NCBI RefSeq assembly: GCF_000001735.4
Contig: NC_003075.7
Span: 7,999,001-8,063,000, forward strand
Length of the DNA: 64,000 nucleotides
Direction: 5' to 3'
Source of the DNA: Arabidopsis thaliana
Lineage: Eukaryota; Streptophyta; Magnoliopsida; Brassicales; Brassicaceae
In this document: positions 1 to 64,000 of the stretch, one piece after another
How the letters are laid out: every line of letters starts with the position of its first letter
Numbering within the stretch: position 1 is the first letter of the stretch
Made by a program: the position numbers and the translations under genes
Notes under the pieces: model-generated
Databases searched by the model: none
Seen by the model: only the letters and a program-made list of their open reading frames with translations
Told to the model about the DNA's origin: nothing

Positions 1-845
1 ACAACATATATTTCAAATGCTACATATGGATAACACTATGGTTAAAATAAGAGAGTTATGTACCAATTCTCTAAACAACGGTTGAAGAATATCTATCATA
101 TGACTAAGAGGCAGAATCTTCCAAGGTATACTTGTCAGAGAGGGAAAAATGTGGAGGCAAATTTAATTGTTTAATTATTTACCTACAAATTGCAATAGAG
201 TAATCATGTCTATAATCACAAGCTAACATTTGACAACATGTCAAAGAAGTGTTTAAAGGCACTCGTTAGTGGTAAGATTCTTTGTATAATTTATTTCGTA
301 TAAAACAAAATTATAGGAATATTTATGTTAAATCTCTATAAATATGATAAATCATATCATTTTCTTCATCGTTAAAACTTCATCTCTAGTAGATTTTTTT
401 TTAATGATTAAACTTCACACAAAGATTTCGACACAGAGAACGATGATTTTAGTAACATTTTTAAATAATAACACCAAAGTTTAAAAAAAACTTTTTTAAA
501 AAAAATCTCATGATTGAATAACATTAGACATTACAAATGTTGTTTTACTTTTTAGCGGTTTGAAATATATTCTTTAGCGGGTTTGTTTGTATTTCCGATT
601 TGGCTAAACTCAGAGAGTATAACTAGCCTTGATGAAAATACTAAAGTGGAGAGCCTATAATAATATTTAAGCCTTTCGTGGCTGATAAATGGAGTTACGG
701 ACTAAGTAAATATAGAAAACGAAAGCAAAAGATGTTCGTTGAATTATTCTTCTCATCAGTATGTATATAAAAGTATAGTATGTACAATGTGTATTTTCTT
801 CTATAAATAAGAGAATGTAAAAAAGACTTTAATTATTGTATGGGA
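1..845. other. Intergenic, AT-rich; no gene seen
   Basis: The stretch is AT-rich with short A and T runs. I see no supported coding exon, RNA gene or clear transposon end. Its last 100-150 bases probably hold the 3' untranslated region of the minus-strand SAUR gene. Confidence 0.6.
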
Positions 846-1124
846 TTAACGAATCTGAGAAGTGACAGTGAAGAAGAAAGCTTCGTCGCATGGTAAACTC
901 AAACCGCCCGTTGGATGATTAAAACCGAACTCTTCTTCTGCTTTCCTAAGCAAAGCTTGGAAAGATGGCTTGTTCAAGTAACAAACCGGAACAAGATATC
1001 TCTTCTTCTTCAGATTTTCTCCAACATACACAGCAAAGAACCCTTTAGGCGTTGATAATGATTCCGTAGTAAAAGACCGGCGAATGATATGCTTGGTAGC
1101 GAAAAAACTCCTTAAGAAAGCCAT
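846..1124 (-). CDS. SAUR25: SAUR-family auxin-responsive protein
   Basis: Single-exon gene of 92 aa, the usual size and intron-free form of small auxin-up RNA proteins. The family core is complete from residue 27 to about 80: [11 protein letters not shown], then [17 protein letters not shown], then [18 protein letters not shown] and LPCDE. SAUR proteins inhibit PP2C.D phosphatases and so activate plasma-membrane H+-ATPases during auxin-induced cell expansion (family knowledge). The short N terminus (MAFLRSFF) and lack of a long C-terminal tail fit the small SAUR subclade. The ATG at 1124 is the first in frame, and a TATA-like run lies about 120 bases upstream. The locus number (AT4G13790) and symbol are recalled from gene order. 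Confidence 0.9.
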
Positions 1125-1242
1125 TTCGAGTATTAGAAAGAAAAAAAAACTTTGAATTAATGGCTAAAGTTAAGATATCTTGATCTTGTTTGATGATAAG
1201 AGAAGCTTTGAGTTTGGTTTATGAGCCAAAGGGAAATGTGGG

Positions 1243-1254
1243 TCTATATATATT
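1243..1254 (-). promoter_or_regulatory. TATA-like element of the SAUR gene
   Basis: On the minus strand this reads AATATATATAGA, about 120 bases upstream of the SAUR start codon, a plausible TATA box given a leader of 80-90 bases. No other TATA run lies closer. Confidence 0.5.
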
Positions 1255-3128
1255 GGTGGAGTTAGAAAGGTTTTATTGAAAATAATATGTCTACGAATTG
1301 TGAGTGCGACCTACAAGGACATGGTTTTGACAAACAGATTAGTTAAAGCGTTTGGATTTTAGGAAGATGTAGTTTAATAAATGTTGGGGTGTTGAGAAAA
1401 AATGAGTGTCCTACATGCATGTGGCCAATGGCTACATTAGTTCTGTCTTCAGCTGCTATTGTCAAGACACCGATATTTTATTTTTTTACTTAACGGCTGA
1501 ATCAATGGTCCACATTTAAACTAACATTAATAACGGTAATAGAATTTGTTGTAACAGCAACCATAGCAATGCATGTTAACGCTACATAATTCTATCTATA
1601 TTGTGATGATATTGACTTTTCAATGTTGGTTTTTACGTGTTCCAAGTAACTAAGGTATGAGTGGTGAAGTTATTGACGTAAACGTTGTACACGTGAACAT
1701 TATAAGCATTTTATGTTCCGTATATGTTATCTGATTCATATCTAGTCTGAAATCAAGATATTAAGATCGTATAGCAAGTATCCAACTTGGAGTATCCATA
1801 CCTAACTACCAAAATCCTATTCACATGCAAACGTGAACACTGAACACTAGTATTCATAAAAAAATCGGTTATGTTATATGTTATCTGATTAATATCTAAT
1901 AGGAAATCAAGATATCCGAACATCCTAAGGTATATATCGTATACGAAGTACCTATCAAAAGACTCGTAGTATCCAAACCTAACTTCCAAAACACATAGTT
2001 TTCAATGCATTAATGCCCAAGATCCGATTCAAAATATCTGAAAATATCTACCCAAGAGACAAGAAAAATACGATGATTTTCCTTTACACAAAACAGGTCG
2101 GGCCAAAGTACGTACGGTTCTCCGATTTTTATTTTTATGGGCACTAGTCTCATCCTGAGACCCCTTTTGAGTTTTGTCAAGTGGTCAAAGAAGGGTTAAA
2201 GTGGTACTTAGGCGAGTGTCTTGAATAAATGATAGCCCCAAATGTGTGAAAGAAGAAGATCACATGGAAAAAGAGTAGAAGAGACGTGGAAGTTTGTTTT
2301 AGTTAGGGAAAGTCAATTTTAGTATTCATATAAAAATTAAAAAATCGACCAAACTCTCATGTCCCATCTTCACTTGTCTGCTTCTCTTAAATCACATCCA
2401 CGCTACGGAAAATGATCACCATAACACACAAAAAGATACTTTTTATTAGGTCTTTTGTCCGGTCTATTGTTTGGAAAATGGCATAAAAATACTTCTTTCT
2501 AAGACAATAACATGTGCCATTTTATCTACAACTCACTAGACTAATTAACCTCTCGTTTTTTAAGGACATACACATTCGTTGAAGCTAAGGCTAATTAGGT
2601 TTTAATTTTTTATAGTTAACTGTTCTTCTCATTAAATCTCTTTTGAGATTCCTAACGGTCACGGTCACATTACGTCGATGAAAGCTCGCTAGAGAAAAGA
2701 AGATATATGGTTATACCGTTCTTTGTTTCAAGATTTGCCAAAAAAAATAACCTTTTTGACCAATGTGTTCTTGATTAGTATTTAGACCAAATTACACGAA
2801 ATAAGAAAGACCAAAAGAATGTGAAGAAAAATTGTGAAGCTGTGATCTTTAGTTAGTTCTCTGTTTTAAAACTTTCTTTATATCTCATATGAGAAACAAA
2901 CAAAAAATATTAGAAACAAATAAACATGAAGCAATCAATCAAATAGTATCCCTAACAAATCATTCACTAAACCTTCCGTTATCCAAAAAACCAATTATAG
3001 CCTTAATTAAACCCCATTTGCTCTGTTTTTTTTCTCATTTGTCACCCAAAAAAAGTTCTCTTTGAGGCTTTTGAGCTCGTGTTGCCTCGATCTTGACCGT
3101 TAGATGATCTACTATCGGAGCCGTGGGA
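1255..3128. other. Intergenic between SAUR and NIPA genes
   Basis: About 1.9 kb with no supported coding exon. It holds an imperfect tandem repeat near 1723-1985 (listed separately). The part next to 3128 is probably the 3' untranslated region of the minus-strand transporter. The remainder is AT-rich, and I recognise nothing further in it. Confidence 0.55.
1723..1985. repeat. Imperfect tandem duplication, unit about 145 bp
   Basis: Two related copies follow each other. The first begins near 1725 with TATGTTATCTGATTCATATC, the second near 1870 with TATGTTATCTGATTAATATC. Both continue with AAATCAAGATAT and end with a stretch like AGTATCCAAACCTAAC. The copies differ by many substitutions and small gaps, so the duplication is old. 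No target-site duplication or terminal repeat was found. Confidence 0.6.
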
Positions 3129-4858
3129 TTATAGTATTGCAGGTCTAGTGGAATTGGAGCTGCGACTGGAACCTGAGTTTATGAAGACAGGAGTGTCTCT
3201 AGGCGAGTGTGATGTGGAGCCGCGTAAGCTGGTACTGTTTCCCATGTCTTTTGTCTTGTGGAGAAGAAAAGTTCCTGACAAAATGGTCACAAAGCCACAT
3301 AGCTCGGTAGCAATTTGCAATCCACTTTGAGAAGCCCAATCCTAGACGATAAACAAATAATGATGCTATGCTTATAAATTAATTGGAACCTTTTAGTTTA
3401 TGATCACTTCTCAAAAACTGCATTTTACCTTGAACATGATCATACTAGCTAAGATGGTGAATGTTGTAAACATAACATAGTACACTGGAGATATGACTGC
3501 TGTGTTGAAATTATCCAGAGCCTCCAAAGATGAAAACAGGATTTGTTAGTCGGAAAAAATTGAAATGTGACAATCAACCAATATTTGTTATTACCTTGTT
3601 CAAGTAGTTGATTTGCAAAATGCAACATATGGTCACTACTATGATGAAGATCCATGCGTGGAAGTACTTGAATTGGTTCATCCCGGAAAAAGTCAGCTTT
3701 ATGGCGATCGCCACAGCTTTAACACTCATAACCTAACACGCAAGAGATACTGAGACACTTACTTAAGCAAGTAGAGATATATACTAAGGGATGGCTAAAG
3801 AAAAAGATGAAAACATACTGTAAGAGAGCCCATTAGAGAGCAAATCCCAACATATACTATCATATGCGTCTTCCCATAACGCGGCTCATAGTAAAAGATC
3901 AATGCAAGCACCACAACCAAGACCACAGCAGAATATGCAAGGAAACCTTGTTAAAACATTCAAGCAATAGAGTATGTTTCAGTCCAATAAGAATCTTACT
4001 TTTTGTCAAAAACATTTATTGTTCTATACCTGGTTCGGTAGCAAGGTGCCATACTTGCTTGACGGATTCAATGCCTTGCTCGTGAGGAGCATGTAAAACA
4101 ATCGTTGTAGATCCAACAACACAGAGGACACAACCAAGTATACCAAACATATGCAACTTCTCTTCCAAAATAAAATGTGCTAGCACTGCGCTGCATAACA
4201 CGGTTTTCGTTTTCAGGAAACTACGTTAACGCAGACACAACGGAAAGAGATAGGCATAGTGGATACAGATACCTGAAAATAATACTTAAAGCTCCCAAAG
4301 GTGTTACTAGAATAGCCGGTGCAAATGCATATGCTGCAAAATTGGCTATCTCCCCAACAATCACTATAAGAATTAGTATGAATACAATATTAGTTATCAT
4401 AACCAAAGTTTGATGTCCATTGATTAAATCCAATAGAAACTTGGATTCCAAAACATGTCCCAAGCACACAAAACAGCAAAGTCATATCATCTCTAGCTAG
4501 ATAACAAACATTTAAAAAGTGATTTGCAGCAGAATTTCCCAAAACCATTATAGAGGATATTGATCAGACTTACTTGTTATCATTCCAGCCCACCACCAAG
4601 GTTCATATAAGTATCCATATCCTCCTTCACCTGATCACAGATAAATAACAAGTAGAAGCAAAATCAGTAAAAAAATATGTGATTTTGAAGAGCAAGAGAC
4701 TAAGTTATAGCTCAATGAAACAGAGAACCTGCTCTGGCGCCGCTAACACCGGCCTTCTTAAGACCTTTTTTCTTGATGATGAAGCTAGAACCGATGAATA
4801 TACTCGAAGACACAGCTAAAATGACTCCATGTATATTATCAGGTGACATCTCCTCCAT
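3129..4858 (-). CDS. NIPA-type magnesium transporter (DUF803 family)
   Basis: Eight exons on the minus strand: 4729-4858, 4574-4630, 4273-4363, 4030-4190, 3819-3946, 3595-3732, 3429-3521 and 3129-3341. All junctions are GT-AG and the frame is continuous, giving 336 aa. The first exon starts MEEMSPDNIHGVILAVSS, and the membrane core includes SFIIKKKGLKKAG, VGEIANFAAYAFAPA and LVTPLGALSIIFSAVLAHF, all typical of NIPA proteins with about nine membrane helices. The polar Ser/Thr-rich C-terminal tail is cytosolic by inference. NIPA proteins move Mg2+ in animals; plant members are annotated by homology. Its leader and promoter were copied to 39.2-40.0 kb and its 3' end to about 44.6 kb. Locus recalled as AT4G13800. 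Confidence 0.9.
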
Positions 4859-6061
4859 CTTTGCTAATATTTATAGTCTTGCTTATATACAAGTTAAGAT
4901 AATTTCAGGTTACTAATGACGAAAATTTCCAGAAAGTTTAGGCTGAAGATAGCTTATTGCGTCTACAAAAAAAAAAAACACAAACAAATAAGAATCGGAC
5001 AAAATGTCCATTTTCTAATCAAAAAATCAACATAAAACACATAAGTACTATTTAATTTTAGCAATTGCCTCACCAATCATGTTCTGAAAACAAAAAAAAT
5101 CTGAGTTTTCAAAAAATTCTTTGTGGCAGAAAATTCGATAACCAGACAAATGGCGCACAAGTAGATTACACCGAGACAGGGAGATAGAAGCAAAGGAAAA
5201 CGACAAATCTTAACATATAAACAAACAATGTCACAAGAAACAGCTGCGACTATACAAAATCTAGGATCTTTCGAATTGTTTCTCAAAAGATTAACGAATC
5301 AAAAGAAAAAAAATTAAGACCCACAAAAAATTTCACTTTTTATACGTTACCTTGTCCACAATAATAAAATCAAATCACCAGTAAATGAAACAAAATCAAA
5401 AAGAAGAAAATATCTGGAAGCTAGAGAAGTAGCAATAGAATATTCGAATCGTATCAAACCTTTTTCATCTCTTCCATTTTTGTACACCAAAAAAAAATCA
5501 AGAAATGTAGAAGACGTAATAAATGATTTTTTTCCGTTTTTTTTTCTTGGTGATGAAACGTAATGTGAAATTGATTTAGGGTTCTTTGTTGTGATGATGG
5601 AACTGAATCTGAAAAAAAAATGAAAGCAAAGAAGAGAAGAGGACAGAGAGATACAGTAGTATTGTAACGAAATTATAGGAAACTAATAGAACTAACTCGA
5701 ATGCATAACACACTTATAATACAACTCAAAACATTAGAGTTACACATATACACAAACATTTAAATTTAGACCGTTTCGGTTCTACTTTATTGGTTTCTTT
5801 TTTTTTTGTTCATAAAATTAATCCTCTGTAATACAACAATCCTCTGTAACCACTTCTAATTCTTAATCAAAGTTTCATGCTATAACTATTATACAGTTTT
5901 TGTTTCTACATATAAAACGTTGCAGACCAAATTCCTTACGACGATATTAGAACATTAATTTAAAAGGACAAGGAGATATTTTATCTTTCAAATAAGTGTA
6001 AGAATGTAGATTGATAATATGATTTTCAAACAAGTCTTGAGAAAGTTTATTGAATGCTTAC
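4859..6061 (-). promoter_or_regulatory. NIPA 5' leader with intron, promoter, and RLP47 3' flank
   Basis: A likely non-coding first exon of the NIPA gene ends at 5351 with a donor reading GGACAAG|GTAACG on the minus strand, so an intron probably separates it from the coding start at 4858. I could not fix the acceptor. The block 5278-6061 occurs again, inverted, at 39246-40021, which includes the same donor. The end nearest 6061 is the 3' flank of RLP47. Confidence 0.5.
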
Positions 6062-8464
6062 TTAAGTAAAGAAGGAAACAATTCTCATGAACCAGTCACG
6101 TTTGTGTGAAACCAGAATGTGGCCGATGGTGAGTCCACACACAACACCAGGTACGTAGCCTATTGCAGCTGCTATCCAGCTAAATACTTGATCTTCCTCT
6201 TCCTTGTCTTCATCTTGTTCTTGCTTTGTTGCTTCTTCTTCTCCACCACATTTTTTTAGGAGAGGAGCACCGCAAAGCCCGGGATTCTCTGTGAAAGAAG
6301 AACTATCTTGGGTTTGAATCTGAGTGGTTTCTGGTATTGGACCTTCAAGCCTGTTGTGCGAGAAGTTCATCCACTCTAGAAACGTGAGTTTTCCGAGCTC
6401 TCCTGGGATACTGCCGGATAATCTGTTTTGAGAAAGATCCAATGATTGGAGATTGCTCAAGTTTGATAGAGATGGTGGAATATGGCCTGTGAAAGCGTTG
6501 TTTGACATGCTGAGCACAATCACTTCTTTGAGAAGACCGATGGACTCGGGGATGTCTCCTTCGAGTCTGTTTCCCGAGACATCGATGGTTTTGTAGATTG
6601 TGAAACCACTCCCAACCAGCTCCATCTTTAATCCTTTGTTTATGAGAGCTACAGACTTATGGTAGAAGTCCCGGTCAATTCCTGTAACTGTATACTGAAT
6701 TATTCTACCATCAATGTCCACGACTGATGACATTACACTCCAACCAACAAAGTAATCTGACGGCAAAACTCCAGTGAAGCGATTTTCCGAAATATCAAAG
6801 ATTCGCAACCTGGAGAAACTTAAAGAATCTCCAGGAGAAAATATTGGCCCATAGAACTCGTTAGAACGAAGGACAAGAATCTGAAGATTGGGCAACAATT
6901 CCAACCAGGATGGAAACGTGTCATTGATTCTGTTATCTTCCACGTTTAGAAACTCGATATCACTGCAGTTGATCAATGATTTGGGAAGTTCTCCTGAGAA
7001 AAGATTGTGACCAACATCAAATGATTGCAAGTGATGACTGATAGCTTCCTCTGGAAAAATACCAGAGAGGTTGTTATTCCGAAGGTGCAAGACATAAAGA
7101 TGTAAATTCTCAAAACACCGAGGAATAGAACCGCTGAAGTTGTTGTTTGACAAAACAAGTATCCGAAGATTATCCAATTCGCATATTGTTTTAGGAATCT
7201 CTCCCGAGAATCGATTATTGGAGCTGAACAAGTAATTCATAGAGACTACTGGTAACAAAGGAAATGGATCCTGGAATATGTTTGAACTTATGTCAAGCAC
7301 AAGTAATTCTCGACCTCCTTGAATAACATCTGCTGGTCCTTCGAAACCATTGAAAGAATTATGAGAAATGTTAACATACCGCAACTCTGGCAGACTCCAT
7401 AACCACTCCGGTACTTGGCCTTCAATTTGATTGGCAGAGATGTCTAAATACTCCAAACTGGTTTGGTTACGTAGAAATTTGGGAAACTCGGAAATATTGC
7501 ACGACAATAGACCCAAGTATTCTATGGGTGAGGGAAGACTGACGGTTGAACTGATCTTCAAATTAATCCCTGAAACATCCAAATAACCAAGTGACAAGAG
7601 AGGTGAGAAAATACTCAAATCAACAATGTCCGGATTGAAATTGTTTCTTCCAATGTTTAATAGTTGAAGATTAGATGGTGAAGAGATATTCCCAATCTCA
7701 AAAGGACCGCTGAAGTCGTTTCTTCCCAGGTGAAGTAGAATCAACGAAGGGATCATGAAGAGAGAAGAGGGAATGGTTCCAGAAAATGAATTTCCACTAA
7801 TATCAAAAGCCTCCAGTTTGGAGAGGCTACTCATGTTAGATGGGAGCATACCTTTCAACTGGTTATCACCAAGGTCGATCCAGGTGACCGAGCTCAACTT
7901 GAGAAGCATATCGGTTAGTCGGTTAAGGTTCCCCATTGAATCTGGTCCTTCACTGGTGAAATCATTATAGGAAAGATCAAGATGAGTGAGATAAGAAAGA
8001 TTTCCGAGTGAAGAAGGAATCTTTCCAAAAAGATTGCAATTAACAAGAACCAAAACCTTCAAACGTTTGAGATTGCCTATGGAATCCGGTAGAATACCCG
8101 AAAGATGATTGCTGCCAAGAACTAGCTTCTGAAGATGTTGTAGTCTAAACAGGCTACTATTAGATCTCAAAGGACCATTGAGATGACTATACTGGAGGTC
8201 TAACTCAACCACCACTCCCGTCTTGGGATCACAAGAGACACCATCCCAGGAACAGCAATCAGTGTTGTTCCTCCACTTCTCAGTCATCGCATATGAATGG
8301 GGGCTTGGGACATTGAACTCGTTCTTGAACCCCCAAAGAGAATCCTTCTGGTCTGGAAGACACAAGTGTTTAGCACTAACAAGTATTGAGTTTGTAAGGC
8401 AGAAGATTAAACACAAGCTCCATTTTACTGTTATCATCCTCCTCACACTAGAAGAATGCATCAT
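6062..8464 (-). CDS. RLP47: Receptor-like protein, intact (RLP47)
   Basis: Intron-free, 800 aa from the ATG at 8464. I chose this start because paralogues RLP48 and RLP49 begin at the matching place; the frame is open 16 codons further upstream. Parts in order: signal peptide ([14 protein letters not shown] core), N-terminal cap with [12 protein letters not shown], a long array of plant-type LRRs (LxxNxLSGxIP), an island near the last third, more LRRs, C-terminal cap NPGLCGAPL, an acidic stretch rich in Glu, one membrane helix ([16 protein letters not shown]) and a short tail [14 protein letters not shown]. There is no kinase domain. RLPs act at the plasma membrane with SOBIR1/BAK1-type kinases to sense ligands (family knowledge); the ligand is unknown. 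It has fewer N-terminal LRRs than RLP50. Confidence 0.88.
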   Translation of the reverse strand: MMHSSSVRRMITVKWSLCLIFCLTNSILVSAKHLCLPDQKDSLWGFKNEFNVPSPHSYAMTEKWRNNTDCCSWDGVSCDPKTGVVVELDLQYSHLNGPLRSNSSLFRLQHLQKLVLGSNHLSGILPDSIGNLKRLKVLVLVNCNLFGKIPSSLGNLSYLTHLDLSYNDFTSEGPDSMGNLNRLTDMLLKLSSVTWIDLGDNQLKGMLPSNMSSLSKLEAFDISGNSFSGTIPSSLFMIPSLILLHLGRNDFSGPFEIGNISSPSNLQLLNIGRNNFNPDIVDLSIFSPLLSLGYLDVSGINLKISSTVSLPSPIEYLGLLSCNISEFPKFLRNQTSLEYLDISANQIEGQVPEWLWSLPELRYVNISHNSFNGFEGPADVIQGGRELLVLDISSNIFQDPFPLLPVVSMNYLFSSNNRFSGEIPKTICELDNLRILVLSNNNFSGSIPRCFENLHLYVLHLRNNNLSGIFPEEAISHHLQSFDVGHNLFSGELPKSLINCSDIEFLNVEDNRINDTFPSWLELLPNLQILVLRSNEFYGPIFSPGDSLSFSRLRIFDISENRFTGVLPSDYFVGWSVMSSVVDIDGRIIQYTVTGIDRDFYHKSVALINKGLKMELVGSGFTIYKTIDVSGNRLEGDIPESIGLLKEVIVLSMSNNAFTGHIPPSLSNLSNLQSLDLSQNRLSGSIPGELGKLTFLEWMNFSHNRLEGPIPETTQIQTQDSSSFTENPGLCGAPLLKKCGGEEEATKQEQDEDKEEEDQVFSWIAAAIGYVPGVVCGLTIGHILVSHKRDWFMRIVSFFT

Positions 8465-9130
8465 ATTTTTTTCTATGATTTTTTTTTTCTTTCTGTGAAA
8501 CGAATTGATCAACGTATTGTCTCACATCTGTGGAGTAAATTAGATCTTGACTTTAAAAGATAAGATTTTTCCACAAACACCAATTATCCCAGCCGTGTGG
8601 TGTGGGTTAAATCATTCAAACACTGCAAAAATCAAGGTCTCTTAGTGGGTTGAGAGAGTGACAGTGAAAGTGACGATGAACCCTCGTACACGGAACAAGT
8701 CTTTGCCTTTGCGAAATCAATTTTTTTATTCTTCCGTTATATCTTTAAAATTTTCTTAATTAATCAACTAATATTAATAGTATATTTCCTTGGTCTCCAA
8801 ATCTTTGTCTTTAATATTTCTTCACTTCCAAGTTTTCGTTAAGACTTTTCCTCTGCATGACCTCCTCTGTTTTATTCTCTGAAATTAAACAAAGCTTCTG
8901 TCTTATTTCTTCTAATTCACGTAGAAATGAAAACAACAAATACAGCTAAAGGAATGATATTAGTTCTCCTGAACATTTGGAGTAACAATTATTATCAAAC
9001 GCCAACTGAATCAATCAATTAAACTTTTGTTCCCTCGTTAAAAAAACACACACTCATTATACAACTCAAAACATTAGAGTACACGCATTATAACAAGGGG
9101 GCATCATCCTCCTAAGAGGTCATGCTTTTA
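8465..9130. promoter_or_regulatory. RLP47 upstream region with W-box-like core
   Basis: A TTGACT core lies at 8547-8552 (AGTCAA in gene orientation), 80-90 bases upstream of the RLP47 start. It lies near a stretch reading AACCCACACCACACGGCTGG in gene orientation, which recurs upstream of RLP49. TTGACY is the WRKY-binding W-box. The half near 9130 is the 3' flank of the neighbouring RLP and resembles the RLP47 3' flank (shared ACAACTCAAAACATTAGAGT). Confidence 0.45.
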
Positions 9131-9538
9131 TTAAGCAAAATACTGAAAGCTTTTCATGAACCAGTCACGTTTATACGAAGTGAGAATGTGACCAATGGTG
9201 AGTCCACACACAACACCAGGTACGTAGCCTATTGCAGCTGCGATCCAGCTCAATACTTGATCTTTTTCTTCATCTTGCTCTTGCTTTGTTGCTTCTTTTT
9301 CTTCTTCTTCTTCTCCCCCGCAAGTTTCTTGGAGAGGAACACCGCAGAGCCCGAGATTCTCTGCGAATGAAGAACTATTCTGGCTTTGAATCTGAGTGCC
9401 TTGTGGAATTGGACCTTCAAGCATGTTGTAGGAGAAGTTCATTTGTGCTAGAAACGTGAGTTTCCCGAGCTCTGGTGGGATTTCACCGGATAATCTGTTT
9501 TTAGAAAGATCCAATGATTCGAGATCAGTCAAATTCAA
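9131..9538 (-). pseudogene. Detached C-terminal part of the neighbouring RLP
   Basis: This frame encodes the usual RLP ending: final LRR (SLDLSKNRLSGEIPPELG), cap LGLCGVPLQETCGG, a Glu-rich stretch, the membrane helix [16 protein letters not shown] and the tail YKRDWFMKSFQYF. It is out of frame with the 719-aa reading frame upstream. Compared with the paralogues, 28 bases are missing at the junction, where they have [12 protein letters not shown]. It cannot be translated as part of the upstream protein without a frame change. Confidence 0.8.
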
Positions 9539-11694
9539 CCGTTGTTTGACATATTGAGCACAATCAGTTCTTTAAGTAAACCGATTGACTCGGGAATACG
9601 TCCTTCGAATCTGTTTCCGGAGACATCGATGGTTTTGTAAATCGTGAAAACACTCCCAACCAACTCTATTATCGATCCTTTGACCGTCATAGTCACTGAG
9701 TTATAATAGTTTCCTGAGTCACGTCCAGCATACCTACTCGGCATAATATCTACGATGTCTACGGCTGATGACATTGCACTCCAACCCGCAAAGAAATCTG
9801 ATCGAAGGACTCCATTGAAGCGGTTTTCCGAAATGTCAAAGATTCGCAGCTTGGGGAAGCTCAAAGAATCTCCAAGAGAAGATATTGGACCATGAAACTC
9901 GTTAGAACGAAGGACAAAAATCTGAAGTTTGGGCAACATTCTCAACCAGAATGGAAACTTGTCATTGATTATGTTGTCTTCCACGTTCAGAAACTCGAGA
10001 CGAGTGCAGTTGATCAAAGACTTGGGAAGTTCTCCTGATAACCGGTTGCGACCAACGTCAAGTGATCTCAAGTGATCACTGATAGATTCCTCTGGAAACT
10101 CACCGGATAAGTTGTTATTCCGAAGATGCAAAACCGAAAGAGTAGTATTAAACTTCTCGAAACACCGAGGAATGGAGCCGTTGAAGTTGTTGTTGGATAA
10201 AACAAGTGTATCAAGAGAAACCAATTTGCATATAGTCTTAGGAATCTCTCCCGAAAACCGATTATCAGAGCCTAAAAAGATCGTTGTCGAGTTTGGTAAC
10301 AAAGGAAACGGATCTTGGAATGTGTTTGAACTTATGTCAAGCATAAGTAATTCTCCACATCTTTGAATAACATCTGCTGGTCCTTCAAAGCCACTGAAAG
10401 AATTTTGAGAAATGTTAACATACTGCAACTCCGGTAGACTCCACAACCATTGTGGTACTTGGCCTCCAATTTTATTGGCAGAGATGTCTAAATAATACAA
10501 AGTGGTTTGGTTTTCTAGAAAATTGGGGAACTCAGGAATATTGCAAGATGATAAAATCAAGGTGCCCATGGGTGAGGGAAGACTTAGAGTTGAACTGATC
10601 TTCAAATTAATCCCGGAAAGATCCAAATAACCAAGTGACAAGAGAGGTGAGAATATACTTATGTCAACCATGCTTCTTGTATTAATATAAGAGAGGTCAA
10701 GGAACGTAAGTGACTTGAGATGCAAGAAAGTGTTGAAATCGACCATGCCTCTCTTTGTGTTCCATAAAGAGAGGTCAAGATAAAAGAGACCAACTAGTTT
10801 CGATATAGACTCCGGGATTGGCCCATTGAAATTGTTTTCTAGAAGGGACAAAACTCCAAGATTAGATGGTGAAGAGATATTACCAAAGTCAAGAGGACCG
10901 TTGAAGTCGTTTCTTCCCAAAACAAGAGAGGTCAATGAAGGTAGCATGAAGAGAGACGATGGGATAGATCCGGAAAATGAATTTCTATCAATCCCAAAAT
11001 ACACCAATTTAGAGAGGCTACTCATATTAGATGGGAGCATACCTCCGAACTGGTTAGAACCAAGGTCGATCAACGTAAGCTCGCTCAAATTGAGTAGCAT
11101 ACTAGGAAAGTTCCCACTGAGCTTGGCCGATCCAAGATGCAACTCTGTTAGCTTGTTTAAATGTCCCATCGAATCCGGTAGCTCCCCGGTGAAATCATTA
11201 ACAGAAAGATCAAGATTAGTGAGATAAGTAAGATTTCCAAGTGAAGAAGGAATCTTTCCAAAGAGATTACAATCACCAAGACTCAAAACCCTCAAATATT
11301 TGAGGCTGCCTATGGAATCCGGTAGAATACCCGAAAAATTATTCGAGCCAAGATCCAGATTATGAAGATGTTGTAGTCTAAACAAGCTACTATCATATCT
11401 CAAAGGACCATTAAGAAAACTGTTCATGAGGTCTAACTCTACCACCTTACCCGTTTTAGGATCACAAGAGATACCATCCCAAGAACAGCAATCGGTGTTG
11501 TTCCTCCACTTCTCTGTCTTCTTAACACCAACAATCCCATTGGAGTTGAACTCATGGACATAAAACTCGTTCTTAAACTCCAAAAGAGCATTCTTCTGGT
11601 CTTGACGACATAAGTGCTTAACATGAGAAGCCAAAACCAGTTTTGAATTAGAAAGGGACAAGATTAAACACAAGCTCCATATTGTCATCTTCAT
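9535..11694 (-). CDS. LRR protein, RLP lacking membrane anchor (719 aa)
   Basis: Intron-free. Starts MKMTIWSLCLILSLSNSKL (signal peptide), then the cap with DCCSWDGISCDP and a long LRR array including an island. It stops after [11 protein letters not shown], just where the paralogues continue [11 protein letters not shown] 28-base deletion relative to the paralogues shifts the frame, so the last LRRs, acidic stretch, membrane helix and tail are left in another frame (9131-9538). If translated, the product would be a secreted or apoplastic LRR protein. It could be a pseudogene or a soluble decoy; the long open frame otherwise looks well kept. Adjacent, same-strand paralogue of RLP47, probably by tandem duplication. 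Recalled as AT4G13820, whose annotated length is about this. Confidence 0.85.
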   Translation of the reverse strand: MKMTIWSLCLILSLSNSKLVLASHVKHLCRQDQKNALLEFKNEFYVHEFNSNGIVGVKKTEKWRNNTDCCSWDGISCDPKTGKVVELDLMNSFLNGPLRYDSSLFRLQHLHNLDLGSNNFSGILPDSIGSLKYLRVLSLGDCNLFGKIPSSLGNLTYLTNLDLSVNDFTGELPDSMGHLNKLTELHLGSAKLSGNFPSMLLNLSELTLIDLGSNQFGGMLPSNMSSLSKLVYFGIDRNSFSGSIPSSLFMLPSLTSLVLGRNDFNGPLDFGNISSPSNLGVLSLLENNFNGPIPESISKLVGLFYLDLSLWNTKRGMVDFNTFLHLKSLTFLDLSYINTRSMVDISIFSPLLSLGYLDLSGINLKISSTLSLPSPMGTLILSSCNIPEFPNFLENQTTLYYLDISANKIGGQVPQWLWSLPELQYVNISQNSFSGFEGPADVIQRCGELLMLDISSNTFQDPFPLLPNSTTIFLGSDNRFSGEIPKTICKLVSLDTLVLSNNNFNGSIPRCFEKFNTTLSVLHLRNNNLSGEFPEESISDHLRSLDVGRNRLSGELPKSLINCTRLEFLNVEDNIINDKFPFWLRMLPKLQIFVLRSNEFHGPISSLGDSLSFPKLRIFDISENRFNGVLRSDFFAGWSAMSSAVDIVDIMPSRYAGRDSGNYYNSVTMTVKGSIIELVGSVFTIYKTIDVSGNRFEGRIPESIGLLKELIVLNMSNNG

Positions 11695-12517
11695 CTGACC
11701 TCAACAATGCAATAAACTTTTTTTCTTTGATTTTTTTTTTCTCAGAAAGTGAAATGAATGATGTTCAATGTTTATAAGTGATGGCTCTAGTAATAGACCC
11801 AAAGACTGTCTTACATTTTGTGGAAAAAAGAAAAAGCTTGACTTAACAAGTCTCTTGTAAAAAAAATGGCGTCATCTTCCACAAAGATATATGAATTTCC
11901 AAATGAACGCTCCACAAAGTCAATTATGTCTCCTCTTGCATAAAAGTATTAACCCTAAAAATAATTCAATTACTTGCGGTGTGGGGTTACCGCAGTACAA
12001 AAAGTAGAGCGTGTGGGGTTACCTCAGCTGTGTGGTGAGTGCTACGCAATTGCGCAAACGCTCTTTAACGGGGCACGCTCGTGACTCGTGAGAGAGTCAG
12101 TCACACACCGTAAAAGTTACCGATAAACTCTCAAAAAGTCTTTTTTGGCTTTGCCAAATTTCTAAAATTCAATCAACATTTTCTTTCTTCTTTTCGTTTA
12201 CATTTTTGTATTAAAAAAAAAACTCTAATGGGCTCGTGGAGGTAGCTGAAGCCCAAAATATGGGATAAGGGCTATAAGGATTGTCGATCATATCTTCTTG
12301 CGCCGTCAAAAAGCTTCCAGTCGCAAACGATGACAACTTTCCATTAAACTAAAATGACATAAATACCCTTCAAAATCCACATATTACTCTCAACTGTTTC
12401 ATCTACCTCCCTCCCTCTCTCCCCATTCCCAAACTACACATTACACATTACCAATTCTCATATTAAAATCCACAAAACTCAAATCCCCAAAATAAACAAA
12501 CCCTAAAATTCAAAACA
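11695..12517. promoter_or_regulatory. Divergent intergenic region: LRR gene and J20 promoters
   Basis: About 820 bases between two divergent genes. A TTGACT core lies at 11838-11843 and reads AAGTCAAGCTTT in the LRR gene orientation, as in the RLP49 and RLP50 promoters. Two similar pieces around 11975 and 12010 share GTGTGGGGTTACC. The J20 side has a pyrimidine-rich leader (CTCCCTCCCTCTCTCC near 12408) and an AAACCCTAAA telo-box-like motif close to the start codon. Confidence 0.5.
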
Positions 12518-13577
12518 ATGAAATGTTACAAAAGCTCATCAATTCTCTCAACCAATCACCACCCATTCTTCTACAAACAACAACCAATCTCCTCTCTTCA
12601 ACCAACTTCAATCCCAACAACTATCTCTTACCCAACCCGAACCCGATTCTCCTCCACCCGGATCCAATCTCGATTAACCCACGACGATCCAGTAAAACAA
12701 TCGGAAGACTTATCCTTCTACGATCTTCTCGGCGTCACCGAATCAGTCACACTCCCAGAAATCAAACAAGCTTATAAACAACTAGCTCGAAAATATCACC
12801 CCGATGTTTCTCCTCCGGATCGTGTCGAAGAATACACAGATCGGTTTATTCGTGTTCAAGAAGCTTACGAAACTCTCTCCGATCCTCGCCGGAGAGTTTT
12901 ATATGACCGTGATTTGTCTATGGGGTTTTCTTTTTCTTTCTCCGGTCGACGCCAGAACCGTTACGATCAGGTAATTAATTATTAAATTTAATTTTTTTGC
13001 GATAACCGAAGTTTTTGTTAGGAGAGAAAAAATCAGCACCATTTGTTTGGGTTTATTATGGTTAAGAAAATTTAAGAGTTAGCAATAATTTTAGTGTATG
13101 TGTTATTGATAAATTTATCAAGTGATGTTGATGTTATTGATTTGGATATTTTTGGTTCATATGTGGACAAATAGTGTGTAGTATTATCCTCAAAAATTCT
13201 ATTTTTATTCTTTTTATTTTTCGAATTTCTAGATTTACTCGGTAGATTCAAGAACCTTTATGGTGTCGACAGAATTGACCTTATCTTTAACATGGTCCAA
13301 TAAATTGACCCATGTGTCGATTATTAGGTGACAAATTAGCAGTGGAATAGAGAATAATGAACTCATTGATCCTATTTGCTACAATCATGGGTCTTCTTAT
13401 AATTGATTTGGGTTTTGGTGATTGTTGTGATTGTAGGAAGTGGTGGAAGAGAAGAGTGAGTGGAAAGCAAAATGGCAAACTCAGCTCTCAGGGTTAAGGA
13501 GAAGAAGCAATCAGAAAGATAATAACACGATGTCTTGGGCTGCAAGAATGCGTCGTCAACAACAAGAATCTTCTTAA
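12518..13577 (+). CDS. J20: Chloroplast J-domain co-chaperone J20
   Basis: Two exons, 12518-12970 and 13437-13577, give 197 aa. The first 60 or so residues are rich in Ser/Thr/Pro and basic residues with few acids, like a chloroplast transit peptide. A J domain spans about 65-132: LSFYDLLGV, helix II QAYKQLARKYHPDV with the HPD triad at 94-96, and AYETLSDPRRRVLYD. The tail is Arg/Gln-rich. J20 delivers misfolded deoxyxylulose 5-phosphate synthase to plastid Hsp70 for refolding or Clp degradation, so it tunes isoprenoid supply (known for this gene). The donor reads GATCAG|GTAATT and the acceptor ATTGTAG|GAAGTG. Length matches AT4G13830 (also named DJC26). Confidence 0.93.
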
Positions 13578-15087
13578 CATACGACATCGAGTCTTTAGCC
13601 TTGTTATGTATAGTCTTTTAATTGTTTGTGTGTAATATAGAAAGCATAGCATCAATACCCCAGCAACTTTGTATATATGTAATGTATATACTCTTCTATG
13701 TGCTTATGCCAATCGGCGGAAGCACATTACTTTAGATAAATACCCTGATTACTAAATAAGCTTTCTTTGGTTGTGCGTTTTATGTTTTGTGTTTTACGTT
13801 TTGAGTGGAGAACGGGATTCTAGGTGTGGCAGCAACGTTTGTAATGGTTATTGAGTGATAATTCTGTTTAAATACGGCGGTTAAAAGCTTTTTTAAGTGG
13901 CTCTGGAGAAAGTGGTTAAAAGCGGCAGGAGATGGCAGTATAGCGGTTCAAAATTATATACGATTGGTAATATTTGTAGGCAATGTGGTGACTGATGATA
14001 ATAGGTATACAGTAATGAATATGAGCAAAAACTATTGAACAAAATGAAAATATGAATCACCTTAAACTAGAGGTAATTGTTGATAAACTTTTTAAGGGTT
14101 TCAATGGTGATCTTATTATATTTTAGGAAATATTTTAAAATATATGAAAATAACAAAAATCTAATCATATTAAAATAAACGGTTGTAAATGCTCTATTTT
14201 TATAACCGTCATGTTTCTTTTATTCACCACCACTTATTTTATCCGTCCGTTACAACTAATTATTTCATCCGTCCATCAGACTCTTAACCAACGAGGTAGC
14301 CTTAATATATGTAACTAATCAACTTTTAAAGATGATTGCTTCCAACAAATTGCTTAAGGATTTGACTTGTGACCTTGTTTAATCAATAAAGATTTTCTAG
14401 ATTTTGTGGAGAAGAGTATAAGAATAATGTGAAAAATTATGGTTAAAAATAGTGTTATGATTAAAATAGTGTTATAAACCAAACATTGAGTATAATATTT
14501 TACCATAAATAAAATTAACATAACCAAACCAAACTACACAAAACAGATAAACATTGTAAGCCAAAATTTTGAAATATATGAAAATTACATAACTCCAACC
14601 GTTTTAAAGTAAACGGTTACAAGCACTCTTTTCCATACGTTTCATAACCGTCTTGTGTCATCTACTCACATGTTCGCCACTCCAACTATCTATTTCATCC
14701 GTCCATCGGACTCATAACCAACAAGGTAGCTGAACATTCAATAACCTTAATTTATGTAACCAATCAAATTCTAAAAGTGATTGCTTTCAACCACACTTCT
14801 TCTAATCACTTTCTCCAACCACACTTCTTCATGGTACCTCCCTAAATGGTTTTACTCAAACTGACACCAATCAAACCACCATGACAGATACGAAAACAAA
14901 TACTTATATCAGTTATTTAATTTTACAACAACGTTACAAATTACAATCCAACAAAAACATAAACATACATAAAACCAACGGAAACTTTACTTTTTTTTTT
15001 TTTTTTTGCGAAACTTTACTTGTTTTAAAACGATAACATAACACTTCATCACTTCACGTTTACACTTATTATTTGCCGTTTGATTTC
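13578..15087. other. Convergent intergenic region between J20 and CER26
   Basis: The two genes converge here, so the ends hold their 3' untranslated regions. The middle, about 13860-14860, looks like a decayed non-autonomous DNA transposon with an internal duplication (separate entry). No coding exon was seen. Confidence 0.55.
13860..14860. mobile_element. Possible decayed non-autonomous DNA transposon
   Basis: The left part contains AAGTGGCTCTGGAGAAAGTG followed by GTTAAAAG; the right part, read in reverse, contains AAGTGTGGTTGGAGAAAGTG followed by ATTAGAAG. Both then run into a GATTGGT-containing stretch. These look like degenerate terminal inverted repeats of roughly 100 bases. Inside, about 14140-14355 and 14580-14790 are diverged direct copies of one another (shared TTATTTCATCCGTCCATC-like and AACCAACRAGGTAGC segments). 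There is no transposase frame. I could not define ends or a target duplication. MULE-like or hAT-like are both possible. Confidence 0.4.
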
Positions 15088-17326
15088 TCATGGCGCGATC
15101 AAACCAAACTTCTTAAATTCCAATTTTACCCTCTCCATCTCTTCCTCCGGCAACGTAACCGTCACAACCCTCTCCTCCGATTTCGCCGCCGCGTAAACAA
15201 CCACCAATCCCTCCTCCCCTATCCCCTCCACATTACAATAAACCGACTCCGGCGACTTCCCCATCACTTTCGCCTCATACAAATCCTCACCAGTCAGATC
15301 CAGAAACGTCAATTTCGCTCCATAAACAACAAAATCCAAATTCCCATCGCAACTCTCTCCGATCTCCTCAATTCCACATCTCTCATCCTTCGCTTCCCCC
15401 ATAGCTTTCACTAATTCCTCCACCGTCGCTTCCGCCACCGGAAAATCCACGCTCACTGAGCTGATCACCTGACTGTTTCGAATCGCATTAAGTTTCAGAT
15501 CGTTCGGATCTTTTTTAATGATCGTAACCGTTACAGGCTTTGGCTCTACCCTAACTTTAGCTATGCATTTCCATATGATTCCGGCGAGAATCTCGAACAC
15601 CGGAATCGAGTCATCTCCCTTCGCCGGAAAATGTGGTGATATCTGATCGGCGACTGAGAGATTGAAACAGTAATTCGCCAATTTCTTGTCGTTTGGAGTG
15701 ACCCAGAGATCTCCAACGGGTTCGACCCGTTTAATTGAAACCGGATCTTTAACCGTCGGGTTTGGGCTTTGGAACCTTCTCTCTCCTATAGAGGGTGTTG
15801 TTGGGGCATAAATCTTTTCTCCGGTAATGGCCTTAGCCCATAAGTTGAAGGCATAGAACAGAGAGAATGCGTCTCCTATTATATTGGCCCAGCTTAGGCC
15901 CAACCCTAATCCTCCGCATTTAAACCGGGTCATCTGCGGAAACAAATCCGATATTAAAAGCAGTTTTAAACAAATTTTGCAAACCGACAAAAACCCTTTC
16001 TAAGATTGCAATCCGAGTAATTGAAATTGATTAAACTGCCAAAATATATTAAAAATATATTTTCCAACTTGGTTTTTTTTAAGATAACTAAGAGATTATA
16101 GGCATATATATATATGCCGGTACATCACTCTGAAGCCGAAGATTAGAACATTTAGCATAGTTCCCTAGTGTCACCGTTTGAGATACTTTACTAGTTACTC
16201 TATTGAGTATTGACACATCACTTTTTTAACTTCCACATTTTATATTTTTTTCTTGTTTTTTTGGATCTGCATATTGGGATGTCACTGATCCATTTGGTAA
16301 GATATTTCAAACTTGGGTCCAACAAATCTGTCCCAATCTAGTTCGCAATACAACATTGAAAAGTCCGAATGTTTTATTAAATTTTGGTACACCTACTCAG
16401 AGGCAGTGTGTTTTCATGCAAGTTAATCGTACGAACAGGATCTTTCGTGTATTAAATTTTGATGTGACTGAACATGCATTAAATGTTTAATATGTTCTTT
16501 GTCTTTCTTGATTAGGGCATATGGTTCGAAAGACAAGTGAAACCCAATATAGATTTCTAACCTAGTTTAGCTAATAATTTGCCTTTTTTCCGACTCTATA
16601 AATCAGACCCCATCAACATGGTGTGTCCTTTTTTCTGTCAAATATATATTAAAGATTGAATAATTCTCTTTTTGGTACAGGGTTCAAGATTGAATAATGC
16701 ATACCAATACCATATCATGTATATATAACCATTTTTAGAACTTTTGTATATTCAAATTTGTCTCAGTACCAATATTAAATTTGTGTATGATATTTAGACA
16801 GTGAGCAATATTATGCATGTGTGAACTATATAAGGAATATAGCAAACTAAATTAAGAAGATAAAATTGGTGTAGTCAGATTATACCTGAACGTAGATCAA
16901 AGGAGAGAACGTCAATTCCGGTCCAATAGGATGATGATAAACCAGAAACTCATCAACTGACCGGTCCGGTTTACTGAGCCACTCCTCCACAGTGAGATTG
17001 CATTGACCTTCCACGAAACGTGTGCCGCAGTCGTTGCACTTGATGTACGGACGGCCCGAGTCTCTCCTTGAGAACCTGCCTGTGGTCCAAGCGATCTGGT
17101 CGAACAACATGAACATGGCCTCCTTCAGGTGTCTCACGGTTAAGTCACGTGCTGTCTCGGCTGAGTAAATGTATGCCGCCTTGAGGTAGTGGAGCTTCAT
17201 GGCTAGGTCTAAACCGGTTGGTTCGTGGGTCGTACCCGTCTCTGTCGGCCGGGTCGCACCTACGGTAGATAGCCGAATGCTGTGAACCGGACCCTGTCCC
17301 TGTCCCTGTTCTTGAGATCGACCCAT
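15088..17326 (-). CDS. CER26: BAHD-type acyltransferase-like wax protein CER26
   Basis: Two exons, 16886-17326 and 15088-15933, with a 952-base intron, give 428 aa. The start MGRSQEQGQGQG is the first ATG after a CT-rich leader. The fold follows BAHD acyltransferases: an N-terminal half with LKEAMFMLFDQIAWTTGRF and VYHHPIGPEL, then CGGLGLGLSWANIIGD. In active BAHD enzymes this last site is HxxxD; here the His position is Asn164 with Asp168 kept, and no DFGWG motif is seen near the C terminus. CER2-like proteins work at the endoplasmic reticulum with the condensing enzyme CER6 to extend fatty acids beyond C28 for cuticular wax, and CER2 does not need its HxxxD site (published for CER2). CER26 is reported to act on C30 and longer chains. 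Length matches AT4G13840. Confidence 0.92.
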
Positions 17327-17450
17327 GATGGCTCAGTGGAGTTAAACTGATTCTTTGAACTAACAAGTCGATCGATGTATGTAACACTTTAACAAAAAAA
17401 AAGCAAATTTAATAACATAAAATTATATGAACCTTTGCTTGGACATTTAT

Positions 17451-17470
17451 CTCTCTCTCTCTCTCTCTCT
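17451..17470. repeat. (CT)10 microsatellite in CER26 leader/promoter
   Basis: Perfect CT dinucleotide run of 20 bases, about 125 bases upstream of the CER26 start codon. On the transcribed strand it reads as GA repeats, common in plant core promoters and leaders. Confidence 0.8.
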
Positions 17471-20400
17471 GCTTTGTAGGTGATGAATGAAATGTGATGA
17501 GGCTCTTGTGTTAAATAGAGAAGATTGATGGTGTTAACTTGTTAATTATACGAGTAGGTGAAAGAGTTTTAATTAATAGCCTTTCTTTTTCCCCGATAAG
17601 GTCCATGACCAAAGGATCCAATTCATCGTTCAGATACTTTTAATATTTGTCACCTACTATTTTTTTATGTCTATTTCTGCATTTAAAATAGAAGTGCAAT
17701 ACAAAAAGAATAGAATCTATCAATATATAATTTACGTAAATTATACATTAATTAGTTTTCTGAATGGTTGATATACTGTATATTTATCTTGTGATTAACT
17801 TATACTTATATTTTGGATTTGATATTTTGGGATTAATAAATAGATCGTATTTTTACGTTTGATTAAAATCTTTTGTTTTTGTTGTATGTAGATGACGATG
17901 ATTAAGATGTCGTGTTAGTCGGTGATAGGATTGTCGTCCGGTAATCCGGTTAATGGTAACTATTTAAGAATATTAGATTCTGATTATGGTATTGGGAACG
18001 AGGATGATTCCATTGACCCTCCAACAAACTTTAACAAAAAAATCCTCCAATTAACAAAAATGTCGACATTGAAATGTGGAACAAACAATGACGTGGATGT
18101 CAAGTTAAAAGCAAACCAGACACGTTGGTTCTACGGGTCAAATTATTGTAAGAAAACTATTGTTCTAGGTTCAATATACGGTACTGATAGAGAATATATC
18201 TAGTTACCCTGTTCAAGTTAATTATTCCCCTACATTTACAAGTTTCAATTACGGATGACTATTTGTTGCCTGATTGATAGAACAAGTTCCAAAACAAAGT
18301 TTGCAAGACAACTCGGCCAAACAAGCCAGAAACATACACGAAAACAGAAAGCAAACAAAACAATTACACGTACGTATGACGGAAGATGGGTTCTCAAAAT
18401 AAAATTAAAAATAGTACTTGAACCAACATGTGATTTCATTCTCAAATCATTAACTACACTTTGAGCTATAATAAAAGTTATCTTGTTAGTAGATGGATAA
18501 TCAAGTTCAGTAAGCTAGCTAACTAATGTAGATTTACCCAATAATTAAACAAATATTTTCGAAGATTAGCTAAATTTTCTTAAACAATAGACGTTTGTAA
18601 TGATTTCATTTGTTTCTACTTCTAGTAAAAAGAGTGACACCTTTATATAATTTCAAGGACTAGAATATTGGTTGGCTGATAATCGCATTTAATGCATTTT
18701 CTATTCAATTCAACAGCAGATTTAAATTTTTGTAAATATATGAACCAATTCACAACTTCTTACAGCTATATTTATCCAAGAAAAACAGTTGATGGTCAAC
18801 TCTTATTTTACGTGGCAATGTGGCATGCAGTTGGAAAAGTTGGTTTTAATCATAATTCTTGATGAATTTTTCGTAAATCCTTTCTTTTTTTTTATGGAAG
18901 AAGAAAGTTTTAAACATAATTTTCAATAATAACTATAAACTTACGAGAGGAAAAGGTTGAACGTATTTTTATTGATGTACTTCTGAATGTACTGTCTTCT
19001 TAAGTAGATATATTCCAAATTAATATATTAGTATAGTATAATACTGATTTACTTCTTTTTTTCTTTTCCTAATTAGAGGGTTTGAATATAACTCTAAGGT
19101 ATAATTAAGTAGGGCTTGGTCTATGCATTTTACACTGAAACGAGAGTTATTAGTTGTATCTTGCGTGAAATGTGGTTGAATAAATAAAAGAGTTAAAAGA
19201 ACAGTTGAAATTTGGCAATATAATTACTTCAGTGAACATCTGCAGTGGGGCATTTGTCTCTGCCAATATTTTCGAGCACTGTTTATATCATTTATTCTCT
19301 GACTGTTTTTTCTTCTGTAAATTTATGAAATTCTTTTAATTGTATCATATTATCATCATGTCTATTAATTAAAACTCTAAAAACTGGCCACCGTAATTAA
19401 AAGCAAATCAGCCAGCCAAATCCTAACAATAGGCGCCAATCAAAGCCTTTTAAAGAAAATGCATGTAATTTTAAAACACGAAAAATACATAAACGTAAAA
19501 CTTACTTTGAAGTCTGAACGGATAAATTTGATCGATATATAAGATGACGCTTACTATATATGTTTTCGGATACGTGACACCACTTCGAAATAATTGGAGC
19601 TAAGTTACTCGATGAAAGATAATTGTTAATTTGTCCATGAGAGAACTTGTTCTAGATCATATGTCGATTGATGGATGGTGCATACTCCAAAGGCAGTAAG
19701 GCACTAAGGATTGATTGTTGAAAGTTATTCCAAGATAATGAATAAGCAAAGATGCCAACGGCGATCTTTCAAAAGTCACAGAGTTGTAATTATTTTCTAT
19801 GTAAATATTTTGGAGGAAACACGCATTTGGTGATCTTGGATGGTTGATGAAGATCCGGATTCAATTCAACTTGGACTCTTGGACGACCTTTGCATGAGTT
19901 TTTTTATCTGAAGTGAGCTTGCGGAAAACTCATATGGGGTCTACTTACCTCCAGATTAGTTATCGGGCTTGACACGGAAACTAGTACCATAGAAAATATA
20001 TATGCACTTAACATAACAGAAAAAAAAAAAAAAAAACATAACAAAACAACCATTGGTAAAGTATGTGATTTTAAGCTAAGGCAATAATTCAAATGTGTTA
20101 GTCATCTCAACTTATTATTTTATCCTATTCCTTAACTGAAAAAATAATAATCTTATATAGTATAGTACTTTTTCATAATCTATAATATTACATTGTTGTT
20201 GGTCTCTAGTAATTTATATTCGATAGACTATCCACACAAAAAAAAGAGTAGTTAATCATCTCAAACATTTTAATATGTTTTGTCGCCACTTTAAAATTTG
20301 ATTATTTCCATCAACATCAATATTTTCAATTGTACAAAATGAATCAGAGCTTTGATAATAATACTATTAGGATGGTTTATGAGATAAAACAGTATTGAAA

Positions 20401-21900
20401 TTTAAATTAGCAACGATAGAAAACGGACACAACAACAAATCATGAATTATTTTTCACAACAATTTATTTATTGCTACCGTAAGAAATTGTTTGAAGTAAA
20501 CCTCAGAATTAATCCATGACCAAACATCAAAAACCAAAATGTTAAAATTCAGAAATAGAAAGGATTGGTCGACTTTCACTATCTTTCTTCTTCTTCGCTT
20601 GTGTTACTTTGGGATGATCTTCCAGTATTCCATAAACACTTATTTATTTAAACGAATGAAAAATACCATTTTAGATTCTCCCAAGCAAACTAAACCAAAG
20701 CTATTACCAAACTAATTTAAACCAGAACAAACCAGCTATATATTCTCTAATAGAAACCCTATGCAGTTTCAAAGTTTTTTTTTTTTCCTTTTGTGTAGCT
20801 TTCATGTAGCAAGGTTAATGTTTACTAGTCATGAATTGAAATGAGTATTGAGAATAAAGAAATATATCAAGAAATAATTATATAGAAACTGAAAAGGATG
20901 TAACATATATATAAAGAGATGCCACATGAATTGAAATTGGTGGAACATTAATCTATAACCGTGAATAAGGTTGCTATATTCAAGACATTAAAAATCAATC
21001 AGGACCACTACACATGGATGTTAAGACGAACTTAAGAAGATTGTGACTATATTTGAGTTTTACATGAATATATACAACGATCCATCATTTTTTCAGAAGC
21101 AGTTAGCAAAAATGAAAATAAATTCATCACTAACTAGAAAAACAATAATGATATATATATAATTATTGCCACAAACATTTCGTAGACGATTTTAACTGTT
21201 AGAGGATGCATAATCTTTTTCTTCCTAACATGTTATTTCTATGTGAACACAAGTCTATAGGTTGGGAGAGTTGAGAAAATTTAAGTTTTTAGGTTTATCA
21301 AACAAAAAAACGATCAACTTATGATTTTGAGCAAACAATAACAAGTACGAAAGATTTTTGTTAGGAAGCAGATTGAAAACTTTTATTATCATGTTCAATA
21401 TTAAAATCATAAGGTAACCTATATGTTAAAAATAAAAATTTAGTCTTAGTGAATTATATCTCACTACTTATTACGAAATTCATAAAATGTAGTCTAGTTT
21501 TAGTGAATCATACAATTTTGTTTGTTTTTGTTTCTGAAAATTCATTTCTTTTCAATGAATGGCCCATCAACGACAATTATCCGTTTAACATGGATTTTGA
21601 AGCCCAGCAATCAATATGGGTTTCCAAGCCCAATACAAAAAGTCTTATTTTTAGCAATATAAATCAGATAAAATAGGGCGAGGAAAACTAAAATACCAAA
21701 TTGGATAAATCAGAAAAAAACTAGTTCCTCTACGCCGACTACATCGTACACTCAAAAAGATTGGTACCACAAGAACTGATTTACACAGACTCTGCTACGT
21801 GTACAACTATTTTACCCTTTAGTACACAGTAAAAATATACACGTACACACACCAGATTAAATTATTTAGCGAGAAAAAAAATCCTGAAAAGAAAATGAGA
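17471..21900. other. Gene-poor AT-rich intergenic region
   Basis: About 4.4 kb. The strongest open frame, 17922-18203 on the plus strand (93 codons), starts MIGLSSGNPVNG and ends TDREYI; it has no domain I know. Other frames are short and look random. AT-rich runs and a long A run near 20020-20036 are present. I see no transposon ends, no tRNA and no recognisable gene. Confidence 0.5.
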
Positions 21901-21919
21901 TATTTTTTAGTGAGCTTTG

Positions 21920-22312
21920 TATATAAAGCCCCTTAAACCCTACTCCTTGGCTTCATTCTACATTTCCTCTGCCTCTTTCTCAGATCACAAAACCCTAATT
22001 TCGAATCTTTATTCTTCAGGTACCATTTCTTCACCATCTTCGATCTCCTAAGCTTTACTATGTTTCTGTTTTGTTTAATTTCATGGTGAATTCGTTTCTA
22101 GTGTGTCTCTGTTTTGTGTTCTCGTTTCAATTTGACTGTAAGGGATTTAGAGCTTAAAATTACTCTTATGTATACTTTGAATATAGATCTACTTGTTTTG
22201 GATCAGCCCATCTCGTTGAATTGATGATTTAGTCTTAAAGTTAGGGTTTTTATTAGTATTGATTTATAACAGTTGATCTGATCTGATTCTGTGTGTTTTT
22301 GGAACTTTGTAG
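21920..22312 (+). promoter_or_regulatory. GRP2 core promoter, leader and leader intron
   Basis: A TATA box (TATATAAA) sits near 21920-21927. A telo-box, AAACCCTAA, lies at 21990-21998, typical of plant translation and RNA-processing genes. The leader exon ends at 22019 with TTCAG|GTACC, and the intron runs to TTTGTAG at 22312, two bases before the start codon. A GGCCCA TCP-type site lies further upstream near 21562. Confidence 0.65.
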
Positions 22313-22313
22313 A

Positions 22314-23065
22314 ATGGCTTTCTGTAACAAACTCGGTGGTCTATTGAGACAGAACATTTCTTCTAACGGAAATGTTCCGGTTACGTCTATGCTCGGATCT
22401 CTCCGGTTGATGTCTACCAAGCTTTTCATCGGAGGTAAAATCTTATTGTTTTTGAGTCAGATTGAAGAGTTACTTCACTTTAGTGTTGCTTGAATTAGTA
22501 CTGAGACTTTTTTATATATTGATTGCTTTAGGTCTCTCATGGGGAACCGATGACGCATCCTTAAGGGATGCTTTTGCTCACTTCGGTGACGTTGTTGATG
22601 GTAAGCTACACTTGTTTTTGGTATAATTGAGTAAGAGTTTGTGGAGATGAACTAAAGTTTTGTTTTTTGAAAAATTGTGCAGCTAAAGTTATCGTTGATA
22701 GAGAGACAGGAAGATCAAGGGGGTTTGGATTTGTCAACTTCAATGATGAGGGTGCTGCAACTGCTGCCATATCAGAGATGGACGGAAAGGTTTGTATTGA
22801 ATGTATCAGTTAGTTTATAGCTGTAATGGTAATTGTATCTGTTTAATGGTTTACTTAATAATGTTTATGGGTTTTGGAATTTCAGGAACTGAATGGTCGT
22901 CACATCCGAGTGAATCCTGCTAATGATAGACCAAGTGCTCCACGGGCTTATGGAGGTGGTGGTGGATACAGTGGTGGAGGTGGAGGCTACGGAGGAGGTG
23001 GTGGTGGGTACGGAGGAGGAGGTGGTGGCTATGGAGGAGGTGGTGATGGTGGTGGTGGTTTCTAA
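22314..23065 (+). CDS. GRP2: Glycine-rich RNA-binding protein 2, organellar
   Basis: Four coding exons, 22314-22434, 22532-22600, 22683-22789 and 22886-23065, give 158 aa. Residues 1-35 (MAFCNKLGGLLRQN and on) form a basic, Ser-rich presequence fitting mitochondrial import. One RRM follows with RNP2 LFIGGLSW and RNP1 RGFGFVNF, then a Gly-rich tail of GGGGGYGG repeats ending in Phe. The start is the ATG directly after the leader-intron acceptor; an upstream in-frame ATG at 22293 lies within the intron. The protein binds RNA and single-stranded DNA and has been linked to cold response and mitochondrial RNA handling (family knowledge). The exon pattern is shared with the smaller RRM gene downstream, which suggests a tandem duplicate. 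Length matches AT4G13850. Confidence 0.93.
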
Positions 23066-23600
23066 ACAGAGGAGGTGCTTGTGAAGAAGAAGAGTTAATG
23101 GTTCTGTTTAGTTGGTTTCTTCTATTGAATCTTATGTTAGTACAAAACCTGAATGGGATTTGCTGAAAACTCTTTACTCTTTTTTTGGTTACCAATCAAT
23201 TCGGTTTAATATTTTATTGCCCCCATTAGGTGCATTCTAATACGTCTTACCATTTCTTTCATTCACTTGTGCTTATATACCATTTCACTCCTGTCCTATA
23301 CATAACTTCGATTCAAGTTTCATCTTTTGTGTCGTGATTCACGTTTAAACCATTTGAGGTGGAAAACTTTTATACAAAGTCAAAGCCGATACACATCATG
23401 AAAGCAGAGAGCGACAACATTTGATTCGCTATTAATGATTCTATAATTCCACATGATTTATTCGCTATATTAAAATACTATCGTCCACCTAAACTTGTTT
23501 TCCATGGCTCCATTCTCTATTCCTCCAAAACTCCTAATTTTGTGTCTACTTAAACCTAACTTTGACATACATCTGTCTTTGTTCAAGATCAGCTTAAAAC
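23066..23600. other. Short intergenic region between two RRM genes
   Basis: This holds the GRP2 3' untranslated region (polyadenylation probably within the first 200 bases) and the promoter of the next RRM gene. No further gene or element is visible. Confidence 0.6.
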
Positions 23601-24162
23601 ATGGCTACCAGGGTTTACGTCGGAAGTAATTATTTCTTTCTTTTAGTAGATGTTCATTTTTCAAATTTGTTTTCTCAAGTTTTATTTATTTATTTGAAAG
23701 CTTTGTTACGATTGCTTCAGATCTCTCACCGACCACTACCGATGATATGTTGAGGGAAGCCTTTTCCGGCTACGGAAACGTAGTAGATGGTAAAAGCCTT
23801 TTGGATCGCCCTCCAATTAATATTTCCGAGTTTCTTGTTTATGTTGTTGAGTGTGGTTTAAGTTTCTCAGTTGTCACTACACCAAAATTATTATTGTTTG
23901 TGCAGCAATTGTAATGAGAGACAGATACACAGATAGGTCCAGGGGTTTTGGATTTGTCACATACAGCAGTCACTCCGAAGCTGAAGCAGCCGTGTCTGGG
24001 ATGGATGGAAAGGTTTGGATGGCTCTATTTGTGGTATAATAGTTGTGTGTCTGTCTATATGTGGTCAGACTTAGTATTGCTTTCGTTTTAAATTTCCAGG
24101 AACTGAATGGTCGTAGAGTGAGCGTGAAACTCTTTGGTATTGGTGATATTGATGATGAATGA
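23601..24162 (+). CDS. Small single-RRM protein without glycine tail
   Basis: Four exons, 23601-23625, 23721-23789, 23906-24012 and 24100-24162, give 87 aa. Exon phases match GRP2, so this is a shortened paralogue: MATRVYVGNLSPTTTDDML, RNP1 RGFGFVTY, and an ending VSVKLFGIGDIDDE. It lacks both the presequence and the glycine tail. The RNP2 site (VYVGNL) and the RNP1 aromatics are kept, so RNA binding is plausible. Cytosolic or nuclear location is inferred from the missing presequence. A decayed copy lies at 35498-36005, and its 3' flank recurs at 42600-42790. Length and order match AT4G13860. Confidence 0.88.
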
Positions 24163-24562
24163 CGATGATGGTGCTGACTTGAAAGGTGGAACACATCTCT
24201 ATCCAAAAATAAAAAAACATTCTTGTAATGTATTGTGTGCTTTCATGTGTTTGCAGTGTCTGTTTTTGTCTCCTTTCAAGGGTTTGTTTCCAGGTCTGCT
24301 TTGATTTGATTCCCGTGTATGATGACTTAATAAAGACGTTTCCTTATCCTTTATCAAATCTTTACATCTGTATTCAAAGTTAGAATCAACGATCTAAGAA
24401 GAAGAGCTTACCATGAACCCACTAGTTTCTGGACGGTTAAAGGGACCAGAACTAGATACAATATTCACAAGAATTGCATCTACTTGACTAGATTAGGTGT
24501 ATCATATCATTTGATGCTAACTCTTGGGGTTATAGGCTAACCTTTAAGCTTCCTCCTTCACG

Positions 24563-26542
24563 TTATGAGCCACTGACAGCATCAGGAAGGTCCTTAAGAA
24601 CCTAAGCAAATGTAATAATGTTCTCCATTAGCTTCTTACTCACCGAAGATAACCTCCAGGTTTTCGACAAGTAACAGTATTATAATTAGAACGATGTGAG
24701 ATTTTTGCTTCAAGGTCGTTGAGTGTGAGAAGATGGTTTTTCGTTGTTGTTACCTTGTAAAGATGCCATGAAGCATAAGCATCCGTTGCTGCGTATTGTA
24801 ACTGCTGCTTTGACAGAGGATAAAACTCCCAGTTCCCAAGCCTGATTCTGTTTGGCTTCAGGAGCTGCAAAGTAACAGTCAGATTTTCAAAGCGAAATAG
24901 ATCAATATTCTCACTTTTGATACAGCAGAACAGAAGAGAGTTGTACTGCTATTTCTAGGAAGACTGGAAATATGATAAATCCAGTTCTCACTACTGTTAT
25001 CAAAACTTAAATCAAGCTTTTGAAATCAACCAGACAAGGTGAATAACAGATACCTCTTTGCAAACAAGTGTCTCAGTTAGTGAGGCAAGGCCCCATTTTT
25101 TATCTCCACCAATTTTTTGGTTGGCTAAATCTGAAAGATCCTCAACATCTTTGATACTAACTCCATAGTCATGGAAAAGCTTCACAGAGTCACCATCAAT
25201 TCCAATACCTACCTATATATATGTATCAGAACTACGTTAATTGAGCATCCATGGCAAACAACAAGAACTTCGACCACTTCAAAAAAAAAAATAACAAACC
25301 TTTACAAGTGTTGAATCTTCAATAAGATGTTGGAGACTTTGAGGGATACCAGAATGAAAAATATGCATAACATCACAATAATTACTATCTACACATATCT
25401 GGACAGTCGCAACCTTCCCCGGGAGAACACCTGAAAATAACACAAAGTTTCACAAAATATTATTAGTTAAGATCACAAAAACCTCACAAAGGTTCATGAA
25501 TGTGTCAAAAAGCATTATCAAGCAACTATCATTACAACACATATGAGTAGACTAGTCTAAGAGATATTATTAGTAGAACAAAGCTTGCAGCAATGAGATT
25601 CTAGACTACACAAAACTGCAATAGTAGGCATCTACACTTTCCTCCGAACATTCAGAAAGGAAACAACGACCATAAAGCTCTATTCGATATAAAGCAAGAG
25701 CATCATCATTCTATCATCAAGATATATAAAGAGAAATTAGAAAAGACAACATATGATCCATAGAGATAAAATACAGTTCGAGATGCATATCACATTGCAT
25801 ACTTTAAGAAATGCAATCGAAAAAGACAAAACTTGCAATCAGACACAAAACGGAAAACAGAAGGGTTAACAAAAGCACCTTTTCTAAAACTTGGTCTCCA
25901 CTCAATATCCAAGCCAACAAAAGCTATTCCAGATTCATCTCTCTTGGTATCAAGAACTTTAATAAGCTGCATTGCTCGCTTATCAACCTCAGTAGCAGTC
26001 TTGCTATACAAAATCCTACCACCAAACCTCATTGCTGGAAAATTCCTAGCTGCAACAAAGTATACACATTATTAAGTTGCTCCGCCCACATAATTCAAAC
26101 AACACACTATTACGAAAAAAATCTTAATCCTATAAATTACGGCATGAACAGATTAATACATTGTAAAGAACTTGGAATTCGAATCAAATGGTGAGACAAC
26201 TAATGAATTGACATTTTCAAAGCAAAAAGAAGTTGAAATTGGAAAATAGAACAGAAAGATCTCTGGGATTTGAAGAAGTTTCATACCTCGGCAACGGGAG
26301 AGAGGAAATCGTTTATAAGATGTAGAAGAAGTGATGGAACGAGGCAATTGGCGACGGATATTATTGGGGATTTGATTTGGATCCTCCTCGTGGCCATGGA
26401 CGGAGGTTGTAGCTTGTACGGTCGGAGCAGCAGAGGAAGAAGAAGAAGAAGAACGGGAGAAATTGTAGGAAGCTTCGATGGCGTCGATAGCGAGAAGCTC
26501 TTCCTCTGTAAAAGCGTCGTCGATCCAATTTGACGATGACAT
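24563..26542 (-). CDS. WEX: WRN-like 3'-5' exonuclease WEX
   Basis: Six exons on the minus strand: 26287-26542, 25879-26049, 25300-25430, 25054-25212, 24754-24864 and 24563-24601. The frame is continuous and gives 288 aa. The N-terminal third is Ser-rich (MSSSNWIDDAFTEEELLAID). The DEDDy exonuclease core has GLDIEW (Asp133, Glu135), GIGIDGD (probable Asp194) and YAATDAYASW (Tyr263, Asp267). WEX resembles the exonuclease part of human Werner protein, without a helicase, and is required for post-transcriptional gene silencing in Arabidopsis (published for this gene). Partial copies of its exons are scattered over 29.7-48.7 kb. Length matches AT4G13870. Confidence 0.93.
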
Positions 26543-27150
26543 TTCTTTTACTGAAACAAAAAAATAAAAATTAATGCTTTGGACGAGTCTCGTCGGCCCC
26601 TTTAAATGTTTGTATTGTTTGTTTTTAATTTTAAACGTTCCCACACTGTACAATATAGTTGTGTGTTTTAAATTGCCCGAGACACGCTTTATACAATTTT
26701 TGTATGATTTTGATTATTCATCACGTAACCATAACCTTTGCTTCACATTAGAATTGTCCCATGTTAGGGATATTGGCATAACGATGTATCAGATCATGTC
26801 GATGAGAAACCAAATTCAATCTTTCAGAAACTTAAACCCATCCCATACAAACAACCACACTTTTGTTGACAAATGGAGCAACCAATTCCTCTTATTTTCA
26901 TTCAACAGTAGACACTCTTTCATTTTCAACAAAAAAACACTCCTTTGACTAAGTAGAAACTGTCGATGGCCACACGCGAAAAATGATGATGAATTCTTAT
27001 AACACTCCTCCACAGATGTAGTAAGTGTCATCCAAGGATCTAGCAATTAAGAGTCAGATATTCAATTTTCTGTGGAAGCAATTATCCTTCCCAGGAGACT
27101 TGTCAAGTCAAGCAACGATCAATTCGTTTCACAGAAGAAATAAAACAAGG
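26543..27150. promoter_or_regulatory. Divergent region between WEX and RLP48; RLP48 promoter box
   Basis: The left part is the WEX promoter; a piece near 26810-26860 recurs near 48715-48760, upstream of the WEX relic. The right part is the RLP48 promoter: ATTTTCTGTGGAAGC at 27065-27079, then AGTCAA (W-box core, reverse orientation) at 27106-27111. The same pair with the same 26-base gap occurs before RLP49 and RLP50. Confidence 0.55.
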
Positions 27151-29614
27151 ATGCATTCTTGTAGTGAGAGGAGGATGATGACAGTAATATGGAGCTTGTG
27201 TTTAATCTTCTGCCTCTCTAACTCAATACTTGCCATTGCTAAAGACTTGTGTCTTCCCGACCAGAGGGATGCTCTTTTAGAGTTCAAAAACGAGTTCTAC
27301 GTCCAAGAGTTCGATCCCCATATGAAGTGTGAAAAGGCAACAGAGACGTGGAGGAACAAGACTGATTGCTGTTCTTGGAATCGTGTCTCTTGTGATCCTA
27401 AGACAGGCAAGGTCGTCGAGTTAGATCTCATGAGCAGTTGTCTCAATGGCCCTTTGAGATCTAATAGTAGCCTGTTTAGACTACAACATCTCCAGAGCTT
27501 AGAACTTAGCTCCAATAATATTTCCGGTATCCTACCAGATTCCATCGGCAACCTCAAATATTTGAGGTCTTTAAGTTTTCGTACTTGCCATCTCTTTGGA
27601 AAGATTCCATCTTCACTCGGAAGTCTTTCTTATCTCACTCATCTTGATCTTTCTTATAACGATTTCACCAGTGAAGGACCAGATTCGGGTGGCAACCTAA
27701 ACCGACTTACAGATTTGCAACTTGTGCTACTCAACTTGAGCTCGGTCACCTGGATCGACCTTGGTTCTAACCAGTTGAAAGGTATGCTCCCATCTAACAT
27801 GAGTAGCCTCTCCAAACTGGTGTCTTTTGATATTAGTGAAAATTCATTTTCTGGATCCATTCCCTCTTCTCTCTTCATGATCCCTTCGTTGAGTACTTGA
27901 CTTGCGAAGAAAAGACTTCAGCGGTCCTCTTGAGATTGGGAATATCTCTTCACATTCCGAACTTGGATACTTGTACATGGGAGAAAACAATTTCAATGGA
28001 CCAATTCCGGGATCTTTATCAAAACTAGTCGGGCTCAGGGATCTTAGCCTCTCTTTCTGGAACACAGGAAGGGGCATTGTTGATTTCAGCATCTTCTTGC
28101 ATCTCAAGTCACTTTGTTCACTTGACCTCTCCTATCTGAATACAAGAAGCATGGTTGATTTGAGTTTTTTTTCACATCTCATGTCACTTGATGAGCTGGA
28201 TCTTTCAGGGATTAATTTGAAGATCAGTTCAACTCTCAGCTTTCCCTCAGCCACGGGCACCTTGATTTTAGCATCCTGCAATATTGTTGAGTTCCCCAAG
28301 TTTCTAGAAAACCAAACCAGTTTGTTTTATCTAGACATCTCTGCAAATCACATTGAAGGCCAAGTACCGGAGTGGTTGTGGAGACTGCCAACGTTGTCGT
28401 TTGTAAACATTGCTCAGAATTCCTTCAGTGGAGAACTACCTATGTTACCAAACTCTATCTATAGCTTTATAGCCTCTGATAATCAGTTTTCGGGAGAGAT
28501 TCCTAGAACAGTATGCGAATTGGTTAGTCTTAATACACTTGTTTTATCTAACAACAAATTCAGCGGTTCTATTCCCCGGTGTTTTGAGAATTTCAAAACT
28601 ATTTCAATCTTGCATCTTCGGAATAACAGCCTCTCGGGTGTTTTTCCAAAGGAAATTATCAGTGAAACCTTGACATCACTTGATGTTGGTCACAATTGGC
28701 TATCAGGACAACTTCCCAAGTCTCTGATCAAATGCACTGACCTCGAGTTTCTGAACGTGGAAGATAACAGAATCAATGACAAATTTCCATTTTGGTTGAG
28801 ATCGTTGTCCAATCTACAGATTCTTGTCCTTCGTTCTAATGAGTTCTATGGGCCAATATTTTCTCTTGAAGATTCTTTGAGTTTCCCCAAGTTGCGAATC
28901 TTTGATATTTCGGAAAATCACTTCACTGGAGTCTTGCCATCAGATTACTTTGCAGGTTGGAGTGCAATGTCATCAGTCGTAGACATTTTTGATACTACGC
29001 CTCAGGTTCACATTTTAGGAGTTTTCCAGGGATACTATCATAACTCTGTGGTTCTGACGAACAAAGGATTAAATATGGAGCTGGTTGGGAGTGGTTTCAC
29101 AATCTACAAAACCATTGATGTCTCCGGAAACAGACTCGAAGGAGATATTCCAGAATCGATTGGTATACTCAAGGAACTGATTGTGCTCAACATGTCAAAC
29201 AACGCTTTCACAGGCCATATTCCACCATCTCTATCAAACTTGAGCAATCTCCAATCATTGGATCTATCTCAAAACAGATTATCCGGCAGTATCCCGCCAG
29301 AGCTCGGGAAACTTACGTTTCTGGAGTGGATGAACTTCTCGTACAACAGGCTTGAAGGTCCAATACCACAAGCCACTCAGATTCAAAGCCAGAATAGTTC
29401 TTCTTTCGCAGAGAATCCCGGGCTTTGCGGTGCTCCTTTCCTAAACAAATGTGGTGGAGAAGAAGAAGAAGAAGAAGAAGCAACAAAGCAAGAAGAAGAT
29501 GAAGATGAAGAAAAGGAAGAGAAAAATCAAGTATTTAGCTGGATAGCAGCTGCAATAGGATATGTACCTGGTGTGTTCTGTGGACTCACCATCGCCCACA
29601 TTCTCACTTCATAG
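27151..29614 (+). CDS. RLP48: Receptor-like protein RLP48, frameshifted and tail-truncated
   Basis: RLP gene with signal peptide ([16 protein letters not shown]), cap DCCSWNRVSCDP, LRRs, island, cap [15 protein letters not shown], Glu-rich stretch and membrane helix [16 protein letters not shown]. The frame opened at 27151 ends at 27900 after [13 protein letters not shown]; the rest (from about 27893) is open in the +1 frame to 29614. Paralogues have six bases between TCGTTG and CTTGAC where this copy has four, so a 2-base deletion explains the shift. The protein also stops right after the membrane helix (HILTS), without the usual RDWFMRI tail. A gene model could bypass the shift with an intron, but I see no need for one in this intron-free family. 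Probably a pseudogene, or expressed only as an N-terminal LRR fragment. Recalled as AT4G13880. Confidence 0.8.
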
Positions 29615-29734
29615 GCTAAGAGTTGCTTATTTTTTCTTCTCCGTCAAGCCGATAAAATGAAAAGTAAGTATCTTATTTAGAGAATCTGTATTTTTGTTGA
29701 GTTAATTTTATCTTTATATATTTTGTATTGCTGA

Positions 29735-30725
29735 ACTTACCATGAAGCACACTAGTTTCTGGAAGATTAAATGGACCGCAACTAAATACTGTGTTCAATA
29801 TCTTTGTAAATCCCATAAGAATTGCATCTACTTGACTAGATTAGGTGTATCATATCATTTGATGCTAACTCTTGGGGTTATAGGCTAACCTTTAAGCTTC
29901 CTCCTTTACGTTATGAGCCACTGACAGCATCAGGAAGGTCCTTAAGAACCTAACCAAATGTAACAATGGTCGCCATTAGCTTCTAACTCACCGAAGATAA
30001 GCTCCAGGTTTTCGACAAGTTACAAGTAGTATAATTTGAACGACGTGTGACTTTTGTTTCAAGATAGTTAAGTATAAGAAGCTGGTTTTTCTTAGTTGTT
30101 ACCTGGTGAAGATGCCATGAAGCATAAGCATCCGTTGCTGCGTATTGTAACTGCTGCTTTGATAGAGGATGAACCTCCCAGTTCCCAAGCCTGATTCTGT
30201 TTGGCTTCAAGAGCTGCAAAGTAACAGACAAATTTTCAAAGCGAAATAGAATCAAGATTCCCACTTTTGAAACAGCAGAGCAGAATAGTGTTGTACTGCT
30301 ATTTCTAGGAAGACTGGAAATATGATAAATCCAGTTCTCACTACTGTTATCAAAACTTAAATCAAGCTTTTGAAATCAACCAGACAAGGTGAATAACAGA
30401 TACCTCTTTGCAAACAAGTGTCTCAGTTAGTGAGGCAAGGCCCCATTTTTTATCTCCACCAATTTTTTGGTTGGCTAAATCTGAAAGATCCTCAACATCT
30501 TTGATTTGATACTAACTCCATAGTCATGGAAAAGCTTCACAGAGTCACCATCAATTCCAATACCTACCTATATATATGTATCAGAACTATGTTAATTGAT
30601 CACAACAAAAACTTTGACAACTTCATAAAATATAAACAAACCTTTACAAGTGTTGAATCCTCAATAAGATGTTGGAGTCTACACATATCTGGACAGTTGC
30701 AACCTTCCCCAGGAGAACACCTAAA
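29735..30725 (-). pseudogene. Truncated WEX copy (exons 6 to 3)
   Basis: Close copy of WEX 3' half in the same orientation: exon 6 (about 29900-29945), exon 5 (about 30108-30215, including AATDAYASWHL coding), exon 4 (about 30405-30570) and part of exon 3 (about 30643-30725). Exon 4 has a 5-base tandem duplication (TTGAT), and exon 3 lacks about 56 bases, so it is not functional. Similarity to WEX remains very high over long runs, so the copy is fairly young. It begins right after the RLP48 3' flank and ends at a PPR-like fragment. Confidence 0.85.
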
Positions 30726-31050
30726 CAACTCCCAAGAGCAGCCTATAAGAGCTCGGTATGTCTTGACATCAAGTACTAAAGCCCGAATCAATCACCGTTC
30801 TAAAAACCCTAAACTCATCATCTTCTACCAAACCCATATCGAAAACAACAAGATATATCCCAATTACATTCATCACTAGCATAAACCAAAACTCTGAACA
30901 CATCTTCTTCTTCCTTAGATGTCGAATCAATCAACTCACACAGAAATTGCATAGCTAAAGTAAACTTCTTGGACGAAGGAAGAATGTGAAGCAACAAACA
31001 GTAGTTACCAACATCGCGGAACGGTCGAAGAAGAAGAAACGAGCTTCTTC
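30726..31050 (-). pseudogene. PPR-protein gene fragment
   Basis: On the minus strand, pieces read EDDEFRVFRTVIDSGF and DVKTYRALIGCSWELF, which match the pentatricopeptide-repeat pattern (helix A VVTYNALI, helix B with a VFDEMIDSGF-like run). Upstream lies a stretch encoding AMQFLCELIDSTSKEEEDVF. The frame changes between the pieces. The fragment is joined directly to the exon 3 end of the WEX relic, so both were probably brought together by the same rearrangement. Family call is from motif likeness only. Confidence 0.55.
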
Positions 31051-33145
31051 ATAAATTGAGCGAAAACAGGAACAGAGAAAGAGACAGAGGCTTCAAGTTA
31101 AGGAATAAAGTATTTGTCCCACATCGGTTCTTCGAACATCCGGTTAAGGCTTTCCAACATTCGGGTGGCTCTAACCAATTTGTTTTGGGCTTTTTTAGCC
31201 TATTTGTTTACTCTATTGGGCCAATTTCCAACTCGATTTTCTTATTTGTATATCTCAGTATGAGGTATATTGATCCACATTTTTGAATTTAGCATAACGA
31301 AAACCTAAATTTATTTATTTTAATTTATTTTATGAACCCTATCGGTTGATCGGTCAGTTTTGGTAAAAGGCACCGAAGTGTTTCAGAATGGACTTCTCCT
31401 CGAAGGACCACCACACTATATTTCCCGAGTTTGAAATGCTTTCCGACTAATGTCAGGGAGACAAACTCTACTCCAACTAATGGCAGAAAGTACTCAGGCC
31501 GTCTGTATTTCTAACTATCAGATAAACCAATTGGACCAAGGTCCAACTGACAGACTTTCCAAACGAAAATGATTTTTGTTTTCAAGGAGGATCGTATTCG
31601 GATATGAGAGTTTCACCCTTGATCACCAAAACTTCTTCTACCACTAGACCACAAATGCTTGGGCAACCTCAATTTTATTGTTGGCAACAACTAAAAAATC
31701 AAAACATTTGTATAGCTTATAATGACTGATTTTAAGCTCTTCAGTTGTATCCATTACCTGAATCAATTAATACACAAAAACACAATATAGTTTATATTAG
31801 CATATATATTGTGTGAATATTTTTGAAGACAAACCCTATAAGGCACTAACATCATCGACAGTTATTTTAGTCTTCACAACCATACTCAGCAACTTTACCA
31901 TCAATTTGGGAGTCTATAGGTTTTCTAAACTCCACGGGGGCACCACGTACTCCGCTCTGAACAGATTCATTATGATACACCAAAGAACTGATCACGCCGT
32001 GTATACTTACCAAACCAAGTGCATGATGATTTCACTCTTATACGTAGGCTTGAAATGAATAAGTATGGATTACCAAACCAATGCTCCGGGATTCCTCTAA
32101 TTAATTACAATTTCTTTTCAAACCATTCTTTTGAAGATCATAATCGAGAATGTAACACATATTTCTATCCGAAACGTACAACTAAAAAAACAGAGAGGTT
32201 ATCTTGGCATTTTATGCCTTCCACCAATTTGACGACAACAAACGCAGAATCTCGTAGGGCCTCTTGGATAGACCGAATTACTAAATCGAACCGAGAAAGA
32301 AATATTCGAATTAAACCCGAATCAAATGTTAGTTTAGTTATTCAACTTAAAATGAGTTTTTTTAATATAAAAAAAGACAGTAAAACTTAAAATGGTTTAT
32401 TGCACTTTTAACATATCCAAAATATAAAATTTGAATCCACAGACCAGAAAATTTCTAAGCTACAAATAATTTTTAAAATTTAAGATATATACGATTACAA
32501 AACGAATCCTAACTGAAATCATGTGGTTATACTGAAACCTTAACCGTATTAATCCGAATAATACGAGTCAACCCAGAAACTATATCAGAAGCGACTAAAA
32601 TAAAAAAAATGCCCCAATTCAATAAAAAAAATAATGTACATTAATAAAACAAAAAATTTGCTATAAAACATTTTCCTTCCATTTTTGTCCACAAGATAAT
32701 TAGCCAAACTTTCAAAATCAACGTTTCTAATAATTCTCTTTCGATAGATAAGCTAGCCAAGTCACTCAAGACTTGAAACACTTCTTTCAACAAATCAATG
32801 TGGCCAAATCAATGGATTGTTGAAGCTCAATATTTACTTCGTATTAACACATTATTTTCACCATAAGTCTCATATAAATATATTTCTATCTCTATTAAGA
32901 GTAAATATATGGCCCTAAATGTTTTCCCAAAATTTGATGCCCTATTTGGTTTTCTCCATTGTGGCACGGCTCTGTATTTATTCGTTAAATATAGTAAATT
33001 TGCTGTTACTATTAAGAAATCCAACGAAATAAAATAGTCAAGAAGAAAAAATAACTGAAGCTTATTAGTTTTTTATTGTTTGCTTGCTTAACATACAAAA
33101 ACACAAATAACAGAAGATTACTATTGGGTAGAGAGTGAGAGATCT
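31051..33145. other. Intergenic region between PPR relic and SHM5
   Basis: About 2.1 kb. Around 31370-31680 there is a moderately GC-richer stretch ending near CTTCTACCACTAGACCACA, a phrase seen in many plant repeats, so part of it may be an old element; no ends were found. The remainder is AT-rich, with no supported exon. The last 100 bases hold the SHM5 3' untranslated region. Confidence 0.45.
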
Positions 33146-34718
33146 CTAATCGTTCCTTGACTCAGAGATGAAAAATCCAGGCATATCAAAATCGTACGTG
33201 AACTCCTCAACGTCAGCCTTTATCTCATCGATCTCCTTGTTGTTCACCAAACCCTTGTTGAAGTCCTTCATCACCTTACCGTACTGCTCCTGGATGTCCA
33301 ACGTGATTGTCACGGCACGGTGCAGGAACTCTCCTATCTTCTCAAAGTCCTTCTCCACCAATCCTCTCGATGTCATCGCCGGTGTACCTTCAAAATTTAT
33401 AGAGATTCAAACAATGAAATTCAGTTGGTCGTTGTTAAGAACAATTCACAACTCCCTCATACCGATTCTTACACCTCCGGGAGCAAGAAAACTAGTGTCT
33501 CCGAATACCGCATTCCTGTTCAAAGTAATGTAGCACAATTCACAAACCTTCTCAACCTTGTTACCTAGCAGAAGCAGAAACAGAATTTAACATCAGGAAA
33601 TTAGTTCAGTATAAAATATGGTCTCAAAGGTTAGTGATTATTCACTTACCGGTCAATCCAAGAGGGCGAAGATCCCAAAGAATAAGGTGGTTATCAGTTC
33701 CATCGGTTACAAGAGTATATCCCTTATTTATTAGGTAGCTTGCAAGGCAAGCAGCATTAGCTTTCACCTGTTTTGCATAAACTTTGAAGCTAGGAGCCAT
33801 AACCTGCTTCAACGCAACAGCTAGAGCACCAATCTTGTTATTGTGAGGACCACTTTGAAGCGCAGGGAATACCGCAGAGTTGATTTTTGCGTCGAAATCG
33901 TAGACTTCACCCTCGGGTTGGCCCTTCTTGGCTGGTTTTGGTCCCTTTCTATAAAAGATCATACCAGCCCTTGGACCTCTCAAGCTCTTGTGAGTTGACG
34001 TTGTCACAACGTCACAGTACTCGAACGGGTCTGCGGCTTCCTGAGCAGCAACGAGGGCACTGTTATGAGCCATATCACAGAGCAAAAAAGCTCCAACCTT
34101 GTCGGCGACAGCCCTGAATCTCGCGTAATCCCATTCCCTAGGGTAAGAAGTGCCTCCACAGATAATTAACTTAGGCCTAAAATCCATAGCTTTCTCCTCA
34201 AGTTTGTCGTAATCAATGTAACCAGTCTTGGAATCCACCTTGTAGGGAAGGTTTTCAAAGTAGATCGAGGTCGCGGAGATGTTCTTCCCACCAGAGCTAT
34301 AGTAACCATGCGTTATATGACCACCTGATGGCAAATCAAGCCCCATGATACGATCATGAGGCTGGAGCAAGGCGGTGTAGGCTGCGAAATTCGCAGGGGA
34401 ACCAGAGTAAGGCTGAACGTTAACGCCCCATTTCTCTGGATTGCAATGGAAGGCTTCGAGAGAGCGTGAGCGGCAGAGACTCTCTATCTCATCGATGAAC
34501 TCGGTACCTCCGTAGTAACGATTACCAGGCATACCTTCCGAGTATTTGTTGGTTAAGCAACTTCCGAGAGCTTCCATGACGGCCACGGAAGTGAAATTCT
34601 CGGCTGCTATGAGTTCGATTCCTCGACATTGACGATGTTTCTCCTTCTCGATTAGGTCGTAGATCTCCGGATCGACGAAGTCAAGATGCGTGTTTCCCCA
34701 AGAATAGACTGGTTCCAT
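33146..34718 (-). CDS. SHM5: Serine hydroxymethyltransferase 5 (cytosolic type)
   Basis: Three exons, 33650-34718, 33463-33564 and 33146-33387, give 470 aa without a targeting peptide ([19 protein letters not shown]). SHMT interconverts serine and glycine with tetrahydrofolate. The PLP-binding lysine is kept in [14 protein letters not shown] (Lys244). Compared with SHM4, [11 protein letters not shown] reads [11 protein letters not shown], and the [10 protein letters not shown] segment reads [10 protein letters not shown] (Ser289, Asn294). These are changes in otherwise strongly conserved SHMT signatures, so activity may be reduced. The first SHM4 intron is absent here, while introns 2 and 3 are at identical places. 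Flanking sequence is also shared with SHM4, so the two arose by segmental duplication. Length matches AT4G13890 (also EDA36/EDA37). Confidence 0.92.
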
Positions 34719-35497
34719 CTCTAAGATTGTTGGAAGGATAGAGAGACTTTTGGCGGGTCTTTATATAATGTGTGTACCCACAAAACTAACCATTTGACTT
34801 TTCTGAATTTTTAGAATTAAGTATGACTTTTTGATGCCTTTAGCAAGTTATTCCAAGTCAAGTCTGTCTTTTAAACAGAGCAAAAGACATAAACATTTTT
34901 GTACTCCAATGTGTTCACCTAGGAAACTAATTTAGTATTGCCATGACAACTAATAGTCATGACAATTTTATTCTTAATTGCAATTTGCAAGATATATATA
35001 GCAATTGCCCTTAAGATATACCTTAACGCAAACATTATTCATTTTTAAGATAACCATATGCACTAATAGATAACGTGTTGTATTCCTTTTTCCCCATACT
35101 TCATAACTCTTTAATCATTCTCTGCTTGTTTTAGTTCAGACGTTTCCCTCATACAGAGTGGCATGTCTTAGTTACAAGACACAATTTATACTGATTTTGT
35201 ATGATTGATAATTCTTTAACTATCTTTGATACATTACTCTACCATTTTCGTATGATTATTGTCTTCGTTAAAAGGTTGAGTATTTAATAGAAACGGCATA
35301 TTTATAATTTATGTATGCTTAGTCAGAACCACGTCTATGGGACTTGAATATGCTATGTTCTCATGATAAGAGATTTTTATATTGAGCAATCTTCCTTTGA
35401 TCAGAAAATATATTAAGATCCATTCTCACTCCATCTTTATGTGTCAAATTAAGCTTGAAATCAATCAATCTAAATCTGTCTGTTTAGGATTCACGTT
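34719..35497. other. Intergenic region upstream of SHM5
   Basis: About 780 bases holding the SHM5 promoter side. It contains a TATATAA-like run near 34760 on the plus strand (usable in reverse for SHM5). Nothing else is recognisable. Confidence 0.5.
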
Positions 35498-36005
35498 ACG
35501 TGGCTAACAAGTTTTACGTAGGATTTATTTCTTTTATGAGATCTTGATTTTGAAAATTTGCTGAAGCGGTTACGATATGCAGCAACCGATAGTTATGCTT
35601 TTATAGCATCTTTACCACTTTTTACGTGCTCACAAGGTAACGTTTGGTATATTTGACTGCTTCAGATCTCTACGGACGATTGCTTGAGTATAGCCTTTGG
35701 ATTAGTCACCAAAAGAAATTATGTTGTTCAGTGTGGTTTAAGTTTCTCATTAAAGAAAAGAGTTTTTTTTTTTTTTTTTTGTGCAGCAATCGTGATTAGA
35801 GACAAAGACACAGGAAGGTCCAGAGGTTTTGGATTAGTCACCTTCTCCAGTGAATCTGAAGCCTAATCTTTCATAACAGAGATGAATGATCAGGTTTATA
35901 TGACTCCATTTGTGGTAGTTGTTCTGTTTATATGATGATGGCTTTGGTTTTGAGTTTTCAGATGATGGATGGTCGTAAAACTGAAAGTGAAATCTTGCTG
36001 TACAG
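35498..36005 (+). pseudogene. Decayed copy of the small RRM gene
   Basis: All parts of the 23.6-24.2 kb RRM gene can be traced in order. An exon 1 relic near 35498-35525 reads ACGTGGCTAACAAGTTTTAC, with the start ATG changed to ACG. An exon 2 remnant begins after TTCAGATCTCT near 35667. Exon 3 after GTGCAGCAATCG (35780 on) still encodes DKDTGRSRGFGLVTFSSESEA followed by a stop. Exon 4 follows TTTTCAG near 35960. Exon 2 is mostly missing. Clearly non-functional. Confidence 0.75.
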
Positions 36006-36074
36006 AAACATACAATGTAGCATTTGAAAGTGAATTGCATCATTTAATACCATTACACAGACTTTCTCTTGATG

Positions 36075-36330
36075 TCATTATAGTCTACTCTAACCTTTAA
36101 CCTTCCTTATAAGCAAGGGACGGTATCAGCATATGTAGCAATGCTTCTCAATTAGATTCTTACTCACCAAAGACTAGCTTAGGGCAGCCAGTTCCACGTA
36201 AAAAATGGGGTTTGTTTGTTTCTATTCAAGCTTTTAAAAGAGGAATAGAACCAAGATTCTAAAACAATAAAACATGTTCCGATATTTCTAGGAAGAGCGG
36301 AAAATGATCAATCCAAAGGGATTGAGTGAT
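36075..36330 (-). pseudogene. Old WEX relic (exon 6 to intron 4)
   Basis: Carries degenerate WEX 3' sequence: AACCTTTAACCTTCC, a TTCTTACTCACCAAAGA segment, and TATTTCTAGGAAGAGCGGAA, which matches WEX intron 4. The same old variant, with CAGCCAGTTCCACGTAAAAA, recurs at 44160-44400, so these two relics derive from one older WEX-like copy distinct from the young copies. Confidence 0.6.
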
Positions 36331-36710
36331 TAACCCCCACCGTACGGTCGAGATATTGCGTTTGTGGTTTTGAATAATCAAAGGAATCTTCAGCAATTAT
36401 TAACCCACACCACACGGCTGGAAGAATTGGCGTTTGTGGAAATTATATAGTTTTTGTGGAGAAATACCTCATATTGCTGTCTTCAAAGGAGACGTGTAAG
36501 ACAAGCTTTAATCTCCTCCACAAATGTAATTAAGAGTCACTCCAATCATATAGAGTCAGGTACTCGATTTTCTGTGGAAGCAACTAGTCTTCACAGGAGA
36601 CTTTTTAAGTCAAGCTTTAATGGTTTCCCACAAATTTTATATGAGACAATCCAATCATCAAATCGTTTCACGTACAGAAAAACAGAAACAAAACAAATCA
36701 AACAAAAAAT
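36331..36710 (+). promoter_or_regulatory. RLP49 promoter with shared box and W-box core
   Basis: Two related upstream segments (near 36330-36385 and 36400-36445) carry ATTAACCC-CACCG/ACACGG followed by GCGTTTGTGG. Closer in are ATTTTCTGTGGAAGC at 36567-36581 and AGTCAA at 36608-36613, the latter 103 bases before the start codon. The AAGTCAAGCTTTAA stretch is shared with RLP50. Confidence 0.55.
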
Positions 36711-39245
36711 ATGATGTATTCTTGTAGAGAGAGGAGGATGATAACAGTAAAATGGAGCTTGTGTTTAATCTTCTGCCTTTCAAACTCAATACTTGTTTTT
36801 GCTAAACACTTGTGTCTTCCAGACCAGAGGGATTCTCTTTGGGGGTTCAAGAACGAATTCCATGTCCCAAGCGAGAAGTGGAGGAACAACACTGATTGCT
36901 GTTCTTGGGATGGTGTTTCTTGTGATCCTAAGACGGGCAATGTCGTTGGGTTAGATCTAGCGGGCAGTGATCTCAATGGCCCTTTGAGATCTAATAGCAG
37001 CCTGTTTAGACTACAACATCTTCAGAAGCTGTATCTTGGTTGTAATACTTCATTCGGAAGTCTTTCTTATAATGATGGTTTGAAGGGTGGTGAGCTACTG
37101 GATTCCATCGGCAACCTCAAATATTTGAAGGTTTTGAGTCTTCGTGGTTGCAATCTCTTTGGAAAGATTCCTTCTTCACTCGGAAATCTTTCTTATCTCA
37201 CTCATCTTGATCTTTCTTTTAATGATTTCACCGGTGTGATACCAGATTCGATGGGCAATCTCAACTATTTGAGGGTTTTGAATCTTGGTAAATGCAATTT
37301 CTATGGAAAGGTTCCTTCTTCACTCGGAAATCTTTCTTATCTCGCTCAACTTGATCTTTCCTATAATGATTTCACCCGTGAAGGACCAGATTCAATGGGG
37401 AACCTTAACCGACTAACCGATATGCTTCTCAAGTTGAACTCGCTCACCGATATCGACCTTGGTTCTAACCAGTTGAAAGGTATGCTCCCATCTAACATGA
37501 GTAGCCTCTCCAAACTGGAGTATTTTTATATTGGTGGAAATTCATTTTCTGGATCCATTCCCTCTTCTCTCTTCATGATCCCTTCGTTGGTTGAACTTGA
37601 CCTGCAAAGAAACCACTTCAGCGCTCTTGAGATTGGGAATATCTCTTCACAATCTAAACTTCAAGTATTAATTCTTGGAGGAAATAATTTCAATCCGGAC
37701 ATTGTTGATTTGAGTATTTTCTCACCTCTCTTGTCACTTGGTTATTTGGATGTTTCAGGGATTAATTTGAAGATCAGTTCACCCGTCAGTCTTCCCTCAC
37801 CCATAGAATACTTGGTTTTATCGTCGTGTAATATTTCCGAGTTTCCCAAATTTCTACGTAACCAAACCAAGTTGTATTCTTTAGACATCTCTGCCAATCA
37901 AATTGAAGGCCAAGTACCGGAGTGGTTATGGAGTCTGCCAGAGTTGCAGTCTATTAACATCTCTCATAATTCTTTCAATGGTTTCGAAGGACCAGCAGAT
38001 GTTATTCAAGGAGGTGGAGAACTATATATGCTTGACATAAGTTCAAACATATTCCAGGATCCATTTCCTTTGTTACCAGTAGACTCTATGAATTTCTTGT
38101 TCAGCTCCAATAATCGATTTTCGGGAGAGATTCCTAAAACAATATGCGAATTGGATAATCTTGTGATGCTTGTTTTGTCAAACAACAACTTCAGCGGTTC
38201 TATTCCTCGGTGTTTTGAGAATTTACATCTTTATGTCTTGCATCTTCGGAATAACAACCTCTCTGGTATTTTTCCAGAGGAAGCTATCAGTGATCGCTTG
38301 CAATCACTTGATGTTGGTCACAATCTTTTCTCAGGAGAACTTCCCAAATCATTGATCAACTGCAGTGCACTCGAGTTTCTATACGTGGAAGATAACCGAA
38401 TCAGTGACACGTTTCCATCCTGGTTGGAATTGTTGCCCAATTTTCAGATTCTTGTCCTTCGTTCTAACGAGTTCTATGGGCCAATATTTTCTCCTGGAGA
38501 TTCTTTGAGTTTCCCCAGGTTGCGAATCTTTGATATTTCGGAAAATCGCTTCACTGGAGTCTTGCCATCAGATTACTTTGCGCCTTGGAGTGCAATGTCG
38601 TCAGTCGTGGATAGAATAATTCAGCATTTTTTCCAGGGATACTATCATAACTCTGTGGTTCTGACGAACAAAGGATTAAATATGGAGCTGGTTGGGAGTG
38701 GTTTCACAATCTACAAAACCATTGATGTCTCCGGAAACAGACTCGAAGGAGACATCCCCGAGTCCATCAGTCTTCTCAAGGAACTGATTGTGCTCAACAT
38801 GTCAAACAACGCTTTCACAGGCCATATTCCACCATCTCTATCAAACTTGAGCAATCTCCAATCATTGGATCTATCTCAAAACAGATTATCCGGCAGTATC
38901 CCAGGAGAGCTCGGGGAACTCACATTTCTAGCGCGGATGAACTTCTCTTACAACAGGCTTGAAGGTCCAATACCACAAACCACTCAGATTCAAACCCAGG
39001 ATAGTTCTTCTTTCACAGAGAATCCTGGACTCTGTGGTCTTCCTCTAAAAAAAAACTGCGGCGGAAAAGAAGAAGCAACAAAGCAAGAGCAAGATGAGGA
39101 AAAGGAAGAAGAAGAACAAGTATTTAGCTGGATCGCAGCTGCAATAGGCTACGTACCTGGTGTTGTGTGTGGACTCACCATCGGCCACATTCTGGTTTCA
39201 CACAAACGTGACTGGTTCATGAGAATTGTTTCCCTCTTTACTTAA
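36711..39245 (+). CDS. RLP49: Receptor-like protein, intact (RLP49-type)
   Basis: Intron-free, 844 aa. Signal peptide ([16 protein letters not shown]), cap [12 protein letters not shown], a long LRR array with one or two more repeats than RLP47 in the N-terminal part ([20 protein letters not shown]), an island around [14 protein letters not shown], more LRRs, cap [15 protein letters not shown], Glu-rich stretch, helix [16 protein letters not shown] and tail [14 protein letters not shown]. The whole frame is open. The C-terminal end and 3' flank match RLP47, while the island matches RLP48 and the relic downstream, so the gene looks like a conversion mosaic. The symbol is inferred from order (AT4G13900 region); reference annotations may treat that locus differently. 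Confidence 0.82.
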
Positions 39246-40021
39246 GTAAGCATTCAATAAACTTTCTCAAGACTTGTTTGAAAATCATATTATCAATCTA
39301 CATTCTACACTTATTTGAAAGATAAAATATCTCCTTGTCCTTTTAAATTAATGTTCTAATATCGTCGTAACGAATTTGGTCTGCAACGTTTTATATGTAG
39401 AAACAAAAACTGTATAATAGTTATAGCATGAAACTTTGATTAAGAATTAGTAGTGGTTACAGAGGATTGTTGTATTACAGAGGATTAATTTTATGAACAA
39501 AACAAAAAGAAACCAATACAGTAGAACCGAAACGGTCTAAATTTAAATGTTTGTGTATATGTGTAACTCTAATGTTTTGAGTTGTATTATAAGTGTGTTA
39601 TGCATTCGAGTTAGTTCTATTAGTTTCCTATAATTTCGTTACAATACTACTGTATCTCTCTGTCCTCTTCTCTTCTTTGCTTTCATTTTTTTTTCAGATT
39701 CAGTTCCATCATCACAACAAAGAACCCTAAATCAATTTCACATTACGTTTCATCACCAAGAAAAAAAAACGGAAAAAAATCATTTATTACGTCTTCTACA
39801 TTTCTTGATTTTGTTTTGGTGTACAAAAATGGAAGAGATGAAAAAGGTTTGATACGATTCGAATATTCTATTGCTACTTCTCTAGCTTCCAGATATTTTC
39901 TTCTTTTTGATTTTGTTTCATTTACTGGTGATTTGATTTTATTATTGTGGACAAGGTAACGTATAAAAAGTGAAATTTTTGTGGGTCTTTTTCTTTTGAT
40001 TCGCTAATCTTTTGAGAAACA
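39246..40021. repeat. Inverted copy of 5278-6061 (RLP47 3' flank and NIPA leader)
   Basis: This block is the reverse complement of 5278-6061, with small indels. It starts as the 3' flank of RLP49, runs through the NIPA promoter area (CATTCGAGTTAGTTCTATTA), the leader (TTCCATCATCACAACAAAGA) and the leader splice donor GGACAAG|GTAACG at 39955/39956, and stops in the leader intron. The junction with the RLP relic shows a 4-base overlap, AACA, at 40018-40021. The copied promoter points toward the relic. Confidence 0.88.
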
Positions 40022-42320
40022 TGAGTAGCCTTTCCAAACTGGAGGCTTTTGATATAGATGGAAATTCATTTTCTGGAACTATTCCCTCTTCTCTCTTCAT
40101 GATCCCTTCGTTGGACAGACTTAACCTGGGAAGAAACCACTTCAGCGGTCCACTTGAGATTGGGAATATATCTTCACAATCTAATCTTCAAATTTTATAC
40201 ATTGGAGAAAACAATTTCGATGGACCAATCCCAAGATCTATATCGAAGCTAGTCGGGCTCTCAGAACTTAGCCTTTCTTTCTGGAACACAAGGAGGAGCA
40301 TCGTTGATTTCAGCATCTTCTTGCATCTCAAGTCACTAGAGTCACTTGACCTCTCCTATCTGAATACAAGAAGCATGGTTGAGTTCAGTCTTTTCTCACC
40401 TCTCATGTCACTTGGTTATTTGGATCTTTCGGGGATTAGTTTGAAGTTCAGTTCAACTCTCCATCTTCCCTCCTCACTCATAGAATACTTGATTTTAACG
40501 TCCTGCAATATTTCCGAGTTTCCCACGTTTCTACAAAACCAAACCAGTTTGGAGTATTTAGACATCTCTGCCAATCAAATTGAAGGCCAGGTACCAGAGT
40601 GGTTATGGAGACTACCAGAGTTGGGGTTTGTAAACATTTCTCAGAATTTCTTCAGTGGAGAAGTACCTATGTTACCAAAGTCTATCATTCATTTTATAGG
40701 CTCTGATAATCAGTTTTCAGGAGAGATTCCTAGAGCAATATGCGAATTGGATAGTCTTGATATACTTGTTTTATCCAACAACAACTTCAGCGGTTCTATT
40801 CCAAGGTGTTTTGGGAATTTACCACTTTCTGTCTTGCATCTTTGGAATAACAGCCTCTCTGGTATATTTCCAGAGGAATCTATCAGTGCTAGCTTAAGAT
40901 CACTTGATGTTGGTCACAATTGGCTATTGTGGATGTCGGATTCGGCCCATTTCGGCCCAATCCGCATTCAATGGGCTTCGAGGTGAATTGGGCCCAATTC
41001 ATAGCCCAGCGTAAGCTTGGCCGTTTAAAGAACGATCCGACATTAATACAGAAACGGAAGGATCACGACTTAAACAGCGCATTAAAGTCCCGAGTTGAAG
41101 ATTCGTAACGAACGACATTAATAACGCGAGATCCGCGGCGTGAAGTCAGCGAGTAATTTAATACGTTTGATCCGATGTATTGAGTATAAATACGAGTCGA
41201 TGACATTTGTAAAGGGGACGAAAAAGAATACACTAATACTATACACAAAATTCAAAAACACTCATTCCTCTTTTCGATTCGATCATTGTTTGTTTAACAA
41301 GACTAAAGATCCCCGTAAAAACAACCACAAGATTCTAATTGCGGATTCCGACATCCACAGCTATCAGGACAACTTCCCAAGTCTCTGATCAAATGCACTG
41401 ACCTCGAGTTTCTGAACGTGGAAGATAACAGAATCAATGACAAATTTCCATTTTGGTTGAGATCGTTGTCCAATCTACAGATTCTTGTCCTTCGTTCTAA
41501 TGAGTTCTATGGGCCAATATTTTCTCCTGGAGATTCTTTGAGTTTCCCCAAGTTGCGAATCTTTGATATTTCGGAAAATCGCTTCACTGGAGTCTTGCCA
41601 TCAGATTACTTTGTTGGTTGGAGTGCAATGTTATCGGTCGTAAGCATTTATGATAGTACACGTGGGTATGCGGTTCTAGGAGCTATCCGAGAAGCCTACC
41701 ATAAATCTGTGGTTCTGACGAACAAAGGATTAAATATGGAGCTGGTTGGGAGTGGTTTCACAATCTACAAAACCATTGATGTCTCCGGAAACAGACTCGA
41801 AGGAGATATTCCAGAATCGATTGGTATACTCAAGGAACTGATTGTGCTCAACATGTCAAACAACGCTTTCACAGGCCATATTCCACCATCTCTATCAAAC
41901 TTGAGCAATCTCCAATCATTGGATCTATCTCAAAACAGATTATCCGGCAGTATCCCAGGAGAGCTCGGGGAACTCACATTTCTAGCGCGGATGAACTTCT
42001 CTTACAACAGGCTTGAAGGTCCAATACCACAAACCACTCAGATTCAAACCCAGGATAGTTCTTCATTTACAGGGAATCCCAGTCTATGTGGTGCTCCTCT
42101 CGAAGAACCCTGCGGCCGAGAAGAAGATGAAGAAGCAACGAAGCAAGAACAAGATGAAGACAAGGAAGAGGAAGATCAAGTATTTAGCTGGATAGCAGCT
42201 GAAATAGGCTATGTACCTGGTTTGTTTTGTGGACTCGCCATCGGCCACATTCTCACTTCATATAAACTTGACTGGTTCATGAGAATCTTTTCCTGCTTTT
42301 CTTCTCCGCTGATAAAATGA
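40021..42320 (+). pseudogene. Headless RLP gene, interrupted by a solo LTR
   Basis: RLP sequence lies in two blocks, 40021-40927 and 41365-42320, on either side of an LTR. The first block starts in the middle of an N-terminal LRR ([19 protein letters not shown]), so the signal peptide, cap and first repeats are missing, replaced by the inverted NIPA-leader block. The second holds the later LRRs, island ([13 protein letters not shown]), cap NPSLCGAPLEEPCG, Glu-rich stretch, membrane helix and tail [15 protein letters not shown]. Each block is open throughout, so both events are recent relative to gene decay. Any protein from the first block would be a cytosolic LRR fragment. Confidence 0.85.
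40928..41359. mobile_element. Solo LTR of an LTR retrotransposon, 5-bp target duplication
   Basis: A 432-bp element begins TGTGGATGTCGGATTC and ends GATTCCGACATCCACA, so it has TG...CA ends within a longer inverted terminus. It is flanked by the direct repeat GCTAT at 40923-40927 and 41360-41364. It contains a TATAAATA-like promoter near 41185 and carries no internal coding region, as expected for a solo LTR left by LTR-LTR recombination. Copia or Gypsy membership is not settled. Sharp ends, a perfect target duplication and an uneroded host frame on both sides suggest a young insertion. Confidence 0.88.
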
Positions 42321-42599
42321 TCAATAATAAGTGTCTCCTACTTTTCTCATTACCTATATCTATTGTGTCGCTGAAACCTTCAAGATCTTGTTTCTATTAT
42401 ATATACTCCTTATTTTCCTTCTAGTATCTACCACCTCATCTTCCATCTCTTGAGAGATATTCTTACGTACTCTACGCTTATTAGGCTCCATTTATGGTAA
42501 CTATTCGGTCTATGTGGTTAAAACTTATGATTGCTTTGCTTTTGACTGAGGCTGACTGGCTGAGACTCTGAGAGTTAGTCATACTATACTTAGTAGTCA
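42321..42599. other. 3' flank of the RLP relic
   Basis: It begins with AATAATAAGTGTCT, as after RLP50, and includes CTATTGTGTCGCTGAA, which is also present in the RLP50 3' flank. No gene is seen. Confidence 0.5.
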
Positions 42600-43775
42600 T
42601 GTCAGAAAATATTCCTCTGGTGTGGCGAACCTAAAGTCGAAAACATCTCTATTCAAAAGTCGAAAACATTCTACACTAGTGCTTTAATGTGTTTTCAGTT
42701 TCAGTTTTTTTGTTTCCTTGTTGTGATCTAAGTCCTTTCTTTCAAGTGTTTTGTTCCTGATTTGCTTTGATTCGAGCCTCTTGTGTGGAGAAGTTTCCTC
42801 TATTTATCAGTGTATTGTGCTTTGTGTTTCTAAGATTTGTTCATGAAAGAGTTTGAAAAGAGTTTTCTCAAGTCTTTTACATCGGTATTCCAAGTTTAAA
42901 TCAACGTACTAAGAAGAGCTTACCATGGAGCCCATTAGGTTCCACAGAGACTTATAAGCCGAGAGTGAGTACTGATTAAATGGACTAGCAATAGCAACTA
43001 GATACAATGTTCATATCTATTTTGCAAATCCTCTAAGAGATGCATCTAGTATACTAGATTTATATCATCATTTTAATTACTAACTCTTGGGGTTATAGGC
43101 TAATCTCTAAGCTTCCTCCTTCACGTTATTAGCCACTGACAGCATCAGAAAGGTTCTCTAGAACTCTAGAACCTAAGCAAATGTCACAATGCTCTCGATT
43201 ATCTTATTACTCACCAAAGATAAGCTCCAGTTTTTTGAACTAGTTAAATGTATTATAATTAGAACGATGTGAGACTTTTGCTTCAAGGTCGTTGAGTGTG
43301 AGAAATGGTTTTCTTTGATGTTACCTGGTAAAGATGCCATGAAGCATAAGCATCCGTTGTTGTTTATGCTCCTTTGACCTCCCAATTCAAGCCTAATTCT
43401 GTTTGGCTTCAGGAGCTGCAAAGTAACAGTTTTTAAAGCGAAATATAACCACATTCCCAAAGTTCTAAATAGAAAGAAAAAAACAAGCTTTGAAATCAAC
43501 AAGATAAGGTGGATAATGGGTACCTCTTTGCAATCAAGTGTCTCAGTTAGCGAGGCACGGCCCCATTTTTCTGAATCAAGGTTTTTGTGGGCTAAACGTA
43601 AAAGATCTTCGACATCTTTGATGGATACACCATTGTCATGGAAAAGCTTAACAAAGTCACAGTCAATTCAAACACCACATATAAGAACTAAGTTAAGTAT
43701 GAGCATATCCATACTTAACTACAGAATAATATTGTCCAACATGAACTTTGATCACTTCAAAACCTTAACAAGTCA
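42600..43775 (-). pseudogene. RRM 3' flank plus WEX 3' copy (exons 6 to 3)
   Basis: 42600-42790 resembles the 3' flank of the small RRM gene (TTTCTTTCAAGTGTTTTGTT, then CTGATTTGCTTTGATTCGAG). From about 42900 comes a WEX copy on the minus strand: exon 6 (near 43128-43165), exon 5 (near 43325-43420, with internal losses), exon 4 (near 43524-43675) and the start of exon 3 near 43765. It is more diverged than the 29.7 kb copy. WEX sequence from exon 3 onward resumes at 47636, on the far side of RLP50. Confidence 0.78.
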
Positions 43776-43834
43776 ATAGTCAATGTATAGATTTCTTAGC
43801 TACAGAATCAGTAGCTAAGTATGGATATGCTCAT
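43697..43834. repeat. Fold-back inverted repeat inside the WEX relic
   Basis: GAGCATATCCATACTTA near 43697-43714 is matched in reverse by TAAGTATGGATATGCTC near 43817-43834, with about 100 bases between. The WEX intron 3/exon 3 remnant lies in the loop. It may be a small fold-back insertion or a templated repair scar. Confidence 0.65.
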
Positions 43835-44159
43835 ATACTAGGTTGTTGTATCAGAATTGTAAAATTTCTTGGCCTGGTTTATAAAGTGGTATGTGTTTAA
43901 AAGAAAAATAAAAGAAGTAAAATGTTATATTCAAGATTCATGGGGCACATTGTGACCAGTAAAGGACTCGATAAACTCAACAATTTTGAGGGCTTTGGGT
44001 GTGGTCAACCGAGTGAAACTGTGCAAGGAAGCACGCTCATGCAACTTGAAGTTTTAATGTATGTCTTGTTCGTTTTGTAATTTTAAATCTCTGTTGGCTG
44101 CGGTGTGGTGTGTCTCCGTTTAGATGCAGTTTTGGTTCCGGTGTGTCATGATGTAGTGC
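43835..44159. other. Short spacer, no gene seen
   Basis: No exon or element recognised. It contains GCGGTGTGGTGTGTCTCCG near 44100, similar in wording to the CACACCACACGG promoter segments of the RLPs. Confidence 0.4.
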
Positions 44160-44400
44160 TAACCTTTAACCTTCTTTATAATCAGGATATGTAGCAATGC
44201 TCCTCCATTAGCTCTAACTCACCAAAGACAAACTTTGTGCAGCCAGTTCCACGTAAAAAGTGGGGTTTGTTTGTATTATTACCTGATGATATATAATCGG
44301 TTGCTGCTTATTTAACAGAGGATGCATGGGCCTCCTAGTTTCCGAACCTGATGATGTTCGGTTTCAAGAGCTGAAATTGAATTGTAACAGAATGATCAAT
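44160..44400 (-). pseudogene. Second old WEX relic
   Basis: Matches the relic at 36075-36330 (AACCTTTAACCTTC, GATATGTAGCAATGCT, CAGCCAGTTCCACGTAAAAA). It extends into a WEX exon 5-like part (GGTTGCTGCTTATTTAACAG, TTCGGTTTCAAGAGCTG). It is strongly degenerate. Confidence 0.6.
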
Positions 44401-44549
44401 ATAGTTAGACCAGTTGTCACTATTGTTCTGTAGACTCACTATCGGCCACATATATACAAAGGACTAGATTCTAAGCATCACTATAAAAAAACCAATAAAC
44501 TTTCAGAGGGTTTCTAATAAACTAAAAGATTTCACCATAACAGTGGCGG

Positions 44550-44665
44550 CTGGTGCCACAGCTCACACGCCTGTCTTCATCAACTCAGGTTCCAGTTTCA
44601 TTCTCACACGGCATTTCAATCTCTAGAACGAGGGAACACATGCAACAAAAGCCTCAAAGATTAAC
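44550..44665. pseudogene. Fragment of the NIPA 3' end
   Basis: Plus-strand CCTGTCTTCATCAACTCAGG, followed by TTCCAGT, matches the reverse complement of NIPA exon 8 (coding TPVFINSGSS, near 3165-3195). CAAAAGCCTCAAAGA matches the NIPA 3' flank near 3060. About 100 bases remain, reading in the same direction as the RLP50 gene that follows. Confidence 0.65.
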
Positions 44666-44860
44666 CTCCACCACACGGCAAGAGAACTGCGATGAATAGT
44701 CAAAGGAATATTCGATTTTCTGTGGAAGCGATTAGTCTTTACAGAAGAATTTTCAAGTCAAGCTTTAATTTATTTCGAAAATATGGAGACAATCCAATGA
44801 TCAATTCGTTTCACAGAAAATAAATAAAAACCAATCACAGAAAAAACATTCTACAGCAAG
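44666..44860 (+). promoter_or_regulatory. RLP50 proximal promoter
   Basis: It contains ATTAACCTCCACCACACGGC near 44661, ATTTTCTGTGGAAGC at 44715-44729 and AGTCAA at 44756-44761, followed by AGCTTTAATT. The layout equals that of RLP49, 105 bases before the start codon. Confidence 0.55.
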
Positions 44861-47536
44861 ATGATAACAATAATATGGAGCTTGTGTTTAATCTTCTGCC
44901 TTTCAAACTCAATACTTGTTATTGCTAAAGACTTGTGTCTTCCAGACCAGAGGGATGCTCTTTTGGAGTTCAAGAACGAGTTCTCTATCCCAAGCCCCGA
45001 TTCTGATTTGATGCTGATTCTTCAGACGACAGCGAAGTGGAGGAACAACACTGATTGCTGTTCTTGGGGTGGTATCTCTTGTGATCCTAAGACGGGAGTG
45101 GTGGTTGAGTTAGACCTCGGAAACAGTGATCTCAATGGCCGTCTGAGATCTAATAGCAGCCTGTTTAGACTACAACATCTTCAGAGCCTAGATCTTTCCT
45201 ACAATGATCTTTCGTGTACCCTACCAGATTCCAGCGGCAACTTCAAATATTTGAGAGTTTTGAACCTCCTTGGTTGCAATCTCTTTGGAGAGATTCCTAC
45301 ATCACTTAGAAGTCTTTCTTACCTCACTGATCTTGATCTTTCTTATAATGATGATCTCACCGGTGAGATACTGGATTCGATGGGCAATCTCAAACATTTG
45401 AGGGTTTTGAGTCTTACTAGTTGCAAATTCACCGGAAAGATTCCTTCTTCACTCGGAAATCTTACTTATCTCACTGATCTTGATCTTTCTTGGAATTATT
45501 TCACCGGTGAGTTACCAGATTCGATGGGCAATCTCAAATCTTTGAGGGTTTTGAATCTTCATCGTTGCAATTTCTTTGGAAAGATTCCTACTTCACTCGG
45601 AAGTCTTTCTAATCTCACTGATCTTGATATTTCTAAAAATGAGTTCACCAGTGAAGGACCAGATTCGATGAGCAGCCTAAACCGACTAACAGATTTTCAA
45701 CTTATGCTACTCAACTTGAGCTCACTCACCAATGTCGACCTTAGTTCTAACCAGTTCAAAGCTATGCTCCCATCTAACATGAGTAGCCTTTCCAAACTGG
45801 AGGCTTTTGATATTAGTGGAAATTCATTTTCTGGAACCATCCCCTCTTCTCTCTTCATGCTCCCTTCGTTGATTAAACTTGACCTGGGAACAAACGACTT
45901 CAGCGGTCCACTTAAGATTGGGAATATCTCTTCACCATCTAACCTTCAAGAATTATACATTGGAGAAAACAATATCAATGGGCCAATTCCAAGATCTATA
46001 TTGAAACTAGTCGGGCTTTCGGCTCTTAGCCTCTCTTTCTGGGACACAGGAGGCATTGTTGATTTCAGCATCTTCTTGCAGCTCAAGTCTCTTAGGTCAC
46101 TTGATCTTTCAGGGATTAATTTGAATATCAGTTCATCGCACCATCTTCCCTCACATATGATGCACTTGATTTTATCATCCTGCAATATTTCTCAGTTTCC
46201 TAAGTTTCTGGAAAACCAAACCAGTTTGTATCATTTAGACATCTCTGCCAATCAAATTGAAGGCCAAGTACCAGAATGGTTATGGAGACTACCAACGTTG
46301 AGGTATGTAAACATTGCTCAGAATGCCTTCAGTGGAGAACTAACTATGTTACCAAATCCTATCTATAGCTTTATAGCCTCTGATAATAAGTTTTCAGGAG
46401 AGATTCCTAGAGCAGTATGCGAAATTGGGACACTTGTTTTGTCCAACAACAACTTCAGCGGTTCTATTCCCCCGTGTTTTGAGATTTCCAATAAAACTCT
46501 TTCGATCTTGCATCTTCGAAATAACAGTCTCTCTGGTGTTATTCCAGAGGAATCTCTGCATGGTTACTTGAGATCACTAGATGTTGGTAGCAACCGGTTA
46601 TCAGGACAATTTCCCAAGTCACTGATCAACTGCAGTTATCTCCAGTTTCTGAACGTGGAAGAGAACCGAATCAATGACACATTTCCATCCTGGTTGAAAT
46701 CATTGCCCAATCTACAGCTGCTTGTCCTTCGTTCTAACGAGTTCCATGGGCCAATATTTTCTCCTGGAGATTCTTTAAGTTTCTCCAAACTACGATTTTT
46801 TGACATTTCAGAAAATCGCTTCAGTGGAGTCTTGCCATCAGATTACTTTGTTGGTTGGAGTGTAATGTCATCGTTTGTAGACATTATTGATAATACGCCT
46901 GGATTTACGGTTGTAGGAGATGACCAAGAATCCTTTCATAAATCTGTGGTTCTGACGATCAAAGGATTGAATATGGAACTGGTAGGGAGTGGTTTCGAAA
47001 TCTACAAGACCATCGATGTCTCCGGAAACAGACTTGAAGGAGATATTCCAGAATCCATCGGTATACTCAAGGAACTGATTGTGCTCAACATGTCAAACAA
47101 CGCATTCACAGGCCATATTCCACCATCTCTATCAAACTTGAGCAATCTCCAATCATTGGATCTATCTCAAAACAGATTATCCGGCAGTATCCCAGGAGAG
47201 CTCGGGGAACTCACATTTCTAGCGCGGATGAACTTCTCTTACAACATGCTTGAAGGTCCAATACCACAAGGCACTCAGATTCAAAGCCAGAACAGTTCTT
47301 CTTTCGCAGAGAATCCCGGGCTTTGCGGTGCTCCTCTCCAAAAAAAATGCGGTGGAGAAGAAGAAGAAGATAAAGAAAAGGAAGAGAAAGATAAAGGATT
47401 AAGCTGGGTAGCAGCTGCAATAGGCTATGTACCTGGTTTGTTTTGTGGACTTGCCATCGGCCACATTCTCACTTCATATAAACGTGACTGGTTCATGAGA
47501 ATCTTTTCCTGCTTTTCTTCTCCGCTGAAAAAATGA
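44861..47536 (+). CDS. RLP50: Receptor-like protein RLP50, intact
   Basis: Intron-free, 891 aa, the longest RLP here and equal to the length I recall for RLP50 (AT4G13920). Signal peptide ([16 protein letters not shown]), LRR cap [12 protein letters not shown], a full LRR array with two extra N-terminal units compared with RLP47 ([39 protein letters not shown]), island near [15 protein letters not shown], further LRRs, cap [15 protein letters not shown], a Glu/Lys-rich stretch, membrane helix [16 protein letters not shown] and tail [19 protein letters not shown]. Predicted plasma-membrane co-receptor without kinase. It sits between the two halves of a WEX copy. The promoter box and W-box core are shared with RLP48 and RLP49. 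The best candidate for a working receptor in the cluster. Confidence 0.92.
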
Positions 47537-47635
47537 TCAATAATAAGTGTCTTCTCTTTTATAGTATTGTTTGGGTCTCTCATCTTGAGAATCTGTCTTT
47601 CTGTTGAGTTACTTTTATCTATTGTGTCGCTGAAC
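47537..47635. other. RLP50 3' flank
   Basis: It begins ATCAATAATAAGTGTCT and ends CTATTGTGTCGCTGAA, shared with the flank after 42320, then joins WEX exon 3 sequence. Confidence 0.5.
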
Positions 47636-48660
47636 AACTGCAACTTTCCCCGGGAGAACACCTGAACATCCCAAATTTTCACGAATTATCATTTAGATCA
47701 CACTGGAACTTCTCTAAAGGATAATGCATATGAAAAGCTGCAGCAATGAGATTCGAGACTATACAAAACTGGACAAGTGAGACATCTAAACTTTCTTCCG
47801 ACCATTTACAAAGGAGACAACAAGCATATTAAGCTCTTCCGTATCTAAAGACAACATATCCATAGAGATGAAAAAAAATCACACCATCAGATGAATTTGA
47901 TTGCACATTGCATACTTAAAGACCGCAATCGAAATAGATGAAACTTGCAAACAGACCGAGATAAGACCCTAATAGCATGAACTGAGAGGTGCTTTCAAAG
48001 TAAGACATTGATGTTAAACATAATACCTTTTTAAAAAACTTGGTCTTCACTCAATATCATCTCTATTGGTATCAAGAACCTTAAGAAGCTGCATTTCTCA
48101 CTTATCAACCTCACTAGCTAGATTTAGCTGCAACAAACAAGTCAATAACCAACGGATAGATTGCTTAGCTACAGAATCATATTTGCACACAAGTGGAGAA
48201 CGTTAACATCATCATTGTAGTGACAAAAACCTTAATAAATGGATTGGGGTATGAACAATTGAGAAAATAACAACTTTGGAAATCGAATCAGATGGGGAAA
48301 AAGTTGATAAAACAAATGAATTGAGATCACCAAGAACCCAGAAATTTCTAAGCGATAAGAAATTCGAAAATAATAGCTAAAGATCTCTAGGGAGACTGAT
48401 GAATCCACTTTTCCATCTTTACCTCGACAATCGGTTATAAGCTGCAGAAGAAGTGATGTAATGATGCATCTGGCGAGGGAAATTGGGGATTTCAATTGGA
48501 TGTTCGTGTTCATGGCCGGAGCTCGTATCACGTACGGTCGGAGTAGCGTAACAAGAAGAATGGGAGAGATAGGAAGCTTCGCTGGCGTCGATAGCGAGAA
48601 GCTCTTCCTCTGTATAAATCTTCGTCGTCGTCGTCCCAACTTACGATATTTCTTTCTTTA
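47636..48660 (-). pseudogene. WEX 5' copy (exons 3 to 1)
   Basis: Starts with the 5' end of exon 3 (AACTTTCCCCGGGAGAACAC), followed by intron 2, an exon 2 relic near 48030-48130 (AACTTGGTCTTCACTCAATA, with a 40-base loss) and an exon 1 relic near 48422-48660, which keeps GTCGATAGCGAGAAGCTCTT (coding for the IDAIE region). The first ATG region is eroded. The piece complements the WEX 3' copy at 42.9-43.8 kb. Homology to the WEX promoter continues to about 48760. Confidence 0.75.
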
Positions 48661-49012
48661 CTTTTCGTAAAACTTTCTTTTTTTTTTGCATTTACAAGAA
48701 TTCCTTAGTTGAGTACAAATAATTCAATCTATGAAACTAAAACCCATACAAACACACCGTATTTAATTGAAACAGTGGAAAGAAAAACTCGCTGATATTA
48801 TTAGAAAAAAGCCAACAAAAATACAACAATTTCAATAAGAAACCAAAAGAAAAAGAAAAAAAACATTCAAGAAGAAATAGCTGAAAAGAAAACCCTTTTT
48901 TTTTACTGTTTGCATCTTCATCTCTTCGCCTTTAAGGCGATCCTACAAAAGCATATTTTATATATATGGTAGATAATAATAGAAGATTACTCTTGCATAT
49001 AGAGAAAGATCT
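48661..49012. other. Spacer and SHM4 3' untranslated region
   Basis: Holds the WEX-promoter-like end near 48715-48760 and the SHM4 3' end (AGAAGATTACTCTTGCATA near 48982, which is similar before SHM5). No other feature. Confidence 0.5.
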
Positions 49013-51021
49013 CTAATCCTTGTACTTCATCTCAGACATGAGGAATCCAGGCATCTCATAAGACGCCGAGAACTTCTCGACATCAGCCTTGAGCTGATCG
49101 AGATCTTTGTTGTTCACCAAACCCTTGTTGAAGTCCTTCAACAACTTACCGTATGTCTTTTGGATGTCCAACGTCAGTGTCACTGCACGGCTCAGGAATT
49201 CTCCTATCTGCTCAAAGTCCTTCTCCACCAATCCTCTCGATGTCATCGCGGGTGCACCTACACAAACACATATATATTTATATGTTAGCAAGATCCCACA
49301 AATGAGATTCAATGGCCATTGTCAAGAACATTTCAGAATTTCCCTCTTACCGATTCTTACACCTCCAGGAGCAAGAGCACTACTGTCTCCAAATACTGCG
49401 TTCTTGTTCAATGTAATGCTGCACAGATCGCAGAGCTTCTCAACCTTGTTTCCTGACAGAAGAATATATAAACATCAGGACTAGTTCCAGAAACCATAGG
49501 GTCGCAAAAGTGGGTTTTTTTCTCTGAGATATAATTCACTCACCGGTCAATCCAAGAGGGCGAAGATCCCAGAGAACAAGGTGGTTCTCAGTTCCATTGG
49601 TCACAATCTGGTAACCCTTGCTCATTAGGTAGTTTCCAAGGGCAACAGCATTGGCTTTCACTTGTTTTGCGTAGACCTTGAACCCAGGAGTATTAGCCTG
49701 CTTCAACGCAACAGCTAGAGCACCAATCTGGTGATTGTGAGGACCACCTTGAAGCGCAGGGAATACAGCAAAGTTGATTTTGTCCTCAAAATCATAGACT
49801 GCACCCTCGGGTTGACCCTTCTTTGGTGGTTTTGGACCCTTCCTGTAGAAAATCATACCAGCCCTTGGACCCCTCAAACTCTTGTGGGTTGTGGTTGTCA
49901 CAACGTCACAGTACTCAAATGGGTTTGCAGCTTCCTGTAAATATGATTAAAACTCAATCAGTTCTGTCGGTGAATGCAAAAAAAAAAAAAAAAAACTCAA
50001 TCTTGGCAAGTAACATTAGAGTAATCCCCAAACTTCATCAGGCTAATAGGTTGGTTTTAGTTACTGAAAAGAATTGAATCTCATCCTGTGTTCACTTAAA
50101 CATTCTTATAGGAGTTAAACTATAAACTAGGAGACTAAAATGAGACGGCACAAGTAAAATCAAACGACTTTAACAATGTGATATGATTCGTTCTTGGGAA
50201 GAAGAACATTTGATAACCCTGAAAACACTAGACTTGACACAATGAATGCAGATCTTCGTTCTAAACAATTCATAATGCTAAAACAAAACCAGATCTACAT
50301 GAAACACAATATCAATACAAATGAGAATAGGCTTATAATATACCTGAGCAGCAACGAGACCACTGATGTGAGCCATGTCACAAAGCAAAAGAGCTCCAAC
50401 CTTATCAGCAATAGCTCTAAATCTAGCGTAATCCCAATCCCTAGGATACGCACTACCACCACAGATAAGCAACTTAGGCCTGAAATCCAACGCCTTCTCT
50501 TCAAGCTTATCGTAATCAATGTAACCAGTGGTGAAATTCACCTTATACGGAAGACTCTCAAAGTAGATCGAAGTCGCAGAGATCTTCTTACCACCAGATG
50601 TATAGTAACCATGAGTCAAATGACCACCTGAAGGCAAATCAAGCCCCATGATACGATCGTGAGGCTGAAGCAAAGCCGTGTAAGCAGCGAAATTTGCCGG
50701 AGATCCAGAATACGGCTGAACATTAACGCCCCACGCTGCTGGATCACAATGGAAAGCTTCGAGAGCTCTTGAACGGCAAAGATTCTCGATCTCATCGATG
50801 AATTCGTTACCTCCGTAATAACGATTACCAGGAATACCTTCGGAGTATTTGTTGGTTAAGGCACTTCCGAGAGCTTCGATGACGGCGAAGGAAGTGAAAT
50901 TCTCGGAAGCGATAAGTTCGATTCCTCGACATTGCCGACGTTTCTCCTTCTCGATTAGGTCGTGGATCTCTGGATCTACGGAGACGAGAGAGGTGTTACC
51001 CCATGAAGAGACTGGTTCCAT
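49013..51021 (-). CDS. SHM4: Cytosolic serine hydroxymethyltransferase 4
   Basis: Four exons, 50344-51021, 49544-49934, 49351-49452 and 49013-49257, give 471 aa. It makes glycine and 5,10-methylene-tetrahydrofolate from serine. Start [19 protein letters not shown], no targeting peptide, so cytosolic. Conserved sites: [11 protein letters not shown], the PLP lysine in [14 protein letters not shown] (Lys244) and [10 protein letters not shown]. All key SHMT signatures are intact, unlike in SHM5. The start region has a GA-rich leader on the sense strand. Intron 1 (49935-50343) is the one missing from SHM5. SHM4 is the main cytosolic SHMT in Arabidopsis by published work. Length matches AT4G13930. 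Confidence 0.94.
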
Positions 51022-54000
51022 CTTCTTTGTAGATTGTTGAATGGATCTGAGATCGGAGAAAGAGGGAGGGAGAGATCTGAGATCAGAGAGTGAGAAGTGG
51101 GAAGAGAGGCGGTTGGGTTTAAAAGAGGAGTAGAAAATGGGGTAAATTACGGATTTGTCCTCCTTTGCTAATTTTGGTGTTAGTTGGTTAGGTGTGTGTG
51201 GTAGGAGAACAAGCTTAGTGTGTTTTGACTATTTTACCCTCTTACCAATATTTGTTTCCCTTAATTAATTATGATTAGATGGATACTTAAGGCCCAATTG
51301 CATTTAAGGTTGTGTTGGGTAAATCTCTCTCTCGGATTATTTTTATTTTTTTGACATCAGAAATTGAATTTGTTGGTAGAAAATAAAAAGTAATTACAAA
51401 CAAAAATATAATCTATTGATTCCAAAAAAAAAAAAAAAACTGTATAAATCCCTATAAATCGGAGGAATTAAAATTGGAAAAAGGGCTTTGAGGGCCCATG
51501 ATCTTGATTCAGCCCAGTGTTTTAGATAGGAGTAATTACATTTTAATAAGAAACTCTATAGTTTTTCATAGTTTAACCTTTCAAAACTCAAATGGTCGTA
51601 CATCTGGTGTAAATAAGATGTATTATGTGTTAACAATGCAAAGGTAATTAAACCAACGTCAACATTGTCGACCACAAAATTTTCATCTATGTTGTGAAGA
51701 TTTCAACAATTTATCCGCTTCAATATTATGTGATTAACCCCTTAAATGTTAATAATGTATTTTTTAAAGCTTTTTCACAAAGGAAGTATTCACGATGAAT
51801 TTAAACATATGAATTTTGCGGATAAAAATAGTCTCTCACATATCTCCAAGCTAAATAAAACTTTATACGGTCTTAAACGAAACACTTGAAAACGGATAAC
51901 GCAAAATTAAAATTGTATTTTCATAGTAATCTGATTTTAAAGTTACTTGCGGATGAATCTTAGTTCATATTCATCAATCATCACTAAGAATCACGAAGTC
52001 ACCGTACCCTCTATATGACTATATCCTTGTTTATGTTTACGTTATAATTTTCAATGACAACTCATCATATGTGTAACCGTACCCTCTATAAGACTATATC
52101 CTTGTTTATGTTTATGTTATAATTTCAGTGACAACTCATCATATGTGTAACTACAGCATCACTTTGCCTCACTATTCATTATCCCAACATTATAAGAAAT
52201 TGGTGGTCTTTGCTTAGCATCCTGACTAGATCACTTAATCGATACCATATCCAAATTAACATCACATTATAGTTAGAGAACATATCCAACTCTTTCGCCC
52301 ATTTTGCTTATGTTGAAAATGCCAAATGAAATGTGTACAAATTGTTATTTTTCGATACTCTCAGTTTCTAATGAGAAAAAATAAGTTTGTTATTCCACTA
52401 AAGTCTTAGATATTCTCTGTCACAAATTTTATAATTTAGCATATGAAAAGAGCCATTAAACACACATTTTTATAAACAAGAAATAGTTGGTAGCCTCCCT
52501 TTGAAACCTTTTTTCGTGGACATACTAATTAACTAACTACACGATTGAGGAGTTGTTATGGTTAACAAATTTATTTATTATTATTGCATCGTGCCCTCGG
52601 TTGATCAAAGAATATTAAGTATTTAATATTTGCTAGAGAATGGCATGATCATGGGGTTTGGAGAGGAGAGTAGGTGGTTTTGTATGCATGTGAGTCGGTG
52701 AGGGTCAAAATCGTCTTTTCAATTTAAGATTTGATTATGTGGTCATTAAATAGTAACGTAGTGCCTAGTGGTATTGGCAGATCTGAGGTCAACATGTGAT
52801 GTGACGAAGATCTTCATTTTCTTCGTAAACACACAGAATACTGAAGTTAGAAAAATGTCTTTTTCAGGTAATATTTACTCAGTAAAGAAAAAAGGCTGGT
52901 AAAAGTAAACTTTTAAGTTTGAACGTTAAAGTCAATTTAATAGTGTTTATTTATTTATTCGACATGTAGAAAATTAAACGATCTACGTAAAATATGAATA
53001 CAAAAATATTAAATATTAGAATAAAGTGAGAGTATGTGTAAATCACGTTTTGGTGAATTTTTTCCATGTGGTAGAATAATAGAGGAGGACTTTTGTTGTA
53101 AAGTAAGCTTCACCAACCTCGATTTTTAGACCTGTATAATTGGAAACCCACCTACCTCCGCAAATACAACGAAAAGTATTGTCTTATAATACTTTCTTAA
53201 TTAAATAACAATTCTTTTGGAGTCATATCATATATATACTCCTATTGTGGTGTCGACATGGTGACATACTACATAATGAAACCGGTGAGATTATTCTTCT
53301 GCTAAACTTGTATGATGACCGGTGAGATTATTCCTAAAATATATTAAAACCTAGAATGAATTCTTTCTTTTATACGTCATGGTTTGCTTACAAAAAGAAA
53401 TGAAATACCAAATTTTCACGTTTTTCAAATAATTGTGTTGTCTTTTTCTGTTTTGAAAAATAGTTTTACCGGTATGTTATCACATTTAAAAATTTTAATA
53501 AATACTTCTCATATACTGAAAGAAGTAATATATTTTTATATCATATTTTATTATTTTCGATCGATTTCCAATAGAAACAATTTCGATAAAATTACATTTT
53601 TTTGTAAATAATATATAAATTTTTTGTAGATTACATTAATAGAACTGCTGAAAATGGTCTTTAAATCCTCTTCCTCTTCAACATTTTTCCAAATTTGACA
53701 TTTTGACTCCGAATCTCACTTATAAGTTGTAATAATAATGTTCATTAGTGCATTAGTTTCCTCCTTCGTTGCCCAACAAAAGAATAAGCTATCATTGACA
53801 GTTTTATGATATTCGGAGTTCCAAAATCATTTTTCGAAACTCGGCCTTTTAAGGCATTTGGATCAAAACTTCGGTGCATATACTAAAAACATATGGATAT
53901 ATCGGGTTGAGTCGCCTCGTAGAATTCCTCGAGAAGATATATATTTTGACTTGGTGCTGGCCATTTGTAAGAATAGCATAAGCCACCAGTCACCAAGATT

Positions 54001-55870
54001 ATTCATCGTAAATTGTAACAAACTCACCATTATTTGGAGAGCCCAAAGATACTACTCAATCTTCTTACCATAAACTTTTGTCACTGTCTTATAAGCTATA
54101 AGATTACTGGTCTACTTAACTCAGAAATATTTATGTCCTTTGTAGCCAAAAGCTACACTGAAATTGACACAACTCGAGTGTTGTCCTTTTCTGGTCGATT
54201 GAATAGAATCGAATGTCTTAATCCAGTACCCTCCAGCTTTTATTTCGTGTAATTTATTTTCCAAACCTACCACTACCAGTTTCATAACTCTCGAATAAAT
54301 TTATCAAATAGTCTTTTGAGTGCTCAAAGTCTTGGGATAATAAATGGTCAGTGCTATGTATCACCCGGATGTGAAACATTATGGGTGGAGATAGACTATT
54401 ATAAATTTATTGAAATATACGATTGTTACTCGTTTAATAGCAAAAGTAGTACAATGTATATAGTTTCTATCGAGAACAAGATCTATTTAAAATTCGAAAA
54501 GTACATTTAAAATTCATAAACATATAAAGATAGTAACATGTTAGATCTGCATAGTACCACCAAAACAAGAAAAAAGAAACGCACATCGCCACATAATTGC
54601 TATGATTCTCACTGTCGGCTGCTTTGAAATATTACGATTCTTTTGGTAAATCACACAACATAATATAATTACAATAAATATATATATACTAAAGTATAAT
54701 TAATATAATTAATACCACATTGTTTAATTCTGTTTTGATCTTTTAAGATCAGTCAGATCCACCGACGTTCCTACACGCGCAGGTCCAGATCCAAACAGCA
54801 CACACACACACACAATGCCACTAGTGTAAATGCTTGGTGGCTATTGCATTTGCACCTATTGATACTCTTTCTTCAAAAACAAGTTATTGTTTTTATTTTC
54901 AACCCAACTTTAATACGGATTCATACTGGGATTTAGGTGTTAAATCTGATAATTTAGGTTTGAATAAGTTGTATATTTGTTTCTTTGATTAAAAAAAGAA
55001 CCTATATATATACAAAAATAAATAAAAAGTTCTAGATTTCAATTTTCCGTATATAGCGGGTTGAATTGTCTATTTTAATATGAAAATTGACGGATCTTAT
55101 AAACAAAATGTTCTGAAATATGTAAAAGGATTTAGCCAAAGTTAACCAAAAAAAAAAAACAAACAGAAAAGTCACATTCACATGTCGTGGTAGATCTAAG
55201 GCATTAATTTAGAAATATGTCGTTACAATAAGCGGAGAACATGGGACGTTTCTCGTGGTCCAATCAGACGAACGAGATCTCATAAATTAAATGACTTCAG
55301 ACGAGGGAATTCATGGCAGAATGATAATGCAACTTAAGTGACTTTAGAGTGAAAATGATACGAGAACAATGCATAATCCATATGACCGTTGAGTGAGTGA
55401 TACCATTAGCGCGATACAAGCGGGACTATAAACTGATCTAGATTGTTTTTCTTGGGAAAAAATGTTACAAATTTTAAATATGTAGTTTGAATTGTTAAAC
55501 CAAGATTCAACAGAAATATACCGTAAATAAACAACAGTTGATAATAGTCATCGAAAAGATATCAACTGATTCTTCACTTGGGCTACTGTGACGGCCCGTT
55601 AGGGTTCTCAATATAAGTCAATAACTACGATCTACGATTCACTGAAACAAATAAAACACAGCCACGTGTCCACCCTCCCACATCACCGTCCGATCTAACC
55701 CACGACAAGCTTACAACACGGGTCATACCGCTCGTGCAGCGTGTTCCGTCATCCACGGGATTACAACTTCTACCAGATCCACCAAACCCTCAAAACAATC
55801 TGAACCGTTCATTTCATTTTGACCTCATCTATATATTCTCTGTCACTCCCTTTCTCTTCTCCTCGCACAC
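51022..55870. other. Large gene-poor region between SHM4 and SAHH1
   Basis: About 4.8 kb. The first 150 bases are the SHM4 leader and promoter (GGAGGGAGAGATCTGAGAT). It contains a 75-bp tandem duplication (52001-52149), a repeated ACCGGTGAGATTATTC at 53281 and 53318, and a CA run near 54800. Between 53640 and 54520 there are overlapping medium-length frames (starts MDQNFGAYTKNIW, MESPKILLNLLT) that could be remnants of an old gene, but no domain is recognisable. I support no gene here. Confidence 0.45.
52001..52149. repeat. Two-copy 75-bp tandem repeat
   Basis: Copy one, 52001-52075, and copy two, 52076-52149, both begin ACCGTACCCTCTATA and end CAACTCATCATATGTGTA. They differ at about three substitutions and two single-base gaps, so the duplication is fairly young. 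Confidence 0.88.
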
Positions 55871-55930
55871 ACTTCTCTCTCTCTCTCTCTCTGCCTCCTT
55901 TCGGATTCAAATCTCAGATCTAGCTCAACC
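55829..55930 (+). promoter_or_regulatory. SAHH1 core promoter and CT-rich leader
   Basis: TCTATATATTC near 55828-55838 is the likely TATA box, about 100 bases before the start codon. A (CT)n run near 55872-55892 lies in the leader. The start context ACCATGGCG fits strong plant initiation. Confidence 0.7.
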
Positions 55931-57676
<1,746 letters not shown>

Positions 57677-59267
57677 GAGAGAGAGAGAGTCGACAAAGCG
57701 GTTCAGGTTCGGATCTACTTGTGGTTTTGTGTTGGGTTGTGGTGGGAGAGTGGAACAGTTTGAGATATTGGTCTTCTGATGAAGTTGACCAAATATCAGT
57801 ATTAATAAGGGTTATTGGCTTTTGAAGGTTGTGCTTGTTTTCTCCATTTTTCATGAAACTTAAATTAGTTTTTGGTTTAGTTTCCCTCTTGATTTTATTT
57901 TGTGTGTTCTGTTTAGCGTTGTACTCTTCAAACAAATGAGAAACCAAAAAAAAAGGGGAAACTTGTTTTCGGCATCCCAGTGTTAGCGACTTTTGTTGAA
58001 TGAATGTCTCAAATGCTCATCTTTAATAATGTGTGTTAGGACACGAACAACACATGGTTCGATTCGTGGGGGATTTTATGGTTGTAGTTATTATCGTACA
58101 CGTTTCAAAGTTCTCTTAAGTATTCAAAAAGGCTTTTCCAATATAAATTTTTGATAGCATTTAGCTATAAGATTCGTTTTCATTTTCTTCAATTCTATGT
58201 CATCACTGATAAAATCTGCTTTGAAAATTTCAAAATTTATTACTTTTGCAAGAAGAATGTGAACGTTCCTACAAAGAGAGGGGTAGAAAATAAAAACTGG
58301 ACTCGAAGTAGGAACCCAAACCCGACTGAAAATACTCAAGAGTCCAAGCCCGTTCTAGATAAATACCAAAATGGGTCTTAAGGCTTGGTATTCGGGTACA
58401 TGATAATATCTGATCCGAACTGAAACATGAACTGTTTACCCGAAACCAGTGGCGGAACTACGTAGGGGGCAGGTTAAAATTCAAAGTGGTGAACGAGTAC
58501 GGCCTCGAGAGTTTATGGAGTAAGATTCGAATTAGCGTTTCCTACGAAACGCATGAAACCAGTACGTTCGACCAAGAATGATGAGGAGGTTCTTCTGGTT
58601 CTCGATGCAAACTTGGGCTTGTACAACTTTGAGTGTAGTACTTGAGAGGAATTAATCTAGAAATCCACGGTGTTGAATTCGACAAATTTCTACGTCTTAT
58701 CACCAAAACTCATACGTTATAGAGATGAATTGAGGACCTCCAATGTTCATTTCTTTGGAGTTTATAGATTTGGTGGTTTATTTACATTGTTAAGACTACT
58801 TTCTTGATTTTCTATACTTACTAAAAATAAACTATAGATGATTTGGTGTTATTAATGATAATTTTAATACTGCTTCCCTTTCTTTCATGCCAATCTGAAA
58901 CACATCGCTGAGAATTTCCAGGACTTATTGCAAGTTTAATTTGCTTTCTCACGATTTTTCCTTTGCTCGTGTAATTAGCAAAAATCTCAGAATCCTAAGT
59001 GAAAAGATTCTAATTTGGTCCAAAAGCACCCAAAAACAAGCAAACAAACACCCAAATTTATCAATCAATCTACCAAAAAAACTTAATATAATTTATAGAT
59101 CTCAATAATTGAACATTGATAACCAACTAGTGGCAGAGTTACATATATTATAACAATTCTTATGTCAAAAACACATATATAACAACAGCAATGCAAAAGC
59201 TTAATCATATAATTTACTTGCCTCGGCCAAAAAGCTTCCAATTTTGGCAATTTCTTGGATCTTACCT
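57677..59267. other. Convergent intergenic region between SAHH1 and RALFL31
   Basis: The first 250-300 bases are the SAHH1 3' untranslated region. Near 58300-58450 there is a short stretch of ACCCGAAACC/ATCCGAACTG type, then CAGTGGCGGAACTACGTAGG at about 58449, resembling the ends of some plant hAT-like elements, but no matching opposite end was found. The remainder is AT-rich without exons. Confidence 0.45.
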
Positions 59268-59609
59268 TCATGTGTTGATGTCGTTTGTGTCTCTAGCGCA
59301 TCTGGTAATGGTGTCACAGCCTCTGCTGTAAGAATTAGCTTGTCCAGAGCGACAATCGTAGTAAGAAGCTCCTGGTTTCTGACAAGGAACCATGTCTCTC
59401 CTTAGCGTTTCGTAGCCGATGTACCGTTTCTGCGCCATCAGTACTCTCCGGCTGATCTCAGTTGGCATTAGATCTTCATCTTCTCCGATGATACTGTTTC
59501 GGATCAACATTGCGTCGATCTCTCCGTTGGGAGACGGAATCGGGAACGCATCGGCGGAGATTAAGAGGAAAAGAATGGCGAAAATCACCAACGCTGTAGA
59601 GTTAAACAT
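59268..59609 (-). CDS. RALFL31: RALF peptide hormone precursor
   Basis: Intron-free, 113 aa. A signal peptide spans residues 1-21 (MFNSTALVIFAILFLLISADA). A propeptide follows, ending at the subtilase-type site RRVLM (54-58), then a mature peptide of about 55 residues beginning AQKRYIGYETLRRD. The YISY receptor-binding motif is YIGY here (63-66). Four cysteines at 76, 86, 98 and 104 have RALF spacing and form two disulfides. RALFs are secreted, bind FERONIA-type receptor kinases and LRX or LLG proteins, and alkalinise the apoplast (family knowledge). The full cleavage site puts it with the processed RALFs. Locus recalled as AT4G13950. Confidence 0.93.
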   Translation of the reverse strand: MFNSTALVIFAILFLLISADAFPIPSPNGEIDAMLIRNSIIGEDEDLMPTEISRRVLMAQKRYIGYETLRRDMVPCQKPGASYYDCRSGQANSYSRGCDTITRCARDTNDINT

Positions 59610-60306
59610 GTCGATGTTGGAAATTGCAGATTGTGCCGACGCGATCTCTCTCTATTTCTCTGTCTCTAAGCAGAAGAAGAAGCAGAAATGGGGTTAGTTG
59701 GTGAAGAAGAAGAGGTGACAAATGTACAGTCAACTTAAACCGGATTTAGGTTTTGGTTTAAGTGTTCGGATTTAGATCGGCCACTCAATTTAAACCGGCC
59801 GGTTTGCGAAACAATTAAAGTAGATTCTATCAACGTTTAGAAGCAAGTCTTATACAATTGTAGTCAGCTTAACTATTTATCTAAACAGGAAAAAAAATTA
59901 TAACCCCTTCAGATAAAATGGTGGTCAACAAAACTATTTAATCATAATCATGAACCTGAGCATAAATTAATAACAACCCCTTTGACCAAATCATCATTGT
60001 TTAAATAACCAAATAAGAGAAAGAAATAATAATAAATATAAGCCATAGTATAGAAAAACCATAGCCAAAACATAAACAGTCAATTCCCAACATCAAAATA
60101 TATCAAAAAGAAAGGTAAATTGGGTTGTATAATTTCATAAGAAATGTTGAAAGGAAACCACTTGAATCTCAAAGAGAGTCAATAACATCTTTCAGATTTT
60201 TGTAAAATCTAATATTCTTACTATCAGTGTACTTTTCTACAGTTTTTTTTTGGTTTCTCAAGAATATTCTAACAAACTTTTGTTGTATTCTCTAGCAACA
60301 TAAACA
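59610..60306. promoter_or_regulatory. Divergent promoters of RALFL31 and the defensin-like gene
   Basis: The first 100 bases, pyrimidine-rich on the plus strand, are the RALFL31 leader. Around 59735-59815 the stretch AAACCGGATTTAGGTTTTGG and AAACCGGCCGGTTT occur, the second a short palindrome. The rest is AT-rich; no gene. Confidence 0.45.
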
Positions 60307-60742
60307 ATGGCCACTCAGAAGTTTTCATATTTTCTCTTAGTTTTGTTGATGGTGTTTGCTCTCATCCTTCCATCAATAATTTCAGGTAACACATATTTTG
60401 CCGGAGTCAAAATAAATAATCAAAATTCCCTGGAATCAGAAACATAAACATGCATGCACTATAATACAAATTCATAAAACTAGGAATTGATCATTTTGGT
60501 ACTTACAATATCTTGCTAATGTGTTTGTTTATGCAGTCGAAGTCATACCCTGTATAGCGGGATCAAAATGTACAAACGATATGACATACAACGAACTTTG
60601 TAGATTTAAAGGATTCAGCAAAGGAGGGTTTTGTCAAAAATATGTTCACCAAACGATCGGTCGGTGTTGCTGCCATCCTACAGGTTTGGAATCTCAAGAG
60701 TCTTCCATATCCGGTGATACCAATGTAGTCATTACTAATTAA
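60307..60742 (+). CDS. Secreted defensin-like (DEFL) cysteine-rich peptide
   Basis: Two exons, 60307-60385 and 60537-60742, give 94 aa. The signal peptide spans residues 1-26 (MATQKFSYFLLVLLMVFALI start) and is encoded by exon 1, with the intron just at the end of the signal sequence, the hallmark of plant DEFL genes. The mature part has seven cysteines at 32, 38, 48, 59, 70, 71 and 72, the last three in a row (GRCCCHP), and a Ser/Thr-rich tail of about 20 residues. An odd cysteine number suggests one free cysteine or a dimer. Members are often expressed in reproductive tissues. Locus probably AT4G13955; no symbol assigned. Confidence 0.82.
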
Positions 60743-61680
60743 TTCCTCATTTTATGTATTCTCTATTATCAGAATAAAATGATACATGAATATGAAATCC
60801 AAATGCACTTCATACAACAAAATTCCGACAAGCACTTCATTTTATAGTTGTGATTAGATTAAGTATATTGTTATTATAAATTCAATTAATTATTTACAAA
60901 AATAATATTTCTCTAGAATAAATTCAAAATATGTTTTTGTAATCGGATTTAATTATATTTATAAGTAATCACATTATATTTTATTTTATCATCTAATTAT
61001 ATCTAGTGGAATTATGTATAAATAATTTGATATCTTCAAAAAGTATTTATGTAAATTTTATTTACAGTTATTAGAAATCAGCATCAAATATGCTACTATA
61101 TTTTGGCTACTGGAAAGCTTTTAATTTGAAAAAAAGAAGAAGAGAGTTTATATATTATAATTTATAAATGAAATCATAACTAAAATTTAGCTTCCGAACA
61201 AAACTATGAGTAAGTTTTCTTCCTTGAAGACTCATCAATGTGCCCTAGCTAGTACACCTTTTTTACATCACAACTATAAAACTATGCTCGACAAAGCTTG
61301 AGTCACATTATACAGCTGCAATCTATTTTCAAGATATGAAGGCTTGTTTTCGTATATGAAACCAGGAGGTTTCCATTTGCAGAGAACATCCAACTCCAGA
61401 GAGCAAAATCTAGACAAGCCATAGTAAACTTCGTTTGGTTTCTTGAACATGTTAAGTTTTGCGGTAGTAAGCTTTAAGTTAGGCTTCTGCTGTACTTTTG
61501 TCCATTTAGCTTTAACGATGAACAACTCAAAGAAAATTGATGGCGATCAATAGTAAATGACTGTAAACATTGGAAATTGAAGAAGACGAAAAGAAACTAC
61601 AGTTTCCCGATTGGTTTAGTTTAAAACAGGTTAAAAGAGACTTTGGCATAACTATGAGAAACTTTTGTTCTTTAAAGACT
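60743..61680. other. AT-rich spacer; F-box gene 3' region
   Basis: 60780-61190 is strongly AT-rich with nothing recognisable. A minus-strand open frame at 61274-61525 (83 codons, MFIVKAKWTKVQQ start) has no known domain. The piece near 61199-61250 (AACTATGAGTAAGTTTTCTT) is a diverged copy of 61646-61690, which covers the end of the F-box coding sequence, so the 3' end of that gene was duplicated. Confidence 0.45.
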
Positions 61681-63231
61681 TCATTGTGCAGTCCACTTCT
61701 TATACAAGTAACCACCCACTAGGAGCTGGACATTGAAACTGGATGATTTTCCGTAGTGTTCCATCATCTCCGCGATAAATTCACACACTTGGGGGACTCT
61801 GAGCTTTGGAGGACCACTCTCTTCAATATAAATATTTGTTTCCATCAAACAAGGAAAATAGTTCACGAAATGCTTTATCATGTGCATCTCTTTTATCGTT
61901 CCTCGAAACCCTTTAATCTCTAACACTTTTACTGGACAAGATGTGAGTGAACAACCTTTTTCTTCTCGGGAAACACAGTCACAAGCATACCCACATTTAT
62001 CTGTGACATGGTGCAAGATACCCTGAAAGCATAAAGGAGACAGTTAAGGTATTCAGTTCAAAACTTGTCTGTACACGTTTGGCAAAAATGACTTGTAACT
62101 ATACCTCAAGGACTAGAGTTTCTAGATGTGGACAGTTCCTTAGAAGAACTGGCATTGCTTGCCATCCTCGACTCTTGTGACTCTTAAGAGTTAACGATTT
62201 GAGATTGTTGAACACTGGCATCGATTCACAACACAGAGAAAGAACCTGAAAACAAGACAAAACACTATTAGACTTTTTGCCATTACATGTCTCAAAACAT
62301 GACTTTAACGCTAACTGACCTCGAGAGTATTCGGAGACAAGTACATATACTGAACATTACGTATGCCTTTTATGAGCTTCTCCATATTAACTAGTCGGAG
62401 AACAACATCATCCTCCACCCAATCGATATTTGGCGCTCTTGCTCGCTCGATTTGATCTTGAGTTACCAAAAGGCTGATTCTAGCCTCAAATAAGTTTTGC
62501 ATTATAACTACAGGGTAGTCTATAGCAACATACTCAGTGAAACAGAAGTAAACAAGACTAGGTGTATCAACCGAAAAAGTGCCTAAACAAATGTTGTAAT
62601 TTACTGTTAGGATTTTGAGGCTTGCATTTGATACGTTGACATCCTTACCTCCCCAGTTAACACTAACCAAGACTAATTCCTCAAGCGCAGGTAAAGCACT
62701 AAAAAAATACTTATCAACACATAACCTAACTGAGTGAAGAACTAGGGTTTTAAGCATTGGTAAGAATATGTCACCAGCAGCTAACCAATCAACACGAACA
62801 CTGTTTAGCTTCAGCGTAACCAGGTTCCTGAAATATTTTGAAGACAGCAGATAGTAATCTGCTGTATACAAAATGATTAGCAGATCAAGTTCGGTAACAC
62901 CACGAGCCAAGGCATTACTTATCCAACCATCCACTCGGTGTGAATCAAAGCCAGTTCTCAACTTGAGGGAGAGTTTCTTAATGGGAGAATTACCCTGCAA
63001 AGCCAATACTCTATCAACAAATTTCATGAAGCTCTTTTGAATTTCGTACCTATCCTCCTTACCCTCTTGGGGATGGAGAAAGACAGAGTCATCAATATCA
63101 AGATTAGGTACAAACGTAAACAGATTGCGCCATCTTTTGCTGAGAATCGAAGTCAAAGCAGCTTCCTTTGTGGTAAGGAAGGACAATATATGATAAAGAA
63201 CCTCGTCTGGCAGACTGCTTACATGATCCAT
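61681..63231 (-). CDS. F-box/FBD/LRR-repeat protein
   Basis: Three exons on the minus strand, 62320-63231, 62105-62245 and 61681-62022, give 464 aa. An F-box spans residues 5-45 ([28 protein letters not shown]), a plant-type LRR region fills the middle ([25 protein letters not shown]), and an FBD domain lies at the C terminus ([18 protein letters not shown]-like [12 protein letters not shown]). The two introns and their positions are standard for this large, fast-evolving family. The F-box docks SKP1-like ASK proteins in an SCF ubiquitin ligase; the target is unknown. Locus probably AT4G13960. Confidence 0.88.
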
Positions 63232-64000
63232 CTTCTATGCACTGTGCACAGCACGAGACGAAGAGAGTTAATATTATTAACAACACGATTACCTAAGAGA
63301 GAAAGGTTTGATACACAATTCACAAAATCACAACACAAATATAAACTTTGTGATTTTACGAGTAAATCCAAGACCCGAATTTAGGGGTTTCAGTGAGAAG
63401 AGAGAACGATTTGCAAATACTTCGTAGAAACCGAAACATGAAAAACGATACTAGGGCTCTTCTTAGGTCAAGTCAAGCTGTCCCGGTTTAACGAATATTA
63501 ACCGGTAACTTTAATGAACCGGAAGAAATTGAACCAAACTTTTCGTATAGCAAAGAATTCAAGTGCCAACGGTTAACCGAATATCGATGGAACACCCATC
63601 AAAGGGTTCGACGGGACTTTCTTTTTTGCATTGTATATTTCATGAATTTGAGTGAGTGACTTGTTAGAATTGACCATATAGATAGTACATAAAATGGGGT
63701 CTGTCATCTTTACCAAAATGGTTTTACTTCATCTGACATCCATACTTATACTCCGACTTCGTAGCCGGACTTCTTTGATCCTGTCTTGTGTCTTCATTCA
63801 CAACATCTAGGTCTCTCTCATACTGTCACCATCATATCTTCTGTCAAAAACATCAAAAAAGAAAAACAAAGAAAGACATGCTAGTCCCAAGTTTTGGAGA
63901 TTATAAGTTAAGGAATCCTAAACAATGAAAAGAAAGTAACCATCATTTCATTGTCCAATTTATTTCAAATCCTTATGATATACGCCTTCACCCTCAAAAT
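63232..64000. other. Promoter side of the F-box gene and intergenic
   Basis: It contains several AACCGG/CCGGTT-type stretches near 63480-63530 and a TATAGATAG run near 63680. No coding exon is supported before the window ends. Confidence 0.5.

Follow-up and report, generated by a model that had tools for sequence, protein, structure and literature searches.

An inverted copy of a NIPA promoter and leader joined to a headless receptor-like protein gene in the RLP47-50 region of Arabidopsis thaliana

The window analysed here is a stretch of 64,000 nucleotides of Arabidopsis thaliana DNA (contig NC_003075.7, positions 7,999,001 to 8,063,000, forward strand), and the features that bear on the rearrangement described below, which is situated at about 8.038 Mb of Chr4, are listed in Table 1. 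Near the left end lies a NIPA gene, which we take from its position to be At4g13800, and whose spliced product matches Pfam family PF05653 with an E-value of 5.4e-150. AT4G13800 is labelled 'Magnesium transporter NIPA' in the literature found. Transcription of this gene probably starts near position 5680, judging by a TATAA at 5718, and the stop codon of the receptor-like protein (RLP) gene RLP47 is situated a few hundred bases upstream of that start. As the two genes share a strand and RLP47 immediately precedes NIPA, the 3′ flank of RLP47 is the NIPA promoter. The names RLP47 to RLP50 are our assignments by gene order; RLP48 is split over two frames (27025-27900 and 27893-29614) and may be frameshifted, and a second minus-strand RLP at 9131-11700, presumably At4g13820 by its order, is likewise split (11700-9535 and 9571-9131). 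Both RLP47 and RLP49 contain an LRRNT_2 domain in a Pfam scan, which for RLP47 covered the residues from 8458 onwards, and LRRs were also found in RLP49. At4g13900 is RLP49 according to PMC4892725, where it is cited as a pseudogene in TAIR10, although the frame is open over 844 codons in this sequence.

Table 1. Coordinates of the donor, copied and receiving features within the window
Feature	Position	Strand	Remarks
NIPA gene	3129..5680	-	CDS from ATG 4858 to stop 3129; 336-aa spliced protein
NIPA non-coding exon 1 and leader intron	exon 1 ends 5351; intron from 5350	-	
Donor segment	5278..6061	-	RLP47-NIPA intergenic region, promoter, exon 1, start of leader intron
RLP47	6062..8464	-	open 800-codon RLP frame
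RLP49	36711..39245	+	RLP frame open over 844 codons; related to RLP47, inverted
Young copied tract (proposed)	39135..40017	+	last 37 RLP codons including stop, 3′ flank, promoter, exon 1, intron start
Copied TATA box	39585..39593	+	TATTATAAG; from alignment
Copied uORF	39829..39852	+	MEEMKKV, 7 codons, in leader; context AAAAATGGA
Copied splice donor	39957..39962	+	GTAACG; parted from the NIPA acceptor
Microhomology at joint	40018..40021	+	AACA; donor, paralogue and joint sequences compared
Headless RLP body, first part	40018..40927	+	
ORF from internal Met	40021..40986	+	321 aa; the RLP contributes about 302 codons and the LTR about 19 up to the stop
Solo LTR	40928..41359	+	432 bp, Ty3/gypsy type; ends TGTGGATG..CATCCACA; GCTAT duplicated on both sides
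Headless RLP body, second part	41365..42320	+	C-terminal hydrophobic stretch and stop

The segment 39246-40017, immediately downstream of RLP49, repeats 6061-5278 in inverted orientation (98.1% identity over 781 positions by blastn), and the alignment confirms the description in the first-pass annotation of a duplicate of 5278-6061 that includes the promoter, exon 1, the splice donor and the start of the leader intron; both promoter and leader thus come from an identifiable donor gene. The homology was said to begin at 39246, which is incorrect, since it extends back through RLP49, with 37240-40021 matching 8091-5277 on opposite strands (93.6% over 2815 positions by blastn). In the copy the TATA box, a pyrimidine patch and exon 1 are all intact, and from TATA box to donor (39586-39956) 370 of the 371 bases equal those of the NIPA gene, the sole difference being at 39813. 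The copied 3′ flank (39246-39585) has 336 matches, four mismatches and one gap relative to its donor; the copy-specific substitutions are at 39371, 39451, 39503, 39519 and 39813, and there are indels as well. Changes are scarcest between the promoter and exon 1 (1/371, as against 4/340 in the 3′ flank), which could hint at constraint, but the difference is not significant (Fisher p 0.20). The splice donor had been placed at 39956, which is correctly the end of the exon, the GT itself occupying 39957-39958; a crude screen for cryptic acceptors, based on T content, retained four candidate AG dinucleotides within the RLP body, at 40439, 40655, 40699 and 40713.

A motif scan of the 711-base promoter-exon stretch found no ACGTG, RCCGAC or TTGACY in either donor or copy, and one CCGAAA and two GAAATT, on the minus strand, in both. 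When the genome itself was searched with 39200-41000, with the best candidates scored and simple repeats skipped, those candidates placed the NIPA-derived part at these two sites and at no other. We note that the leader uORF, which is identical at 39829-39852 and 5477-5454, opens like the NIPA protein itself (MEEMSPDN), and this likeness may perhaps go back to a first exon that was duplicated long ago or used alternatively. A 111-codon frame is also open across the leader in both copies (39624-39959 and 5682-5347).

The copy is followed by an RLP body that had been described as lacking its signal peptide and cap, and it does lack both: the Pfam scan finds no LRRNT_2 in the ORF at 40021-40983, and the N-terminal hydrophobicity of that ORF is 0.57, compared with 1.77-1.81 in the comparison. 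The LRR array itself is present, LRR_1 and LRR_8 being matched in both parts of the body. With the LTR removed the body forms an uninterrupted frame of 620 codons up to its stop, so that the LTR is the only break past the joint, and the end of the first part at 40927, given earlier as the end of the span, is the base just before the LTR and not a natural end, since the RLP resumes beyond the LTR. The promoter copy does point into this frame, as had been claimed, and an ATG at 40021 does open an ORF of 321 codons; the position of this ATG was given correctly, and it is a conserved internal methionine of RLPs, present in all five paralogues in the window. The part of the fusion contributed by the second gene is therefore in the same orientation and has a usable frame, albeit one cut by the LTR. 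No strongly hydrophobic stretch was found in the 321-aa ORF, and a membrane anchor is absent from the frame, which stops at 40986 while the hydrophobic C-terminal stretch lies past the LTR. From the missing head and the LTR insertion we regard the headless RLP as a pseudogene, although one whose decay is little advanced.

At the joint the NIPA side reads GAGAAACA and then ATTC, the RLP side is TCTAACATGAG in four of five paralogues and TCTAATATGAG in the fifth, and the joint itself reads GAGAAACATGAG. The bases AACA are thus common to NIPA (GAGAAACA), the paralogues (TCTAACATGAG) and the joint (GAGAAACATGAG), and all three agree with the four-base overlap proposed earlier. The available texts on AtRLP47-50, NIPA, chimeric genes, break repair and promoter capture do not describe this joint, no literature match was found that joins At4g13800 with At4g13810 or RLP47, and At4g13910 is not named in the texts found for At4g13900/RLP49.

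RLP49 groups with RLP47 as its sister in the two body segments (SH-aLRT/bootstrap 99.5/100 and 100/100) and in the tail (95.4/92). The signal-peptide segment of RLP49 (36711-36897) also groups with RLP47 (92.7/92); in the head segment (36898-37274), where the tree is unresolved, the two are not grouped. The 5′ flank of RLP49 has longer matches to the flanks of RLP50 and RLP48 than to that of RLP47, for which the query was 645 bases, its length being limited by the next gene. Because this flank is RLP50/RLP48-like, the left end of the copied block would be inside or near the RLP. The idea that RLP49 carries the head which the headless RLP lost finds no clean support, its first segment being RLP47-like, its second unresolved and its flank like those of RLP50 and RLP48.

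The identity between RLP49 and RLP47 changes abruptly at 39135, from 92.7% on the left (136 differences in 1860 sites) to 98.6% on the right (12 in 882). The log-likelihood gain for this change point is 25.9, with a maximum of 6.6 among 300 permutations, and the boundary lies within 39111-39167 (two log-likelihood units). The body of the two genes has a synonymous divergence (Ks) of 0.10 and a nonsynonymous divergence of 0.07, whereas the flank differs at 11/771 sites (1.4%; Fisher p 1.9e-10 against the synonymous sites of the body), and a single RLP47 event followed by clock-like divergence is thereby rejected. Part of the divergence of the body is gene conversion: at 51 of the 136 differences in 37275-39139 both alleles are present in other paralogues, compared with 9.7% when point mutations were simulated. 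The remaining differences, found in RLP47 or RLP49 alone, amount to 83/1865 sites (4.5%). Five of the 11 flank differences (39981-39987) adjoin an indel and look misaligned, leaving 6/766. With a substitution rate of 7e-9 per site per year the tract would be 1.0 My old from 11/771 and about 0.56 My old from 6/766, and we place it at about 0.6-1.0 My; as the tract is young, accessions may differ at this locus.

These observations are, we think, probably best explained as a by-product of receptor-gene turnover, in which a promoter was joined to a beheaded RLP in the wake of copying linked to RLP47. RLP49 would have arisen as an inverted duplicate of RLP47, and because the RLP47 stop lies so close to the putative NIPA transcription start, copying of the RLP47 3′ end would have carried with it the intergenic promoter, exon 1 and the 5′ end of the intron. 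The four-base microhomology would then have let the copied strand join a neighbouring RLP in its middle, depriving that gene of its promoter, signal peptide and cap, and the beheaded gene would have been split again by the solo LTR. The earlier claim of promoter capture is thus right in that a promoter copy stands before a headless RLP, but what it took for a capture is likely to be an outcome of the RLP47/RLP49 inverted duplication. Repair of plant DNA breaks can proceed by a one-sided homologous invasion that is completed by end joining, and the young tract has a corresponding form, with one boundary in RLP coding homology and the other at a four-base microhomology, although here it is read from a fossil junction rather than from an observed event. 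We infer the mechanism and the order of events from these boundaries, and somewhat favour a later ectopic repair tract, starting near 39135 within RLP homology, over one event of 3 kb.

A single event, in which the RLP47 body, its 3′ flank and the NIPA leader were copied together and the coding part later diverged by conversion, is tenable at a lower level of belief. It accommodates the excess of differences with both alleles in other paralogues, and conversion would act only where paralogues exist, the flank being without donors; however, it would need unsampled donors for the private differences, given a Ks of 0.10 in the body and the few changes in the flank. A younger tract is preferred to one event because those private differences persist. 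That the joint is an error of assembly is barely credible: two copies that are 98% alike are a known trap, but this copy has substitutions and indels of its own and its joint shows ordinary microhomology.

Transcription may plausibly start from the copied promoter. If this promoter fires, the chimeric RNA would consist of exon 1 with the uORF, the orphan donor and then the 321-codon ORF running into the LTR, and such an RNA, if made, would probably be poorly translated or degraded. A true capture, in which a stable chimeric mRNA from the copied NIPA promoter is translated from the ATG at 40021 into an LRR fragment with a function in the cytosol, is very improbable. The near-perfect preservation from TATA box to donor speaks for it, as do the A at position -3 of this ATG, which opens the LRR frame, and the stress induction of NIPA in arrays (PMC4416716); against it are the upstream uORF, the LTR that cuts the frame, and an ORF that has no LRRNT_2 and does not start like a signal peptide. 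A secreted-type LRR fragment is unlikely to fold in the cytosol, and a useful or functional cytosolic protein from this ORF is unlikely.

RNA that crosses the joint, should it be found, might instead be read-through from RLP49 or a mis-mapped read, which we regard as rather unlikely, if much less so than a true capture. RLP49 is upstream of the joint on the same strand, rearranged gene pairs show an excess of chimeric read-through RNAs (PMC6545605), and EASTR flags annotated introns of RLP49 as spurious (PMC10632439); on the other hand, the copied RLP47 3′ flank between RLP49 and the joint may terminate transcription. Since copy and NIPA gene differ at a single base between TATA box and donor, reads could be assigned to the wrong one, and short reads cannot settle promoter use.

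In arrays NIPA shows fold changes of 12.1 for osmotic stress, 3.2 for salt, 2.5 for Botrytis (B. cinerea) and 2.4 for heat (PMC4416716), and given the roughly 12-fold osmotic induction, a promoter captured from this gene would respond to stress. The log2 values for RLP49 are 3.7 for osmotic stress, 3.2 for salt, 2.4 for B. cinerea, 2.6 for cold, 3.8 for genotoxic and 1.9 for oxidative stress, 4.7 for UV-B and 2.4 for P. infestans, and RLP49 is not among the five listed for heat (PMC4892725). A joint stress response was considered as proof of promoter use and discarded: the size of the osmotic response agrees, those to salt and B. cinerea do not, and many RLPs respond. It is conceivable, if only just, that an active NIPA promoter copy gives the headless RLP an osmotic-inducible RNA that adds to the published 'RLP49' induction and has a regulatory or decoy product, perhaps as a presence/absence variant among accessions. 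At4g13900 is among the genes of a co-expression study of CBP60g/SARD1 (PMC3511238), and a transcript atlas (PMC8290556) gives no transcript information for RLP49.

The event is an ordinary chimeric duplication within a receptor cluster, although its junction can be read with unusual clarity. Chimeric gene duplicates have likewise been described in which a 5′ flank, first exon and partial intron are joined to another gene (2012 review, PMC3449122), but the receiver here is a truncated, LTR-split pseudogene with at most a putative product. The AtRLP47-50 cluster treated in PMC4892725 is the same locus with the same genes, and the joint is not described in the text available. Read-through chimeras of Arabidopsis similarly involve a duplicated pseudogene downstream of a gene on the same strand, but they arise from failure of termination, whereas here a promoter was copied (PMC6545605); no gene beginning AT4G13 appears in the main text of that study. 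We note that this is a young and clean case of a non-immune promoter moved into an immune-receptor-like cluster merely as the 3′ neighbour of a duplicating receptor, that it shows how a single repair joint is able to behead a receptor, and that care is needed in assigning array probes or short RNA reads to RLP49.

The solo LTR is assigned to a Ty3/gypsy element on the basis of its TG..CA ends, its target duplication and a related LTR pair. This pair, which lies on C1 and is among the nearest relatives in the genome, is 90-91% identical to the solo LTR, its members being 98.8% identical to each other, and it flanks reverse transcriptase, RNase H and integrase in Ty3/gypsy order; three of the four scanned frames were Pfam-positive, and the fourth, a putative gag/protease, had no Pfam match. 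By its length and ends the solo LTR is presumably Tat1-like. The tat1 family is counted among the gypsy-like families (PMC545599). The LTR carries TATAAATA at 41185, facing the second half of the RLP, and a second promoter capture at this locus is possible; the first long ATG frame in that half begins at 41628 and has 230 codons.
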